A DNA stretch of 64,000 nt, from positions 992,001-1,056,000 of the forward strand of contig NZ_CP080598.1 in the NCBI RefSeq assembly GCF_019598945.1, in the 5' to 3' direction. The translations under genes and the position numbers were made by a program. This DNA is from Sphaerospermopsis torques-reginae ITEP-024. Its GTDB lineage: Bacteria; Cyanobacteriota; Cyanobacteriia; Cyanobacteriales; Nostocaceae. This document shows, piece by piece, positions 1 to 64,000 of this stretch; within the stretch, counting starts at the first letter, position 1; each line of letters starts with the position of its first letter. The notes beneath the pieces are model-generated. The model did not search any database, had not been told where the DNA came from, and saw nothing but the letters and a program-made list of their open reading frames with translations.

Positions 1-2
1 AC

Positions 3-2516
3 CCAGAAGGAAAAGATTGGAAACCAGTCAACCAAAGTCTTTCTGTAGAAGAATACCAAAGGTATTTTTCCACATTACCCGCACCTGTACAAAAGGGAAT
101 AATTGAAAGATGGGGAGATGGGGAAATAAATAACCCAATCACCAATCACCAATTACCAATTACCAATCACCAATTTCCGATTTCTGGGATTCAATTTGGT
201 AATGTTTTTGTAGGTATTCAACCATCAAGAGGTTATGAAAATGATCCGAGTTTAAATTATCATGCACCAGATTTAGAACCAACTCACAATTATTTAGCTT
301 TTTATTATTGGGTGAGAGAAATTTTTGGCAGTGATGCGATCGTTCATGTCGGAAAACATGGCAATTTAGAATGGCTACCAGGTAAAAGTGTGGCTTTATC
401 TAATACTTGTTATCCTGAAATAGCCTTTGGTCCAATGCCTCATTTATATCCTTTTATTGTTAATGATCCAGGTGAAGGTTCACAAGCTAAACGTCGTTCC
501 CAAGCAGTAATCATTGACCATCTTACACCACCCATGACACGGGCGGAATTATATGGAGCATTACAACAGGTAGAAAATTTAATTGATGAATATTACGAAG
601 CAGAAACATTAGATCCTTCTCGTTTACCCACATTACGCGATCGCATTCAAGAATTAGTCATCAAAGAAAATCTCTACAAAGATTTAGGTATCACCGACGA
701 AAAAGACATTGTAAACTTTGAAAGTTTAATTTTAAACTCCTTAGATGGTTATTTGTGCGAACTCAAAGAAGCGCAAATTAGAGACGGTTTACACATTTTC
801 GGACAAGTTCCCCAAGGTAGACAACTAAGAGATTTAATCATTGCGATCGCCCGTATTCCCAACCGTAATTCTATCGGAATCACCCGTGCGATCGCAGAAG
901 ATTGGGGTTTAGATTTCGATCCTTTAACAACAGAATACACCACCCCCTTCACCCCTCCTCAAAATCTCTCTGCGCCTCTGCGTCTCTGCGTGCCAATTAA
1001 CTCCTGTCGTACCCACGGCGATGTTATTGAACTATTAGAAGAAGAAGCCGCTTTTTTAGTTGAAAAACTATTACAGGGAACAGGGAACAGGGAACAGGGA
1101 ACAGTAAAGAAAGTCCTTAACTGGATAGAATCAAAACTTCTCCCAGCATTAAAAAACACAACCCAAGAAATTACCAACTTACTCAAAGGACTTGATGGTA
1201 AATACGTCCCCAGTGCTGCATCTGGCGCACCGACAAGAGGAAGGCCAGAAGTTCTCCCCACGGGTAAAAATTTCTATGCTGTAGATATTCGCGCTATTCC
1301 GACAGAAACCGCTTGGGATGTGGGCAGAAAAGCCGCAGAAAATCTCATTGAAACCTACACTCAAGAACATGGAGAATATCCCAAAACTCTGGGTTTATCA
1401 GTTTGGGGAACTTCTACCATGAGAACCGGAGGAGATGATATTGCGGAAGCTTTAGCTTTACTTGGTGTACAACCGGTTTGGGATGGTGCAGCTAGAAGAG
1501 TAGTAGATTTTGAAATTCTACCTTTATCAATTTTAGGTCGTCCCCGTGTTGATGTCACTTTGAGAATTTCGGGATTTTTCCGTGATGCTTTTCCTAATTT
1601 AATTGATCTATTTTCTCAAGCGGTGGAAGCAGTTGCCAGTTTAGATGAACCAGAAGAGGAAAACCCGTTAGTAGGTGCGGTGAAGCAAGATATTGATTTA
1701 TGGACACAACAAGGTTTAAGTTTAGAAGATGCCAAAGAGCGATCGCTTTATCGGGTTTTTGGTTCTAAACCCGGTGCTTATGGTGCTGGACTTCAAGGTT
1801 TAATTTCTTCCCAAAACTGGCAAACTGATCAAGATTTAGCCCAAGCTTATATTAATTGGAGTTCCTACGCTTACAAGGGAACAGGGAACAGGGAACAGGG
1901 AACAGAAAATAATAATACTGTCACCTGTCACCTGTCACCTGTCACCTCTCAAGAAGTATTTGAACAACGTTTAAAACAAATGCAAGTTGTCCTACATAAT
2001 CAAGATAATCGAGAACATGATTTACTTGATTCTGACGACTATTATCAATTTCAAGGTGGTTTAACTGCTGCGGTTCGTTCTCTCCAAGGAAAAAACCCCG
2101 AAACCTATTTTGGCGACAATGCCAATACATCTCAACCCAAAGTCCGTAAACTCAAAGAAGAAATTACCAGGGTTTATCGTTCCCGTGTGGTTAACCCCAA
2201 ATGGATAGAAGGTGTAATGCGTCATGGTTACAAGGGCGCGTTTGAAATGGCAGCAACGGTAGATTTTTTATTTGCCTACGATGCCACCGCCCAATGTGTG
2301 GAAGATTTTATGTATCAAGGAATTGTAGATAATTATTTACAAGATCCCGTAGTTTGTGAATTTATTCACCACAAAAACCCTTGGGCTTTACGTGATATAG
2401 CTGAAAGGTTGTTAGAAGCCAACCAACGGGGTTTATGGCAAGATGTGAATTTAGAAACTTTGGAAAATTTAAGAAATCTAGTACATGAAGCAGAAGCAGC
2501 AATAGAGGAAAAATAA
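3..2516 (+). CDS. cobN: Cobaltochelatase subunit CobN (5' end outside window)
   Basis: The frame is open from base 3, so the gene starts before the window and an ATG at 312 is internal. CobN is the large subunit that inserts cobalt (or magnesium in the ChlH paralogue) into a tetrapyrrole. The stretch GKHGNLEWLPGK followed by LYPFIVNDPGEG and a conserved KRR reads as CobN rather than ChlH, which has a SLEFMPGK-like version. About 837 residues are visible. Four segments are foreign to the family: low-complexity peptides encoded by repeats near codons 43-58, 322-331, 358-368 and 625-648. They keep the frame, so the protein is probably still made. Its convergent neighbour is furA. Confidence 0.85.
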   Translation, partial: PEGKDWKPVNQSLSVEEYQRYFSTLPAPVQKGIIERWGDGEINNPITNHQLPITNHQFPISGIQFGNVFVGIQPSRGYENDPSLNYHAPDLEPTHNYLAFYYWVREIFGSDAIVHVGKHGNLEWLPGKSVALSNTCYPEIAFGPMPHLYPFIVNDPGEGSQAKRRSQAVIIDHLTPPMTRAELYGALQQVENLIDEYYEAETLDPSRLPTLRDRIQELVIKENLYKDLGITDEKDIVNFESLILNSLDGYLCELKEAQIRDGLHIFGQVPQGRQLRDLIIAIARIPNRNSIGITRAIAEDWGLDFDPLTTEYTTPFTPPQNLSAPLRLCVPINSCRTHGDVIELLEEEAAFLVEKLLQGTGNREQGTVKKVLNWIESKLLPALKNTTQEITNLLKGLDGKYVPSAASGAPTRGRPEVLPTGKNFYAVDIRAIPTETAWDVGRKAAENLIETYTQEHGEYPKTLGLSVWGTSTMRTGGDDIAEALALLGVQPVWDGAARRVVDFEILPLSILGRPRVDVTLRISGFFRDAFPNLIDLFSQAVEAVASLDEPEEENPLVGAVKQDIDLWTQQGLSLEDAKERSLYRVFGSKPGAYGAGLQGLISSQNWQTDQDLAQAYINWSSYAYKGTGNREQGTENNNTVTCHLSPVTSQEVFEQRLKQMQVVLHNQDNREHDLLDSDDYYQFQGGLTAAVRSLQGKNPETYFGDNANTSQPKVRKLKEEITRVYRSRVVNPKWIEGVMRHGYKGAFEMAATVDFLFAYDATAQCVEDFMYQGIVDNYLQDPVVCEFIHHKNPWALRDIAERLLEANQRGLWQDVNLETLENLRNLVHEAEAAIEEK
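127..178. repeat. STRR (CCAATTA/CCAATCA type) inside cobN
   Basis: Heptamers of the CCAATYA kind occur here in frame with cobN and encode a peptide rich in PITNHQ. The same heptamers fill the non-coding gaps near 3.35, 6.4, 30.0 and 32.8 kb, so this is an insertion or expansion in the gene and not family sequence. Confidence 0.8.
966..993. repeat. CTCTGCG repeat inside cobN
   Basis: CTCTGCG-type units encode an in-frame LCAPLRLC-like patch in cobN. The complementary form (CGCAGAG units) sits in the non-coding gap at about 24482-24508, which marks it as a dispersed repeat. Confidence 0.6.
1074..1105. repeat. GGGAACA STRR inside cobN (first copy)
   Basis: Four GGGAACA heptamers in frame encode GTGNREQGT. 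The same heptamer is found in intergenic DNA at 3424-3457 (complement), 22180-22210 and 53229-53255 (complement). Confidence 0.8.
1876..1948. repeat. Compound GGGAACA plus TCACCTG STRR inside cobN (second copy)
   Basis: GGGAACA units again encode GTGNREQGT, followed after a short gap by TCACCTG units encoding a TCHLSPVT peptide. Two unrelated repeat families thus sit next to each other in one coding frame. Confidence 0.8.
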
Positions 2517-2584
2517 GGGTTTAGGGGTGTAGGGGTGAAATATTTACCTCCTGTCTCCTGCCTCCTGCCTTCTAATATGCCAAA

Positions 2585-2608
2585 AGCGGAAGCTTTTATA
2601 CTTCCGCT
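2585..2608. terminator. Hairpin between convergent cobN and furA
   Basis: The 8-bp perfect stem AGCGGAAG/CTTCCGCT with an 8-nt loop lies in the 271-bp gap between two converging genes. A short T-rich stretch follows on the minus strand, while on the plus strand there is no U-tract. It may be a shared terminator. The rest of the gap shows only CTCCTGC-like repeats. Confidence 0.4.
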
Positions 2609-2787
2609 TCGACAATGCAGAAAGATTCCCCCACTAATTTACCTGCCTCCGATCACCACAGATTATCAGATCATCTATCATCAAATTAGCGTAAGTATTC
2701 AGCAATCAGCTTTTTCAGATTTACATCAAAAATCACTTATTGATTCATCTGCTGATTAATCAAATATTCTGACTCCTGACACATTAG

Positions 2788-3243
2788 CTAAAGTGGCATT
2801 AATGCCCGTTGGCATTTGGGACAAACAGCATGAATAGTTAATTGACAATCTAATAAGTGATAACCTTCTTTTTGGGCTGTTTTTGCACCGATTTTCAAAA
2901 TTGAATCGTTTTTGAATTCAATTGTAGTATTACAACGAACACAAATCAGATGATGATGGTGATGGGGGTAGGGTTGGTTAATTTCATAGTGTTTATGTCC
3001 TTCACCCAACTCTAGTTCCCGTAAAATTCCCATCCTGGACATTAACTTGAGGGTGCGATAGATGGTTGATAAACTGATACCCTCACCATCAGTTTCTAGA
3101 CGATGATAAAGATCCTCGGCGCTTAAATGTTCACCTTGGGGAAGTTCTTGAAAAATATGTAAAATTGTTTCCCTTTGGGGAGTTAAACGCCAGCCTCGGT
3201 CGTTTAGTTCTGCCTTAAGTGAACCAGTTGTGTAGACAGTCAT
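2788..3243 (-). CDS. furA: Ferric uptake regulator FurA
   Basis: Fur-family metal-dependent repressor of 151 residues. I chose the start at 3243 (MTVYTT) over an upstream ATG at 3261 because this puts cysteines at 101, 104, 133, 141 and 144, the layout published for Anabaena FurA (two CXXC motifs plus Cys133). A winged-helix DNA-binding domain covers roughly residues 1-85, with the recognition helix near STIYRTLKLM. A His-rich metal site (five consecutive His near residues 94-98) precedes the C-terminal dimerisation half. FurA controls iron uptake and, in Anabaena, redox and photosynthesis genes. The upstream gene on the same strand is a sigma factor, as in Anabaena, where furA adjoins sigC. 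AT-rich sites upstream suggest autoregulation. Confidence 0.88.
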   Translation of the reverse strand: MTVYTTGSLKAELNDRGWRLTPQRETILHIFQELPQGEHLSAEDLYHRLETDGEGISLSTIYRTLKLMSRMGILRELELGEGHKHYEINQPYPHHHHHLICVRCNTTIEFKNDSILKIGAKTAQKEGYHLLDCQLTIHAVCPKCQRALMPL

Positions 3244-3265
3244 ACTAAATTTTCTCAACAAAGCC

Positions 3266-3335
3266 TGTTAATTGAGAATATAACAAATGTTGGGAGCAAT
3301 TTGCAACAATCCTAACTTATTGAGAATATTTGTTA
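3266..3335 (-). promoter_or_regulatory. Putative furA promoter with Fur-box-like repeats
   Basis: The motif ATTGAGAATAT appears twice (near 3273 and 3320) about 47 bp apart, directly upstream of furA. AT-rich repeats with GAGAAT/ATTCTC cores resemble cyanobacterial iron boxes, and FurA autoregulation is known in Anabaena. The site assignment is an inference. Confidence 0.4.
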
Positions 3336-3457
3336 GTTGGTAATGGGTAATGGGTAATTGGTAATGGGTAATTGGTAAGAAGAAACTCTTGCCTCTTGCC
3401 TCTTGCCTCTTGCCTCTTGCCTTCTTACTGTTCCCTGTTCCCTGTTCCCTGTTCCCT
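3336..3457. repeat. Compound STRR block between furA and sigC
   Basis: Three families lie side by side: GGTAATK heptamers, CTCTTGC heptamers (four copies) and GTTCCCT heptamers (about four copies). The block almost reaches the stop codon of sigC. Confidence 0.8.
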
Positions 3458-3460
3458 CAT

Positions 3461-4711
3461 CTAACTTAAAGACTCCAAATAGTCGCGGACGAGGTTACGG
3501 CGCTTGGGTTGGCGAAGTTTTTGTAAGGCTTTGGATTCTATTTGTCTTACCCGTTCTCTGGATAAGTCTAAAGCACGTCCTATTTCGGCTAATGAATAGG
3601 GATGTCCATCGGATAAACCAAACCGCATGAGAATAACTTCACGTTCACGGGTGGTTAAATCTGCTAGTAAATGCTGCAAATCTTTATGTAAAGATTCTCG
3701 CATTAACATTTCTTCTGGGGTAACGCTATCAGTTTCTAATAATTCCCCTAACTCGGTGTCTTTGTCTTTTCCGACTTTGGTTTCTAGTGAAACAGAACGG
3801 GGTACACGCAACAATACTTCCCGCACTTGGGTAGGTGTCATATCTAGTTCAAGTGCTAAATCTTCTAAAGTAGGTGTACGACCTTTTTCTTGAGCAATTT
3901 TCCGTTGTGCTTTTTTGATTTTGTTGAGTTTTTCAGTAATATGAACAGGAAGGCGAATTGTCCGGCTAGAAGTGGCGATCGCTCTGGTTATTCCTTGACG
4001 TATCCACCAATAAGCATAGGTACTAAAACGATAACCCTTTGTCGGATCAAATTTCTCTACTGCTCGTTCTAATCCTAAAGTACCTTCTTGCACTAAATCT
4101 AATAATTCCAAGCCACGATTTTGATACTTTTTGGCAACAGATACCACAAGGCGCAAGTTAGCCTTGATCATGTGTTCTTTGGCTTGAAGTCCTTGAGATT
4201 GAATTTCATCAAGTTCTTCCACTGTCAACTTGGCAATTTCTGCCCAACGACGTTTGCCTTCTGATAATGTAGGTTTGAGATCCGCTAATTTGATACCAGC
4301 AGTATTAGCCCATCTTTCCAATGAGGGGCGATGTCCTAGTTCTGATACTAAACGCTCCTGAACTTCTATTAACTTCAGATAAGGGGCAATTACAGCGTCA
4401 CCTTGTTTTGCTGCGTTAGCAAGTACGATCCGCATCCGCAAATAACGCTGCACTTTTTGAGCTTCAGAAACTTCTTCATCCCTTCCTAATAAGCGTACTC
4501 GGCCAATTTCTTGAAGGTATAAACGTACTAGGTCTGTACTACGACGATTGGTATTTGCAGCTAAGTTCTGAGGATCAACAGCAGCTATTTCTATATCTTG
4601 CAGATCATCTAACGACAAATCACCCTCATCAATATTGAGATCAGAGTCTAATGTTAGGTTAGACTGTTGGGAATTGTAGGCTGCATCTGTGTGAAAAGAT
4701 GTTGCGGGCAT
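3461..4711 (-). CDS. sigC: Group 2 RNA polymerase sigma factor (SigC-like)
   Basis: 416-residue sigma-70 protein. Region 1.2 (near DLVRLYLQEIGRV), region 2 with YAYWWIRQGITRAI (core and -10 binding), region 3, and region 4 with an HTH ending in RERVRQIESKAL are all present. It lacks the long N-terminal extension of a primary sigma and is as expected for the non-essential group 2 class of cyanobacteria. Position next to furA matches sigC of Anabaena PCC 7120, which is the main reason for the symbol. Another group 2 sigma (SigB, D or E) is possible from sequence alone. A 738-bp leader lies upstream. Confidence 0.75.
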   Translation of the reverse strand: MPATSFHTDAAYNSQQSNLTLDSDLNIDEGDLSLDDLQDIEIAAVDPQNLAANTNRRSTDLVRLYLQEIGRVRLLGRDEEVSEAQKVQRYLRMRIVLANAAKQGDAVIAPYLKLIEVQERLVSELGHRPSLERWANTAGIKLADLKPTLSEGKRRWAEIAKLTVEELDEIQSQGLQAKEHMIKANLRLVVSVAKKYQNRGLELLDLVQEGTLGLERAVEKFDPTKGYRFSTYAYWWIRQGITRAIATSSRTIRLPVHITEKLNKIKKAQRKIAQEKGRTPTLEDLALELDMTPTQVREVLLRVPRSVSLETKVGKDKDTELGELLETDSVTPEEMLMRESLHKDLQHLLADLTTREREVILMRFGLSDGHPYSLAEIGRALDLSRERVRQIESKALQKLRQPKRRNLVRDYLESLS

Positions 4712-5449
4712 AATGTCTTAATTGTGAAGGTACTAATAGATTAGGGTCAGCTAAAATCGCTAAAATTACGGTCAGATCATCAACTGTTGCTATTGTTCCC
4801 GTAATTCACGATCAAATAACACAATTGAACTTTGCGGTACAATTCTTTGCAGAAGCAAGATTGTACTAATTCTGCGGGGCTGTCTGAAAAGTAGGTGGCG
4901 AATATAATTCGCTAGTACACAACTCAACTTACCCTGCCCAAGCTACAACCAAATTTATTAATGGTATAAAATTAGATTCTTTAACGCACTTAGGGATACA
5001 CTTTTACCGAATTTTTTTGGTGACTGTAGGTTTTTGATTGAACTCATAGCCGTTTCTAGCTACAGCCAGGCTGGAAACACAGTAGCGGTATGTAGAGATG
5101 TTCTGGTGGAACTTCTCTAAGGCCGAACGTCTGTATAGCAGTCAAACCTTCTTGGTACATAGGGAAAGTAAATAAAAAGTACATCAATTGTTGACTTCAT
5201 TGACCTGCTTTATGCGGTAATCACTGACTTAGTTAACTGAGATGTTCTAGGAATATTTACGGTTATTTTCATAACTATGTACAATTCTATCCCTAGTAAT
5301 TTTGCTGTTGATAAACTACATAGTTATATTTACATGACGGGGGAAGTAGTTTCCTGACGATTTAACAATTTCTTTAGTGATTATTTGGTAATTAGCAGAT
5401 GTGAGTTACGAAATAATGCTTATAGTGGAGCATGGTGCAAGCCATTAAT
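4712..5449. other. Long gene-free region upstream of sigC
   Basis: No ORF of note and none of the usual heptamer repeats, which is unusual for a gap in this window. An 11-bp perfect inverted repeat ATAACTATGTA (5271-5281) / TACATAGTTAT (5317-5327) encloses 35 nt. A smaller stem occurs near 5100. The region probably holds the sigC promoter(s); I recognise no known RNA family. Confidence 0.4.
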
Positions 5450-6373
5450 TTATTGGTGATATTCTGGCTTAGTATCTCTTAACATGAGTTCATCTAATGC
5501 CTGTTTGGGTGTAACTTGAGTTTCCAATAACCGATAAACCTGCTCAGTAATAGGCATAGTAATATTTTGCTGCTGGGATATTTGCATCAAAACTTGACAA
5601 GTGTTTACACCTTCAGCGGTTCCCGGTAAAGAGGCGAGAATTTCTGTCAGCGTTTTTCCACTGGCCAACTGATAGCCGACTTGATAATTACGGCTTAAGG
5701 GGCTGTTGCAGGTGGCTAACAAATCTCCTAGACCGGATAAACCATAAAAAGTTTCCGTTTTTGCGCCCAAAACCTTACCAATACGAATGATTTCTGTCAA
5801 GCCGCGAGTTACTAAAGCTGCTTTGGCATTAGTTCCCAAATGCAAACCATCACAGACACCAGATGCGATCGCCATCACGTTTTTGAGTGTACCACCTAGT
5901 TCCACACCTACCGGATCAGAGTTAGTATACACACGAAAACGTCCAGAAGAAAAGATTTGTTGCACGACTTGGGCAGCAGCGGTATTTTTGCTGGCTACTA
6001 CGGTAGCAGCGGGTAAACCCTGGGAAATTTCTTGAGATAAATTTGGACCAGAAAGGACAACTACGGAATGATCAGGAAATTCGGTTTGCCAAATTTGGGA
6101 AGGTGTACGGGTTGTTTTCGCATCTAAACCTTTGGTAGCGGTGACAAATATTGTATGTGGAGATACTTGACAAGATTTAACCAATAAAGCTACATCCTGT
6201 ACACCTTTCATGGAAATAGCGGATAGGACTATTTCGGCATTTTTAACAACATCTTCTAAGGAAAGATCACCCTGGCGTGACCATAAACGCACCTCATGAC
6301 CATTTACCCGCGCTAAATTTGCCAGGGTTGTACCCCAAGCACCTGCACCTAAAATAGCGATCGTTTTAGTCAT
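5450..6373 (-). CDS. gpsA: NAD(P)-dependent glycerol-3-phosphate dehydrogenase
   Basis: Reduces dihydroxyacetone phosphate to sn-glycerol-3-phosphate for membrane lipid synthesis. The Rossmann motif GAGAWGTTLA lies at residues 9-18, a catalytic-lysine region GGTLKNVMAIA near 160, and a substrate-binding GLSGLGDLLATC segment near 217. At 307 residues it is shorter than the usual 330 or so. The segment after GHEVRLWSR that normally carries the NxxYLPG motif is missing, and the sequence runs straight to LSLEDVVKNAEIV. This looks like an internal deletion that leaves the active site intact. The downstream gene is sigC; the upstream gene is lipA, separated by repeats. Confidence 0.92.
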   Translation of the reverse strand: MTKTIAILGAGAWGTTLANLARVNGHEVRLWSRQGDLSLEDVVKNAEIVLSAISMKGVQDVALLVKSCQVSPHTIFVTATKGLDAKTTRTPSQIWQTEFPDHSVVVLSGPNLSQEISQGLPAATVVASKNTAAAQVVQQIFSSGRFRVYTNSDPVGVELGGTLKNVMAIASGVCDGLHLGTNAKAALVTRGLTEIIRIGKVLGAKTETFYGLSGLGDLLATCNSPLSRNYQVGYQLASGKTLTEILASLPGTAEGVNTCQVLMQISQQQNITMPITEQVYRLLETQVTPKQALDELMLRDTKPEYHQ

Positions 6374-6500
6374 TGGTAATTGGTTGGTAATTGGTAATTG
6401 GTAATGGGTAATTGGTAATGGGTAATCGGTAATTCAATGAAAGGATTTTGGATTTTGGATTGTTTGTGTCAATTCCAATCTAAAATCTAAAATCTAAAAT
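6374..6500. repeat. STRR plus TTTTGGA/CTAAAAT stem-loop
   Basis: GGTAATT/GGTAATG heptamers run to about 6436. TTTTGGA heptamers (6440-6460) then face CTAAAAT heptamers (6478-6500), forming a stem in which G-U wobble pairs arise in plus-strand RNA. It separates gpsA from lipA. Confidence 0.7.
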
Positions 6501-6516
6501 TTTCTTCCCCAGTCCC

Positions 6517-7386
6517 CTATCTGGGATAGTGTTTCATTAATTCCCTGACTTGTTCAGCATGATAGGAGCTTCTTGTCAAGGGTGAAGAAACAACTTGTAA
6601 AAATCCGATTTCTTCTCCATAAGCTTGCCAAGCTGCAAATTGTTCAGGAGTAATAAAATCAGTAACTTGCAGATGTTTTTGACTGGGTTGGAGGTATTGC
6701 CCAATGGTCAAAATATCACATTTTACTGATCGTAAATCTTGCATGACTTGGCGAACTTCGGCATCTGTTTCACCTAAGCCGACCATGATACCAGATTTGG
6801 TGTAGGTGCTAGGGCAAATTTGGTGAGTACGTTCTAACAGAACCATCGTTCTTTGATAGTCACCTTGGGGACGTACTCGACGATACAAACGTGGGACGGT
6901 TTCCGTATTATGGTTTGTGACTTCTGGTTTAGCCTGGAGTATGATTTCTAGTGCATCCCAGTTTCCGCATAAATCAGGAATTAGCACTTCAATGGTTGTT
7001 TTGGGGGATACTTCACGAACTGCGTTAATACACTTGACAAACTGGGATGCGCCACCATCTGCTAAATCATCTCTGTTCACGGAAGTAATCACGACGTGAT
7101 TTAGCTGCATTCGGCGAACAGCTTCCGCGAGTCTTGCGGGTTCGGTGGGATCTAAGGATTTGGGTTTTTTCTCAAAGTCAATATCACAGTAAGGACAAGC
7201 TCTGGTACAGGCTGGACCCATAATTAAAAATGTAGCAGTTCCAGCGTTGAAACATTCGCCAATGTTGGGACAGGATGCTTCTTCACAAACTGTATTCAGG
7301 GCTAAATCCCGTAAAATTTCTTTAACGTTACCAACGCGCTCCCACTGCGGTGCTTTTACCCGCAACCAGTCTGGTTTTACAGTCAC
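6517..7386 (-). CDS. lipA: Lipoyl synthase
   Basis: Radical-SAM enzyme that inserts two sulfurs into protein-bound octanoyl chains to make lipoate for 2-oxoacid dehydrogenases and the glycine cleavage system. Both Fe-S motifs are present: [12 protein letters not shown] (auxiliary cluster, near residues 34-45) and CTRACPYC (SAM cluster CX3CX2C, near 60-67). The C-terminal RSSY motif that ligates the auxiliary cluster is also there ([10 protein letters not shown]). Length of 289 residues is normal. It starts at MTVKPDWLR just downstream of the tRNA-Pro promoter region, which points the other way. Confidence 0.93.
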
Positions 7387-7511
7387 AATCCGCTTTGTTT
7401 ACTGAAGTTATACAAATATAATCCTAGCAAGCAAAGTCCTTTATAAAATATTTTGTTTTTTTATTTGGCTATGGTTATGATATACTGGTCTTGATAAGCA
7501 TATTTTTTTTA

Positions 7512-7585
7512 CGGGATGTAGCGCAGCTTGGTAGCGCACTTCGTTCGGGACGAAGGGGCCGCTGGTTCGAATCCAGTCATCCCGA
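7512..7585 (+). tRNA. tRNA-Pro (CGG)
   Basis: 74-nt cloverleaf. The acceptor stem CGGGATG pairs with CATCCCG, with discriminator A and no encoded CCA. D stem GCGC/GCGC; anticodon stem CTTCG/CGAAG around the loop TTCGGGA gives anticodon CGG. The T arm GCTGG-TTCGAAT-CCAGT is standard. An AT-rich stretch with a possible -10 (TATACT, near 7480) lies upstream. Confidence 0.95.
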
Positions 7586-7671
7586 TTTTTATGTCCACAC
7601 CCTTTAATTATTTTGCGATCGCGCTAGGATGTAATACAGTTAACGGCATAGTTTCAGGCGATTGAGATTCT

Positions 7672-8334
7672 ATGGAACATTTCCCCATCAAAGCTGTACA
7701 AGCTGCCTATTACGGCGAAAATTCCTACCGCACACCACCCCCAGACTTACCTTCTCTGCTGTTAAAGGAGAGAATAGTTTATCTGGGAATGCCATTAGTT
7801 CCTGCGGTTACAGAATTGATCATCGCTGAACTACTATTTTTACAATCCGACGACCCAGAAAAACCCATTAAAATCTATATCAACTCTACTGGAACATCTG
7901 GTTACAGTGGCGAACCTATCGGTTTTGAAACCGAAGCCTTCGCTATCTATGACACCATGAAATACATTAAACCTCCCATCCACACCATTTGTATTGGTTC
8001 GGCAATGGGTATGGCTGCCATGTTGTTGAGTGCTGGGACAAAAGGTTGTCGTGCGAGTTTACCTAACTCTAGTATTATCTTGCATCAGCCCAAGAGTTAC
8101 GCCCAAGGGCAAGCTACAGATATTCAAATTCGAGCTAAAGAAGTTTTGGCGAATAAAGCTTCAATGGTGGATATTCTGTCACGCACCACAGGACAAGCAC
8201 CAGAAAAAATCACCAAAGACATGGATCGTCTATTCTACATGACTCCTTACCAAGCCAAGGAATACGGTTTAATAGACCGCGTGTTTGAAAAAGAAGAACT
8301 CGCCAACCCCCCACTTCCTGCAAGTGTGCTTTAA
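7672..8334 (+). CDS. clpR: ClpR: proteolytically inactive ClpP paralogue
   Basis: 220-residue ClpP-fold protein. At the place of the nucleophile motif ASMG the sequence has CIGSAMGMAA, so the catalytic serine is replaced by glycine, while the histidine in IILHQP is kept. This is how ClpR differs from ClpP. An insertion relative to ClpP (YINSTGTSGYSGEPIGFETEAFAIYD) is also as in cyanobacterial ClpR. In cyanobacteria ClpR joins ClpP3 in a mixed-ring core that works with ClpC/ClpS in the cytoplasm. The active partner follows at 8676, but 341 bp away with several hairpins in between. Confidence 0.88.
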   Translation: MEHFPIKAVQAAYYGENSYRTPPPDLPSLLLKERIVYLGMPLVPAVTELIIAELLFLQSDDPEKPIKIYINSTGTSGYSGEPIGFETEAFAIYDTMKYIKPPIHTICIGSAMGMAAMLLSAGTKGCRASLPNSSIILHQPKSYAQGQATDIQIRAKEVLANKASMVDILSRTTGQAPEKITKDMDRLFYMTPYQAKEYGLIDRVFEKEELANPPLPASVL

Positions 8335-8399
8335 CTGGTCAGTTGTCAGGGGAAAGCACAAAGCTCACCAGTGTCAACCTAAGGTAAAACCGATATCCC

Positions 8400-8549
8400 G
8401 ACTGGGAATGAATTCCCAGTCTAATAGCAGAAGTCATCTAAAGATGACTAAAAAACCTGAGAAATCCAAAGTTTACTTCAGTAAACTTTGGCTATTAGCC
8501 CGGAACTATGGCTTACGCCACGCTACGCTATCAGTTCTGGGCGGGTGTG
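8400..8549. repeat. Four consecutive hairpins between clpR and clpP
   Basis: Stems: GACTGGGAAT/ATTCCCAGTC (8400-8421), AGTCATCT/AGATGACT (8432-8449), CCAAAGTTTACT/AGTAAACTTTGG (8466-8491, 12 bp perfect) and CCCGGAACT/AGTTCTGGG (about 8499-8549). The first resembles the CCCAGTCT palindrome of the repeat at 17.9 kb. They may be dispersed palindromes, mRNA processing sites, or both. Confidence 0.7.
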
Positions 8550-8675
8550 GCAGCCAACAGATAAGCCATTTTTAATTTAACTTGACACATATCAGCTTTG
8601 TTTTTTCTTGCTACTGTAGGTTATTAATAACTAATCATCACTGACCACTGACAAATTACCAACGGAGTCGTAAAA

Positions 8676-9269
8676 ATGCCTATAGGCGTGCCAAAAGTTC
8701 CTTACCGGATGCCCGGAGGACAATATACAGATTGGATTAGCATTTATGACCGTCTCTACCGGGAAAGAATTATTTTCCTCGGAAGAGATGTAGATGATGA
8801 AATTGCTAACCAAATTATTGCCGTTATGCTTTATTTGGATTCTGATGATCCAGGTAAAGATATTTATTTGTACATCAATTCCCCTGGTGGAATGGTGACA
8901 TCTGGTTTGGCAATTTATGACACCATGCAACACATCAAATCTGATGTTGTCACTATTTGCGTTGGTTTAGCTGCTTCAATGGGATCTTTCTTATTAGCTG
9001 CTGGTACTAAAGGTAAACGTTTAGCTTTACCTCACTCCCGGATCATGATTCACCAACCTTCTGGCGGTACTCGCGGACAAGCTTCTGATATTGAAATTGA
9101 AGCTAGAGAGATTCTGCGAATTCGTAGCCAGTTGAATCAGATTTATGCTAATAACACTGGTCAAGCTTTGTCTAAAATTGAAAAAGACATGGATCGGGAT
9201 TTCTTCATGTCTGCTCAAGAAGCCAAGGAATATGGTTTAATTGACCGTGTGATTGAAGAACGCATCTAA
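8676..9269 (+). CDS. clpP: ATP-dependent Clp protease proteolytic subunit (ClpP3-like)
   Basis: 197-residue serine protease with an intact triad: the nucleophile in [14 protein letters not shown], histidine in SRIMIHQP and aspartate in the following third of the chain. It degrades substrates unfolded by Clp/Hsp100 ATPases. Position downstream of clpR identifies it as the ClpP3-type partner of the ClpR-ClpP3 ring; I leave the number out of the symbol because other clpP copies are not visible. Start at ATG 8676 is preceded by a GGAG-containing stretch (AACGGAG). Confidence 0.9.
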
Positions 9270-9364
9270 ACAGCGCAAAATATATTCAAAATTCAAGGTT
9301 AAAAATTCAAAAGCATCTTAACTTTGAATTTTTGATTTTGAATTTTGAATCGGAGTAAAGCAAC

Positions 9365-9979
9365 ATGGATATCGGAGATTGCTACCGTTTATTGGGGTTA
9401 AGGTCAGGAGCTTCTTTTGCTGACATTAAAGCGTCCTACCGCCGACTGGTACAGCAATATCATCCCGATCTCAACCCAGATGATGAAAAGTGTAAAGAAA
9501 AATTTATTGCCTTGACGGAGGCTTATAAATTCCTACAAACGGTAGTACCGCCAGAGGAAATAGCCATAAAATCACATAGTTCATCCCCTTCATCAGTGTT
9601 TGAGGATAGTTCTACCCAGGTAGCATCCCAACCGTCAGTATCAACAACAACGGTGATGCCACATCCACCTACGGTAGAGGATATAGAACAGCGGTTAAAG
9701 TGGAAGACTTATGAACAGTTGCAGCGGTTTTTACAAGAAAAACGTTTTCCCCAAGCGATCGCTCTGGTTGAAGCTTTAGCCGCTAGATTACCAGGAGATA
9801 TAGAAGTAAAACAATGGCAAGCTATATCTTATCAAATCTGGGGACGGGCGTTAATTGCCCAAAAACAACTACCAAAAGCCAGAATTTATCTGAAAAAAGC
9901 TATTAAGACAGACCCCCACAATAAAGCTCTGTTTAACGAAGTCCAGCGCGATTTTGAACGGTTAGGGATTAAGTTTTAA
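9365..9979 (+). CDS. J-domain protein with C-terminal TPR-like region
   Basis: 204 residues. An N-terminal DnaJ domain (residues about 4-62) carries the HPD tripeptide (YHPDLNP) needed to stimulate Hsp70 ATPase. A Ser/Thr/Val-rich linker (about 70-105) leads to a helical region with the pattern LIAQKQLPKARIYLKKAIKTDPHN, typical of a TPR unit. It lacks the zinc-finger and C-terminal domains of true DnaJ, so it is a specialised co-chaperone of unknown client. It lies 95 bp downstream of clpP on the same strand; the gap holds TTGAATTTT-type repeats. Confidence 0.75.
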   Translation: MDIGDCYRLLGLRSGASFADIKASYRRLVQQYHPDLNPDDEKCKEKFIALTEAYKFLQTVVPPEEIAIKSHSSSPSSVFEDSSTQVASQPSVSTTTVMPHPPTVEDIEQRLKWKTYEQLQRFLQEKRFPQAIALVEALAARLPGDIEVKQWQAISYQIWGRALIAQKQLPKARIYLKKAIKTDPHNKALFNEVQRDFERLGIKF

Positions 9980-9986
9980 TTTATAG

Positions 9987-10035
<49 letters not shown>

Positions 10036-10041
10036 TTTGAA

Positions 10042-11370
10042 TTATTTATCAGCATGAATATAATCTACAAAGTAGAATTTAGGAATCAGCCAAAGTTTCA
10101 ACCAGGCGTAAATTCCCATGCCCAAAAGTGCTGTAATTATTAATGGTAAACCCACTTTTAGACAGAAAGCATCAGGAAGAATTGCCACCCCAGATACAAC
10201 TATGACAAAATAAGCTAAAAGTCCTATTTGTAAACGTTCTAAATTTTTAACTGTGGTTCTACAACTGCTACAATGTTGAGTATGTTGTTGATAACGATCC
10301 AACATCACCAGACGATTATCATTGATTTTACTTTCTGTATCCTTAATTCCTACCTCTTCCCAAGGTAGTTTACCTTGACAATATTTATCAAACCAAGTCC
10401 TAAATTCAATTACTAACCTATCTGCACTGGTAGGTAGTTTATAGGCTTTTTTCCAACTTTCACTAGATTGTTTTTGTTGCAATAAATATTCTTGCTGATT
10501 TAACAAAATCATATCACCATCTAACACTACATTTCTATTAGTGATATGATCCCACCAACGGGGTGTTAAATAATGAAATGTTTTCGCAAAATTACGACTA
10601 AATTGACCGACAATTCTCGATTTTCCTGGAGATACAGGTACACAATAAACTATCAGTCCTAATTTCTTTTCTGTCTGACCTAGACTAATCGCATATTCTA
10701 AACGACAAGGTGGTTCAAAAGTGATTGTTGTTGGTAAACCTCTGGGAATAGAAACTTCAATTAAATCAATGGTTGATTTAATTATATTCATAGGTATGGG
10801 TTGTGCTTTGTCTCGATTACCTTGTACTCCATGATGAGCAAAAGGAACATGACTAGGATCAGCTACATTTTCTACTAATGTCTGCCAATCATACTCTAAA
10901 TCACGGACTATAGAAGTCCAAACAAATCCTTTACTAGCGTCTATTTGTAGTGATAAAGGTAAAGGTGTCTTTGCTGCTAGTTCCGGGGTTTTTGCATCTG
11001 GCCACACCCAAAGTAAGTCATTTTCCTGACGTACTGGTAAAGAAAGGACACAGAAATTTTCTTGATTTTTAGCTACAATTTCGGGATTTTCCGCTTGGGG
11101 AATGTGAGTACAGATACCTTGATCATCAAATTGCCAACCATGATAACTACACATTAGATTACCTGTTTTGTCATCAATACGACCTTCGCTTAAAGGTGCT
11201 AAACGGTGAGGACATTGATCTAAAAATACCCGGTAATTTGCAGATGATCTGGGTTTCCAAATTACTAAGCGTATTCCTAACAATGTTACCGGGATGGGAC
11301 GTTGTGGATCAAGGTCTTCAATTGGTGAAAGAGGATACCAGTGCTGAAAAAAGTTAAATTCGGCTTGCAT
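10042..11370 (-). CDS. Rieske non-heme iron oxygenase, pheophorbide a oxygenase/Tic55-like
   Basis: 442 residues. The N-terminal Rieske [2Fe-2S] motif is split as CPHRLAPLSEG and CSYHGWQF (CXH...CX2H type, residues about 48-73). A mononuclear iron site follows at NVADPSHVPFAHH (D/E-x3-H-x4-H pattern, about 165-178). The C-terminal third has the CxxC pair HCSSC typical of the PaO/Tic55/PTC52 branch and two hydrophobic segments (about 378-425), so the enzyme is probably membrane anchored. Plant members open the chlorophyll ring or hydroxylate breakdown products; the cyanobacterial substrate is not settled. Single gene between convergent and divergent neighbours. Confidence 0.82.
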   Translation of the reverse strand: MQAEFNFFQHWYPLSPIEDLDPQRPIPVTLLGIRLVIWKPRSSANYRVFLDQCPHRLAPLSEGRIDDKTGNLMCSYHGWQFDDQGICTHIPQAENPEIVAKNQENFCVLSLPVRQENDLLWVWPDAKTPELAAKTPLPLSLQIDASKGFVWTSIVRDLEYDWQTLVENVADPSHVPFAHHGVQGNRDKAQPIPMNIIKSTIDLIEVSIPRGLPTTITFEPPCRLEYAISLGQTEKKLGLIVYCVPVSPGKSRIVGQFSRNFAKTFHYLTPRWWDHITNRNVVLDGDMILLNQQEYLLQQKQSSESWKKAYKLPTSADRLVIEFRTWFDKYCQGKLPWEEVGIKDTESKINDNRLVMLDRYQQHTQHCSSCRTTVKNLERLQIGLLAYFVIVVSGVAILPDAFCLKVGLPLIITALLGMGIYAWLKLWLIPKFYFVDYIHADK

Positions 11371-11431
11371 TCTATTTCTTGTAATAATTCAATTAACCAG
11401 GGCGTGAAAAAAATTTGAGAACAATTATTGT

Positions 11432-11707
11432 ATGTCTGAATCTGTAATTTCTGAATCTGTAATTTCTGTAACCGTTAAATTGTTCGCTGCTTATCAAGAA
11501 GCTTATGGACTTTCGGAATTGGTGCTGGAATTTCCTCATGGTACACCAGTCAAAGCTGTATGCGATCGCCTCATATCAGAACACCCAGAACTGAACCAAT
11601 GGCGTGATGTTACCCGCTATGGCATTAATTTGATCTTTGTTGCACCCGACACCCCTCTCAAAGATAGTGATGAAGTCGTACTTATTCCCCCCGTTAGTGG
11701 AGGTTGA
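11432..11707 (+). CDS. MoaD/ThiS-family sulfur carrier protein
   Basis: 91 residues with a beta-grasp (ubiquitin-like) fold pattern and the C-terminal SGG that is adenylated and thiocarboxylated in sulfur carriers. The core pattern VTVKLFAAYQEAYG...DEVVLIPPVSGG fits MoaD (molybdopterin synthase small subunit). The N-terminus contains a short duplication (SESVI twice). No moaE or other molybdopterin gene is nearby; instead thrC and a second carrier follow, so this could serve a different sulfur transfer. Confidence 0.75.
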   Translation: MSESVISESVISVTVKLFAAYQEAYGLSELVLEFPHGTPVKAVCDRLISEHPELNQWRDVTRYGINLIFVAPDTPLKDSDEVVLIPPVSGG

Positions 11708-11878
11708 AGGGGTAGGGGAAGCAGGGGAAGCAGGGGAAGAAAGGGAGGTTAACCCAGTCACCAGTCACCAGTCACCAATCACAAATCCCGACTATTTTTG
11801 TCGGGTATGTTTGACGAGTATTTTGGGTCGTGTTAGTATCTTTTTCAAAGTTGACGGATATACGGGGAAAGCTAGTTT

Positions 11879-13183
11879 ATGACTCAGGCCATCGCAAACT
11901 TAAACAAAGCCAACACTTCCATATTGAAAGCACTCAAGTGTAAAGAATGTGGTGCAGAATACGAACTCCAAGCTACTCATGTTTGTGAGTTGTGTTTCGG
12001 TCCATTGGAAGTTAAATATGACTATGATGTTTTGCGTCAGTCTGTCAGTCGAGAAACTATTGAAGCTGGTCCTAATTCCATTTGGCGTTATCGTGAGTTT
12101 TTACCCGTTGCTACCGACAACTATATAGATGTGGGAACAGGGATGACTCCCTTATTGCGTTCTCATCGTCTTGCCCGTCGCCTGGGTCTAAATAAACTTT
12201 ATATTAAAAATGATGCCGTAAATATGCCCACCCTGAGCTTTAAGGATCGGGTGGTGTCTGTAGCACTGAGCAGAGCTAGAGAATTAGGTTTTACAACTGT
12301 TTCCTGTGCTAGTACCGGCAACTTGGCAAATTCAACCGCTGCGATCGCTGCCCATGCTGGTTTAGATTGCTGTGTATTCATTCCTTCTGACTTAGAAGCT
12401 GGTAAAGTCTTAGGTAGTTTAATTTACAGCCCCACCTTAATGGCAGTCAAAGGCAACTACGATCAAGTAAACCGCCTTTGCTCAGAAGTTGCTAATACAC
12501 ATGGTTGGGGATTTGTCAATATTAATCTTCGTCCTTATTATTCCGAAGGTTCTAAAACATTAGGTTTTGAAGTTGCAGAACAACTAGGCTGGGAACTACC
12601 AGATCATATAGTTGCACCTTTAGCTTCTGGTTCATTGTTCACCAAGATTTACAAAGGTTTTCAAGAATTTACTGAAGTTGGTTTAGTCGAAGGTAAAAAA
12701 GTTCGCTTTAGTGGCGCACAAGCAGAAGGTTGTTCTCCCATTGCTACAGCCTTCAAAGAAGGACGCGACTTTATCCAACCAGTAAAACCGAATACAATTG
12801 CTAAATCTATTGCCATTGGCAACCCAGCGGATGGGGTGTATGCTGTAGAAATCGCCCAAAAAACAGGCGGTAATATTGAATCAGTTAATGATGCAGAAAT
12901 TATCGAAGGTATCAAACTGTTAGCAGAAACCGAAGGTATCTTCACCGAAACCGCAGGTGGTACAACCATCGCCGTGCTGAAAAAATTAGTAGAAGCTGGT
13001 AAAATTGATCCAGATGAAACTACAGTTGTGTACATCACTGGCAACGGTTTGAAAACCCAAGAAGCGGTACAAGGTTATGTTGGTGAACCTTTGACTATTG
13101 ATGCTAAACTTGATAGTTTTGAACGGGCGTTAGAAAGATCCCGTACACTTGATCGCCTAGAATGGCAACAAGTTCTGGTTTAG
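11879..13183 (+). CDS. thrC: Threonine synthase
   Basis: 434-residue fold-type II PLP enzyme that turns O-phosphohomoserine into threonine. The PLP lysine lies in PTLSFKDRVV (about residue 122), and the phosphate-binding loop in ASTGNLANSTA (about 145). Residues about 20-45 form a zinc-ribbon-like element with two CxxC pairs (CKECG and CELCFG), common in cyanobacterial and plant-type ThrC. Repeats and a spacer of 171 bp separate it from the upstream MoaD-like gene. A second GG-ending carrier follows 106 bp downstream. A sulfhydrylase-like role with those carriers cannot be excluded, but the fit to ThrC is good. Confidence 0.88.
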   Translation: MTQAIANLNKANTSILKALKCKECGAEYELQATHVCELCFGPLEVKYDYDVLRQSVSRETIEAGPNSIWRYREFLPVATDNYIDVGTGMTPLLRSHRLARRLGLNKLYIKNDAVNMPTLSFKDRVVSVALSRARELGFTTVSCASTGNLANSTAAIAAHAGLDCCVFIPSDLEAGKVLGSLIYSPTLMAVKGNYDQVNRLCSEVANTHGWGFVNINLRPYYSEGSKTLGFEVAEQLGWELPDHIVAPLASGSLFTKIYKGFQEFTEVGLVEGKKVRFSGAQAEGCSPIATAFKEGRDFIQPVKPNTIAKSIAIGNPADGVYAVEIAQKTGGNIESVNDAEIIEGIKLLAETEGIFTETAGGTTIAVLKKLVEAGKIDPDETTVVYITGNGLKTQEAVQGYVGEPLTIDAKLDSFERALERSRTLDRLEWQQVLV

Positions 13184-13289
13184 TCGATGTGATTGGTAAA
13201 TTAGAATTAACCACTGATCTTTAGGGGTTTAGCAAATGCTGAACTCCTTGTAACTCTCAATTGAAAACTAAAAAATAAACTTTGAAACT

Positions 13290-13565
13290 ATGGCCGTAAC
13301 AGTTTTAGTTCCCACTGCTCTGCAAAAACATACAAATAACCAAGCTACTCTTGCCTGTAGCGGTAGCACTATTGCTGAATTAATTGACTCTTTAGAAAAA
13401 GCTTGTCCTGGTATTAAATCAGTAATATGTGATGAAGCAGGCAAACCCCGCAGATTTTTGAATTTTTATGTCAACAGCGAAGATATCCGCTTTTTAGATA
13501 ATACAGCAACACCTCTCAAAGATGGTGATGAAGTGAGTATAGTTCCTGCTGTTGCAGGTGGTTAA
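13290..13565 (+). CDS. MoaD/ThiS-family sulfur carrier protein (second copy)
   Basis: 91 residues, beta-grasp pattern with the C-terminus [12 protein letters not shown]. It is only distantly similar to the first copy upstream of thrC, and the segment [23 protein letters not shown] resembles the CysO-like/ThiS branch more than MoaD. Such proteins deliver sulfur as a C-terminal thiocarboxylate. It follows thrC on the same strand; linkage of this carrier type to thrC suggests co-expression, perhaps linking sulfur supply to amino-acid synthesis. Confidence 0.75.
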
Positions 13566-13676
13566 GCTACTGACTGATAATTTTCCGCCACAAAATAACT
13601 GATTATCTTCCTTTGTGTACTTTGCGAACTTTGCGGTTAATAAATCCCAAAAAATCTCAACAACACGAAGAAAATA

Positions 13677-13711
13677 AAGGTGCGTCAGATATGAAATTCT
13701 GACACACCCTA
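13677..13711. repeat. GGTGCGTCAG palindrome
   Basis: AGGTGCGTCAGA faces TCTGACACACCCT with a short AT-rich centre, a dispersed palindrome type seen in Nostocales gaps. It lies between the convergent sulfur-carrier and PfkB-kinase genes and could help end transcription of both. Confidence 0.5.
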
Positions 13712-13769
13712 CAAGTACAAAAAAAGGTTAATTAATCAAAAAAACCAAGATTAATTTTGCAGCAAAATA

Positions 13770-14759
13770 CTAAGCTGTCAATAGTGCCTTTAAATCCTCA
13801 CTTTTTAATCTTGGTCCGTAGGTTGTGACTACTTGAGAAGCTGCGGTAGATGCTAATTTTCCTCCTGCTTCATAACTCATTCCGTGGGTGATACCATAAA
13901 GAAAAGCTCCTGCATACATATCACCTGCACCCACTGTATCCACAGCATGAACTTGAGGTGCGGAGATTTCAATTAATTTTTCCCCATCAAATACTACTGA
14001 ACCTTTAGAACCGCGAGTAATAGCAAATTTCTGGCTGAGAATTTTCAGTTTATCTACAGCTACCTGAAAATCTTCTGTTTCTGCTAAACCTAACGCTTCA
14101 CTTTCGTTAGCAAAAATGAAATCTAAACCAGGTCCGATGATATCTAATAAACCATCTTTGAAAAATTTTACCATGTTGTAATCAGATAGGGACATGGTGG
14201 TTTTAACTCCGGCATTTTTAGCGATATCTCTAGCTTGAATAGCTGCTGCTTTACCTGTGGGAGATGTGACTAAATAACCTTCGATATATAAATATTCTGA
14301 ATCTGCGATCGCCTCTGGAACTAATTCTTGACTCGAAAATTCTCCTGTAATTCCCAAAAATGTATTCATGGTACGATCAGCATCAGGAGTAACTAATACT
14401 AAACATTTACCTGTAATTCCTGATTGCAAATCAGCATTTTTTAAGTTAGTATCTACCTGACAATTCAGTAAATCTTGAATGTAAAACTCTCCAAATTCAT
14501 CATTAGCAACTTTACAGGAATAAAAAGTTTTTCCTCCTAGTTGACTAATAGCCACTATTGTGTTTGCTGCTGAACCTCCACAACTTTTATGACAATGAAG
14601 ATGTTTGAGATTTTCTAACATAAGATTTTGACTATCTTCATCTAGTAGTGTCATTACACCTTTATCAATGTTGAGCTTTTCTAGCAACTCTGGAGATACT
14701 TCATATTCTATATCTACCAAGGCATTACCCACACCATAAACATCATATTTCCTACCCAT
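13770..14759 (-). CDS. PfkB-family carbohydrate/adenosine kinase
   Basis: 329 residues. The two PfkB signatures are present: the N-terminal GGSAANT (about residue 61) and the C-terminal anion hole/catalytic DTVGAGDMYAGAF (catalytic Asp near 276). The enzyme phosphorylates a sugar or nucleoside with ATP. The start MGRKYDVYGVGNALVDIEY resembles adenosine-kinase-like proteins, but substrate cannot be fixed by eye. Single transcription unit with an AT-rich leader at 14760-14834 followed by STRR. Confidence 0.82.
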   Translation of the reverse strand: MGRKYDVYGVGNALVDIEYEVSPELLEKLNIDKGVMTLLDEDSQNLMLENLKHLHCHKSCGGSAANTIVAISQLGGKTFYSCKVANDEFGEFYIQDLLNCQVDTNLKNADLQSGITGKCLVLVTPDADRTMNTFLGITGEFSSQELVPEAIADSEYLYIEGYLVTSPTGKAAAIQARDIAKNAGVKTTMSLSDYNMVKFFKDGLLDIIGPGLDFIFANESEALGLAETEDFQVAVDKLKILSQKFAITRGSKGSVVFDGEKLIEISAPQVHAVDTVGAGDMYAGAFLYGITHGMSYEAGGKLASTAASQVVTTYGPRLKSEDLKALLTA

Positions 14760-14834
14760 TTTTAGCTCCTCACAAATTATTGTTTGTTATCTTATATCAT
14801 ATCTGGTTGAACACTTATTATATCTGTTGAGGCT

Positions 14835-14862
14835 GGTAATTGGTAATTGGTAATTGGTAATT
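14835..14862. repeat. GGTAATT STRR
   Basis: Four GGTAATT heptamers upstream of the PfkB-kinase gene. Confidence 0.8.
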
Positions 14863-14974
14863 TGGAAAAGGCAATACGATAATGAAACAGCTATATCGTA
14901 AGTGATTGGGCAGACATGATATTACTCAAAGAAATTTTCAAACCTCCTCCTGACTTCTGACTCCTGCTATATAT

Positions 14975-15334
14975 TCATTTGCGTTGAGTTAGTTGTTGTT
15001 GCCATTCTTGATGATTTTCGATATTATTTAAAACTATTTTCTGATAGGTTTCATTAATTAAATCCATGTTTAAAACCTGACCAAAATTATTTTTTCTTGT
15101 CACATACCAAAATTCCTTACCTCTGTCTGTATAATAAGTTCCGGCTTTAATTAATCCCGGTACAAAAGTACCAGGGGCGCGTAAATCTTTCAGTGTTTTT
15201 GGTGGTATGTTTGTCGTGACAGAGATAATATGATTTAGGGGTATTTGCCAAAGTTTATGAAAGCGAACCGCTATAAGTTTTTCTGTGAAAGTAAATTCTA
15301 TTTGCAAAGAGTTGTTTAAAATACTTAATTGCAT
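14975..15334 (-). CDS. Conserved hypothetical protein
   Basis: 119 residues with no signal peptide and no membrane segment. The pattern of short beta strands ending in a helix, with the loop RAPGTFVPGLIKAGTYYTDRG, resembles small PH-like proteins of unknown role, but I cannot name the family with confidence. It is flanked by CTGACTC-type repeats on one side and by the divergent DUF2996-like gene on the other. Confidence 0.6.
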   Translation of the reverse strand: MQLSILNNSLQIEFTFTEKLIAVRFHKLWQIPLNHIISVTTNIPPKTLKDLRAPGTFVPGLIKAGTYYTDRGKEFWYVTRKNNFGQVLNMDLINETYQKIVLNNIENHQEWQQQLTQRK

Positions 15335-15450
15335 AATTTATCCTTTGGATTCCCAATCACTTCTTCCCCAATCACCAACCCCAAGAACATGATATGTAAA
15401 AATAGGAATGACTGACTATAGCACAGTTAGATAAAGGATTGACCTGAGCA

Positions 15451-15906
15451 ATGGCAGAAGAAACCAATAAAAATCAAGCAGAAACCGAAAAACCCGCTGC
15501 TGCTAAACCTGCGGCCAAAAAAGAAAAACCTCCTGCGGTAGAAGATAAACCGTTTGAAGAGTTTATGCAGCAACATTATTTACCAGCTTTGCAAAAGGCG
15601 ATCGCAAATGAAGGAGTACCTGATGCACAGCTAAGTTTTGCCAAGCAGAAGTATCCTATTATTGGCTTTGACTCAGCGGAAGAATGCTGGCAAATTATTG
15701 GTTCTTGGCAAAACGGACAAAAACAGTTTAACGTCTATTTCCCCGATGCAGACATTCAAGGTAAAAAGGGTTTTTCCTGTAACGAAGGTAAAAAACCCAG
15801 TACCTTGGAATCTTTCTTAATAGATGAACGCAAAATTACCCTTGATTTATTGGTATCTCGCCTAGTTTACCGTTTAAACGGTCAAAAATGGCTAGGTAGA
15901 AATTAA
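15451..15906 (+). CDS. DUF2996-like protein
   Basis: 151 residues. A disordered Ala/Lys/Pro/Glu-rich N-terminus (about 1-35) is followed by a compact alpha/beta domain with conserved-looking IGSWQNGQKQFNVYFPDADIQGKKGF. I associate this with the DUF2996 family of cyanobacteria and plastids from memory; function unknown. Start codon follows a GACCTGAGCA leader without a strong ribosome site. Confidence 0.6.
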   Translation: MAEETNKNQAETEKPAAAKPAAKKEKPPAVEDKPFEEFMQQHYLPALQKAIANEGVPDAQLSFAKQKYPIIGFDSAEECWQIIGSWQNGQKQFNVYFPDADIQGKKGFSCNEGKKPSTLESFLIDERKITLDLLVSRLVYRLNGQKWLGRN

Positions 15907-15961
15907 TTATCAATTGAGAATTGACAATTGATAATTGGTGTTGTATCAGTGCCTTTTGGTG

Positions 15962-16456
15962 CTACAATTCATGAAAGTGGTAGGTAACGGCTCCAGTGAT
16001 GGGGTCGTTGTCTATTCGCACATAACCTGATTTCAGCATTTCTTTGAGGACTTTTTCCACTTCCTCAAAACTAGCACCAGTAGCTTTGACACCTTGAGTC
16101 ACAGTTAAACTACCACCTTTGCTTTCTGCGGCTTCTAGCAATTGTACCATCAATTGGTTGCCAGTAGGACGGTAAACTTGAGAGTTAACAATAGGTTGAT
16201 TTACTGGTAAACCCAGCGGTGACAAACCTGCTTTTAGTCGCAAATTTTGCTCATATTCATCTACCATGCCGGGAATCAGCAGTAAATCCACTAACTGACC
16301 TATATATAATAAACCACCAGTACACAACCATAATAAACCAGTGCCAATTTTGCCATTGTACAAGCGGTGCAAGCCGCCAATACCCAAAAAACCAGCCGCA
16401 CACAGAATGTAAGAGGCAACAAGTCGGTCTTTATGAGGATTATTTTGTGTATTCAT
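15962..16456 (-). CDS. TM2-domain protein
   Basis: 164 residues. Residues about 12-60 form a TM2 domain: two membrane helices joined by a short turn, with GIGGLHRLYNGKIGTGLLWLCTGG as the signature. The C-terminal half is soluble and resembles a winged-helix-like regulatory module (VTQGVKATGASFEEVEKVLKEMLKSGYV). The role of bacterial TM2 proteins is unknown. Convergent with the DUF2996-like gene; the gap holds AATTGA-type palindromes. Confidence 0.78.
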   Translation of the reverse strand: MNTQNNPHKDRLVASYILCAAGFLGIGGLHRLYNGKIGTGLLWLCTGGLLYIGQLVDLLLIPGMVDEYEQNLRLKAGLSPLGLPVNQPIVNSQVYRPTGNQLMVQLLEAAESKGGSLTVTQGVKATGASFEEVEKVLKEMLKSGYVRIDNDPITGAVTYHFHEL

Positions 16457-16725
16457 ATTATGTGTAACCTTCCTATTATCTACTGATTTATTTATTTAAG
16501 CTAATTAATAATCATAATAACTTAACAAGTAAAGTCCAGGCTGGCATCAGTGATCCCAACTAACTACCAATTTTCAACTTCTGATTCCGCAATAGCTAAA
16601 GATTTGTTGCAACTCTTAATGATTTATTTCCCTTTTCATGCCTAGACCTTGGTACACTGGATTTCATACAAATGTCATTATTGTCCTTAGTTCAAAATTA
16701 AGAAAGACACTCACTGCAAGCAAAC

Positions 16726-17802
16726 ATGGTAGATTCCCTAAAAAAACCAGGCTTTGAAGAAATGCGTCCTGGGGTGAAAGTACCCTCTAAAGAAACCCTT
16801 TTAACACCCCGGTTTTACACAACCGATTTTGATGAAATGGCGCGGATGGATATCTCCGTCAACGAAGACGAGTTAAAAGCCATCCTTGAAGAATTTCGCG
16901 TTGACTATAACCGCCATCACTTTGTCCGGGATGCCGAATTTGAACAATCCTGGGACCATATTGATGGGGAAACTCGCCAGTTGTTCATTGAATTTCTGGA
17001 ACGTTCCTGTACTGCGGAGTTTTCCGGCTTTTTACTTTACAAAGAACTCGGCCGCCGCTTGAAAGATAAAAGCCCTGTATTGGCTGAATGCTTTAACTTG
17101 ATGTCACGGGATGAAGCCCGTCACGCTGGGTTTTTAAACAAGGCAATGTCAGACTTTAATCTATCCTTAGATTTAGGGTTTTTGACCAAGAGCCGCAATT
17201 ATACTTTCTTTAAGCCCAAATTCATCTTCTACGCTACCTACCTTTCTGAAAAGATTGGTTATTGGCGCTATATCACCATTTATCGTCATTTAGAGCAACA
17301 TCCTGAAGATAGAATTTACCCAATTTTTCGCTTCTTTGAAAATTGGTGTCAGGATGAAAACCGTCATGGTGACTTCTTTGATGCCATCATGAGAGCGCAA
17401 CCCCAAATGCTCAATGACTGGAAGGCTAAACTTTGGAGTCGCTTCTTCCTGTTGTCAGTATTTGCTACCATGTATCTTAATGATATTCAGCGTAAAGATT
17501 TTTATGCTGCTATCGGTTTAGATGCACGGGAATATGACATTTATGTGATTAAGAAGACTAATGAAACTGCTGGCCGTGTCTTCCCCGTCATGTTAGATGT
17601 GGATAATCCCAAGTTTTACGAGCGTTTGGATGTTTGTGTCAAGAATAACGAAAAATTGAGCGCAATTTCCAACTCTAATACTCCTAAATTCCTGCAATTC
17701 TTCCAAAAACTGCCTATTTACATTTCTCATGGTTGGCAGTTATTGAACTTGTACCTGATGAAACCCATTGATGCGGTTTCTGCTCATGGTCAAGTTAGAT
17801 AA
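16726..17802 (+). CDS. acsF: Mg-protoporphyrin IX monomethyl ester oxidative cyclase
   Basis: 358-residue di-iron enzyme that closes the fifth ring of chlorophyll under oxic conditions, making divinyl protochlorophyllide. Iron ligands are visible in [15 protein letters not shown] (Glu), [11 protein letters not shown] (Glu/His) and [12 protein letters not shown] (Glu/His). Length and start ([18 protein letters not shown]) are as usual for cyanobacterial AcsF/ChlA. A 269-bp leader upstream has AT-rich promoter-like sequence. A REP-like element follows the stop codon and may act as terminator. Confidence 0.95.
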
Positions 17803-17825
17803 TTGTACTTAATTTTCTGGATGTT

Positions 17826-17971
17826 CTCTCGTTCCCATACTCTGTATGGGAATTTCTCGTTTTCTCGTTCCCATACTCTGTATGGGAATGAATTATAGAA
17901 GGCTCTGCCTTCAACAATACCAGAGGCAGAGCCTCTTTAATAGCATTCCCAGTCTGAGACTGGGAACGAGA
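17826..17971. repeat. REP-like compound palindrome downstream of acsF
   Basis: CTCGTTCCCATACTCTGTAT occurs twice in tandem (from about 17828 and 17863). A GGCTCTGCCT / AGGCAGAGCC stem follows, then the closing CATTCCCAGTCTGAGACTGGGAACGAG arm. The outer GTTCCCA/TGGGAAC parts pair. This dispersed palindrome type is widespread in cyanobacteria and is typical of RAYT-type REP elements; no transposase is nearby. Confidence 0.8.
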
Positions 17972-18121
17972 TTAAATTTCATCAAAATAATAGTGGTTTT
18001 GTACACAACAAAGCCACTTTTTTTTATGATTATTGGAATATGATTAAGTATATTTAGGGAGCAAATCTAGAAAATAAGCGTCAGCAATTGTATCTTAATT
18101 GAAGGTTTAGGTATAATCATC

Positions 18122-19591
18122 ATGCTCAACAATTTTAGTCAAAGACTGCCAATATTACTATCTTTTTGCTTATTAAATAGTTATAACTTTTCACCTGCGA
18201 TCGCTGTAGATATTTGTGCAGAAAACCTAGCTAAAGGAGAATATAAAATTACTAATAAAATTAGCGGTAAAATTAGCGATCGCGATCATGACTCAGATCG
18301 AGAACGATATCGCAAATATTATGATCAAGATGGATACAGCGGAAGTAATGGCCGTGGGGGTAGAGATGGAAGGAGTGGACAAAACCAAACAATAACCATT
18401 TCACCTGAAAGTACACCCATAAATCTTGACCTCTCAGGCACAAACGGCGAAGATGGGGAAGATGGAGAAAATGCTTCTCGTCCCAGATGTGGTAGAGACT
18501 ACAGAGAAAACGTTAACAGAAATATTCACGCCCCTGATGGTGGTAATGGTGGTACTGGTGGTAAAGGTGGAAATGGGGGAAATGGTGGTTCTCTCACAGT
18601 TTATTACAGCAACTTGGCAGATTTAAAGAAAATTTTTGTCCGTTCTACTGGAGGAGAAAGTGGACGTGGTGGCCGTGGTGGTCAAGGTACAAACGGTTGT
18701 AACTGTCGTCGTCGCAGTTGGGAAGTAAAAACTTGCAAAGGAACTCCCGGTAGTCCTGACCATAAATGTACTAATACAGTTTATCGTTGTTATGACGGTA
18801 GCGATGGGAGTGATGGGAATGATGGCCGGGATGGTAAACGTGGAAGTTTAGGAACTTTAACCATCATTAATAGCAAAGAACCATTAAGAGATGATACACC
18901 AACTCGTAAAGTAGCAATTTCTGAATTAGCAACTCAACAATTTAACCTTTCCAAAAATAAATGGTTACAGCGTCAAGGTGCAGTTTCTTTATTAGCTACT
19001 GGTTCTGTTATTGCTGATGAATATCGAGAATTTGATCGGCGTTTAGAAGGAACTTTTAAATTAATTTGGCAAGAAAAAAAGCCCATAGCGAACTTTGCTG
19101 ATCAAAATGTCACCCTGACTTTAAATGATAATCAACAAATAGAAATTGACTTTCTAGAAAATATGTGGGTTGACGGTAATGCCAAAATTCAGGGTCAATT
19201 AACTGAGTACACTGTTAACTATGCCATTCCTGAAAAAGAAGTTACAAATTTAGCAGTTTCCGAGTTTTCTGGTTCAGGTAAAAATCTAAATTTGAAAATA
19301 GTAGATTTAGCAGGAAGGTCTGATTTAATTAACACTCAATTTAAAATAAAATATCGGGCAAAAGATAGTTTTTCTGGTGCTTTTGATTTCCAAACTTTTT
19401 ATGAAGGGGAAATTCCTGCTAATTTAGTGACTCGTGAATACAATCGTTTTATTCTCGATTTAGGGAAATTGAGAATACCTAATGATGCTCTGAGTTCAGG
19501 TACAGATGTAGATATTGAATTAACTGTAATACGTTCTTTAGGTGGACGTTCTGCACAACAAACTTTAAGATGGCAAAGTACAATTCGCTGA
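18122..19591 (+). CDS. Secreted collagen-like, Gly-rich protein
   Basis: 489 residues. A signal peptide covers about residues 1-28 (hydrophobic LPILLSFCLL, then AIA cleavage). Residues about 60-260 are rich in GXX triplets such as GEDGEDGEN, GNGGTGGKGGNGG and GSDGSDGNDGRDG, interrupted by cysteine-rich patches (CNCRRR and two more Cys pairs). The C-terminal 220 residues are non-repetitive and beta-rich. Collagen-like GXX proteins form stiff rods on cell surfaces. The cysteines suggest disulfide crosslinks in the extracellular space or periplasm. Alone on its strand; no partner genes nearby. Confidence 0.7.
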   Translation: MLNNFSQRLPILLSFCLLNSYNFSPAIAVDICAENLAKGEYKITNKISGKISDRDHDSDRERYRKYYDQDGYSGSNGRGGRDGRSGQNQTITISPESTPINLDLSGTNGEDGEDGENASRPRCGRDYRENVNRNIHAPDGGNGGTGGKGGNGGNGGSLTVYYSNLADLKKIFVRSTGGESGRGGRGGQGTNGCNCRRRSWEVKTCKGTPGSPDHKCTNTVYRCYDGSDGSDGNDGRDGKRGSLGTLTIINSKEPLRDDTPTRKVAISELATQQFNLSKNKWLQRQGAVSLLATGSVIADEYREFDRRLEGTFKLIWQEKKPIANFADQNVTLTLNDNQQIEIDFLENMWVDGNAKIQGQLTEYTVNYAIPEKEVTNLAVSEFSGSGKNLNLKIVDLAGRSDLINTQFKIKYRAKDSFSGAFDFQTFYEGEIPANLVTREYNRFILDLGKLRIPNDALSSGTDVDIELTVIRSLGGRSAQQTLRWQSTIR

Positions 19592-19892
19592 ATTAATTAA
19601 ATGTCTTAAAATCCCAATTTTGAAAAAATAAACCTGTCCACCTCAAAAACTATCGCTCAACTCTCTTACCTTTGTGTCCTTTGCGTCCTTTGCGGTTCAA
19701 TCATATTAAGCGAGGGGTAATTTTTTATTGTTAGATAAAAATAAACTTACACATTTGGGATGCTCCCCAGGGAACAGGGAGGAAAATTTTAGATTTTAGA
19801 TTTTAGATTTTAGATTGGAGATAATAAAAACAATCCAAAATCCAAAATCCAAAATCCAAAATTAATAACTCCTGACTCCTGACTCCTGACAA
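19592..19892. repeat. Repeat-filled gap with long TTTTAGA/CCAAAAT hairpin
   Basis: CCTTTGCGTCCTTTGCGG-type repeat at about 19670-19694. From 19790 to 19862, four TTTTAGA heptamers face four CCAAAAT heptamers across a 13-nt loop. The mismatched A/C positions become U-G wobbles on minus-strand RNA, giving a stem of more than 30 bp. CTCCTGA heptamers follow to 19889. It separates two convergent genes. Confidence 0.75.
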
Positions 19893-20468
19893 TTATTTAC
19901 CCATATTTCGCTTCATTTGTTCTAACTCGTCTTGAGTTTCCCAACGACGAAACTGTTCTTCTAAGTCGTCAAACTTGCTATAATAACTACTAGCTGGAGT
20001 TTGCCAAGCATTGCTTTCTAAACGCTGCTGGTTTTGATCTTTTGCTCTTGCTTTTTGTGCTTCTGCTGCTTTGGCTTGCACTTCTTGACGACGCTGTTGA
20101 ATTTTGCGTAGTAATTCTTGAGATTGGGTAATGCGTTCTTTTAAACCTTGCATTTGTCCCCATTTTTGATTTCCTTCCCGCAAAAGTGCATCTTCTCTTG
20201 CTTGCGCTGGTATGGCTAAATCTTCTCTACCTGCGGCCTTGGCTTTTTGTACGCGGATATGCCAACGTTGTATTTCTTGTGCTGTTTCTAGTATTTCATC
20301 TTGCGATCGCTTTTCCTGTAGTTGTAAATCTGCAATCAATTTTAGTGTATCCTCTTCTTGCTCTCGTAGCTGTTCTGACAGCATTTCTAACTCCAAATGG
20401 GGGTTATTTCGCAAAAATTCTTCTAACCGAGCTTCTAAAAACCGACTTAAATCATCAAATAAACCCAC
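19893..20468 (-). CDS. Coiled-coil protein, TIGR04376-like
   Basis: 191 residues, almost entirely charged heptad-rich helix (about 10-140), e.g. EQLREQEEDTLKLIADLQLQ. A short C-terminal tail has SKFDDLEEQFRRWE, which I associate with the cyanobacterial TIGR04376 family and, loosely, with PspA-like proteins. No membrane segment. Function unknown. Confidence 0.6.
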   Translation of the reverse strand: MGLFDDLSRFLEARLEEFLRNNPHLELEMLSEQLREQEEDTLKLIADLQLQEKRSQDEILETAQEIQRWHIRVQKAKAAGREDLAIPAQAREDALLREGNQKWGQMQGLKERITQSQELLRKIQQRRQEVQAKAAEAQKARAKDQNQQRLESNAWQTPASSYYSKFDDLEEQFRRWETQDELEQMKRNMGK

Positions 20469-20840
20469 TGTGATAACTCCAAATTAAAGTGGTGTGATTA
20501 TCTTATTGTAATAATTATTATCTACAGTGGCATTTACAAAAGCTTTCAGCTTTCAGCTATCAGTAATCAGCTATTCTCTAGAGAGAGATTAATTTAATAA
20601 CAAATATCCTCTCGGTTTGTCAAATTACACCATTGTTAATAAGAGCAATTTACAACCTATTATTGATGGTTTCAGGGTCTTGCTGACTGCTGATTGCTGA
20701 CGGCTGAATGCTGAAGATTAGTTTTACACTTTTATCCTATTTTAATGACAGTTTTCGCTAGTACAGTATCACAGGATTCCTTTTAAACTTAATAAAGATT
20801 ATAGAATTAGGAGTATAGCAGTTACCATAAAATGTAGGAT
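20469..20840. other. Gap with CAGCTTT/GCTGA-type repeats
   Basis: Two short repeat patches: CTTTCAGC-like units near 20545-20570 and GCTGAYTGCTGA-like units near 20682-20712. They are complementary in part. No gene is visible. An AT-rich promoter-like stretch precedes the hicB-like gene. Confidence 0.4.
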
Positions 20841-21035
20841 ATGCGCTATCAAGTCAAGTTGAACAAAATAGATCAAGTTTATGCTATTTGGTGTCCTGCA
20901 TTACCCGGATGCTGGACTGTAGGTGATACAGAACAAGAAGCACTGGAAAAAATCAAAGATGTCATTAAAGACTACTTACAAGGATTTGATGAAGTTGCTA
21001 AAAATGCCGAATTTTATTATATAGATGTGCAGTAA
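20841..21035 (+). CDS. HicB-family antitoxin-like protein (orphan)
   Basis: 64 residues. The pattern YAIWCPALPGCWTVGDTEQEALEKIKDVI is the partial RNase H-like HicB fold, including the conserved LPGC turn. It lacks the C-terminal DNA-binding extension found in longer HicB antitoxins. No hicA-like ORF (small double-stranded-RNA-binding toxin) lies within several hundred bases on either strand, so it is an orphan. A MITE begins 26 bp after its stop codon. Confidence 0.75.
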   Translation: MRYQVKLNKIDQVYAIWCPALPGCWTVGDTEQEALEKIKDVIKDYLQGFDEVAKNAEFYYIDVQ

Positions 21036-21061
21036 TAATTTTAATTGTATTTTCTATTTTA

Positions 21062-21167
21062 ATATCATTTTACTTTGAAGCTGCACATAATTAAGACAAC
21101 TCCAAACTATTGCTATATCTGAATTTTAAGATTTTCAATTCTGTGCAAGCTCAATGAAAATTGATAT
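21062..21167. mobile_element. 106-bp MITE-like element (copy 1)
   Basis: Identical over all 106 bp to 35220-35325. The ends form imperfect inverted repeats of about 30 bp: ATATCATTTTACTTTGAAGC against ATATCAATTTTCATTGAGCT on the other strand. TA dinucleotides near both termini would fit an IS630/Tc1-type TA target duplication, but that is inference. No ORF inside. Confidence 0.8.
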
Positions 21168-21184
21168 AAATCACATTCAATTAC

Positions 21185-22012
21185 CTAGATTGGTGTCACC
21201 CAATAGGTAATACCTCTCACAGTTATCTCCTGTAAACCAAACTTCCGCAAACTCTCTTCATCCCAACCTAAATATGTCCAGTGCGGAACATCATTTTCTA
21301 CTGTCTGAAACCAACCATTTTGCTTTAATGCTTCTCTTTGGGCAGAATTTGATACACTTAAATCCAGTGCTAAACCCCACAAATGTTGTGAAGTTCCTGG
21401 TGGTGCAACTACACCAAGAATTGTAGTTTCTCTTCCTTGTTTTACTCTTTCTAAAGTTTGATTGTTAGTGTATTTTCGCCAAAATCGTAAATTAGTAGCA
21501 TAACTGCGTGTACAATCACCAGAATATCCTGATTTTAAAGGTATATCTATAATATTTCTGGCTTGATTAAAAGCATCTGCGGCTACTTTTTGTAAGTAAC
21601 ATTCTTGTGTACCTTCCACTAGGGTTAATTGTAAATTATCCTGAAAATTTAGGGTTTCTTCTTCGTTGTTTAAAATGACTTTTGATGGTAATTTAATTTC
21701 TGGATTTTGATTAATAAATACCGTACCATAGGCACGAAGTAATATATATTCATAGGTATTAGGTTGAGGAGTATTTGGTATTTGATGTGTAATTGTATCT
21801 AAAAAACGTTGTTGATCATCTAATTCTGGATCGGGAATAAATGGTGTATTTGTAGATGCTGTTTTATTGATGTTATTTCTCATTACAGTATGTTGAATTT
21901 GCTGATAGTAGTTAATATTACTGCTGCCAACTAGGGTAAAAAATAGGAAGATAATGATAGAAATAAATGTTAGTTTTCTGAAGCGGCGTTTGAGTTTAGA
22001 TTGACGTTTCAT
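21185..22012 (-). CDS. VanY-like D-alanyl-D-alanine carboxypeptidase (M15B)
   Basis: 275 residues. An N-terminal membrane anchor (about 14-30, ISIIIFLFFTLVG) is followed by a linker. The catalytic domain has the M15 zinc motif SQHLWGLALDL (SxHxxGxAxD, about 209-219) and the second metal/catalytic motif PHWTYLG (about 242). It should trim D-Ala from peptidoglycan stem peptides in the periplasm. The region SGYSGDCTRSYATNLRFW is also family-like. Single gene, 17 bp from the MITE. Confidence 0.82.
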   Translation of the reverse strand: MKRQSKLKRRFRKLTFISIIIFLFFTLVGSSNINYYQQIQHTVMRNNINKTASTNTPFIPDPELDDQQRFLDTITHQIPNTPQPNTYEYILLRAYGTVFINQNPEIKLPSKVILNNEEETLNFQDNLQLTLVEGTQECYLQKVAADAFNQARNIIDIPLKSGYSGDCTRSYATNLRFWRKYTNNQTLERVKQGRETTILGVVAPPGTSQHLWGLALDLSVSNSAQREALKQNGWFQTVENDVPHWTYLGWDEESLRKFGLQEITVRGITYWVTPI

Positions 22013-22337
22013 TGAAAATCCAATTATGGGAATAACTGCGATTTAATCATATAACAAAATTATAGAAATGTTTGAAATGTGGGAAGATGTGTATTTTTTG
22101 ATTCTATATTATTTAATAGAACACATATTAAAGATATAGCATTTACCAAGCTAGTGAGGTACAGAGTTGTTTAGTCTTAGGGAACAGGGAAAAGGGAACA
22201 GGGAACAGTAAATAAGTTAGGGTGTACCTCATGAGACTGGGAAACGCTATATATACCAAATTTTACTTAAAAAATGTCAAATATAATATATAATAAGGTG
22301 TGAAAAACCCTACTCATAAATCATTTGTGCCGTATAA
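22013..22337. other. Gap with GGGAACA STRR, upstream of the methyltransferase
   Basis: GGGAACA heptamers at about 22180-22208. GAGGTAC and GTACCTC (near 22157 and 22225) flank them as an inverted pair. An AT-rich stretch near 22285 (TATAATATATAATAAG) is a plausible promoter for the methyltransferase. Confidence 0.45.
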
Positions 22338-23510
22338 ATGAAAACACAAGAATTGACAGCCATAGAATTATTTGCTGGTATTGGTGGGTTTCGACTGGGT
22401 TTAGAATATGCCAATATAGAAACTATATGGGCAAATGATATAAATGAATTAAGTTGTAAAGTTTACAAAAGCAACTTTGGTAAAGACTCAATTGTTTTAG
22501 GTGATATTAAAGATATTTCTTTATCAGATATACCTAACCATAATCTTTTAACTGCTGGTTTCCCTTGTCAACCATTTAGCCCTGCTGGTAAAAAACTTGG
22601 TATTAGAGATAGTGTTAGAGGTACTTTATTTGAACGCATTGTAGAAATTATAGATGCCAAAAAACCACAATATTTCTTTTTAGAAAATGTCAAAAGACTG
22701 GTAACAATGGAAAATGGCTCTCATTTCCGAGTTATATTAAATGCGCTATCAGAGTTAGATTATTTGATTGAATGGAGAATTATTAGTCCTATCAGTTTTG
22801 GTATTCCCCAAAATCGAGAAAGAATTTTTATTTTTGGAACTAAGCTAGATTTACCAGATATAAATTCTCATGTCTTAGCAAATAAATCTGTTTTGTTAAA
22901 CCAAGAAGATTTAATTTATTTAGATGATATAGAATCATTAATAGAAAAATATATGTTACCTATAACTGCAAACAAAGGCAAGAATGGTAATTGGGGTATT
23001 GCCTATAAAAATAAGATGTTTACTAGAAATCTATCTATGTTAACAGATATAAAACCCAGAAAAAAACTGAAAGATATTCTGCAAGATGAAGCAATAGTGA
23101 ATCATAGTTTTGACTTTACACAGGATACCTTAGAACGAATTTAAAAAAGTAAGTTTGTTAATCGTTATTGTCAGGGTGTAGAAATATTATATAATCAGGA
23201 AGGTGGTTCAAGATTAGGTTATACAATATTTGGAATTAATGGCATTGCATCAACATTAACCGCTTCCACATCAAGACACTATGAACGTTATAAAGTAGGT
23301 GATAAATTTCGGCGTTTAACTAATATTGAATATGCTAGATTGATGGGTTTTCCTGATGATTGGTGTAGAGAGGCAAGAATTTATGATCAGTATGCTTTAT
23401 TTGGTAATGCGATTGTTCCTGTTTGTGTAGAATGGGTATGTAAGAGAATTGGTAGAAAAAATATTGAATTTGCTCAATCCACTTCTCAACAATTAAGTTT
23501 AGCTATTTAA
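22338..23510 (+). pseudogene. DNA (cytosine-5-)-methyltransferase interrupted by an in-frame TAA
   Basis: Codons 1-268 (22338-23144) hold motif I FAGIGGFRLG, motif IV with catalytic Cys (GFPCQPFSPAG), motif VI (ENV) and motif VIII (QNRERIF). A TAA at 23142-23144 then stops the frame. The same frame continues for 121 more codons with motif IX (RLTNIEYARLMGFPDDW) and motif X (LFGNAIVPVCVEW) to the stop at 23508-23510. A single A-to-T change (AAA to TAA) would explain it. No ATG, GTG or TTG lies in frame after the stop until 23340, inside motif IX, so a clean second cistron is unlikely. Adjacent to a putative endonuclease. Confidence 0.8.
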
Positions 23511-23526
23511 TTGATCATTAGCAAGT

Positions 23527-24186
23527 ATGGAATTATTAACACTTGATTCTTTAAAAACGGCAGCAAGTAACTTTTGTTTAGGACTAAGTACAACAGCAAT
23601 TAAAAATCTGTATGGAGTTACAGATGGTAAAGCTGTGGGAACTTATGTAGAGTCTACCTTTAATCAATACTTATCTAACAGATATAATTACACTCTTGGT
23701 AGTGCCGCATTAGGAATTGATTTTCCTAGTTTAGAAGTTGATTTAAAAGTAATATCAATTCGGCAACCACAGTCTTCATGTCCATTTAGAAATGCCAGTC
23801 AGAAAGTTTATGGACTGGGTTATCATTTGTTAATATTTGCTTATGAAAAATTTGATGATCATACTTCTTGCACTGCTAATTTAAACTTTCAAAATGTTGT
23901 TTTTGTAGATAAAAAGCGTACTGGGGATTATCAGACAACTTATGGCTTACAAGAAATTTTACGCCGTAATGGTAATAAAGATGATGTGATAGCTTTTTTA
24001 GAAGAGCGGAATTTTCCATTAGATGAAATTGGTAGAGAAGCACTAGCAGAAAGAATTTTGCGTGAACGTCCAGAAATGGGTTATCTGACTATTTCTAATG
24101 CTTTACAATGGCGACTGCAATATAGTAGAGTGATTCAAGTTTCTACAACCAGAACAACAACAGGGATAGAAAATCTATTACCATAA
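23527..24186 (+). CDS. Putative type II restriction endonuclease
   Basis: 219 residues, 16 bp after the methyltransferase frame and on the same strand. A PD-(D/E)xK-like core is visible: Glu in GTYVESTF (about 40), then GIDFPSLEVDLKV (about 63-75) giving D...DxK. Gene linkage to a C5 methyltransferase is the main support for a restriction role. I do not recognise the specificity. The sequence is compact and undamaged. Confidence 0.6.
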   Translation: MELLTLDSLKTAASNFCLGLSTTAIKNLYGVTDGKAVGTYVESTFNQYLSNRYNYTLGSAALGIDFPSLEVDLKVISIRQPQSSCPFRNASQKVYGLGYHLLIFAYEKFDDHTSCTANLNFQNVVFVDKKRTGDYQTTYGLQEILRRNGNKDDVIAFLEERNFPLDEIGREALAERILRERPEMGYLTISNALQWRLQYSRVIQVSTTRTTTGIENLLP

Positions 24187-24665
24187 ATGGCAATAAAACT
24201 AAGGACACGAAGGTAAGAAAAAAGAAGAGGATTTTTTTTAAATACTGATTCTGCATTTTTGCAAAATTGTGATGCTCCCGTGCTATTATAGATATAAAGT
24301 ATGATAAGGTATACCGAACTGCATGGGAAGTTATGGCAAGGTTGAAATACCCTGCGCCTGTCAAATAACATTAACAAGAAAATTTATAGATGGGTTTTTA
24401 ATAAAAACCTATCTAAAATAAAGCCCACAACTACCGAATACAGTTGTGGGTTTACAATTTTTAAATTTTTTAATAACGAATCGCAGAGGACGCAGAGAAC
24501 ACAGAGAAAAAAACATGAAAAATCTTGGAGTAGAAAGGAAGTAGGCAAACATCCTGTAAATCCTGAAATCCTGGACATCCTGATTCTGACAATTAACCAA
24601 ATATACGCTAAAATACCCACAGTAACTAACTTTTTTAACTTTTAACTTTTAATTCCTAACTACTT
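24187..24665. other. Gap downstream of the endonuclease with hairpins and repeats
   Basis: Contains a hairpin AGATGGGTTTTT/AAAACCTATCT (24388-24414), a terminator-like stem (listed separately), CGCAGAG-type repeats (24482-24508) and one unit of the ACATCCTG...CCTGGACATCC repeat (about 24550-24592) that is amplified at 49.5-50.5 kb. No gene seen; the stretch 24290-24456 could be a small transcript. Confidence 0.45.
24421..24462. terminator. Rho-independent-type hairpin
   Basis: AAGCCCACAACT (24421-24432) pairs with AGTTGTGGGTTT (24442-24453) and is followed by TACAATTTTT. A similar AAACCCACA/TGTGGGTTT-ACAATT hairpin follows the malic enzyme gene at 52971, so this is a recurrent terminator type here. 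Confidence 0.6.
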
Positions 24666-26603
24666 ATGACCATGCCCAATACCGTAGAATTTCAAGACGC
24701 TTATGATGTGATTGTAGTCGGTGCAGGTCACTCCGGTTGTGAAGCAGCTTTAGCTACCGCCCGTCTTGGTTGTCGCACTCTGCTGTTAACCCTTAACTTA
24801 GATAAAATTGCTTGGCAACCTTGTAACCCCGCAGTTGGTGGACCAGCTAAGTCCCAACTTACCCACGAAGTAGACGCTTTAGGTGGGGAAATAGGGAAAA
24901 TCGCCGATCGCACCTATTTACAAAAACGCATCCTCAACTCTTCTAGAGGTCCAGCAGTGTGGGCGTTACGGGCGCAAACCGATAAACGCGAATATGCAGC
25001 AGTCATGAAAGGAATTGTCGAAAATCAAGAAAATTTGACAATTCGTGAAGGCATGGTTACAGATTTAATCTTAGGAAAAAATGATCAAATTATAGGCGTT
25101 GAAACTTATTTTGGTGTTGCTTTTGAATGTAAAGCCGTAATTTTAACCACTGGTACGTTTTTAGGTGGAAGAATTTGGGTCGGTAACAAGTCTATGGAAG
25201 CTGGCCGCGCAGGAGAATTTGCGGCCGTGGGTTTAACGGAAACCCTTAACCGCTTGGGTTTTGAAACCGGCAGATTAAAAACAGGTACACCTGCAAGAGT
25301 TGATAAGCGTTCCGTTGACTACTCGAAAATGGAACTGCAACCAGGGGATGAAGAAGTTCGCTGGTTTAGTTTTGACCCCACAGCGTGGGTAGAACGGGAA
25401 CAAATCCCCTGTCACATGACAAGAACCACTAAAGAAACCCACAGATTAATCCAAGAAAACTTACACCTATCACCGGTTTATGGTGGTTGGGTTGATGCTA
25501 AGGGTCCCCGTTATTGTCCGAGTATTGAAGATAAAATAGTCCGCTTTGCCGATAAAGAAAGTCATCAAATCTTCATTGAACCAGAAGGACGGGATATACC
25601 AGAATTATACATCCAAGGATTTTCTACGGGGTTACCAGAAAATCTGCAAATCCTGATGTTAAGAAGTCTTCCCGGTTTGGAAAACTGCTTTATGTTGCGT
25701 CCTGCCTATGCTGTAGAGTACGATTATTTACCCGCAACTCAGTGTTATCCCACATTGATGACTAAAAAAGTTGAAGGGTTATTCTGTGCTGGACAAATTA
25801 ACGGTACTACCGGTTATGAAGAAGCTGCTGCACAGGGTTTAGTAGCGGGTGTCAATGCGGCGCGGTTTGTGCGAAATCAGGAAATGATTATTTTCTCCCG
25901 TGAGCAAAGTTACATTGGGACTTTAGTTGATGACCTGTGTACCAAGGATTTGCGTGAACCTTACCGTATGCTTACGAGTCGTTCAGAGTATCGTTTATTG
26001 CTGCGTTCAGATAATGCCGATCAACGGATGACACCGTTAGGACGGGAAATTGGTTTAATTGATGACAGACGGTGGGATTTATTTACGAGAAAGCAAGAGC
26101 AAATTATAGCCGAAAAAGAAAGATTGCATTCGACGAGAATTAAAGAACATGAAGACATAGGGAAGGCGATCGCCCAAGAAACTCAACAAGCGATCAAAGG
26201 TTCAATCACCCTGGCTGACTTGTTGCGTCGTCCGGGAATACACTATATTGATTTAGAAAGATACGCACTAAGTAACACCAGTCTCAACCAAGCAGAAAAA
26301 GAAGGGGCAGAAATAGACATTAAATATGCGGGATATTTAGCCAGACAGCAAAACCAAATTGAGCAAATAGCTCGTCAAGCCAATCGAACATTGCCAGCAG
26401 ATTTGGATTATGTAGGAATTGATACTCTTTCCAAAGAAGCCAGAGAAAAGCTGGCGAAAGTAAAACCTTTGACAATTGGGCAAGCAGCAAGAATTGGTGG
26501 TGTTAATCCTGCGGATATCAATGCTCTGTTAATTTATTTAGAAATCCGTAAAAACAAGGACCAGAATGAGTTTTCCTTATTAGCAGATACAAAAATTCAT
26601 TAA
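24666..26603 (+). CDS. mnmG: tRNA uridine 5-carboxymethylaminomethyl modification enzyme MnmG
   Basis: 645 residues (GidA). The FAD-binding motif [19 protein letters not shown] lies at residues 18-36, followed by [12 protein letters not shown], a strong family signature. The C-terminal helical MnmE-interaction and tRNA-binding domain is complete. With MnmE it modifies U34 of tRNAs. An ATG at 24672 is an equally good start. No mnmE nearby. Confidence 0.95.
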
Positions 26604-26703
26604 GGATGGGTATAGTATAGGGTGGGGGATTAGTATGATGGACTACATAGATTTTTGAAGTAAAATTCTGAATCATTTCTAAATCACAGTAGAATTTAAT
26701 ACC

Positions 26704-26736
26704 ACTGCCAAATTACTGCCAAATTACTGCCAAATT
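26704..26736. repeat. ACTGCCAAATT x3 tandem repeat
   Basis: Three perfect 11-bp direct repeats in the leader of the following membrane-protein gene. They are spaced by one helical turn, so they could be binding sites or a replication-slippage repeat. Confidence 0.7.
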
Positions 26737-26817
26737 AAGGTTAGTGGTGTAATTTAAAGAAAGTGATTTCCCGGACATCATTGGGTTTCCTTTCCCTTTC
26801 TAGCAGCCACAAAGAAA

Positions 26818-28086
26818 ATGTCTATGATAACAGAAGCCAGCACCCATCTAATGATTTCTGAAGCACTAGAGGACTTACTCCCCAGTGAAGCCCTGTCGAT
26901 AGAGACTTACGCTGAAGGCTTGATAGATGAACTCTTCACCGATATCGACAACATACTAGATTGTGGTAGAAAAGACTCTGCTAAAACCATCAGAACAGAA
27001 TATGTACCACATAAGCAAACAGTGGCGGTGAAGATGCAAGAAGTTGTGTTGCCACAGACAGTATACCGAGCAACCAAGGCAATTGCACCCATCCAAAAGC
27101 CGCAACCGAGTACACTGGTTTTAAATCCTCCCTCTGTGACTGCTATTAGGAAAAGGAATCAAAAGCACAGCGGTGGATTAGGCAACCTGCTCGTGTTAGG
27201 CTCAACCTTAAGTGTGGGAATGGTGGGCGCAGTCTACCTAGCACAGCCGACATTCTTCACCAATATCACTGCCCAATTTACTCCACATACACTACCAACA
27301 GATCAGGTAAAATCACCAGTACCTGTACAACCAGATCCTCATGGTGAATTAGTTAATTATATGTTGCAGGCTTTGGCAGTGATAGACCAGCAAGGCTCTA
27401 GTAATGATCAAATACCTGTTAAATCTGGGTTACGTGATGTTAATCCCCAGCAAACAGACTCTTTACCTTTGCCCAGTAACCAACCTGTTGGCACTTTACC
27501 CCTACCAGTGGCGGCTAACAATGCCCCACCTGCTCCTAGTCGGGTAACAAATGTGGTAGAGAGAATATATGTCCCTGTTGATCAAGCACCTCCAGCTATA
27601 CGCCCATTACCAGAAGTTTCCCCAATGTCAGCGCAGGTATCACCACCTGAGTTTGTCCAAGATTCCCCCAGTAATGTGCAACAAGCAACCAAGCCCATAC
27701 CAGCAAAAAATTTACCGACAACTGTGAAGCGGGTAGATGCTTCTAAGCTACCAGCTATAGCACCACCAAAACTACCTGCGGCGATCGCAACTGCATCATT
27801 ACCGCAACCAGAAACATTACCAACTACACCCACAACTACACCCACAACTACACCCACAACTACCCAACAGGTGTATTTACCTGCCTATTCAGCCGAGTTG
27901 GAAGGATTGTTAGAGTTAGGTAGCAAATCTGCGGCTTTGTTCAAAATTGATGGTGTGACTCGCCGGATTAACCTGGGAGAAAATATTGGTGCTACTGGTT
28001 GGACTCTAGTAGACGTAAGTAACGGTGAGGCGATTATCCGCCGTAATGGTGAGGTGCGCTCAATTTATGCAGGTCAAAAGTTGTGA
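26818..28086 (+). CDS. Single-pass membrane protein with Pro-rich linker and PilP/GspC-like C-terminal domain
   Basis: 422 residues. Cytoplasmic N-terminus (1-120), one membrane helix (about 121-142, NLLVLGSTLSVGMVGAVYLA), a long Pro/Gln/Val-rich periplasmic linker with TPTTTPTTTPTTT, and a C-terminal beta domain (about 355-422: AALFKIDGVTRRINLGENIG ... GWTLVDVSNGEAIIRRNGEVR). That last domain resembles the homology region of GspC/PilP, which contact secretin pores. No other pilus gene is adjacent. A role in an envelope-spanning machine is an inference. Confidence 0.55.
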   Translation: MSMITEASTHLMISEALEDLLPSEALSIETYAEGLIDELFTDIDNILDCGRKDSAKTIRTEYVPHKQTVAVKMQEVVLPQTVYRATKAIAPIQKPQPSTLVLNPPSVTAIRKRNQKHSGGLGNLLVLGSTLSVGMVGAVYLAQPTFFTNITAQFTPHTLPTDQVKSPVPVQPDPHGELVNYMLQALAVIDQQGSSNDQIPVKSGLRDVNPQQTDSLPLPSNQPVGTLPLPVAANNAPPAPSRVTNVVERIYVPVDQAPPAIRPLPEVSPMSAQVSPPEFVQDSPSNVQQATKPIPAKNLPTTVKRVDASKLPAIAPPKLPAAIATASLPQPETLPTTPTTTPTTTPTTTQQVYLPAYSAELEGLLELGSKSAALFKIDGVTRRINLGENIGATGWTLVDVSNGEAIIRRNGEVRSIYAGQKL

Positions 28087-28258
28087 CAGATAACAGGAGA
28101 CCTGTCCTGGGAGCAGTTACCTGATATAGTTGAACAAAAAATGCTGAATCTTGCAAGAGGGAGAACAGCCTGGCGCAGAACTATTGCTTCAAACCAAAAC
28201 ACATTTGACTGGAGTAAGCATTGACATTAATTGACAGATGTCAACAGTAAGTATCAAG

Positions 28259-28912
28259 TTAATGCTTATTCACACTAGCCTCAAGAGTTTTTACCTGAGT
28301 TTGTAATTCTTCTACTACTTGTAAATGCGATCGCTCTAGTAAATATCCAGCCCAAACAAAGCTGCTAGTTAACACTGTCACTACTACCACTAAAACACCA
28401 GTTAACAACTTAACTTGAGAGCGAAGCTGTTTGACTTCATACGTCTGATCTTGAGTCTGGTCAAGAGAATTTAAGTTGGTCTTTTGGTCTTCTACTACTA
28501 TCTCTACTTTTGTAGTTTCAACTTTTTTAAACTCAATCTGGCTTCGCAACCAATCTGTGATCAATTTAGGGCAATTCTTCTTAAACCATTGCCAAGCAAT
28601 CATTCTGAATGCAGGTTTAGACATTTTGCAAATCAATTTCAGGGTTCTATTGAGAGTGCGAGACTGGAACTTTTGGTTAATCAAATTAGTTGACGCAACA
28701 TCATAAAGACAATTCAAGATCAGCTTAACTGTTGCTTCCTCTCTGCAAACAATATTTTCCAACAAAACCAGGACATCTTGCATCAGTTGTTCTTCTCTTT
28801 CGGCTTCTGTAGGCAATTTTGTTAAATCACTTGATGGTGGCAATTGTTTAGACATATTAACTGTATAAATTCTTAATTTTTCATTAGTGCTTTCCTTTAA
28901 GTATACTGACAT
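28259..28912 (-). CDS. Hypothetical single-pass membrane protein
   Basis: 217 residues. An N-terminal helical region contains REEATVKLILNCLYDVASTNLINQK, and one membrane helix lies at about 172-195 (LLTGVLVVVVTVLTSSFVWAGYL), followed by a short coiled coil. Family not recognised. An internal ATG (MSKQLPP, 28855) may be the true start because the region before it is not helix-like. Convergent with the preceding gene. Confidence 0.5.
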   Translation of the reverse strand: MSVYLKESTNEKLRIYTVNMSKQLPPSSDLTKLPTEAEREEQLMQDVLVLLENIVCREEATVKLILNCLYDVASTNLINQKFQSRTLNRTLKLICKMSKPAFRMIAWQWFKKNCPKLITDWLRSQIEFKKVETTKVEIVVEDQKTNLNSLDQTQDQTYEVKQLRSQVKLLTGVLVVVVTVLTSSFVWAGYLLERSHLQVVEELQTQVKTLEASVNKH

Positions 28913-29047
28913 CAGAAAGTATTTGCTATTTACTGGATACGTTAATATTCAATTTCTTCACAATGAATTGAATTATTAATGAATTATTGACGCTCCCCGC
29001 CCTATAGAGGAGAGGGACGGGGTATGACAGCGATTTCTGATCAGCAA

Positions 29048-29068
29048 GGGTTTAGCATTGCTAAACCC
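29048..29068. repeat. GGGTTTAGC/GCTAAACCC palindrome
   Basis: 9-bp perfect stem with a 3-nt loop followed by CCTAC. The same palindrome with one loop base changed lies at 44194-44214, and a degenerate form near 13224. Dispersed repeat, here downstream of purU. Confidence 0.75.
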
Positions 29069-29101
29069 CTACAAAAAACATCTGACTCCTAACTCTCAAG
29101 A

Positions 29102-29953
29102 TTATTCAAAAACTACGGTTTTATTACCATAGACTAAAACGCGATTTTGTAAATGCGATCGCACTGCCCTAGCTAACACAATTCTCTCTAAATCTTTACC
29201 TTTTCTAATCAAATCATCTACATTATCCCGGTGACTTACCCTAACTACATCCTGTTCAATAATTGGACCACAATCTAAATCAACAGTTGCATAATGGGCA
29301 GTTGCACCAATAATTTTTACACCTCTTTCAAAAGCTCGATGATAGGGATTAGCACCAATAAACGCAGGTAAAAATGAGTGATGAATATTAATGATTTGCG
29401 GGAATTGCTGAATAAAATTATCAGTTATTATCTGCATATATTTAGCCAAAACTACCAAATCAATATTATATTGACGCAATAATTCTAATTGTTTTATTTC
29501 CTGTTCTTGTTTATTATCTTTATTAATGGGAATGTGATAATAGTCAATACCAAATTGTGCGGCTACAGCTTGTAAATGGGGATGATTACTAATAATTAAA
29601 GGTATATCTGCATTAAATTCTTTAGCTTTTTGTCGCCAAATTAAATCTAATAAACAATGATCTTGACGACTTACCCAAATTGCAATTCTGGGAACAGTAT
29701 CAGAAAAATGTAATTCCCATTTAGCGCCTAAAGATTGGGCGATCGCATTAAAAGCAGCACCAATTAAATCCCTGGGTAAATTAAAACCATTTAACAACCA
29801 TTCTATACGAGTGAGAAATAAACCAGCTTCAAAATCTGTATGTTGATCAGCATCAATAATATTACCACCATTAGCATAAATAAAATTAGCAAATTTTGCG
29901 ACTAATCCTTTTTGATCAGGGCAAGAAATCAGTAAAGTTGCTGTTGGGTTCAT
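29102..29953 (-). CDS. purU: Formyltetrahydrofolate deformylase
   Basis: 283 residues. An N-terminal ACT domain (about 1-80, CPDQKGLVAKFANFIYANGGNI) precedes a formyl-transferase-fold hydrolase domain with the catalytic set SNHP, HHSFLPAFIGANPYHRAFERG and a later D in DLDCGPII. It releases formate from 10-formyl-THF, feeding purine synthesis and balancing one-carbon pools. Typical length. The start codon abuts a GGTAATK repeat block. Confidence 0.93.
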   Translation of the reverse strand: MNPTATLLISCPDQKGLVAKFANFIYANGGNIIDADQHTDFEAGLFLTRIEWLLNGFNLPRDLIGAAFNAIAQSLGAKWELHFSDTVPRIAIWVSRQDHCLLDLIWRQKAKEFNADIPLIISNHPHLQAVAAQFGIDYYHIPINKDNKQEQEIKQLELLRQYNIDLVVLAKYMQIITDNFIQQFPQIINIHHSFLPAFIGANPYHRAFERGVKIIGATAHYATVDLDCGPIIEQDVVRVSHRDNVDDLIRKGKDLERIVLARAVRSHLQNRVLVYGNKTVVFE

Positions 29954-29955
29954 TT

Positions 29956-30087
29956 TAGGTAATGGGTAATGGGTAATGGGTAATTGGTAATTGGTAATTG
30001 GTAATGGGTAATGGGTAATTGGTAATTGGTAATTGGTAATTGGTAATTGGTAATTGGTAATTGGTAATTGGTAATGGGTAATTGGTG
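29956..30087. repeat. GGTAATT/GGTAATG STRR block
   Basis: About eighteen heptamers in tandem between purU and the DUF4340 gene, one of the longest blocks in the window. Confidence 0.9.
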
Positions 30088-30104
30088 AGAGTAATTAATA
30101 TTAA

Positions 30105-30878
30105 TTATTTAGTATGGGCGGGATTAGGATCTATGGGTATTGGTGCAAGTTCTAATTTAGTATTTTGTTCAGCTCGTTTAGCTTGTTGATCAGGTTCTTC
30201 ACTGGGTTGTTTACCAGATTTTTCACTGTTTTTTTCATTAGCTTTGTTAGCAGATGCTTGAGATATTTCTTGCCATTCTGATAATTCCCGATTGACAGCA
30301 TTAGCGAAATCTTTAGAAACTAATAAAACCTGAGTATTTCCATTATTGTCAATCACAGGATCAGCTTGGACGTATAAGAAAGAGTTGTTAAAATTAGGTT
30401 TCCCTAAAATTACTTGATGGTTTTTTTGATTTTTCAATTTAATATCAATAGTAGCTTGAGGTTTATCTAAACCAAATTCACTCAATTGATTAGGTGAAAT
30501 TGATACACTACTTTCACTTTTACCTTTCACCAATAAATCCGTTAAATAAGAAACTATAGCCTCTTTTGCAGGTTCTGGTTTGGGAGATTTTGGTAATTTA
30601 ATTGACCACTTTGGCGCTTCTAGTTTCTGACTTTTTTCTAAATTTAAAGTGTAGTCCTTGGTTTTAATATCTATAGATTGAACATCCTCAACATTAAATG
30701 AGAAAATCTGTTGTTTAGTGGTCTGAGTTTGCTGATTTTGCCGATTTCCCTGATTTATTTTATTGAGGTGACTTTGTGCAAATTGCTGTGGTTGATTTTT
30801 CCGTCTAATTTCATCAAAATAGACAAAACCACTTAAACCCAAGGCTAAAATTACTAAAGTTAAAGTTGTGCGTTTCAT
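30105..30878 (-). CDS. DUF4340-domain membrane-anchored protein
   Basis: 257 residues from the chosen ATG (MKRTTLTLVILALGLSGFVYF). An upstream ATG at 30962 would add 28 residues encoded mostly by repeat DNA, which I discount. One N-terminal membrane helix or uncleaved signal (about 4-20) is followed by the DUF4340 pattern with LSEFGLDKPQATIDIKLKN and a later VILGKPNFNNSFLYVQ strand. The tail is low-complexity (Ser/Lys/Gln-rich). It is the last gene of the ABC-2/GldG-like operon, where such proteins are thought to sit at the periplasmic face. Confidence 0.72.
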   Translation of the reverse strand: MKRTTLTLVILALGLSGFVYFDEIRRKNQPQQFAQSHLNKINQGNRQNQQTQTTKQQIFSFNVEDVQSIDIKTKDYTLNLEKSQKLEAPKWSIKLPKSPKPEPAKEAIVSYLTDLLVKGKSESSVSISPNQLSEFGLDKPQATIDIKLKNQKNHQVILGKPNFNNSFLYVQADPVIDNNGNTQVLLVSKDFANAVNRELSEWQEISQASANKANEKNSEKSGKQPSEEPDQQAKRAEQNTKLELAPIPIDPNPAHTK

Positions 30879-30976
30879 TTGGAAATAGGTGACAGGTGAC
30901 AGGTGACAGAGAAGAGGAAGTAGGTGAAACAGGTAGATAAATTGATAATTATCAATTATCAATTATCAATTATCAA

Positions 30977-32686
30977 TTATCTTCTTTTCCACCAAATAAT
31001 AGCGCCGGTAGCTAAACCAATGAAAGGTAAAAGCAACAAAGAAGAAATACTTAATAAATTGGCTTTTGCAGTTGACATAGTGATACGGCGATTTGTTTGT
31101 TCTTTGGGACGAATTGAAAGAGGTTGTTGATCTTGTTGACTTAACCAAGTGACTGAGTTGAGAAATACATCTCCATTTAATTGTTGCTGAAATAAACCAT
31201 CTCTAGCAAAATCTGAGTTTCCAAACACTACTAAGCGAGATTCTTTGCTTTGATTTTGAGAATTTTCCTTAGTTGGGGAAACTGTAGGAGATGGGGTAGG
31301 TGTGGGAGATAGAGTAGATGTAGGAGATGGGGAAGCGGTAGGTGTGGGAGATGGGGAAGCGGTAGGTGTGGGGAATGGGGAAGCGGTAGGTGTGGGAGAT
31401 GGGGAAGCGGTAGATGTGGGAGATGGGGATGATAAAGTTCTAGTTAATGCTACACCTAAAGTTAAAGGACCTTTTAAATCTTGACCTTCATTAAACTCTA
31501 AATTTTCGTTTTGTTGGTCAGTTTCTGCCCAACTATTAGGATATGATTTAGTTCTGAGTAAAGGAGTAGATTGAACATTAGGAGTTGGTTCAATTAATAT
31601 AGGACGTGCAAGGGGATAGAAAGAAATACCATTACCAAAATCTTTAGTGATGGGATGTTGTCCATACTCTGTAACAGCAGGTGCAGCAGGACCTAGTCCT
31701 AAAGTTGTTCCAGAAACATCAACCGCTAAACGATTATCTAATTTTACACCCCAATCTTGCAATAAGTCATCAATTTTTGGGTCAGTATTAGGGTCAACCA
31801 TTAACATTAAATTACCGCCACGATTGAGATAATCTTGTAAAGCTGTAACTTCACCTGCTAATAACTCTCGTTTTGGACCTGCGACAACAACAACAGCAGC
31901 ATCTTCAGGAACTGTTGTTTGTTCTGTTAAACTCAGAGGTAAAGCTGTAAAATTTTTGTCTGCTAATCCTTGAACAGCTTGAGAAATTGCGTTTTTAGCA
32001 TCTGTAAATTCTAGTTCACCGTGACCTTGCAGAAAGTAAACTTTAGCGGTATTGTTGCTAGTGATTTGTTGTAAACGGCTAGTTAATCTTACTTCTGATA
32101 GACGTTCATATTCATTGACTGTTTGTACTAATTGGCGCTGATTATCAAATTCTAGATAAACTTCGCCAAAATCTTTCACACCAAATTTTTCTGCTAGTCC
32201 TGGTCTGGTTTGGGGGTCGATATATTCAAAGTTAAACTTAGGAGTTTGACGACGATAATTTTCTAGTAATTGTTCATCTTGCAGATTTTGTTCTCTGGTA
32301 AATAACCAGACTTTTGCAGGTTTGGGTAGAGTACGCAGTAATTCTTGAGATTGGGGTGCGAGGGTAAATAATTGAGTTTCTGTTAAATCTAATCTTAACT
32401 GATACCGTGTACCTAAAAAATTGATTAATCCTAATATTGTTAATACTGCCAAAGTTGCCACTAAGGCGTTAGTCGTAGATACGGTAGAACGTTGTTTCCA
32501 TAATTGATTTTTTTGGGCTTGGAAAAATACCCAACCAATGCAAATCAAAAGACCTGCGATGATAAATACTAGAGGTAATATATCCCATTTATCTAATATT
32601 ACCCCAACTGTTAAACCAAGGGCTAATAAGAATGGACCAAGCAAAAATAGTAGGTTAGCGAAATTTTTTTTAGGTATTTTTTTCAT
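30977..32686 (-). CDS. GldG-like ABC transporter auxiliary protein
   Basis: 569 residues from [13 protein letters not shown]. Two or three membrane helices lie at the N-terminus (about 8-70), then a large periplasmic domain with [23 protein letters not shown] and a final membrane helix near the C-terminus ([23 protein letters not shown]). A PT/SPS-rich linker with repeated SPTPTAS units sits at about 430-490. The frame stays open upstream to 32881 through repeats, giving eight PITNYxL heptads; I start after them. GldG-type proteins work with ABC-2 ATPase and permease, as here. Confidence 0.75.
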
Positions 32687-32912
32687 TATTGGTAATGGGT
32701 AATTGGTAATGGGTAATTGGTAATTGGTAATTGGTAATTGGTAATTGGTAATTGGTAATGGGTAATTGGTAATGGGTAATTGGTAATTGGTAATTGGTAA
32801 TTGGTAATTGGTAATTGGTAATTGGTAATTGGTAATTGGTAATTGGTAATTGGTAATTGGTACAAACTTCTTTACTGTCACCTGTCACCTGTCACCTGTC
32901 ACCTGTCACCTC
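32687..32912. repeat. GGTAATT STRR plus GTCACCT heptamers
   Basis: About 23 heptamers of GGTAATT/GGTAATG (32694-32863) followed by TCACCTG heptamers (32878-32912). Read on the minus strand this has no stop in two frames and is fused to the start of the GldG-like gene. Confidence 0.9.
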
Positions 32913-32916
32913 CTAA

Positions 32917-33729
32917 CTATTGCCGTTGAAAACGCAGTGCATCTATTGATTGGGCGGTGAGAAAAATGCCTAAGATAATGTAACTAATAAATAAAATGAA
33001 GGCGCTACTATCAAAAATTCCTTGAATTAATGTGTTGTAATGTTTGAGTAGGGATAGATGAGCTAAACTGTCTCCCACCGGACCTGGTATAGCTTTAGAT
33101 ATGGAATCTATTAATAATAGTAAAATGACCACAACAAAGGTGAGAACGGCTGATAAAAGTGTGCTGTCTGTTAAGGAGGAAATGAACATTCCTAATGATA
33201 AAATTGCTGCTGCTAATAATATCAATCCTACATGACCAAGAATAGGAATAACTGGAGACATGGGAGGATTTGAACCGCTAATAGCTATGGCTTCAAATCC
33301 GAGTAATGGTAATACCATTGTCATGAAAAATGTTAAAATTCCTAATAATTTACCTACGGCTACAGCCCAGTTAGTAACTGGTGATGTGGCTAATAATTCT
33401 AATGTTCCGCGTTTGCGTTCTTCGGCATAAAGTCCCATTGAAAGTATGGGTAAAATAAACAATAATAACCAACTGATTCTATCTAAAAATGCCCGGATAA
33501 ATTCATAGGGTACATCTATGGGGGGAACGGGTACTCCTAATTGTTGCCCTTGGACATCATAAGCTGCAACTGTGGGCAAAATTCCCCCTGGTCCTATTAA
33601 AATCATCACCAAAAATAACCCAGAAATAAACCAAAAGATGCCAGCTATACCATAAGCCAAGGGTGATACAAAATAACTTTGTAATTCTCGGCGATAAATG
33701 GCAATTATATTAGCGATGACGATACCCAT
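32917..33729 (-). CDS. ABC-2 type transporter permease
   Basis: 270 residues with six predicted membrane helices. The conserved cytosolic EERKRGTLELLATSPVTNWAVAVGK element lies at about 110-135. It starts one base away from the stop of the ATPase gene, so the two are translationally coupled. Gliding/secretion-type GldF-like permease; substrate unknown. Confidence 0.85.
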   Translation of the reverse strand: MGIVIANIIAIYRRELQSYFVSPLAYGIAGIFWFISGLFLVMILIGPGGILPTVAAYDVQGQQLGVPVPPIDVPYEFIRAFLDRISWLLLFILPILSMGLYAEERKRGTLELLATSPVTNWAVAVGKLLGILTFFMTMVLPLLGFEAIAISGSNPPMSPVIPILGHVGLILLAAAILSLGMFISSLTDSTLLSAVLTFVVVILLLLIDSISKAIPGPVGDSLAHLSLLKHYNTLIQGIFDSSAFILFISYIILGIFLTAQSIDALRFQRQ

Positions 33730-33730
33730 T

Positions 33731-34780
33731 TTATGCGTTTTCTCCTTCTGTTTCTGGTGTATTTTCTAGTGTGTTTTCTAGTGTGTTTTCTGGTGTATTT
33801 TCTAGTGTAGTTTCTGGTGTTTCTTTTGCTGGGGGAAGTAAATTTTTCTCTTCGGTTGTTAGTTGTAAAAATACATCTTCTAAACTAGCACTAACCCGCC
33901 GCATTTCATATAAATCAAATCCTCCCCGAATTAATGCGGATGCAATATCCTTTCCTGGTTCTGTGCCTGGTTGAGATATAACACGGAGTAGGGGACGATG
34001 ATCATGACTTATCGGCATTGATTCTACCAAAATCACGTCCTTTACATTTTGCAATACCTGTTTTGCTAGGGTAACTTCTCCAGAAATTTCTAACTCATAA
34101 CCCGAACCTCCGGTTAACTGTGTCATTAAATTTTCTGGGGTGTTGGTAGCTACGACTTTACCACGGTTGATGATGGCTACGCGGCTACAGGTCATGCTCA
34201 CTTCTGGGAGAATATGGGTAGAGAGGATGATGGTGTGTGTACCGGCTAGACTTTTGATCAAGTTTCGCACGTCGATAATTTGCCGGGGGTCTAGTCCTAC
34301 GGTGGGTTCATCGAGGATAATGGCTGGAGGATCATGGACTATTGCTTGCGCTATTCCCACTCTTTGGCGAAAACCTTTGGAAAGCTTGCGAATAATGACT
34401 TTACGCTTTTCTGTGAGGTTGCAGCGTTTCATAGCAGCTTGCACTTTTTGGGGGCGATCGCCAGCGGATACCCCTTTAATTCGAGCTACAAAGTGCAAAA
34501 AGCCCTCTACCGTCATTTCGGGGTATAAAGGCGGTGTTTCCGGTAAATAGCCGATTTTTTGCCGCACTGCTAAAGAATTTTCATGGACATCATACCCAGC
34601 TATTTTGGCTGTTCCTTTGGTAGCTGGAAGATAACCGGCTAAAATCCGCATGGTTGTGGTTTTACCTGCACCGTTGGGACCTAAGAAACCTAAGATTTCT
34701 CCTGGTTCTACGTTAAAGGTGACATCGGTTATCGCTGCGGTAGAACCATATATTTTACTCAGATGTTCAACTTCTATCAT
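33731..34780 (-). CDS. ABC transporter ATP-binding protein (GldA/ABC-2 type)
   Basis: 349 residues. Walker A GPNGAGKTTT (about 34-43), signature LSKGFRQR (about 131), Walker B AIILDEPTVGLD (about 153) and the switch His (THIL) are all present, so it should hydrolyse ATP. The last 35 residues are a tandem repeat of TLENTPE-like units encoded by 15-30-bp DNA repeats, not part of the fold. First gene of the four-gene operon with the permease, GldG-like and DUF4340 proteins. Confidence 0.88.
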   Translation of the reverse strand: MIEVEHLSKIYGSTAAITDVTFNVEPGEILGFLGPNGAGKTTTMRILAGYLPATKGTAKIAGYDVHENSLAVRQKIGYLPETPPLYPEMTVEGFLHFVARIKGVSAGDRPQKVQAAMKRCNLTEKRKVIIRKLSKGFRQRVGIAQAIVHDPPAIILDEPTVGLDPRQIIDVRNLIKSLAGTHTIILSTHILPEVSMTCSRVAIINRGKVVATNTPENLMTQLTGGSGYELEISGEVTLAKQVLQNVKDVILVESMPISHDHRPLLRVISQPGTEPGKDIASALIRGGFDLYEMRRVSASLEDVFLQLTTEEKNLLPPAKETPETTLENTPENTLENTLENTPETEGENA

Positions 34781-34969
34781 TTGGATGTGATGGATGTGAG
34801 CGATAATGTTTACATAGCATAAACAATATTGACATTTTCCTCAAAATCTTGTGGACTGGTCAAAAATATATATTTTCCATCAAGATTTTAACTCCCCAAC
34901 CCTCTGAAAAAGTATGCTTTTGCATCTCTACATCCAGGAATAAAGCGCATCTATAGCTGTACTAGGACT

Positions 34970-35191
34970 TTAGTCTATATCCGATGTGGATTGTACACAT
35001 AATTGGACAATTTTTTCAAAGTCAAAACTATGAACTAAATCTGTCAATCCTTGAGACAAATCATGATAAGTTTCTGGTATTTGAGAAATTAATGCTAAGG
35101 AATGACGATTACTGCATCTACTAGCAGCAGTCTTTAATTCAGAAATCCATTCTGGAGACATAATATTTAAGGATGATGCAGTTGATGTCAA
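34970..35191 (-). pseudogene. Remnant: C-terminal tail of a hybrid histidine kinase
   Basis: 73 codons. MSPEWISELKTAASRC...LISQIPETYHDLSQGLTDLVHSFDFEKI matches the short C-terminal segment found after the receiver domains of large cyanobacterial hybrid kinases. Nothing of the kinase or receiver domains remains upstream; a MITE lies 28 bp from its 5' end. It is most likely a decayed gene end, though a small stand-alone protein is possible. Confidence 0.55.
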
Positions 35192-35219
35192 AATAGCAGA
35201 CTTTTCCAGTTTTGACTTG

Positions 35220-35325
35220 ATATCATTTTACTTTGAAGCTGCACATAATTAAGACAACTCCAAACTATTGCTATATCTGAATTTTAAGATTTTCAATTCT
35301 GTGCAAGCTCAATGAAAATTGATAT
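35220..35325. mobile_element. 106-bp MITE-like element (copy 2)
   Basis: Same orientation as, and base-for-base identical to, 21062-21167. The flanks differ (GACTTG before, TAGAGG after), which marks the ends of the element as the ATATCA/TGATAT termini. Confidence 0.8.
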
Positions 35326-35396
35326 TAGAGGATAGGGGTAGTTGTTTGGTAACAATTCAGGATACAGGATTGAGAATGAATTAGAGTTTTCTAGAT

Positions 35397-37346
35397 ATGG
35401 TTGATAGATACGTTTTATTAATCAACTACTTGTTAAACAAAATCTCCACAGTAGACCTAGTTGTCCAAAGGGTTATAAAATTAGAATTGTTGTCATGTTA
35501 TCTATTTGCTAAAGTGTCTGAATCTTTACCTTTGCGCGATCACTATCTCGCTTTAATTGATCAAATAGTCGAAACCACCCTGAAAGGCAAAATTAGCTCT
35601 GTAGAGCAAGTATATCAAATGTTACTCCAAGGTATTGCTTCCGGTACGGGGGAAGTGTTTGAGTTAGCTTTGAGCGATCGCCTGAATACCATCCAAACAC
35701 AAGTAGACAACGAAACAGACGAACTCAAAAAAGCCAAAGCCACCCGTAGTTTAAGAGCAATTAAAACTATTCAAACACAATGGCAACGCTGGCAAGAACA
35801 AAACAAAGCCACCGAAATCATAGCTTCAGCAGTACGGGAAATTACCCTTGCTAGTAATGAGGAGCGTTTAGCCGTATTCCTGCGCTACACCGATCCCAAT
35901 CAGAAATATCCCTTAAATTTATCGCAAATACAACAACTAGGCAAATCCTTACAACAATTTGGTGCAGCAAACTCAGATTTAACACAGATATCCACAGGCA
36001 TAACTCAGGCGATCGCCGCTTGGCAACGCATCCAAGAAAACCTCCTCAGTTGGATGTATGAACAAAAAACCTCTCTCGGTTTTGGTGGTGTACCTGGTGA
36101 AAAAGGACCTTGGGCAAGTTGGGCGAAATTAGTCAAAAGCGAAATACCGCAATCATTTTTTCAGACTTTAGCAATAGAACAATCTCCAATAGAATTTACC
36201 CAAAAACAACAAAACCTTACCCTCAGTGATTGGGTAGAATTAACAATAGTTTTACAATTCCTACAACGAGGTTTAGTTAGTTGGTTTGATCAACAAGCTT
36301 ATGATATTCAAGCAGGTCCAAAATTATCTATTTCCACATTTTTAACCTTTGCTGTCATTTGGAGTCAATTAGCAAACGGTTGGCAAAATCAATCAATAAT
36401 ATATAGTAATGGCGCTTCACAAATAATGCTGCAAATTTTGCGAACCTTTGCCCAACGTCCCTATTTTCCCCTCTATGGTGGGATTTTCGCTTCCTTTTCT
36501 GGTAGTTATTTACGGGATGCACTGGATTATTTAGATGAACCATTGCGTTATGCGGAAGGAACACAAGAAAAAGCCAGAATCTTAACATTATTGGGTTATT
36601 CTCAACGAGCTTTAGGCAATTATCCGCGCTCCATAAATTTCCATCAACAAGCTTTAGAAATTGCCAGAAATGCTCAAGACACAGCTTGCGAAATTGCTAA
36701 TCTTAACCACCTCAGTCGTACCTATGTCCAAGAAAAAAATTATGCTGAAGCAATAAATAATAGTCAAAGAGCATTAATATTAAGTAGACAAACAGGAGAC
36801 AAAACCGGAGAAACTAACGCCCTCGTAAACTTAGGTTACAGCGAAGTCATGCAAGCACAGCAATTAGAAAACACTGAACCAGAAGTTTATGAATCAGCAA
36901 TTAATTATTTAGAACAAGGTTTAAAATTAGCCGAAAAAATTGGTGATGTTCAAACTCAATCTTTATGTTTTAGTAGTTTGGGAATTGCCTATTTAGTCAC
37001 TTCTCAATATCAAGAAGCAATCAAATATTTAGAACAGGGTTTTAGAACAGCGCAAGTTTCTGGTGATTTATATATTCAAGGTCGAACTTTAGCTTATTTA
37101 TCAGAAGCTTATTATAACCTTCTCAACTTTGAAAAAGCCATTTATACAGGTTGTTTGGGAATGTATCTATTAGAGCAAATTTCATCCCAAGAATGGCAAC
37201 AACCCGCAGGTTTATTAACCACAATCAAAAGACAATTGGGAGAAGATAAATTTCAAGTTTTATTGCAACAAAACCGCCCTAAGATCATTTCTGTTATTGG
37301 TGTAGACGGTTATGATTATTTACCTGATTTATTAGCAAGATATTAG
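35397..37346 (+). CDS. TPR-repeat protein of unknown role
   Basis: 649 residues. The N-terminal 370 residues are helical and unassigned. From about 380 a series of TPR-like units follows (ILTLLGYSQRALGNYPRSINFHQQALEIA, then YAEAINNSQRALILSRQ and more), like the tetratricopeptide arrays of NB-ARC or CHAT-linked cyanobacterial proteins. No enzymatic domain or membrane segment is visible, so it is probably a scaffold. Confidence 0.65.
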   Translation: MVDRYVLLINYLLNKISTVDLVVQRVIKLELLSCYLFAKVSESLPLRDHYLALIDQIVETTLKGKISSVEQVYQMLLQGIASGTGEVFELALSDRLNTIQTQVDNETDELKKAKATRSLRAIKTIQTQWQRWQEQNKATEIIASAVREITLASNEERLAVFLRYTDPNQKYPLNLSQIQQLGKSLQQFGAANSDLTQISTGITQAIAAWQRIQENLLSWMYEQKTSLGFGGVPGEKGPWASWAKLVKSEIPQSFFQTLAIEQSPIEFTQKQQNLTLSDWVELTIVLQFLQRGLVSWFDQQAYDIQAGPKLSISTFLTFAVIWSQLANGWQNQSIIYSNGASQIMLQILRTFAQRPYFPLYGGIFASFSGSYLRDALDYLDEPLRYAEGTQEKARILTLLGYSQRALGNYPRSINFHQQALEIARNAQDTACEIANLNHLSRTYVQEKNYAEAINNSQRALILSRQTGDKTGETNALVNLGYSEVMQAQQLENTEPEVYESAINYLEQGLKLAEKIGDVQTQSLCFSSLGIAYLVTSQYQEAIKYLEQGFRTAQVSGDLYIQGRTLAYLSEAYYNLLNFEKAIYTGCLGMYLLEQISSQEWQQPAGLLTTIKRQLGEDKFQVLLQQNRPKIISVIGVDGYDYLPDLLARY

Positions 37347-37490
37347 TTACACCATATTTCATCTGGATGAGGTACACCAGGGCGGGCAGGATGCTCACCC
37401 CACAAGAGTTTTATTTTTACAGCTATTTTCAGGTAAATAAACCACATTTTGATTTAGGTTTCGCGTCAACAATGTAGGGGATCTGATCAT

Positions 37491-37958
37491 TTAATTATTT
37501 TCTGGCAACCAGTTAATATCTAGTAATTGTGGGAGGGTGTAAGGACATTTTTCTGGAAAGGAAATGTTATAACCTGTTTTTTGTCTCACATATTTGAGTG
37601 CTTTTTCATAAATTATGAATTGATTTTCCTGTAAATGATTGTGTAAGTTTTTGGTTAAATCTTCATTGAGTTGAGTCCTAAAACTCAAAATTTCTGCTTG
37701 CCAATGATTAGCATTATAATCATATTCAGTATGCCAATATTGCAGCAGTAGTAAATGTCTGATAATTTGTTCAAGGAATCTTTCTAATGTTTTCTTTTCT
37801 CGCCGACTCAATTCTTCCAATTCCTCAATTAAATGATCCTTGTCTAATTTTTCCCATTGGTTTTGTTTTAAAACTGTAATCGTTTGTTCTAACCATTGAT
37901 CATATTCAATCTCATAAAGAGATGCTAAATCATTTGTGATTTTCATTGCTGACCTCAA
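37491..37958 (-). CDS. DUF29 family protein
   Basis: 155 residues, start MRSAMKITNDLASLYEIEYDQWLEQTI. The pattern LYEIEYDQWLEQT ... LIEELEELSRREKKTLERFLEQIIRHLLLLQYW is diagnostic of the DUF29 family, abundant in cyanobacteria and of unknown function. Twenty-one bases separate it from the sucD-like gene on the same strand, so they may be co-transcribed, but the association is likely incidental. Confidence 0.85.
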   Translation of the reverse strand: MRSAMKITNDLASLYEIEYDQWLEQTITVLKQNQWEKLDKDHLIEELEELSRREKKTLERFLEQIIRHLLLLQYWHTEYDYNANHWQAEILSFRTQLNEDLTKNLHNHLQENQFIIYEKALKYVRQKTGYNISFPEKCPYTLPQLLDINWLPENN

Positions 37959-37979
37959 CCTAATTCGCTTCTTCTACTT

Positions 37980-38864
37980 TCAATTATGTATTACCTTCTT
38001 CAACAACTGGGGAATTTGTGCAGGAGATTCAGCTATAGGAACTTGTGCAGTTTGGAAAGCTGCTAATTTATTTTGTGTTGTGCCAAAATTAGGATCACGT
38101 TTCACAACGGTTGCTATATTTCCTGTTTGATGCCAATATTTGTTTGGTGGTGCGTGTCTACCTGCAATATAAGCAATAACGGGTTTATCAATAGCTTCAG
38201 TAATATATCTAGCAGCAGTTTCCTCACTTTCTCCCCCTGGTTGGCCGACTAAAACTATTGCTTCTGTGGTTTCATCTTCATCGAGAATTTGCAACCATTG
38301 AGAAAAGGAAGAACCGACAATAGCATCACTACCAATACTGACACTAATCGACTGACCTAAACCAGCTTTGGTTAATTCCCAGGCTACCTCATAAGTCAGG
38401 GTACTACTACGGCTAACAATTCCCACAGATCCAGGGGTATAAAATTCACTAGGTTGAGTGCCTAAGAGAATTTTACCAGGAACAATAATTCCCGGACTGT
38501 TAGGACCTACTAGCAAAATTTCATGACTTTCTGTAGTGCAGAGTAATTTCACCATATCTAAAGGTGGTACACCAGCAGAAATAATAATTATCTGTCTAAT
38601 GTTAGAGGCGATCGCTTCTAAAGCTGCATCCAAAACTTGATAAGGATGGACACAAATAATTGTCGTATCAATTTGCCCAAATTGTGAGATAGCTTCTTCT
38701 ACTAAATCAAACACTGGCAAACCATAGATTTTCTGTCCACCACATCCAGGATCAACACCAGCTACTAAATTAGTGCCATAAACCTTCATTTGAGCAATAT
38801 GAGTTGCTGATATAAATTCACAAAAACCCTGAATTAAAACTTTACTGTCTGGTTTTAAGTTCAT
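37980..38864 (-). CDS. sucD: Succinyl-CoA synthetase alpha subunit-like (SucD)
   Basis: 294 residues. Conserved parts: CoA-binding PGCGGQKIYGLPVF, GPNSPGI (usual GPNCPG with Cys to Ser), VGQPGGESEETAARYI, and the active-site His in KYWHQTGNI. The N-terminal TGxxGTFH motif is replaced by FCEFISATH, a clear divergence. It should form succinate from succinyl-CoA with GDP/ADP phosphorylation if active. Partner sucC lies upstream in the same operon. Confidence 0.75.
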   Translation of the reverse strand: MNLKPDSKVLIQGFCEFISATHIAQMKVYGTNLVAGVDPGCGGQKIYGLPVFDLVEEAISQFGQIDTTIICVHPYQVLDAALEAIASNIRQIIIISAGVPPLDMVKLLCTTESHEILLVGPNSPGIIVPGKILLGTQPSEFYTPGSVGIVSRSSTLTYEVAWELTKAGLGQSISVSIGSDAIVGSSFSQWLQILDEDETTEAIVLVGQPGGESEETAARYITEAIDKPVIAYIAGRHAPPNKYWHQTGNIATVVKRDPNFGTTQNKLAAFQTAQVPIAESPAQIPQLLKKVIHN

Positions 38865-38992
38865 AAAATTTAGTTATTAGTTATTGGGAATAGGGAATAG
38901 GGAATAGGGAACAGGGAACAGGAAAAGAGAAATTTTTGATTTTTAATTTTTGATTTTTAATTTTTAATTGCTTTGTTACCTGTCACCAATCA

Positions 38993-40210
38993 CTACCTTT
39001 TGTAAGCTGGTAACTTAGCCAAACGTACTGCTTGTTTTACGGCCTCGTCTAAATTTTCCACTACTATCAGCGTCTCAGTTTCAGTCTTGAGTTGAGCTAA
39101 ATATTTCTTAGCGTCATTAAAATCAGAACCAGCAAGACGGACAACCAAGCGCGGTAAATTTCTGGGTTTATATTTACTACCTTTGGCTATATAAGATGTC
39201 AGTTCTTTTGGATCTAGTTGCATAAAATGACCAATGATTTCTGGCATTTGGGAAACTTGAGGAATAGAACCCAAAAAGTTAATCAGAATCACTTGAATGC
39301 TTTTATCAGCAGCTAACATTTTTAAACCTGTTTCCAGGCGATCGCAAAATGTCGTCGGTTCAGTATCAATCAAAAAAGAATGTCGTAAATTTAAAGACAC
39401 ACCAGGTTTACCACCTGCATTAAAAACTGCATCCAAGGTTGTCAACAACGAACCAGTACCATTGCCTAATATACCGATTTTGCCTTGCATTTCCAACCCA
39501 TCCCAATTACCCAAGATGCTGTTGATCTTGCTATTTTTATGACGGCCAATCATTTTTGCCGCCATTTTGGCTATTTCTGGATGTCGGTTAATCGCGCGTT
39601 CGTTGACTGTAACTTTACCATTGAGTGCCATAACTTGCCCAGAAACACTAACAGCTAGAGGATTTATCTCTACTAAATCTAAGTCCTTCTGCACAAATAA
39701 CTTATACATTTTTTCTACAATATCACTTACCGACTGCATCAGCGCACCCTGTAAGCCCATTTTCAAACCCAGTCTTCTGGCATAAAATGGCGAAAATTCC
39801 TGTTCTACCACCACATATTGCATTTTCTCCCCTGGAGATTCCCAATCAATATCTGGTTCTTTGCAACCTAAAAGCACAGGACGACAGATAGCGGTATCTA
39901 AAACTACGGCCAGATAAAATTCATCTTTGGCATTATACTTAGTTTCTGCCAGTAAAACCTCTGGCAATTCTCCCCAAATTGGTAAATTAAAGATATTTTG
40001 GGCAGCAGCGATCGCATCAATGGTGGTTTCCACAATTCTGACTCCACCAGCTTTAGCCCGTTCATCTGCGTGTACTTGCGATTTGAGTACAATCGGATAG
40101 CTAATTTTTAACCGTTTTAAATCTGTAGGATGGTCAATTCGTTGAGATGGTAAGACAGGAATGCCCATCTTATCAAACCATTCTTTAACTTGGTACTCCA
40201 ATAAATCCAT
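38993..40210 (-). CDS. sucC: Succinyl-CoA synthetase beta subunit-like (SucC)
   Basis: 405 residues. It starts MDLLEYQVKEWFDKMGIPVLPSQ, the classic SucC N-terminus. ATP-grasp features include KSQVHADERAKAGGVRI, EQEFSPFYARRLGL and the metal site EINPLAVS. In the C-terminal ligase domain NGxGLxMATMD becomes GNGTGSLLTTLDAVF, and the glycine-rich NFLDVGG that follows in most SucC is replaced by VSLNLRHSF. Either it is a divergent cyanobacterial type or it has altered specificity. Repeats separate it from sucD by 128 bp. Confidence 0.75.
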   Translation of the reverse strand: MDLLEYQVKEWFDKMGIPVLPSQRIDHPTDLKRLKISYPIVLKSQVHADERAKAGGVRIVETTIDAIAAAQNIFNLPIWGELPEVLLAETKYNAKDEFYLAVVLDTAICRPVLLGCKEPDIDWESPGEKMQYVVVEQEFSPFYARRLGLKMGLQGALMQSVSDIVEKMYKLFVQKDLDLVEINPLAVSVSGQVMALNGKVTVNERAINRHPEIAKMAAKMIGRHKNSKINSILGNWDGLEMQGKIGILGNGTGSLLTTLDAVFNAGGKPGVSLNLRHSFLIDTEPTTFCDRLETGLKMLAADKSIQVILINFLGSIPQVSQMPEIIGHFMQLDPKELTSYIAKGSKYKPRNLPRLVVRLAGSDFNDAKKYLAQLKTETETLIVVENLDEAVKQAVRLAKLPAYKR

Positions 40211-40793
40211 TGGTACACACCTTGTATTAACAATTTCAAAGCTAATTTTTATTGCTGTCCCGTCGTTTGCACAGCACTTTATTTATATAATCACGCTTCG
40301 GTTGGCTAGAAAATTGATTTGGCAATAATCAATTTTATCGAATTAAGTCATAGTGGTACATTCTATTCTCAAACCCCAACCGCTGCTATTTGGTTGATTA
40401 GACCTTTTGATCCTCCTTGGTCAACTTGCCAGTCTAAAAAATTACTTGGATCTTCTTATATATTTTTTCCTGGATAATTTATACTCGCATTTGTATTGTC
40501 TAATTTATGATCTAGTAGTATAAAAAAGCAGAATCCTAAACCATTGCTGCTTCCTCGCTTTCTGGTTACAGATGCAACTTTGTGTTACAAACTAGTTCTC
40601 TGGGACAGGAAACCAAGGTTCAGCCTTGAGCAAAATCAAATACTTGTATATTAAAGTATCAGTATATGATTGGGTTTTGTCAAACAGTTAGTAAAACCAT
40701 CTATTCTGAATGTGACAAAGACCAGAACTTTATTTCATCTACTCCAAGATAATAAAAACTATAAAACTACATACAACATTAGCAGTAGACATT
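40211..40793. other. Divergent promoter region, no gene
   Basis: 583 bp without tandem repeats between divergent sucC and the 675-aa membrane-protein gene. AT-rich promoter-like stretches occur near 40290 and 40500. No known RNA motif or operator recognised. Confidence 0.4.
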
Positions 40794-42821
40794 ATGAAAG
40801 ATAAATTCCCAAAAGAAGATATCCAGGTTTTAACCAGTATTTTACAGGAAAAACTACTGGTAAAATTTCCATCTGTCCCAGTTCTCCAGGTGAGATGCGC
40901 TGTCCAGAAAGACGAACTGATGATTTTAACTCAGCACCCTCCAGGTATAGCAGTTGATAGCCAAAAAATCTTTGCCATCCTTGAGGAATCGCTCCAGTGG
41001 CAATCTCAGTACCATAATGAAAGCGTGCAATTTTATGTCAGGGTTTCAGGAAAAAAACTACCCTATGCTAAACAATCAATCACCATTAAGGCTAAGGAAA
41101 TACAGAAAAACCAGCAAATTCCATCCTTAGAAACAAACAATGGCTTTAATAAAGGTGCTGCTAAGAACCAGCTAATTTTTCCCCCATTGGAAATTTCTGA
41201 TCTCTCATCTCCTGTAACCGATGTTCATATATCGGATAATCCATTTAGTTTACTAAAAGATGATCACATTTCGGATAATCCATTTGCTTCACTAAAAGAT
41301 AACCATATCTCGGATCATCCATTGAGTTCCCGAACCGAAGAAAATATTTCAGATTCTACCTTTAGTTCTGATCTTTCATTTGGCTCAGATAATTCATTAA
41401 ATTCAGATACCATACTAAGATCAGAGACATCATTTAACTCGGATGCTACATTTAGCTCAAATAGCTCATTGTTCAATGAGAGTGAGAATGAGTTAGCCGA
41501 AGAAGAAAAATTGGACTCATTTGCTGGGGTAGAAAACCTTCCCCAACGTAAAAGGCCATCCATATCACTACCACCTTTACCCGTCCTCTTAGGAGGAGTC
41601 TTGGGGGTGAGTGTGATTGTGGGAGGCGGTGCTTTCTTTTTAAATCGCGTTTGTGTGATTGGTGAATGCAAAGAATTACAAGTAGCCGAGCAATTTAAAA
41701 GCGAGTCTGAAGAATTAATCCGTAAAGCTAAATCTGCACAAGAACTAATAGCATTACAACAGCAACTAGATAAAGTTATTTCAGATATCAAAGTAATTCC
41801 CCAATGGTCTCCTCGTTATCAGCCAGCACAGGAACTGACTTTAGGTTTTTCTGACCAATCAACAAAAATTAACTTAGTGATAAAAGCTTTACAAGCCGCA
41901 TCCGCCGCAGAGCAAAAAACTCAAACTCCCGCAACTAGCTTAGATGAACTCCGCAGCAGACAAACTTTATGGAGACAAGCAATTACACCACTGGAAGCTA
42001 TTAAACCTAGTCATGAACTATATAGTTTGGTGCAGGCAAAATTACCCAAATATCAAAGCAATTTAAAAGTGATCAATCAGCAGTTGTTAAATGAAGAATC
42101 ATGGCAGAAAAAACTTACCACAGCCAAAACTGTGGCTGATTCAGCCAACCAGCGTCAAGCTACTGCTAAATCCGGTAATGATTGGCAAAGAGTACAATTT
42201 GCTTGGCAACAAGTAATTAATGATTTGAAAAGTATCCCCGCCACCAGCACAGCAAATGAGGAAGCCAAAAAACTGTTAGCGGAATATCAACCAAAACTCA
42301 TACTGGCACGCAACCGCGCTACCATAGAAATAGCAGCAGCCTCCTCTTTTCAACAAGCTACCAACTTTGCAAATCAAGCTAAAGCATTCGAGACGAAAAA
42401 TCAATGGACACAAGCAATAGCATCTTGGCAACAAGCTATACAGACGGCTAAACAGGTTTCTCAAGATAGTTCCATCTATAATCAAGCACAGTCACTCATT
42501 CAAACCTATTCTACTGGTTTAGCACAGACACTGGAAAAACAGCAACTCTATGGTAACTTGGCACAAAGTCGCGCTGATTTAGGAAAAACCTGCGTCAGTG
42601 GCATACGTTTATGCAATTTCACAATTGAAAAAAAACCACAAATGCGTATTGTCGTCCGTCTAACTCCAGAGTATGATCGCAAACTGCTAACTGTTGGTGC
42701 GGATATGCAGAATCACTTCCAAACTTTGCAACAGGCTTTAGGAGTCATCAGTGAAAATGCCAACCTCCCCCTATTTCTCTACAATTCCCAAGGAGAAGAA
42801 AGGTATATGAGGAATCCGTAA
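40794..42821 (+). CDS. Hypothetical single-pass membrane protein with repeats and long coiled-coil region
   Basis: 675 residues. The N-terminal 110 residues look like a small folded domain. Residues about 145-180 contain three copies of a HISDNPFSLLKD-like unit, then a Ser/Asn/Asp-rich tract. One membrane helix lies at about 262-283 (VLLGGVLGVSVIVGGGAFFL) followed by CVIGECK. The rest (about 290-610) is helical with repeated AxxxWxxAI patterns, ending in a small domain with MRIVVRLTPEYDRKLL. Family not recognised; probably cyanobacterium-specific and periplasm-facing. Confidence 0.5.
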   Translation: MKDKFPKEDIQVLTSILQEKLLVKFPSVPVLQVRCAVQKDELMILTQHPPGIAVDSQKIFAILEESLQWQSQYHNESVQFYVRVSGKKLPYAKQSITIKAKEIQKNQQIPSLETNNGFNKGAAKNQLIFPPLEISDLSSPVTDVHISDNPFSLLKDDHISDNPFASLKDNHISDHPLSSRTEENISDSTFSSDLSFGSDNSLNSDTILRSETSFNSDATFSSNSSLFNESENELAEEEKLDSFAGVENLPQRKRPSISLPPLPVLLGGVLGVSVIVGGGAFFLNRVCVIGECKELQVAEQFKSESEELIRKAKSAQELIALQQQLDKVISDIKVIPQWSPRYQPAQELTLGFSDQSTKINLVIKALQAASAAEQKTQTPATSLDELRSRQTLWRQAITPLEAIKPSHELYSLVQAKLPKYQSNLKVINQQLLNEESWQKKLTTAKTVADSANQRQATAKSGNDWQRVQFAWQQVINDLKSIPATSTANEEAKKLLAEYQPKLILARNRATIEIAAASSFQQATNFANQAKAFETKNQWTQAIASWQQAIQTAKQVSQDSSIYNQAQSLIQTYSTGLAQTLEKQQLYGNLAQSRADLGKTCVSGIRLCNFTIEKKPQMRIVVRLTPEYDRKLLTVGADMQNHFQTLQQALGVISENANLPLFLYNSQGEERYMRNP

Positions 42822-42832
42822 TAATTCATAAT

Positions 42833-42951
42833 TGGTGATTGGTGACTGGTGACTGGTGACTGGTGACTGGGGAAGAAAATTTTAGATTTTAGATTTTAGA
42901 TTTTAGATTGGATTTGACAAAAACAATCCAAAATCCAAAATCCAAAATCCT
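42833..42951. repeat. GGTGACT STRR plus TTTTAGA/CCAAAAT hairpin
   Basis: GGTGACT heptamers (42837-42870), then TTTTAGA heptamers (42881-42910) facing CCAAAAT heptamers (42926-42950). This is the same asymmetric stem as at 19790-19862, again between convergent genes. Confidence 0.75.
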
Positions 42952-42991
42952 TTCATTGAATTACCAATTACCAATTACCAATTACCCATCC

Positions 42992-43909
42992 CTAAAAACC
43001 CAAATGATTTTGTAAAGCTTGGCGCATTTCGGTTACAGGAATTTCTTCATTTTGTAACCAGATTTTTAATGCTGCTGCACCTTGTTGAACTAGCATTTCT
43101 AAACCATCAATGGCAATTGCACCTTGTTTTTCTGCTAGTTGTAAAAATTTTGTTGGTTTGGGAATGTAAATTAAATCATAAGCAATTGCACCTGAAGGTA
43201 ATTTAACCATTTCCTCTGCACTTAAAGGAGATTCATTGACATGAGGATACATCCCGATGGGAGTAGTATTTACTAACAAATTAGCTTGGGGAATTAGGTT
43301 TGGTAATTCTTCCCAAGAATGAACTTGAAATTTATCTGCAAAGGGTGAATTTTGCCAACTTTCATTAAATGCTTTTAACTTATATATGTTCCTTCCTACT
43401 ACATGAATTTCTGAGAAACCTCGTTGAATACAACCTGCAACAACCGCCCTTGCAGCGCCACCATTTCCTAAAATTACTGCGGTTTTCTGACTCCAATCTT
43501 GATGATAGGTGGTTTGTAAAGGTGCGATAAACCCTTGTACATCGGTATTTGTTCCTACCCAAATGTCACCTTGACGAGTGACGGTATTAACTGCACCTAT
43601 AGCTTGAGCAATGGGGGAAATTTCTGATAATAAAGGTATTATTGCCTGTTTATGGGGAATTGTTACACTAAAACCGACAACACCAATAGCTGCAAAACCA
43701 GCGATCGCAATTTCTAAATTTTCTGGTGCAATAGGAAAAGGTAAATAAACATAATCTAATCCTAATTTACTCAAAGCTGCATTGTGCATCACTGGTGAAA
43801 GGGAATGTTCTACAGGATGGCCAATAACTCCCAAAAGTTTAGATTTTCCGGTTATTTGCTGACAATAATTATTTTCTTGTTTCTGATCTTGGTTATTCAT
43901 AAACATCAT
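42992..43909 (-). CDS. aroE: Shikimate dehydrogenase
   Basis: 305 residues from the chosen start. An earlier ATG at 43960 adds an unlikely Lys/Ile-rich tail, and 43900 is equally possible. It reduces 3-dehydroshikimate to shikimate with NADPH. Substrate site GHPVEHSLSPVMHNAAL, catalytic Lys in TIPHKQAIIP, and the NADPH loop GNGGAARAVV are present. The N-terminus has an extra 20 residues before the usual TGKSKLLGVIGHP. The gap downstream holds STRR and a hairpin. Confidence 0.9.
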   Translation of the reverse strand: MMFMNNQDQKQENNYCQQITGKSKLLGVIGHPVEHSLSPVMHNAALSKLGLDYVYLPFPIAPENLEIAIAGFAAIGVVGFSVTIPHKQAIIPLLSEISPIAQAIGAVNTVTRQGDIWVGTNTDVQGFIAPLQTTYHQDWSQKTAVILGNGGAARAVVAGCIQRGFSEIHVVGRNIYKLKAFNESWQNSPFADKFQVHSWEELPNLIPQANLLVNTTPIGMYPHVNESPLSAEEMVKLPSGAIAYDLIYIPKPTKFLQLAEKQGAIAIDGLEMLVQQGAAALKIWLQNEEIPVTEMRQALQNHLGF

Positions 43910-44193
43910 GTTTTTTTTAAAACGTATTGCAATTATACTTATTTTTGGTAACTTACCCAAAAAAATAACCCAGTTGCATTAAACAACCAGGCTAAATGCC
44001 AGATATTAAATGAGATTAAATGAGATTAAATTAATACATCAACCCAAACAACACTTCACACTTCCACTTGATCACCGATGATGAAATAGTCAATACAAAA
44101 GTAAGGGTAATTCATGAATTACCCCTACGCAAGAATCAGGTTTTGAGTTCAATCTTGCGTAAGTCAAGTCCTAAAATATTTTGACTCCTGTAC

Positions 44194-44214
44194 GGGTTTA
44201 GCAGTGCTAAACCC
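44194..44214. repeat. GGGTTTAGC/GCTAAACCC palindrome (second copy)
   Basis: Same 9-bp stem as at 29048-29068, followed again by CCTAC. It lies just downstream of the hsp20 gene and may double as its terminator. Another hairpin, GGGTAATTC/GAATTACCC, lies near 44106-44127. Confidence 0.7.
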
Positions 44215-44236
44215 CTACTGAATCCTTACCTAAATC

Positions 44237-44683
44237 TTAATTTTTACCCAAGTTTATTTTCACAACTTTATTCTTTTCTTCTACCAATTTGGGTAAATTC
44301 AGATGCAAAATACCATCTTTATAATCGGCGGTAACTTTGGTATTTTGAATAGGTACAGGCAGAGGAATTACACGCTGAAATTGACCATAATAAAATTCAC
44401 TTCTGGTTTTAGCTTGATCTTCTTCTTTGTGTTGAAACTTCCGTTCACCGCTAATAGAAACTGAATCTTCTGTAACTTGAATATCTAAGTCTTTAGCTTC
44501 CATACCAGGAACTTCTAACTTGAGAATTACTGCATCATCAGTTTCAATTATTTCCGCAGCAGGAATTTTTGGAACATTAGTTAACTCTTTCAAAGTATTA
44601 GGTATAAATCCTTCTACTAAAAGATTAACGCGACGTTCTAAGGTGTCGATTTCTTTCCAGGGATTGTAACGAATAACTGTCAT
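44237..44683 (-). CDS. Small heat shock protein (Hsp20/alpha-crystallin)
   Basis: 148 residues with the alpha-crystallin domain (about 45-140) including the conserved AxxKDGxLxL-type motif (DYKDGILHLNLPK) and a short C-terminal tail with the V-x-I-x-L anchor (KVVKINLGKN). It acts as an ATP-independent holdase. In the 5' leader an AGAGG ribosome site sits about 10 bp before ATG, and a 6-bp hairpin GAGTTG/CAACTC (44722-44740) lies farther upstream. Such leaders can be thermosensors, but this stem does not mask the ribosome site. Confidence 0.9.
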   Translation of the reverse strand: MTVIRYNPWKEIDTLERRVNLLVEGFIPNTLKELTNVPKIPAAEIIETDDAVILKLEVPGMEAKDLDIQVTEDSVSISGERKFQHKEEDQAKTRSEFYYGQFQRVIPLPVPIQNTKVTADYKDGILHLNLPKLVEEKNKVVKINLGKN

Positions 44684-45191
44684 ATACTTTTACCTCTATA
44701 TTGTTGGTTGTTTCTTCGTTTGAGTTGTTTTTATCAACTCTTTGATTATTATCTTAGTGAGGTTCAAAAATAATGTAAATTCGGTTTTTATCACTTATTA
44801 AATGATGATTACCGAACCGATATTTTCGATTATAAATATTTTCGGTTTATGCGAATATTTCTGGTTCGGTTTACACGACAAATATCAATTTAAAATTAAC
44901 CAGATGGGTGACTCTGATCAAAAATTCACCTCAATACTTTTCCGTTAAGGTTTTCATCCCCCCAACCTCTCTTTCAAAGAATGCCTAAAAATCCGTTTGT
45001 TTCCCCTTTTTTCAGGGATATAATGGGGGATATCTAATATTTACAATACGTAAATCTCGTTAACCGAACCGTATTGCTGTGAGCTTCATTCGTTTATTGT
45101 TTAGTTATATAAAAATATATATAATTATGTTTATTTATATTTAATAATGAAAAAATTAACTGTAAATTATCATACCTGATATATTATACAA
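44684..45191. other. Divergent regulatory region with CCGAACC/GGTTCGG repeats
   Basis: 508 bp. Motifs CGGTTTTTATC, ACCGAACCGAT, CGGTTTATGCG, GGTTCGGTTT and AACCGAACCG recur between 44780 and 45072, some as inverted pairs. They may be operator sites for the heat-shock gene or for the divergent desaturase-like gene. No CIRCE palindrome seen. Confidence 0.45.
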
Positions 45192-46007
45192 GTGCATACA
45201 ATTTTATTGAATGATTACGAAATAAATCAAAAAACAAAACACATAAACAAATTTATACAATTTAACACCATGCTACCTATAATTACGGAATTTACTATTT
45301 TGACTTTAGTCATATTTTTTTCTCTTTCCCTGCGATACCTGATTGTATCTTTTTTACTATATTGGTTGCTGTGGATTCGCAGACCAAAGTCTTGGGAAAA
45401 TCGTCGTCTTCAAGATATCAATAGACGCAAGAACAAAATCTCCACTGAAATTAAATGGTCAATTTTATCCTGTCTTATTTTTTCACCTCTAGTTGCTTTG
45501 ACGATGAAAATAATAGAAACGGGACATACCAAAGTTTATTTTGATCCTCTAGAATATGGGTGGTTATATTTACCTTTAAGCTTGTTTATATATTTGTTTT
45601 TGCACGATACTTATTTTTATTGGACACATTTCTGGTTACATAAACCTAAAATGTATCGGCGGTTTCATAAGGTTCATCATGAATCTATTAACCCAACACC
45701 CTGGACTTCCTTTTGCTTTGATCCATTTGAGAGCATAATTCAAGCAATTATTATTCCCATTTTGCTTTTGATCATTCCCATTCACATTAGTATGGTAGTT
45801 TTGTTATTGATATTGATGACATTATTTGGCGTGATTAATCACACAGGTTATGAGGTTTACCCAAGTTCCTGGATGCTGGGTTTTTGGAATCAATATTGGA
45901 TTACACCTACCCATCACACATTGCATCATCACAAGTTTAATTGCAATTATGGTCTTTATTTTCGCTTTTGGGATAAGTTGATGAAAACAGATGTGATGAA
46001 TAATTAG
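45192..46007 (+). CDS. Sterol desaturase/fatty acid hydroxylase family protein
   Basis: 271 residues from a GTG start; an internal ATG at 45270 is equally plausible because the first 26 residues are polar. Several membrane helices and three His boxes that bind a di-iron centre: HDTYFYWTHFWLH, HKVHH and HHTLHHH. Family members oxidise membrane lipids or carotenoids. The substrate is unknown. Confidence 0.82.
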   Translation: MHTILLNDYEINQKTKHINKFIQFNTMLPIITEFTILTLVIFFSLSLRYLIVSFLLYWLLWIRRPKSWENRRLQDINRRKNKISTEIKWSILSCLIFSPLVALTMKIIETGHTKVYFDPLEYGWLYLPLSLFIYLFLHDTYFYWTHFWLHKPKMYRRFHKVHHESINPTPWTSFCFDPFESIIQAIIIPILLLIIPIHISMVVLLLILMTLFGVINHTGYEVYPSSWMLGFWNQYWITPTHHTLHHHKFNCNYGLYFRFWDKLMKTDVMNN

Positions 46008-46105
46008 TATTATATATTATAATACGTAAAAACTGTAGAAATTTTTATTTTATACAGTAAAATGAAAATACATACATCAAAAAACACTTAACTTTAATTT
46101 AGATA

Positions 46106-47020
46106 ATGCAGACAAATATAGCACCCTCTACAAATGCAATTTCTGGAAAATACTGGCAATGGCGAGGACACAATGTATACTATGTACAAGCGGGAGAAAA
46201 ACAACCCCAGCGCCCCTCTTTGCTTTTAGTACATGGATTTGGTGCTTCTACAGACCACTGGCGTAAAAATCTTACCGGACTTTGTGCAGATTTTCAAGTA
46301 TTTGCTATTGATCTTTTAGGGTTTGGACGTTCAGCAAAACCAAAATTACAGTATAGTGGAGACCTATGGCGTGAACAACTAGGAGATTTTATTAGTGAAG
46401 TCATTGGTGAAAAAACAGTTGTAGCGGGTAACTCTCTTGGTGGTTATGCTTGTTTATGTGTAGGTGCAAAATATCCTGATCTGGTGGCGGGGGTAGTATT
46501 ACTTAATAGTGCGGGTCCATTTTCGCAAGCGGAAGGGGAACAAGTACAAATGCAACCTGCACAAAATCCTGTACAGAAATTAATTGGTAACACTGTCAAA
46601 TGGACTTTTAAACAAAAGTTATTTCAAGCTTTATTATTTCAATATGTGCGTCAACGTTGGGTAATTCGTCGTACTTTGGAAAAGGTTTATTTAGATAAAA
46701 CTGCAATTACTGATCAATTAGTTGCAGAAATTCAACGTCCAGCTTTTGATCCAGGTGCTTTAGATGTTTTCGTCTCTGTTTTTAGCACTCCCCAAGGGGA
46801 AAAGGTTGATGTTTTACTCAAGCAATTAACTTGTGCTTTATTATTGTTATGGGGTGAAGCTGATCCTTGGATGAAAGCGCGGGAACGTTCCCAGAAATTC
46901 CATGAATATTATCCGCAATTAACAGAATATTTTATCAATGCTGGTCATTGTCCCCATGATGAAGCACCTGATCAAATAAACCCTCTTTTCCGAGATTGGG
47001 TTTTATCTATTACTAATTGA
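46106..47020 (+). CDS. Alpha/beta hydrolase
   Basis: 304 residues. Oxyanion region VHGFGAS, nucleophile elbow GNSLGGY, acid in GEADPW and base in AGHCPHDEAP make a complete catalytic triad. Similar to the cyanobacterial/plant lipase-like and pheophytinase-like hydrolases, but the substrate cannot be assigned. Stop codon is followed directly by AATTGATA-type repeats. Confidence 0.85.
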   Translation: MQTNIAPSTNAISGKYWQWRGHNVYYVQAGEKQPQRPSLLLVHGFGASTDHWRKNLTGLCADFQVFAIDLLGFGRSAKPKLQYSGDLWREQLGDFISEVIGEKTVVAGNSLGGYACLCVGAKYPDLVAGVVLLNSAGPFSQAEGEQVQMQPAQNPVQKLIGNTVKWTFKQKLFQALLFQYVRQRWVIRRTLEKVYLDKTAITDQLVAEIQRPAFDPGALDVFVSVFSTPQGEKVDVLLKQLTCALLLLWGEADPWMKARERSQKFHEYYPQLTEYFINAGHCPHDEAPDQINPLFRDWVLSITN

Positions 47021-47157
47021 TAATTGATAATTGACAATTGACAATTGATCCATTCAAGGTTAAAAGTTCCCCTTTTTTATGGGGAAAAAGATAAAACCTT
47101 TGCATTTTTCCATTCAATCCTCTTCTTTCTAGAACACCGATTCATTAATCGTAAGGA

Positions 47158-47217
47158 CGAAGCATTCGGACAGAATATGAACTGGTTTCAGCGATAGGTT
47201 ATCACCCGAATGCTTCG
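47158..47217. repeat. CGAAGCATTCGG palindrome
   Basis: 12-bp perfect arms CGAAGCATTCGG and CCGAATGCTTCG around 36 nt, followed by CCCCTAC. This is a dispersed palindrome type of Nostocales gaps. Confidence 0.75.
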
Positions 47218-47315
47218 CCCCTACAAGGTAAAAACAGATTACCTAGCATTACTGAATCGACGTTCTAGGGAAAGTTAATTGTCAATTGTCAATTGTACAT
47301 TGTCAATTGATAAAA

Positions 47316-47346
47316 ACCTAAAAACCTGATCAGGGTTGACCAGGTT
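47316..47346 (-). terminator. Intrinsic terminator (minus strand)
   Basis: On the minus strand AACCTGGTCA pairs with TGATCAGGTT across a 4-nt loop and is followed by TTTTAGGTTTTT. Confidence 0.5.
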
Positions 47347-47600
47347 CTAGCGAATTGATTAGTTTCAAATTTTTGGGATTAAGTAAGTGATTGAAATTCA
47401 ATAACTAGGGGTGGACAATCTTACAAGTTTAGCATTTTCCTGTTTTTCCGCTTAGGGATTTGGCGCGACTATCAACACAACAGTCGGAATGCCACTTCAA
47501 TTTGTAAATACTAGAACTTGTTTGGGCGGGTGACGGGGGACACTTATGTCATTGCCCAATGGGGTTGGTTGTTCTTGTTCTGTGTCCTTCTGAACTTATG
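47316..47600 (-). ncRNA. Candidate structured non-coding RNA or element, with a terminator
   Basis: A gene-free stretch without heptamer repeats that folds well. CAAGTT (47424-47429) pairs with AACTTG (47515-47520); inside it TGGC+CGACT (47461-47470) pairs with AGTCG+GCCA (47482-47494). Beside it GGACAC (47538-47543) pairs with GTGTCC (47582-47587) and encloses CCC-AAT-GGG. On the minus strand it ends in a terminator-like hairpin with a U-run. No family (6S, tmRNA, RNase P, SRP) fits what I can see. Strand is inferred from the terminator. Confidence 0.35.
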
Positions 47601-47684
47601 AATATAATCTAGCATTCTTTTTTTCTGATGCAATGACTTGTTTACGAAAGTTGATGTTTTGTTTCATTTAGCAATATTGGGAGC

Positions 47685-47816
47685 AGGTGACAGGTGACAG
47701 GTGACAGGTGACAGGTGACAGGTGACAGGTGACAGTGTAAGAGGGAATAGGGAAGGTTAATAAACCAATTACCAATTACCAATTACCAATTACCCATTAC
47801 CCATTACCCATTACCA
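47685..47816. repeat. GGTGACA STRR then CCAATTA STRR
   Basis: About seven AGGTGAC heptamers (47685-47735), then after a short gap about eight CCAATTA/CCCATTA heptamers (47765-47816) that run up to the stop codon of the aldo/keto reductase gene. Confidence 0.9.
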
Positions 47817-48770
47817 TTCCCACATAATTCCGGTATTGTCGAAATGGCTGGTGACAATGCGGCCAATATTGTCTATTTGGGCTATTTCTTCAGCAGAAAG
47901 CTTGACTTCTGCTGATTTGGCGTTGTCTTGTGCTTGTTGAGGATATCTTGCACCTGCGATCGCATTACTTTGGGGTTGGGCTATTAACCAGGCTAATGCT
48001 AACTGCGCTAAACTACAATTATGTTTTTCTGCTATTGGTCTAAGTTGGTCTAATGCTTGTTGAGCGCGTTCAAAATTCTCTCCTTGAAATAACTTATTTT
48101 TCGCTCGGTTATCTTCTGGATCAAATTTATGTCCTGGGGTAAATTTACCAGTTAACAATCCTTGTGCTAAGGGTGAATAAGCCAAAATTGAAATATTATT
48201 TTCCACACAATAAGGCATGGCATCGGTTTCTACATTCCGCCAAAATAGAGAGTAAGCTGGTTGTAAACTATCAATTCTGCCATATTGGGCGGCTTGTGCT
48301 AGTTGTTCACGGGAAAAATTAGAAACACCGATGGCGCGAATTTTACCTTGTTCTTTTAAGTGATTTAAGGCACTCATGGTTTCCTCTATGGGAACGATTT
48401 CACTGTTAAAAGAACCAGATGGCCAATGAATTTGATAAAGGTCGATATAATCAGTTTGGAGATTTTTTAGAGAACGTTCACAAGCTTCTATCACTTGTGG
48501 ATATTTGAGATGATTGGAAAAAACTTTAGTAGCATATTCCACGCGATCGCGTACATCGGACAAAGCCTGGGCTACAATCTGTTCAGAATGTCCATCACCA
48601 TAAACTTCAGCAGTATCTATAGTTGTTATTCCCGCTTCATAAGCAGCGCGAATGGTTTTAATTGAATCTGCATCTTCTATTCCCACCCACATTCTCTTTC
48701 CTGCTTGCCAAGTTCCCATTAAAATGGGTGTAATTTTAACGGTGGATGTACCCAGTGTGCGTTTTTCCAT
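47811..48770 (-). CDS. Aldo/keto reductase
   Basis: 319 residues, NADPH-dependent (alpha/beta)8 oxidoreductase. The catalytic tetrad is visible: Asp and Tyr in IDTAEVYGDGHSEQIV, Lys in YATKVF, His in YQIHWPS. The C-terminal NADP site includes AIAGARYPQQAQDN. The last few residues (NTGIMWEW) lie at the edge of a repeat. The substrate is unknown. Confidence 0.9.
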   Translation of the reverse strand: MEKRTLGTSTVKITPILMGTWQAGKRMWVGIEDADSIKTIRAAYEAGITTIDTAEVYGDGHSEQIVAQALSDVRDRVEYATKVFSNHLKYPQVIEACERSLKNLQTDYIDLYQIHWPSGSFNSEIVPIEETMSALNHLKEQGKIRAIGVSNFSREQLAQAAQYGRIDSLQPAYSLFWRNVETDAMPYCVENNISILAYSPLAQGLLTGKFTPGHKFDPEDNRAKNKLFQGENFERAQQALDQLRPIAEKHNCSLAQLALAWLIAQPQSNAIAGARYPQQAQDNAKSAEVKLSAEEIAQIDNIGRIVTSHFDNTGIMWEW

Positions 48771-48916
48771 AGTTTTGCTCTAATTTTGCTCTAATTTTGC
48801 TCTAATTTCTGACAAAAGCTAAGGTAATTAGGAAACCAATAAACTTTTAACCTATTCCCTGTAACCTGTCATCTATCACCTATCACCTATCACCTGTCAC
48901 CTAATAAAAGACGCTC

Positions 48917-49486
48917 ATGGAACTGACTACCACTTTTCACGCTCTCAAAGAATGGTCTGTAGCCGTAAATGCTTTAGAAAGCGGACAAACAATTATGTTA
49001 CTACGTAAAGGTGGTATTCATGAAAGAGGGGGACGCTTTACCGTTGCTCATGAACAGGTTTTACTTTATCCTACTTACGAGCATCAACAATCTTTTATGC
49101 TCAAAGCTGAATATGCTGATTTGGTGTATCCCGTTACATCAGGATGGCATCCAGAAACAACTCGCATTGGTAGTTGGGCGGAAATTACGGATATTTTACC
49201 TGTAGCGGATGAGTCTATTGTGAGTAAATTATTGCCTTTTCATATTTGGAACGAGTATTTTATTAGCGATCGCCTGAAATGGAAAGCACGTCAACCTTTA
49301 TATATTCTGTTATTACGAACTTATAAACTACCCCAGGTGCAGTATATTCCTTATTTGCCTGAATATGGTGGTTGTAAATCTTGGATTGATTTAAATCAAC
49401 AAGTGCAGTTAGAAGGTTCAAAAGCGGTTTTATCGGATGATGTTTATGGTAAGCTAGTTGAGACTATTCGTGGAATTATTGTCTGA
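48917..49486 (+). CDS. DUF1802 family protein
   Basis: 189 residues. The pattern HALKEWSVAVNALESGQTIMLLRKGGIHERGGRF...LLYPTYEHQ is diagnostic of DUF1802, of unknown function, found in cyanobacteria and others. Its stop codon lies inside the first unit of the tandem repeat that follows (GTCTGAATCAGG), so the repeat has either captured or set the C-terminus. Confidence 0.82.
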   Translation: MELTTTFHALKEWSVAVNALESGQTIMLLRKGGIHERGGRFTVAHEQVLLYPTYEHQQSFMLKAEYADLVYPVTSGWHPETTRIGSWAEITDILPVADESIVSKLLPFHIWNEYFISDRLKWKARQPLYILLLRTYKLPQVQYIPYLPEYGGCKSWIDLNQQVQLEGSKAVLSDDVYGKLVETIRGIIV

Positions 49487-50096
49487 ATCAGGATATCCAG
49501 GATTATAGGATTTACAAGATAGGAGAGAAATTAAAAATTAAAAATCTGCGTTCATCTGCGTTCATCTGCATTTCATTAGATAATTTGTCTGAATCAGGAT
49601 GTCCAGGATTTAAGGATTTACAGGATGTGGGTTTTTTTGGTGGGAGTTTTGATTTTTAGGATGTGGGGATTTTGAGGATTTTGGATTTTGTCTGAATCAG
49701 GATGTCCAGGATTTAAGGATTTACAGGATGTGGTTTTTTGGTGAGAGTTTTGATTTTTGGGATGTGGGGATTTTGAGGATTTTGAATTTTGTCTGAATCA
49801 GGATGTTCAGGATTTAAGGATTTACAGGATGTGGGTTTTTTGGTGGGAGTTTTGATTTTTGGGATGTGGGGATTTTGAGGATTTTGAATTTTGTCTGAAT
49901 CAGGATGTTCAGGATTTAAGGATTTACAGGATGTGGGTTTTTTGGTGGGAGTTTTGATTTTTGGGATGTGGGAATTTTGAGGATTTTGGATTTTGTCTGA
50001 ATCAGGATGTTCAGGATTTAAGGATTTACAGGATGTGGGTTTTTTGGTGGGAGTTTTGATTTTTGGGATGTGGGGATTTTGAGGATTTTGAATTTT
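49481..50096. repeat. Tandem array of about 102-bp units
   Basis: Units begin GTCTGAATCAGGATG at 49587, 49690, 49791, 49893 and 49995 (101-103 bp apart), with a partial, diverged unit at 49481. Each holds a 42-bp core ending in ACAGGATGTG and a GGGAGTTTTGATTTT segment. Copies differ by a few bases only. Confidence 0.9.
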
Positions 50097-50217
50097 GTTA
50101 ATTTTGTAAATTAAGCAAGATGTAATTTTACTAATTTATTAATTTTTATATTATATAAAATATAAATAATATATGATACAAATAAAAATCTTCAACACCA
50201 ACAGACGACTAATAAAT

Positions 50218-50505
50218 CACATCCTGAAAATCCTCAAATCCTGGACATCCTGATTCAGACAAATAAAAATCTTAAACACCAACAAACAACTAATAAATCA
50301 CATCCTGAAAATCCTCAAATCCTGGACATCCTGATTCAGACAAATAAAAATCTTAAACACCAACAAACAACTAATAAATCACATCCTGAAAATCCTCAAA
50401 TCCTGGACATCCTGATTCAGACAAATAAAAATCTTCAACACCAACAGACGACTAATCAATCACATCCTGAAAATCCTCAAATCCTGGACATCCTGATTCA
50501 GACAA
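50218..50505. repeat. Inverted tandem array of 81-bp units
   Basis: Units start CACATCCTGAAAATCCTC at 50218, 50299, 50380 and 50461, exactly 81 bp apart. The 42-bp core is the reverse complement of the core in the 102-bp array, with a few changes, while the rest of the unit (AAATAAAAATCTTAAACACC) is different. Confidence 0.9.
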
Positions 50506-50616
50506 ATAAAAATCTTAAACAATCAAAAATCATCAATCAAAATTCTGGACATCCTGACTTCTTGAACTCCTGACTCCTAGTATACAATAAAAATAAATCA
50601 ACCAGAGGTAATCTAA

Positions 50617-51420
50617 ATGGCAACCCAACTTAGTGAACCAACAACTGCACCGAAAACAGTCAAACAACTGGTAATCTCTTGGGAAGCTTTACCCGATGAT
50701 TTTCAGTTAGAGGATGAACCGGTGGAAAATACAGGACAACCCCTTTTAGCAGGTGCATTACGGGAAAGTTTAGAAATAGCAGGTTTTATCAAACCAGAAA
50801 TGCTAATAGTTTCTAATTTTGGACTTTGTGCGACAGTTAATGGTGAAATTGTTGTTAAAGCACCAGATTGGTTATATATACCATCTGTGAAAGAAGTTTT
50901 GCCAGAACGCAGAAGTTATACATCATATTTAGAAGGTGAATTTCCCTTAATAGTCATGGAATTTTTATCTCATAATGATGGGGGAGAATATTCTGTGAAA
51001 AGGAGTTTTCCTCCAGGAAAATGGTTTTTTTATGAACAGGTTTTACAAGTTCCTATTTACGTGATTTTTGAACCTAATGGGGGTTTATTAGAATTTTATG
51101 AATTAAAAAATGACCGCTATCAATTGCAATTACCAGATGAAAATGGTCGTCATTGGATTGAAAACATGGGGTTATTTTTAGGAACTTGGCAAGGTGAAAA
51201 AGAAGGTAGAAACGGTTATTGGTTAAGGTGGTGGGATAAAGATGGTAATTTGTTACCTTGGGGTTTAGAACAAATTGCTAAAGAAAAAGAAGTTGCAGAA
51301 CAAGAAAGACAACGTGCGGAACGAGAACGGGAACGTGCAGAACAAGAAAAACAAGAAAAGGAGAGATTAATAGCTTTTTTAGTTTCCCAAGGTATTGATC
51401 CGAATAATTTACCTACTTAA
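50617..51420 (+). CDS. Uma2 family (DUF820) endonuclease-like protein
   Basis: 267 residues. The Uma2 core spans about 60-215 with APDWLYIPS and LIVMEFLS (PD-(D/E)xK-fold positions) and PIYVIFEPNGGLLEFYEL. The C-terminal 55 residues are a charged coiled coil (RAERERERAEQEK), a frequent cyanobacterial variant. Very abundant family; the function is unproven. Start preceded by AGAGGTAATCTAA. Confidence 0.85.
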   Translation: MATQLSEPTTAPKTVKQLVISWEALPDDFQLEDEPVENTGQPLLAGALRESLEIAGFIKPEMLIVSNFGLCATVNGEIVVKAPDWLYIPSVKEVLPERRSYTSYLEGEFPLIVMEFLSHNDGGEYSVKRSFPPGKWFFYEQVLQVPIYVIFEPNGGLLEFYELKNDRYQLQLPDENGRHWIENMGLFLGTWQGEKEGRNGYWLRWWDKDGNLLPWGLEQIAKEKEVAEQERQRAERERERAEQEKQEKERLIAFLVSQGIDPNNLPT

Positions 51421-51569
51421 AGGTAAAGTAAACCTTTGATAGATCCAGGACTTCTTTAAGAAGTCCGGGATGTGAATCTTATACATGAAATGTCATATTT
51501 TTTATCAAAGTTGCAATTTTACTAGCAATTCAATATAAAATCTAAGATTCAAAATCTAACTATCGCACC

Positions 51570-52961
51570 ATGACAAATCTCACTCCTAATTCTAGTTTCA
51601 GTGTGACACTACGCTTACAAATTCCCAACCGGGTGGGAATGTTAGCATCTGTAACACAGGCGATCGCAACCAGTGGTGGTAATCTCGGACAAATAGATTT
51701 AATTGAACAAACCCGCCAAGAGTCTATCCGTGATATTACTGTAGATGCAGCAAGTACAGAACAAGCGGAAACTATTGTTCAAGCGGTAAAAGAGCTAATT
51801 GATATTAAAGTCATAGATGTTTATGATCGGACTTTTAATTTACATCGTGGCGGGAAAATCAGTATTGCGAGTAGGATTCCTTTAAAAAGTGTTTCTGATT
51901 TAGCAATGGCCTACACTCCAGGAGTAGGAAGAATTTGTAAAGCGATCGCCCAAAACCCAGAAGAAGTTTATCACCTCACCATTAAACAAAACACCGTCGC
52001 CATTGTCACCGATGGTAGCGCGGTTTTAGGTTTAGGAAACTTAGGACCAGCAGCAGCTTTACCCGTGATGGAAGGTAAAGCCATGTTATTTAAAGAATTT
52101 GCAGGTATAGATGCTTTCCCCATCTGTTTGGATACTCAAGATACAGAAGAAATTGTCAAAGCAGTCAAAAATATCGCCCCTGTATTCGGTGGTGTGAACC
52201 TCGAAGATATAGCAGCACCTCGTTGTTTTGAAATTGAAAAAAGACTGCAAGCAGAATTAGATATACCCATTTTTCATGATGATCAAAATGGTACTGCAAT
52301 TGTCACTTTAGCTGCTTTACTGAATGCGTTAAAATTAGTCAATAAATCAATTGCAGATATCCGCATTGTCATTAATGGTGCTGGTGCTGCGGGGATCGCA
52401 GTTGCCCGCTTACTGAGAAAAGCCGGTGCAGAACAAATTTGGATGTGTGATTCTAAAGGCATTATCTCTATTAATCGCACAGATTTGAACGAAGAAAAAA
52501 GGGAATTTGCTGTTAAAGCACAAGGAACTTTAGCAGGTGCTACCCAAGGAGCAGATGTATTTATTGGGTTGAGTGGACCTGGAGTTTTAACACCAGAAAT
52601 GGTACAAGGTATGACAAAGGATGCAATTGTGTTTGCAATGGCCAATCCCATTCCCGAAATTCAACCAGAATTAGTACCTAAAAATGTTACAGTCATGGCC
52701 ACTGGCCGTAGTGACTACCCCAATCAAATTAATAACGTTCTCGCTTTTCCTGGGGTATTTCGTGGGGCGTTAGATTGTCGAGCGAAAACAATTACAACTA
52801 ATATGTGTTTAGAAGCTGCTAATGCGATCGCCTCTTTAGTCAAACCTTCTGATTTAAATCGGGAACATATCATTCCTTCGGTGTTTGATGAGCGTGTTTC
52901 TACCGCTGTTGCAGCTGCTGTCAAACAAGCTGCACGGAAAGAAGGTATTGCTCAGAGTTAA
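51570..52961 (+). CDS. NAD(P)-dependent malic enzyme with N-terminal ACT domain
   Basis: 463 residues. An ACT-like regulatory domain (about 10-80, [23 protein letters not shown]) precedes the malic enzyme core. The latter has [13 protein letters not shown], substrate Lys in [12 protein letters not shown], metal site FHDDQNGTA, and the nucleotide loop [11 protein letters not shown]. It converts malate to pyruvate and CO2. The ACT domain suggests allosteric control by an amino acid. A hairpin terminator follows. Confidence 0.92.
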
Positions 52962-52970
52962 GAAAATGAC

Positions 52971-52996
52971 AAACCCACAAATGTGGGTTTACAATT
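52971..52996 (+). terminator. Intrinsic terminator after the malic enzyme gene
   Basis: AAACCCACA (52971-52979) pairs with TGTGGGTTT (52982-52990) with a 2-nt loop, followed by ACAATTCT. Same type as at 24421. Confidence 0.6.
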
Positions 52997-53061
52997 CTCA
53001 TATATTTTCACAACAAAACAGCCATGAAATATTCACTTGTTATAGGTTTAGCAGCAGAGAT

Positions 53062-53263
53062 TTTAACTTTATTTAGGGCTTGCTGAATAAATGTAAAACC
53101 CAGATAAATCACAGGTGTGAGGCTATTTGATGGGAAACAAAGTGCAAGATTTTTGAAGATTAGACCTGAAAAACTGTGCATTTTGGAAACCGAAAATCCA
53201 AAAATTTGGGGATGACAGATAGCTGAAACTGTTCCCTGTTCCCTGTTCCCTGTTAAGCCCACA
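53062..53263. other. Left edge of the mobile region
   Basis: AGGGCTTGCTGAATAAATG at 53078 looks like an insertion-sequence end, but no matching right end is visible. CTGTTCC heptamers follow at 53229-53255. No intact gene. Confidence 0.35.
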
Positions 53264-53430
53264 TTCCGCACTTCGCTTTGTAATACATTAAGATTACGAA
53301 AATTGGGGTTAATGGTGGTTGAATAGCGATCGCCGAAGGGCTATAATTCATACGTTTAAATACTGAATAATATCAACATTTTTTGTAAAATTTATCGAAG
53401 TATTAACGTATTACATTTTGAAGTGCGGAA
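53264..53430. mobile_element. MITE-like element of 167 bp
   Basis: The ends TTCCGCACTTC (53264) and GAAGTGCGGAA (53420-53430) are perfect 11-bp inverted repeats; similarity continues inward (GTAATAC both sides, then TTAA). No coding capacity. It abuts the IS5-type transposase fragment. Confidence 0.5.
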
Positions 53431-53436
53431 AGTCGG

Positions 53437-53679
53437 ATTCAGGTAGTTCTTCGACCAGAGCAGACCAAAGGCTTTACTTTACTCAAAAAACGTTGGGTGG
53501 TGGAACGCACTTACGGTTGGTTGATGGGGTGTCGGCGATTAGTCAGAGATTATGAGTTATTACCCGAAACCTCTGAGACTTTTATCTACCTTGCCATGAT
53601 CCGTATTATGGTGAGGCGACTTTGTGACTTGAAGAAGATTTTGGACAGGTTTTGGAAGAAGAAGTTGGACAAGTTGTAA
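53437..53679 (+). pseudogene. IS5-family transposase, C-terminal fragment
   Basis: About 80 codons without a proper start. RWVVERTYGWLMGCRRLVRDYE and LPETSETFIYLAMIRIMVRR are the C-terminal DDE-domain region (including the catalytic Glu in VVERT) of IS5-type transposases. The N-terminal two thirds are gone, replaced by the MITE-like element. The extra tail CDLKKILDRFWKKKLDKL shares DNA with 57631-57659 in inverted orientation. Confidence 0.75.
53623..53651. repeat. Inverted-repeat partner of 57631-57659
   Basis: 28 of 29 bases match the reverse complement of 57631-57659. A related 19-mer TGGAAGAAGAAGTTGGACA follows at 53653-53671 (16/19 with the pair at 57586 and 57613). Confidence 0.6.
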
Positions 53680-53775
53680 GCTGAAATACTGATTATATCG
53701 TTAAAGAAAGCATCGAGTCAGAGTCAGTATGGAAGAAAGAAGTGGACATAATCCAAAAAATAGAAGAAGAAAGTG

Positions 53776-53814
53776 CAATACTGCTCGGTTAAGGAAAAAG
53801 AGGGAGTAAGATCA
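53776..53814. repeat. 39-bp inverted repeat partner of 56696-56734
   Basis: Exact reverse complement of 56696-56734 over 39 bp. Weaker similarity continues for about 40 bp (TTCGCGT and ACTAG are shared). The two copies lie about 2.9 kb apart and flank the IS4-type transposases. Confidence 0.75.
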
Positions 53815-54132
53815 GGAGAAAAGAGTTCGCGTAGTGTTTACGATAACTAGAAGCCAAGTGAAAACAGAAAAGCCACACCATGAACACAAAACAGTGTCCC
53901 TATGAATAAAATAATATTTAATTGCTCAAATATAAAGGTAAGAACGCGAAAATATGATAAGACTAACTAGCAGTTTTTTTAATCATAAAAGAAGGTTGAT
54001 TGATAGTGGTACTACCACAGCTAAAACCAGTGCTGGAAAAGCCGAAATATCCATTAAATCAGTAATCAAACGGTATACTTTCTCAGAACCATTATCTTCA
54101 ATTACATATTCAATCACACGAATAGGAATTCT

Positions 54133-54143
54133 GGTTGCACCTT
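54133..54143. repeat. 11-bp target-site duplication (left)
   Basis: GGTTGCACCTT, identical to 55483-55493, directly flanks the nested IS. Confidence 0.85.
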
Positions 54144-55482
54144 GAGGGGGCGACAAAGGAGTTAAAGAGGTTGCTGGATAAGGATCACAGCCCTCATACC
54201 CTGCTGATAAAATGGCATCTTATTGCGAACTAACGCCATCATCTCCAAGACCAATTCTTGACACTCATTCATAGAAACTATCCAACTAGAACCATACAAA
54301 CCTATCCAAAAATCACTATGTCTTCTTCTAGTTCTTTGATGTTCACTCATCCGACAAACATAAGATTGTTGTCTTTGAGATTGAGTTTTTTTACCTTGTA
54401 ACCATGCAGAAGTCATTGCTAAAGCAATCAATAAAATTATCCGCACAAGTCTATCAGGAGAAGCCTGAGAACCTTCTAAATTATAACCCCCAGTTTTACA
54501 ATCTTTAAACATAGCCTCAATCCCAAAACGTTGGCTATATATTTTGATAGTTGTTGATATATCTGTGAGATTAGTTGATAAATACCAAGGTTCTAATTCT
54601 TGCTTACCGCGATACTTTCGTTTCCAATAAACGGCTAAATTACAACGACCAAAACCTTTCTCCTGTGTGAGATTAACATTTTCATAAAATCTCCGACCTC
54701 CCGGATAAATTGGAATTGTACTCAATGGTTGGAATTTTTGTCTTTTTTCTTGAAATGTGGTATCTTTTTTCTGTCTGAAGATATACTTCAAACCCTGACC
54801 TTGTAACCATTTTCTTAATTCAGCACCATGAAATTCCCTATCGCCAATAATGACTAATTGATAATTTTTCAATAACCTAATTACCGGACGTAATACTTTT
54901 TGTTGTTCCTGGAGGTTACTGCAACCTTCTTTATCTAGCAGACACCAATATATTGGTAATGCTCTTTTTTGATAAATTACACTTGCCATCAAAATGTTAT
55001 TGTTTTTCCATTGCGTTCTGTCTATAGCAATTACCAATTGGGAGAGCGGTTTAAAGAATCGTGCTAAAATGGCTGTAATAATTGGAAACCATAACAACAC
55101 TACACTCAACTTATTAGAGTTCAAAAATCTTTGTATATGACGACGACGGCTATTTTCTTGTATTGGTAAGGGTAGATTAGCAGCCAATCTTTCTATTCTG
55201 ACTTCTTTCTGTGTTTGAAGTACCCACACCAGCATTTTTAGGGTGATGAACTGTCTGTTGCTCAGGTATTTTTCGAGGATTTCTTGATAAAATGATGGTA
55301 GCATTTATTTTTGTGGTCTTGTTATTTTGACGAGACCATTCTTTTCTACCATCAAACTGCACCCTCTAGATAACTGCTTAATAACCTCACATTATTGTCA
55401 ATAAGCACCAACTTTTTTCAGAGAGTCTATCATCTGTAACCCTTTGCCTGTCTTGGTTTCACTTTGCTTGTCGCCCCCTGAA
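54144..55482. mobile_element. Complete IS4-family insertion sequence
   Basis: 1339 bp between two GGTTGCACCTT direct repeats. Terminal inverted repeats share AGGGGGCGACAA. One transposase ORF on the minus strand fills most of it. Duplication of 10-13 bp is normal for IS4 relatives. Its intact ORF and exact duplication suggest recent movement. Confidence 0.85.
54162..55304 (-). CDS. IS4-family transposase (apparently intact)
   Basis: 380 residues. DDE residues can be placed: IAIDRTQWKNNN (first Asp, about 94), IIGDREFHG (second Asp, about 158) and YSQRFGIEAMFKDCKTGGYNLE (Glu in a Y-(2)-R-(3)-E-(6)-K arrangement, about 265). This is the fold of IS4/IS10-type cut-and-paste transposases. No frameshift or stop is seen. 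Confidence 0.88.
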   Translation of the reverse strand: MLPSFYQEILEKYLSNRQFITLKMLVWVLQTQKEVRIERLAANLPLPIQENSRRRHIQRFLNSNKLSVVLLWFPIITAILARFFKPLSQLVIAIDRTQWKNNNILMASVIYQKRALPIYWCLLDKEGCSNLQEQQKVLRPVIRLLKNYQLVIIGDREFHGAELRKWLQGQGLKYIFRQKKDTTFQEKRQKFQPLSTIPIYPGGRRFYENVNLTQEKGFGRCNLAVYWKRKYRGKQELEPWYLSTNLTDISTTIKIYSQRFGIEAMFKDCKTGGYNLEGSQASPDRLVRIILLIALAMTSAWLQGKKTQSQRQQSYVCRMSEHQRTRRRHSDFWIGLYGSSWIVSMNECQELVLEMMALVRNKMPFYQQGMRAVILIQQPL

Positions 55483-55493
55483 GGTTGCACCTT
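55483..55493. repeat. 11-bp target-site duplication (right)
   Basis: GGTTGCACCTT, partner of 54133-54143. Confidence 0.85.
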
Positions 55494-56273
55494 TCTTTTT
55501 AGATTTACCATCAGGTGCAATCCAAGACAAATAAGAACCATCAGCCAAAGTCTTAACTACCTCAAATTTCACATTCGCTGGCACACGACCAAGGATATGA
55601 CACTTTTGTTGGATTGCGGCATGAACCATTTTAAAAGAATGCAATCCCCTATCCCACATTAACAACATTCCTTCCCCAACACTGCGATAACCAAATACTT
55701 TAGCATTGGCTGGAGTATCAGGAACATCAAAAACTGTTCCGTCTATAGCCATCAATCTTAAGTTTCCCAAAAAAGCACCTGGTGTTTGTATTGTAGCTAG
55801 GGGTTTTGCTACCATTTCAAACAAACGAGTCATCACAGCAGGACCGATTCTTTGACGTGCTTCGCTGATGGATGAGGAAGTTGGTGCAGTAAAACGTAGA
55901 CGATGGGGTATTTGTCAACTACTCAAACCTTGAATCAAATTTTTGAAGACATCAACTATGGAGTCAGTTGACCAAAAACTCATGGCAATGACTAAAGCTA
56001 CAACTACGTGAGTGGGTAGTATTCGTTCTCTTCGCTCTTGAGACGAAGTATTGATGATTGCCCTATGTATAGTTTGAGCGGGAATGACTTGTTCTAACGC
56101 CACAAGCAATTGCGCTTTGGCCACTGATGCTGTAATGACTTCAAAGTTGATTAGTGACATTTGCACCCCTGTTGAGTTTCATTTTAGTTGTAAAATAGTA
56201 TAAAATGAATAGGCATTTGTTCTCTTAATTATTCCGCGAACAAATTATTTTTTCTCATTCCCTCCGTAAGTCA

Positions 56274-56654
56274 ATGCCTGCAAAAGACTCAGATATTATT
56301 TCTAGAGCCGAATTAATACAACAAGCTATTGCGACTTTACAACTATCTATTCAACAAATTCAGGCTTCTGGGGAGGTAGCGCCTCCTGGGTGTTGTGTTT
56401 TGCGTTACCAAGCACGGGGTAAACAGGGTACTTACTGGTATTACAAGTTGCAGGCTAATCAACCTATCTTTCCTACTCAACAACCTGATAAACTCAGCAA
56501 ATATAAGCATTTAGGCAAAGCTGGCAGCCCAAATCATATTCATGCTGTCCTCTCGGTTGCCAGACGAAACCAAATTGACCACTTGCAGTCTTGTATTGAT
56601 TCTCTTAGGCAAAATTGGGTTGAATTATACGATAGCCTCAAAGAGAAAAAGTAA
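56274..56654 (+). CDS. Hypothetical protein of the transposon remnant
   Basis: 126 residues. An N-terminal helix (ISRAELIQQAIATLQLSIQQIQA) is followed by a beta region with VLRYQARGKQGTYWYYKLQA, then SKYKHLGKAGSPNHIHAVLSVARRNQIDHLQ. Positively charged and probably nucleic-acid binding. I do not recognise a family. It lies 246 bp upstream of the decayed tniQ on the same strand and may be a cargo or accessory gene of that element. Confidence 0.5.
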   Translation: MPAKDSDIISRAELIQQAIATLQLSIQQIQASGEVAPPGCCVLRYQARGKQGTYWYYKLQANQPIFPTQQPDKLSKYKHLGKAGSPNHIHAVLSVARRNQIDHLQSCIDSLRQNWVELYDSLKEKK

Positions 56655-56695
56655 ATTTTCTAGTTCTCGTAATCATAACGCGAACACATTTCCCT

Positions 56696-56734
56696 TGATC
56701 TTACTCCCTCTTTTTCCTTAACCGAGCAGTATTG
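56696..56734. repeat. 39-bp inverted repeat partner of 53776-53814
   Basis: Exact inverse copy of 53776-53814, containing CCTCTTTTTCCTTAACCGAG. The ORF that follows begins within it. Confidence 0.75.
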
Positions 56735-56932
56735 GAACAACAATTACAAGAATGTGATGAAGATTTAATCAAACTACAACAGGCTTTACAATTAACACCT
56801 TTATCGTCAAAGACATACACTCACGACAAAACTCAACCTAAAAAAACTAAAAAGCCTATTGCACAAACTTCGCCCCGTCGTTATCCCTTAAAAAAGGAGG
56901 ATGAAGCCACAGACTCCTTTCATTCCTTGTGA
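56732..56932 (+). CDS. Small ORF overlapping tniQ start (likely 3' end of a lost gene)
   Basis: 66 residues from a TTG-like start (ATTGGAACAACAA). The first part is helical (QQLQECDEDLIKLQQALQL), then a Lys/Pro/Thr-rich tail. It overlaps the tniQ start in another frame, as genes do in transposition operons (tniB/tnsC before tniQ). Probably the tail of a gene whose 5' part was replaced by the inverted repeat. Confidence 0.35.
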   Translation: MEQQLQECDEDLIKLQQALQLTPLSSKTYTHDKTQPKKTKKPIAQTSPRRYPLKKEDEATDSFHSL

Positions 56933-57556
56933 GCAATGGGATTTAAAGATTCCTAATTTACCACCTCGAAGCCGACTTTATTCTTTGCAACCCATTGGGT
57001 TGGGAACTCCTTATACTGAAAGTTTGAGTAGCTATTTGCAAAGGTTAGCACAACATCATCATCTTCGACCTTGGCAACTTTACACTCATTGTTTAACGAG
57101 GTTAAGTTTTGCCCCATACATCACATTAGGTTAGAGAATTTTTGTCCTTATTGTTGTCAAAAAATGTTGAATTTTTGTCAGCCTGGTTATTGTTCCCATT
57201 GTGGACAATGGTTAGGACGAAAACATCCCCCTCTTAATTTGGCTGATTCTTTTTCTTCATTAGAACAATTAAATATATACCAACAAAAAGTTCATTGTTT
57301 ACAGGACTTGATTCAGATTACACCTTTTTTATCACGACCACCTCGAATGAAGGATGTCTATATCTATCTTCATGACTATTATTCTCATCTTAACGAGCAA
57401 GAGTCAAAGGTTTTTGACGATTCTTTCTGGTTAAGGCTGGAATTGATTCGCTCACCTCAAAAATGCACAGATTTATCCTGTTTTAGCACTTCTTTGGATT
57501 TTTTCTATGCTATTTTTCGTTACTTAAATATTTCTCCTCGTCAACTTTTCCTTTAG
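56901..57556 (+). pseudogene. TniQ-family transposition protein, internally deleted and frameshifted
   Basis: Frame 1 (56901-57134) carries the N-terminal TniQ pattern PPRSRLYSLQPIGLGTPYTESLSSYLQRLAQHH. It then breaks near 57110 and the sequence continues in another frame (to 57556) with the zinc-binding part FCPIHHIRLENFCPYC...YCSHCGQWLG. Most of the segment between the two is missing. TniQ serves as targeting subunit in Tn7-, Tn5053- and CRISPR-associated transposons. No tnsB/tnsC or Cas gene is present. Confidence 0.75.
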
Positions 57557-57585
57557 TTTGCCTTTATGTTATTTAGCGTTTTTTG

Positions 57586-57631
57586 TGGAAGGTAAAGTTG
57601 GACATGGGTTTTTGGAAGGTAAAGTTGGACA
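57586..57631. repeat. Two 19-bp direct repeats near the tniQ end
   Basis: TGGAAGGTAAAGTTGGACA at 57586-57604 and 57613-57631, identical and 27 bp apart, in the position where transposon ends carry repeated transposase-binding sites. Read inward from the right the outermost copy begins TGTCCAAC, like the TGT ends of Tn7-type elements. Confidence 0.5.
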
Positions 57632-57659
57632 ACCTGTGCAAAATCTTCTTCAAGTCACA
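57631..57659. repeat. Inverted-repeat partner of 53623-53651
   Basis: 28 of 29 bases match the inverse of the IS5-tail DNA at 53623. On the minus strand it encodes CDLKKIL, as in the fragment at 53.6 kb. Confidence 0.6.
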
Positions 57660-57753
57660 GACTTGCTTAAATTTTGACTGCCAAAAACTTTTCAAACACC
57701 CTCTAAGGGCGGGAATAGAGCATAAAAAATCTTCCATGCCCCATGCCACATGC

Positions 57754-58070
57754 CTAAATATACGGTGAAACATCCTCCTGACATTCGTCTGCAAGGTAGG
57801 AAAGAGCGCGGAAGCGTAAACCTACTAATTGCTCATACAATGGGTTGATTTTGCACATTGGCGGAATATGCACTATTTTCTTACCAAATAGGGTGACATC
57901 TCTAATGAAGTCCAGTTAAGACAAGGGGCTAATTCATCTTTGGTAATGCTGTTAATTAACTCCTGTTCTTGGGCATCAAAATTACCATCAGCCCAAGCAA
58001 TAGTTAGTAGTCCACGTAACCAAACCGTAATTTGTTCGCTACTGTAGGGGGTTTTAACCGCACTTGTCAT
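57754..58070 (-). pseudogene. Fusion remnant: TerB-like N-terminus joined to Mo-nitro_C C-terminus
   Basis: From 58070 the first 50 codons (MTSAVKTPYSSEQITVWLRG, then LLTIAWADGNFDAQEQELI) read as a TerB-like helical domain, and the frame ends at 57873. In another frame, from about 57903 to 57754, the sequence reads RDVTLFGKKIVHIPPMCKIN, then LYEQLVGLRFRALSYLADEC, the end of a Mo-dependent-nitrogenase C-terminal (Mo-nitro_C) domain. The middle of one or both genes is gone. The damage lies at the right edge of the mobile region. A 34-aa ORF (ATG 57858) could still be made. Confidence 0.6.
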
Positions 58071-58320
58071 AAAAACTCACGCCTCAAGATATTCAAGACA
58101 TTCAAGATATTATCAATCATTCATTTCTAAACTACCCCAATCGTCTGTTTTGCGCTAAAATCCCTTTTACAAAGATTGTTGATAATTTTTTCTATTTACT
58201 ACCTTAAAGGAGGCAGAAGGGAAATATTTTTCCCCAGTCACCAGTAACTAGTAACCAGTAACCAGTAACCAGTCACCAATCAACAATCACCTATCACCTA
58301 TCACCTATCACCTATCACCT
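58071..58320. other. Gap with TCACCTA STRR up to a start codon
   Basis: CCAGTMA heptamers (58235-58278) and CACCTAT heptamers (58284-58320). The last heptamer provides the ATG of the next gene, so no normal ribosome site exists. Confidence 0.7.
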
Positions 58321-59433
58321 ATGTTTTTTTTCGGAATTGAACATGAAGTTGCTTTTCTTAACCATGAAGGAAAGTTTGCTGATTTCTCTTGTACAAAATT
58401 TGCTGATTTTCAGCGAATTGTTGACAAATTACCTCTTTACCCCAATGACTACCCACAATTAAGGGTTGGTGATGCTGGTATTAAAAAGAAGCGATGGTAT
58501 ATTGAGGGTTTTGAAAGATTTGCTGATTCAGAAGAAGTAATTGATTGTTTAGCTAAGGGCATCGAAATTAGAACTACTATAAATTCTACTATTCAAGGTG
58601 CAATTGATGAATTAACAGCCAGTTTTTCTTTACTGCGTGAGGTAGCTGCTAGTTTTGGTTTTGAGCCTGTTTTAGTCAGTTTTAATCCCTATACTTGTGT
58701 TTTTGAACCCCAACCACCATTAAATGATTTTGAACTTAGGCAATTACAAGCTTATCCAGATGAACAAACTGCCCATATTTACATGGTTTCCTATGGTCCA
58801 GATTTAAATATTTCCATCGCAAATTTACCTATGGAAGATGTAATTGATATTGGCAAGAAACTGACTTATTACAGTCCTTTTATTGTTCCTTTTAGTTACA
58901 GTTCTCCATTTTATAATGGCAGTTTATGGCAAGGTTTATCAGTGAGGACATTTATCAGAACTGGAAAAAGATCAGCAACATTAGTGTTTGTGGAAAAGCA
59001 GGAACATCTAATTAAAAGTGTACCTCCATTAACCAAAATTGCCCGCATTCCCGCAGAAGTAGGAAGAATCGAATTTAAAGCCTGTGATAGCTGTGATGAT
59101 TTTTCTATTTATGCAGGGTTATTGGCATTATTAAAAGGGTTATCCTTAGATACAACCTTAGAAGGTAGAGCTATTGTACCTGATACAACTTTACACCAAA
59201 TTTCAGCCCAAGCAGGATTTGATCATAATGATATTTTTCTGAATGCAACCAAAGTTTTACAAGCTGCTGAAATTGCCCTAGAAAATGATCCAGATATTAT
59301 ATTTTTAGCCCCATTAAAAGATATTTTGGCAAATCGCAAAACCAAATCTCATCAACTAATTGAAATGTTTGAAAATCTAGGTTCAATTGAAGAAACAATC
59401 AAGAGAACTTATCAATTGATAATTGATAATTGA
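58321..59433 (+). CDS. Glutamate-cysteine ligase-like protein (GCS2-type)
   Basis: 370 residues. It starts MFFFGIEHEVAFLN, the glutamate-binding F-G-x-E-x-E motif of the GCS2 superfamily, and contains LRVGDAGIKKKRWYIEGFER, KGIEIRTTIN and RIPAEVGRIEFKACDSC. The cyanobacterial GshA I know begins differently (LLKGFEVEMYTG-like), so this is a separate branch of carboxylate-amine ligases; the product may be gamma-glutamylcysteine or another amide. The C-terminal YQLIIDN is encoded by AATTGATA repeats. Confidence 0.7.
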   Translation: MFFFGIEHEVAFLNHEGKFADFSCTKFADFQRIVDKLPLYPNDYPQLRVGDAGIKKKRWYIEGFERFADSEEVIDCLAKGIEIRTTINSTIQGAIDELTASFSLLREVAASFGFEPVLVSFNPYTCVFEPQPPLNDFELRQLQAYPDEQTAHIYMVSYGPDLNISIANLPMEDVIDIGKKLTYYSPFIVPFSYSSPFYNGSLWQGLSVRTFIRTGKRSATLVFVEKQEHLIKSVPPLTKIARIPAEVGRIEFKACDSCDDFSIYAGLLALLKGLSLDTTLEGRAIVPDTTLHQISAQAGFDHNDIFLNATKVLQAAEIALENDPDIIFLAPLKDILANRKTKSHQLIEMFENLGSIEETIKRTYQLIIDN

Positions 59434-59702
59434 CAACTGATAATTGTTTCATTCAAGGCTTCCGCCGTGAGCGTCAGTGGTCACTGAGGTTGCGGTCACT
59501 GAGCTTGCCGAAGTGCCGAACGGTTTAAAACCTCCCCTTTCAAGGGGAAAAAAACCAAAAAAAAATTCGCTTTTTCAATCCTCTTCCTTTCAGGGAGAGG
59601 TCATTGTCAATTGTCCATTATTGAAGTTTGAGGTAATTGGTAATTGGTAATTGGGTACAAACAACTATCAATTATCAATTATCAATTATCAATTATCAAT
59701 TA
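59434..59702. other. Gap with AATTGATA, GGTAATT and TATCAAT repeats
   Basis: Several short repeat types, including a CAGTGGTCACTGAGG inverted pair near 59478-59500 and four ATTATCA heptamers at about 59670-59702. No gene. Confidence 0.5.
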
Positions 59703-61532
59703 TCACCTGTCACCTGTCACCTGCTGACTTGGTGGAATCTTCTGCATAGGAATAAGCACTTCCATCACAGATTTAACAATAGGTGCTGTTACAGTTCCAC
59801 CATAGGCGTTTTCGCCCTTTGGCTCATCTACAATTGCCAAAACTACATAACGGGGGGCTTCTGCTGGGACAATACCCACAAAGCTAGTAATTCTTGCACC
59901 GGGAATATATCCACCTCGAGGAGAGGCTTTTTGGGCTGTACCGGTTTTACCTGCAATACCGTATCCTTTGATTTGAGAGGCTTTACCACTGCCCTGAGAA
60001 ACCACCGTTTCCATCATGTCTACTACCTTTTGGGTAGTTGTAGGTGAGAAAATCTGGCGTGGTGCTGGTAGGGTAGGTGAGTAGTGAATTTTACCTTGAC
60101 TATCAATCAAGCCTTGAACTACATGGGGTGTTATCAATTTACCACCATTAGCCAAAGCGCCGTGCATTTGCACCAGTTGTAAAGGTGTCAGAGAAAAACC
60201 TTGCCCAAAAGAAGTAGTTGCTGGTTCTAGATTAGAGGATAGGAATTTTTCTTGCCTTTTGAGACTGCCACTGACTGTAAAAGGCAAATCTGTATCCATT
60301 TTTTGTCCTAGTCCCAGTTTTTCCAACCAGTTATAGTATAAAGTGGGCTTCAGACGTTGGATAATTTGTACCATACCAACGTTGCTAGAAGTTTGTAAAA
60401 TTTCGGCAATATTAATTCGTCTAAAACTGTTAATTTCTGCGTTTTTGATAATGCGGTCAGCAACTTTAATAGTACCAGGGTCATTAAATACATCATCTGG
60501 TTTGATGACACCATTTTCCAGAGCGATCGCCACAATTAAAGGCTTAAAAGTAGAACCTGGTTCATAAAGATCCGCGACAGGCCAATTTCTAAACAGTGAA
60601 ATATCTGCTTTGGAATATTGATTTGCATTATAGGTAGGATGAGAAACCAAGGCCAATAATGAACCATCGGTGGCATCCATCACAATTACAGCACCGCGTT
60701 TAGCCTGAAACTTGTCAATCTGTTCTTTGAGTGCCGTCCGGGCAGCCCGTTGCAACCGATTATCAATAGTGAGTTGGAGTTTTAAATCATCAGAATGCAA
60801 AAATCCTTCTGGTGCATGATCTGGCATAATTGCCCCATTACCAGCCCGACTGAGACGCACCGTTTGTCTAGAGCGTTCCAATAGTGTTTCCTGACTATAT
60901 TCAACTCCTGCCTGACCGCGACGATCCAGGTTAACATAACCCACCACATTAGCAACCAAATCATCTTGTGGGTAGAAACGGGAATATTTTTGAATAAACT
61001 CCAAACCATTCAAGCGGAATGAAATCAAGCGATCAGCAATATTTTCGCCAATACCATTAGCAATCAGAATACCGCTGCTTCTACTTTCAAATGTTGTTAC
61101 TAACTGACGAGCATCTTTGTTGAGAATGGGTGCAATTTTTTCTGCTATTTCCTTCTTAGACTTATCAAATAGTTTGGGATGGGCGTACAGAGTATACACT
61201 GGACGGTCAATGGCCAAAATATTGTTATTGCGATCAACCACGGGGCGACGGGGCATAAAAGGATGTAAATTCACCATTTGCTGGTTTCTTGCCCTTTGAG
61301 TAAGTTTTGCACCATCAATAATTTGCAGTCGATACAAATTGAAAGCCAACCCCAACCCAGCAGCAACCAAGATACCCCAAACTATCAACAGTCGAGACTT
61401 GGGATTTGCCAGTTGAGCTTGAGTTTTAGGAGAACCATTCCCTGGAACAGCTTGTTTGTAGAACTTGCGCCGCCTGGTGAACTGTAAATTCTGCAAATTT
61501 CTCAACTTTGTTCGGCTTGGTGACTTCTGCAT
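59703..61532 (-). CDS. ftsI: Peptidoglycan D,D-transpeptidase FtsI (class B PBP)
   Basis: 609 residues. A short cytoplasmic N-terminus, one membrane helix (about 46-66, LLIVWGILVAAGLGLAFNLY), the dimerisation domain (RRPVVDRNNNILA), then the transpeptidase domain with the STFK motif (about 327), SSN (TSSNVG, about 381) and KTGT (about 529). It crosslinks septal peptidoglycan. The final QVTGDR and the stop codon are encoded by TCACCTG repeats. It follows the ftsL-like gene in the same operon. Confidence 0.9.
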   Translation of the reverse strand: MQKSPSRTKLRNLQNLQFTRRRKFYKQAVPGNGSPKTQAQLANPKSRLLIVWGILVAAGLGLAFNLYRLQIIDGAKLTQRARNQQMVNLHPFMPRRPVVDRNNNILAIDRPVYTLYAHPKLFDKSKKEIAEKIAPILNKDARQLVTTFESRSSGILIANGIGENIADRLISFRLNGLEFIQKYSRFYPQDDLVANVVGYVNLDRRGQAGVEYSQETLLERSRQTVRLSRAGNGAIMPDHAPEGFLHSDDLKLQLTIDNRLQRAARTALKEQIDKFQAKRGAVIVMDATDGSLLALVSHPTYNANQYSKADISLFRNWPVADLYEPGSTFKPLIVAIALENGVIKPDDVFNDPGTIKVADRIIKNAEINSFRRINIAEILQTSSNVGMVQIIQRLKPTLYYNWLEKLGLGQKMDTDLPFTVSGSLKRQEKFLSSNLEPATTSFGQGFSLTPLQLVQMHGALANGGKLITPHVVQGLIDSQGKIHYSPTLPAPRQIFSPTTTQKVVDMMETVVSQGSGKASQIKGYGIAGKTGTAQKASPRGGYIPGARITSFVGIVPAEAPRYVVLAIVDEPKGENAYGGTVTAPIVKSVMEVLIPMQKIPPSQQVTGDR

Positions 61533-61559
61533 TGGGTTTTTTTGTGTCAGTTGTCAGTT

Positions 61560-61612
61560 TTTAGGGAACAGGGAACAGGTAACAGGTAACAGGTAACAGA
61601 GGTAATCAATTA
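61560..61612. repeat. GGGAACA/GGTAACA STRR between the ftsL-like gene and ftsI
   Basis: Two GGGAACA heptamers and about four GTAACAG heptamers inside the operon. Confidence 0.8.
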
Positions 61613-61635
61613 CCAATCACCAATCTCTTTAAATT

Positions 61636-62316
61636 TTAATATCCTAATGGAGAGGAAGTTTGGGTCTGTGCTTCTGAATTGGTAGTTGCAGTTGAAGATG
61701 CTGACTTTGGACTAGGGGATGTTGGTGGCAAAAAAATTGTTTCCCCTGGAGTTGGTAATCTTAGTCCTGCTTCTGCTTTTTCTCCCTCTTCAGCCATCTT
61801 TTTGATCAGTGCTGCATTGGTTGTGTTCAACTGCCGCTCATGACGTTGTAGGCTTTGCAGAGTGCGGTAATATTGACTCCAAAGCTCTTGAGAATAGACA
61901 GTCCAACCATAAACCACCAGTGTTGCAGCCACAAACACAAATGTCGCAGCTGAGGAATAACGATAGACAGCGTGCAAGCGTAGCAACCATATCGGTGTGG
62001 ATGCAGCAGTAGACATCTCATGTAAGTGTTCATCCTTGGACTGCCCATTCACATTTGTGGTATTTGTGACTGTTTTTTGCCTAGAATTTTTCTCCAATGT
62101 TGATACTACTGCCTCATTGACTAGAGGAGTTGATATTTTTCTAGGGGAATTACGTTTTCTTTTAGGGCGCACTACTGTGGATGCACTGGTCGATTTAGAA
62201 TTTGTTTGCATATTTTCTGACAGGTTACTAGAGCGTCCCTGACCCAAAGGTGGGGTCAAATTTCGCCTGAACCAAGAACTTTTTGTAGAAACAGCTGATT
62301 TGCGGACAGCAGTCAT
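61636..62316 (-). CDS. FtsL-like bitopic division protein
   Basis: 226 residues. A Lys/Ser-rich cytoplasmic region of about 115 residues, one membrane helix (about 118-138, SAATFVFVAATLVVYGWTVY), a short coiled coil (YYRTLQSLQRHERQLNTTNAALIKKM) and a Pro/Ser/Thr-rich tail. Topology, coiled coil and the place directly upstream of ftsI are those of FtsL. FtsL sequences are poorly conserved, so the name rests on context. Confidence 0.6.
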   Translation of the reverse strand: MTAVRKSAVSTKSSWFRRNLTPPLGQGRSSNLSENMQTNSKSTSASTVVRPKRKRNSPRKISTPLVNEAVVSTLEKNSRQKTVTNTTNVNGQSKDEHLHEMSTAASTPIWLLRLHAVYRYSSAATFVFVAATLVVYGWTVYSQELWSQYYRTLQSLQRHERQLNTTNAALIKKMAEEGEKAEAGLRLPTPGETIFLPPTSPSPKSASSTATTNSEAQTQTSSPLGY

Positions 62317-62746
62317 GATTGTTGTAAATGATAGATTTTGTACTTAAAGTCAATACATTTAAAATTATGACAATGTAGAGCAGTCAGAAGCAATATTTAC
62401 AGCATAATTCAGGAGGCAGAAGGTAGCAAGGCAGGAGTTTTTTATTTTGGATGCGAGGATTTTCGATTATTTTTGTCAAATCCAATCTAAAATCTAAAAT
62501 CTAAAATCTAAAAATTTTTTCCCAGTCCCCAGTCAAGGGTCCTCACAAAGGTCCTGGATCCCCTAAATACCTAATATTGGTTTACCCTAAAGTCCCTATC
62601 TACCTACCTGCTCATAACGTTTAGAGATTGCCCAAAAGTTGGGTGGAAATTTCTACTCTCAAAACATTTAACAAAAATCAACAAATAAGCTATCGTATTC
62701 AACAGGAGTAATCTTGAGTATTGCCTTTATTGGTGAAAGAGGAGTT
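62317..62746. other. Gap upstream of the lipoprotein gene
   Basis: TTTTGGA-like and TCTAAAA heptamers around 62450-62515 form a degenerate copy of the asymmetric hairpin; the left arm has decayed. No gene seen. A GAGGAG ribosome site precedes ATG 62747. Confidence 0.5.
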
Positions 62747-62977
62747 ATGAAAACAAAAATCTTTGGTTTGGCTCTCATGTTAAGTCTGGCTACTATGCTT
62801 GGAGCTTGTGAAAGTAATAGTGGACCTGCTGGTACTACCACTACTCCCGCTGCTACACCAGCTGCTGGTGAACCTGCTGATACTGGTACAACCCCCGCTT
62901 CTGCTACTACAGCACCAGGAGCTACACCTGCTGCTACTACAACACCAGCAGCTACCCCCGCTACTACTCCTAACTAG
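62747..62977 (+). CDS. Small lipoprotein, Thr/Ala/Pro-rich
   Basis: 76 residues from ATG 62747, chosen because GAGGAG lies 6 bp upstream and the signal peptide begins there. The lipobox LGAC is at about residues 17-20 (ATMLGACESN), so the mature part is lipid-anchored. The rest is a low-complexity TTPAATPAAG-type linker with no folded domain. It may be a flexible spacer on the cell surface. Function unknown. Confidence 0.7.
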   Translation: MKTKIFGLALMLSLATMLGACESNSGPAGTTTTPAATPAAGEPADTGTTPASATTAPGATPAATTTPAATPATTPN

Positions 62978-63001
62978 GACTTGATACGATAATTTATTTA
63001 G

Positions 63002-63028
63002 GATAGCGATCCTCAGTACATCGCTATC
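63002..63028. terminator. Hairpin downstream of the lipoprotein gene
   Basis: GATAGCGAT/ATCGCTATC, a perfect 9-bp stem, 24 bp after the stop. No U-tract. A second palindrome AAGCGGA/TCCGCTT (63104-63146) with extended pairing follows. The remainder of the gap (to 63268) holds AATTGA repeats. Confidence 0.45.
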
Positions 63029-63268
63029 ACATAAATAATTTGATCAGGCATCCAGAATGGTAAACAGCATACAATAACCTTCTGGGCAGGACAATTAAAC
63101 CCAAAGCGGAGCGACTCGACTGTGATAAAATCGAATCGATCCGCTTATGGTTATCAATTAATAATTGACAATTGATAATTGACAATTGATAGTTGTTTCA
63201 GTAATTGTTCATTGTCCATTATTAAAAAAATTGTCTAAAAAAATTGTCTTTACTCGGAAAGTAGCTTT

Positions 63269-63937
63269 ATGTTGCTACTGCAATTCAGTACATCTCACTA
63301 TTGTCGTAAAGCTCGACTGGTTTTAGGTTACAAGGGTATTAATTATCAGGTAGAAAATCTCACTCCTGGTTTGCACATCCTCAAGGTGAAGCCGTTAACA
63401 GGTTTAACTACTCTGCCTGTTTTATTACCGCAAATCGAGGGACAACCCCCAGCTATTGGCGACTCGACACAGATTGTCAAATTTTTAGAATCTTATCAAC
63501 CAGAACCTTCATTATTTTTCAGGAACCCGGAACAACAAACAGAAGCTTTGATGCTAGAAGACTGGTTAGATGAAAGCATTGGTACTGCTACAAGGTTTGT
63601 ATATTATCATTTTCGGGCTGGTGAAGGTAAACAAATTGATCCATCATTATCCAGTCAAATAGTGATTGGAGTAGTGAGGAAACAATATGATATTAACAAT
63701 GCCAGTGTAAAATTAGCTACTAAAAGGCTGACAATTGCCCTAGAAGAATTATCTCATCGTTGGCAAAGAAGCGAATATTTAGTAGGCGATCATTTGAGTG
63801 TAGCTGATATTGCCGCAGCAGCTTTATTGAGTCCTTTAGCACTTATTCCTCAATACCGTCAAGGATATCCTTGGTTGTTTGAACGCATTGTCAAAATTCA
63901 TCAATTGTGTGGTGAAGCACTACCACCAGGACTTTAA
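63269..63937 (+). CDS. Glutathione S-transferase family protein
   Basis: 222 residues. An N-terminal thioredoxin-fold domain has the SHYCRKARLVLGYKGINY motif (the active-site region, about 9-26), the cis-Pro TTLPVLL (about 47) and the glutathione-contacting GDSTQIVKFLE (about 64). The C-terminal helical domain has VGDHLSVADIAAAALL, the N-capping motif of GSTs. It probably conjugates glutathione or reduces it; the substrate is unknown. Confidence 0.85.
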   Translation: MLLLQFSTSHYCRKARLVLGYKGINYQVENLTPGLHILKVKPLTGLTTLPVLLPQIEGQPPAIGDSTQIVKFLESYQPEPSLFFRNPEQQTEALMLEDWLDESIGTATRFVYYHFRAGEGKQIDPSLSSQIVIGVVRKQYDINNASVKLATKRLTIALEELSHRWQRSEYLVGDHLSVADIAAAALLSPLALIPQYRQGYPWLFERIVKIHQLCGEALPPGL

Positions 63938-64000
63938 AAAGTCAAAAGTCAAAAGTCAAAAATAAGATGTATGAAATTTTGGTTTTTGGGTATAAGTACC

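Follow-up and report, generated by a model that had tools for sequence, protein, structure and literature searches.

The window analysed here is a 64,000-base stretch (positions 992001-1056000) of the complete, 5,254,442-base chromosome of the cyanobacterium Sphaerospermopsis torques-reginae ITEP-024. In it, a DUF1802 gene and a Uma2-family gene enclose two tandem arrays whose units share a core in opposite orientation (Table 1). Six cores in this interval lie on the plus strand, one of them solo and five in the 102-bp array, and four lie on the minus strand in the 81-bp array. The 14-mer TCTGAATCAGGATG occurs nine times exactly in the region (five plus, four minus), with additional one-mismatch copies at 49482 and, on the minus strand, at 24576; with up to two mismatches allowed, 11 matches were found, as compared to a mean of 0.44 and a maximum of three in 100 shuffled sequences. 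Units are 95-99% identical within the left array and 95-100% identical within the right, whereas a left and a right unit compared with each other are only 63% identical. Thus, the part common to both arms is the core, and the remainder of the unit differs.

Table 1. Features at and around the two arrays, in window coordinates.
Feature	Position	Strand	Remarks
DUF1802 gene	48917..49486	+	PF08819, E 1.5e-71; ends at core junction
Divergent solo core	49482..49518	+	left of array; its TCTGA gives the DUF1802 stop codon
Other repeat dialect, ACGCAGATGA type	49544..49569	-	short stretch
Left arm	49584..50098	+	five ca. 102-bp tandem units, core at start of each (TRF: 5.0 copies, 102-bp unit, 97% matches)
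AT-rich centre	50099..50177		separates the arms
Right arm	50178..50521	-	81-bp unit x 4.2, core on minus strand (TRF: 4.2 copies, 96% matches)
Uma2-family gene	50617..51420	+	adjoins right arm; PF05685, E 1.4e-07; Pfam: putative restriction endonuclease
Isolated core, one mismatch	24576..24589	-	precedes long gene at 24666

The TRF results, the TCTGAATCAGGATG matches and the unit identities bear out the original prediction of five ca. 102-bp and four 81-bp units built on an inverted core of ca. 42 bp, with differing sequence outside the core; its count of five plus-strand cores holds for the array, but the total is six when the divergent solo copy is included. The strong hairpin potential was also found: the predicted RNA fold of 49584-50505 has an energy of -401 kcal/mol (z = -25.7 relative to 20 shuffled sequences). 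An Rfam covariance-model search of 49300-50700 returned no match at E up to 1. In another genome of this genus (G001, hereafter the sister genome), the syntenic locus carries the same two arrays, with ten plus and two minus cores at up to two mismatches. Thus, the structure is not an artefact of the window's assembly alone, an objection that the original prediction had itself named. Unit lengths differ between the arms, and the sister species has other numbers of units, consistent with the claim that the arms grew separately from inverted founders. The short stretch of ACGCAGATGA-type dialect is of a kind that also occurs as an inverted repeat next to a different gene of this genome, a GxxExxY gene (L296). 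A DDE_Tnp_1 transposase gene is present at 54162-55304, ca. 4 kb from the arrays, with no visible link to the core. CAGGAT-G repeats recall CsrB; a CsrB-like sponge RNA was rejected after a search for CsrA matched 0/60 genomes of the family, including this one (3/14 controls were matched).

A search for the core elsewhere, as had been suggested, showed that, apart from the copy placed near 24.55 kb, the window has no further cores outside the array region, but that the genome has many. A 13-base core pattern with at most one mismatch matched 388 times in 5.25 Mb, versus twice for the reversed pattern, and the exact core was found 233 times, versus none for the reversed control. The copies tend to cluster, as 20 stretches of 20 kb, taken at roughly even spacing, held 13 copies, eight of them in a single stretch. 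The consensus of 251 copies is TTTG TCTGAATCAGGAT nTCCAGGATTTaAGGATTTACAGGAT; the outer edge is conserved at TTG, and junctions fall between TTG and TCTGAATC. Within intergenic gaps, cores are ordered as plus, as minus, or as plus followed by minus. Among 77 gaps with cores on both strands, counted between our own ORF calls in stretches selected for copies, 73 start with a plus and end with a minus core, one shows the reverse and three are mixed. This convergent order was seen in 33/34 gaps from the genome itself, 15/18 from the sister genome, 19/19 from other phyla and 6/6 from other cyanobacteria, which identifies the unit as an inverted-repeat, MITE-like element. The original prediction was therefore right about inverted founders, separate growth and hairpin potential, but it missed that a dispersed element is involved, which usually takes the form of an inverted pair. 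The window locus is very probably one copy of a mobile inverted-repeat family.

Eighteen of 68 isolated pairs have an outer length of 84-94 bp, corresponding to two back-to-back cores, and a second group measures ca. 168-215 bp. Two short elements folded as near-perfect DNA hairpins (z about -9). No clear target-site duplication was detected in the 68 pairs (k = 2-9, 25 offsets); the largest excess, five seen versus 1.4 expected at k = 4, had no consistent offset. A standard DDE transposase is made less likely by this, but a route by single strands or by repair is not. In stretches from the genome itself, a core pointing away from the gene lies within 15 bp of 18/69 gene 3' ends and of 0/110 other gene ends, a rule that is looser in other phyla (11/39 vs 6/53). 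At one locus (L112, 920-1560), seven cores stand in tandem with a period of ca. 49 bp and the sister species has a single one (L081, 2830-2940), indicating that arrays grow with different unit lengths. A second small repeat, of the TGGTTACTGAGCG.. type, is nested in the core directly after TCTGAATCAGGATGTC at three places (L070 ca. 11621, L079 ca. 15810, L089 ca. 15500).

The DUF1802 gene of the window is about eight codons shorter than the sister copy. In all 13 relatives' loci with a visible gene end, the gene runs on for several codons, in 12 of them after a TTG at that point (three more loci have no anchor and are outside the 13). In the window, the core follows directly on ATTATTG, and its TGA is the new stop codon; in the sister genome, the array starts ca. 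65 bp further on, past this point. Evidently, the window gene lost its last codons exactly at the core and now stops inside it. A second exact core junction was found in the sister genome; in the present genome, a core stands 49 bp beyond the corresponding point, and that junction would be explained equally well by an insertion on this side.

Genes located between cores differ in order and content between the two species. At one pair of loci (L070/L080), the order of gene blocks is A-B-C in one species but C-A in the other, and the extra blocks differ; cores are present at most ends of blocks, and the end joining the host gene to C in the sister has only a degenerate remnant. Of 113 cassette genes, 112 were scanned (one with unknown bases was omitted). 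Among the 25 of 121 families listed for them were PIN (9), HicA (4), ParE (3), HEPN (3), Gp49 (2), HigB (2), Phd (2) and other toxin-antitoxin families, as well as seven kinases. For 131 control genes, no such toxin-antitoxin family had at least two members among the 25 of 193 families listed, which included Uma2 (2) and AAA_21 (3), the description of the latter mentioning the AbiEii toxin. These controls, drawn from the present genome only, were 150 genes less ten of great length and the nine at the end of the random list, and the 131 core-adjacent genes scanned, which came also from G001, were 150 less 19 long ones. The Pfam families of neighbours rest on cyanobacterial genes, with 106 neighbours from other phyla outside that scan.

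We also found the core well beyond this genus. Matches to a pattern with 20 fixed bases included, among those listed, loci in Desulfamplus, Pontibacter and other Bacteroidota, Poribacteria, Dehalococcoidia and Latescibacterota, with further loci in Cloacimonadota, Thioploca, Methylomonas and Chlorobiaceae, and the longer motif is recognizable in most of the copies inspected. All 42 other-phylum genomes examined, which were picked because the pattern matched them (one locus of 43 was left out), are multi-copy, with 4-726 copies each and none for the reversed control. Judged by these matches, the element has a scattered distribution over seven or more bacterial phyla. The longer pattern was present in 3/99 genomes of a Bacteroidota sample, one of these being the sample centre, and at least ten copies were present in 14 of 291 cyanobacterial genomes, all from one family. 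Metagenome bins are among the core-bearing genomes, and contamination could account for individual cases there, but it does not easily explain the isolates, namely Pontibacter, Desulfamplus magnetovallimortis and the cyanobacteria. No core was matched in 50,697 phage records, and three plasmid records contain it, all from Dolichospermum or Anabaena. On one of these, pANA02 of Anabaena sp. 90, the core (L237, 5001-5043) lies between avd and an RNA-directed DNA polymerase gene, a layout like that of a diversity-generating retroelement. In a Chlorobiaceae genome, a 92-bp element of two back-to-back cores (L320, 663-754) sits inside a long ORF, by eye a restriction-specificity-like gene, and leaves its reading frame open. 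A variant core, TCTGAATCATGAT, stands at 2474 and 6078 of a Methylomonas locus (L190) beside two genes that by eye resemble Rpn-type nucleases and share identical first 70 residues. In two Pontibacter genomes, short genes that by eye resemble DUF559 nucleases (L118, 4762-5133; L157, 4182-4538) lie less than 290 bp from a core.

Genes of the GxxExxY family (PF13366) recur beside cores in unrelated genomes. PF13366 was found in 36/46 core-bearing genomes and in 39/80 core-free Bacteroidota, i.e., those without a match to a longer, 23-base pattern (p = 0.001), a weak contrast because the two sets differ in phylum. Among the 30 best-scoring GxxExxY loci, one per genome, seven have an exact core within 1.5 kb versus 1.34 expected from core density, and five, two of them in Pontibacter, are flanked by cores on both sides. 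Units of the form arm-GxxExxY-arm exist, as putative gene-bearing elements with a total length of about 535-615 bp. In 119 core-selected stretches, all five GxxExxY ORFs found have cores within 400 bp; this search used a model built from core-flanked proteins. Among 94 proteins of the PF13366 family, the catalytic residues E, D, ExK and QxxxY are conserved in 99% or more, which fits a predicted active nuclease of the RecB/Cas4 type. A structure model of the nuclease was too poor for use (mean pLDDT 48.2), and no sequence relative was found in the PDB at E up to 1. A search for viral relatives of the core-clade nuclease gave 49 stretches matching the pattern, none of them confirmed.

The association extends to repeats other than the core. 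Inverted repeats were detected in the flanks of GxxExxY genes at 24/26 loci from core-bearing and 11/20 from core-free genomes (35/46 together), as compared to 23/130 and 10/100, respectively, for swapped-flank controls, 0/28 for PIN genes and 24/342 for random genes. With truncated or N-holding loci removed, the test used 26/30 and 20/20 GxxExxY, 28/30 PIN and 25/30 23S_rRNA_IVP loci. At a looser periodicity threshold, a lag of 9 was seen in 25% of 52 core-bearing and 10% of 40 core-free flanks, versus 3% for random (400) and 2% for PIN flanks (56); under the strict threshold, GxxExxY flanks gave little signal, with no lag above 3%. The repeats also vary with the protein. TCTGAAy-type repeats accompany 36/41 GFQE-type proteins; the 32 GLLE-type proteins have CRCRGAG or CRCRAAG repeats in 18 cases, CRCRGAT in two and TCTGAAy in none; and the 18 GFLE-type proteins have CRCRGAT in eight, one each of two other types, and otherwise no assigned type. 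These dialect classes were made after the repeats had been seen, with precedence given to the TCTGAAy classes, and leave 27/94 proteins without a dialect; the absence of CRCRGA types among GFQE proteins is therefore partly by construction, but the single TCTGAAy case among GFLE and its absence among GLLE proteins are not. If each nuclease clade has its own dialect, nuclease and arm would diverge together.

On a tree of the 94 proteins (136 columns, quick search, 35/91 inner branches open), the 19 core-flanked ones need two changes, as compared to a shuffled mean of 17.6 (0/500), and so form nearly one clade, spanning seven phyla. The other dialects need 8-10 changes each, less clean than the core but still below shuffled values. 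Four of the 94 proteins had been chosen for a nearby core; a k-mer Mantel test on the other 90, which uses no hand-made classes, gave r = 0.35 overall and 0.16 for distant pairs (each 0/2000 permutations), a result that is weaker than the class-based one but clear. The 19 core-flanked proteins come from what we take to be Cyanobacteriota, Bacteroidota (including Chlorobiaceae), Poribacteria, Latescibacterota, Desulfobacterota, Chloroflexota and Gammaproteobacteria. An identity of 73% between a protein of Dolichospermum and its counterpart in a Mucilaginibacter metagenome bin points to transfer.

Within cyanobacteria, the copy number of the core tracks the core clade of the nuclease. Among 80 genomes, this clade, defined as a best hit at least 65% identical (a line drawn after the hits had been seen, in a gap from 69% to 58%), is present in 8/8 with 82-535 cores, in 0/7 with 14-73, and in 1/65 with fewer than ten. 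It thus occurs in 8/15 genomes with at least ten cores versus 1/65 with fewer (p = 1.8e-6). The copy-number separation is complete, also inside one genus, where genomes have 97-535 cores with the clade and 38-73 without. GxxExxY genes of other clades show no such link (4/7 vs 22/64, p = 0.41). In one genome (G244), the closest copy of the nuclease has an internal stop, and a second copy (75%) has none. Cores without the gene are found as well: 10/46 core-bearing genomes have no PF13366 match, and in the seven cyanobacterial genomes with 14-73 cores and no clade member the gene may have been lost, or another enzyme may work. The tracking could also run in reverse, with more copies giving more chances to carry the gene. 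The gene is absent from most core copies seen, and its presence in 39/80 core-free Bacteroidota is a point against a driver role, as is the small share of best-scoring GxxExxY loci near an exact core (7/30). No clean filled/empty pair was found for the whole element.

Weighing these patterns, we lean towards the reading that the two arrays are enlarged arms of one element copy and that a GxxExxY nuclease drives its spread. The basic element consists of two inverted cores, TTG|TCTGAATCAGGATnnnCAGGATTnnAGGATTnnCAGGAT, around a short or AT-rich middle, and in a gene-bearing form the arms enclose a small nuclease gene of the GxxExxY family (PF13366). The nuclease would recognize the arm repeats and nick or cut at the outer TTG edge, after which copies with or without the gene could be copied or repaired into new places in trans. 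Later, recombination between direct cores would expand the arms into arrays, and the same recombination would shuffle genes located between copies. More broadly, and more tentatively, GxxExxY proteins might be the mobilizing nucleases of widespread tiny elements, in which a RecB/Cas4-like gene lies between inverted arms of ca. 9-bp repeats. Each clade would have a specific dialect (TCTGAAyC..GATT with GFQEVIY, CRCRGAT with GFLEKVY, CRCRGAG or CRCRAAG with GLLESAY), arm-only copies would make up large dispersed families, and a parallel system of 23S_rRNA_IVP genes and 7-bp repeats may exist. Small proteins of a large family that has received little study would thereby gain a possible role, and a way would be offered for toxin-antitoxin genes to be collected and rearranged without integrons. 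The coupling of clade and dialect makes the transfer mechanism of intergenic repeats directly testable. A literature search, mostly confined to sources outside subscription, found no paper on the core or on GxxExxY as a mobilizer.

It is also possible, if rather doubtful, that the core belongs to a MITE or REPIN-like family of the ordinary kind, which an unrelated transposase moves in trans, with the GxxExxY, toxin-antitoxin and Uma2 genes as caught cargo. In favour of this, the genes enclosed by cores are of many kinds (PIN 9, HicA 4, ParE 3, HEPN 3 and kinases 7 of 112, among the 25 of 121 families listed), and 10/46 core-bearing genomes have no PF13366; moreover, parentless MITEs are described in the relative Anabaena sp. 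90, in the accessible part of that report (PMC3542288). However, no transposase was seen between inverted cores when the intervals were viewed by eye, though not all of them one by one (a single transposase-like gene lies between two direct cores, at L060), and the 68 isolated pairs have no clear target-site duplication. Cargo status also leaves unexplained why nuclease clades have dialects of their own, why PIN genes have no such flanks, and why copy number tracks the core clade.

We consider it improbable that no dedicated enzyme is involved and that cores act as portable homology, with cassettes moving by homologous recombination between direct copies and crossing species by DNA uptake. The junction inside the DUF1802 gene shows no prior homology beyond ATTG, isolated copies are numerous in unrelated genomes, and the outer edge is conserved at TTG, all of which speak against this explanation despite the arrays of 95-100% identical units, the changes in unit number and block order between species, and the many gene pairs flanked by direct repeats. 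A selected function, as a bidirectional terminator, a long hairpin RNA or a protein-binding array, would fit the fold (z = -25.7) and the cores within 15 bp of 3' ends (18/69 vs 0/110 in this genome, 11/39 vs 6/53 in other phyla), but is highly improbable given the patchy presence in related genomes, the shortened DUF1802 gene and the lack of an Rfam match. Finally, inverted repeats this long can extrude in principle and long identical arrays are hard to assemble, but neither a mere cruciform or fragile site nor an artefact of assembly is credible to any extent when a second assembly has the same structure and convergent pairs are the common form.

The preferred reading, an inverted-repeat element spread by a GxxExxY nuclease, has partial precedents. 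Small mobile repeats in cyanobacteria were reportedly described by Elhai et al. in 2008. Small, repeat-bounded, reordered cassettes, often of toxin-antitoxin genes, are also represented by the pdif modules of Acinetobacter plasmids, the toxin-antitoxin cassettes of integrons and the dRS3/NIME elements of Neisseria; these use other sites and enzymes, whereas the present element is chromosomal and crosses phyla. The accessible part of the Anabaena sp. 90 report describes type II MITEs of 77-541 bp, with 147 complete or partial copies that are mostly intergenic inverted repeats; they are unlike the ends of the genome's insertion sequences, and the authors suggest an autonomous mechanism (PMC3542288). 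The window element likewise behaves as a parentless MITE, but those descriptions, in the part available and compared as such, include no nuclease partner, tandem arms or cross-phylum repeat (PMC3542288). For the hupL MITE of Candidatus Thiomargarita nelsonii, its authors propose, in the portion of the paper that was accessible, a link with PD-(D/E)XK_2 endonuclease genes and not with a transposase of the DDE or HUH type; its ends consist of a 10-bp direct and a 19-bp inverted repeat, and the nuclease family is another one (PMC4853749). REPIN/RAYT (TnpA-REP) elements (PMC3116915, PMC6006769) resemble the present element in being intergenic, inverted pairs of short repeats; the present element also has no clear target-site duplication, and a single core differs in having no GTAG-type 5' tag (PMC6006769).

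A further likeness is to the TAACTGA heptamers of Beggiatoaceae, cyanobacteria and Bacteroidetes, for which the author, in the accessible text, suspects horizontal transfer by a mechanism that is not evident (PMC4679880). Like the core, these are short intergenic repeats with a patchy, cross-phylum distribution, but their period is 7 bp, and in our data 7-bp inverted repeats surround 23S_rRNA_IVP genes rather than GxxExxY. At the looser threshold, lag 7 was seen in 62% of 50 IVP flanks, versus 12% of random and 4% of PIN flanks. IVP genes and heptamer repeats could possibly form a parallel element family; if true, this would explain the short tandem heptamers of cyanobacteria. Among the four-helix 23S_rRNA_IVP genes at L373-L402, 17/25 loci have inverted-repeat flanks, mostly with a 7-bp period. 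The window itself is rich in heptamer arrays of up to 25 copies, e.g., at 29958-30086 and 32688-32862.
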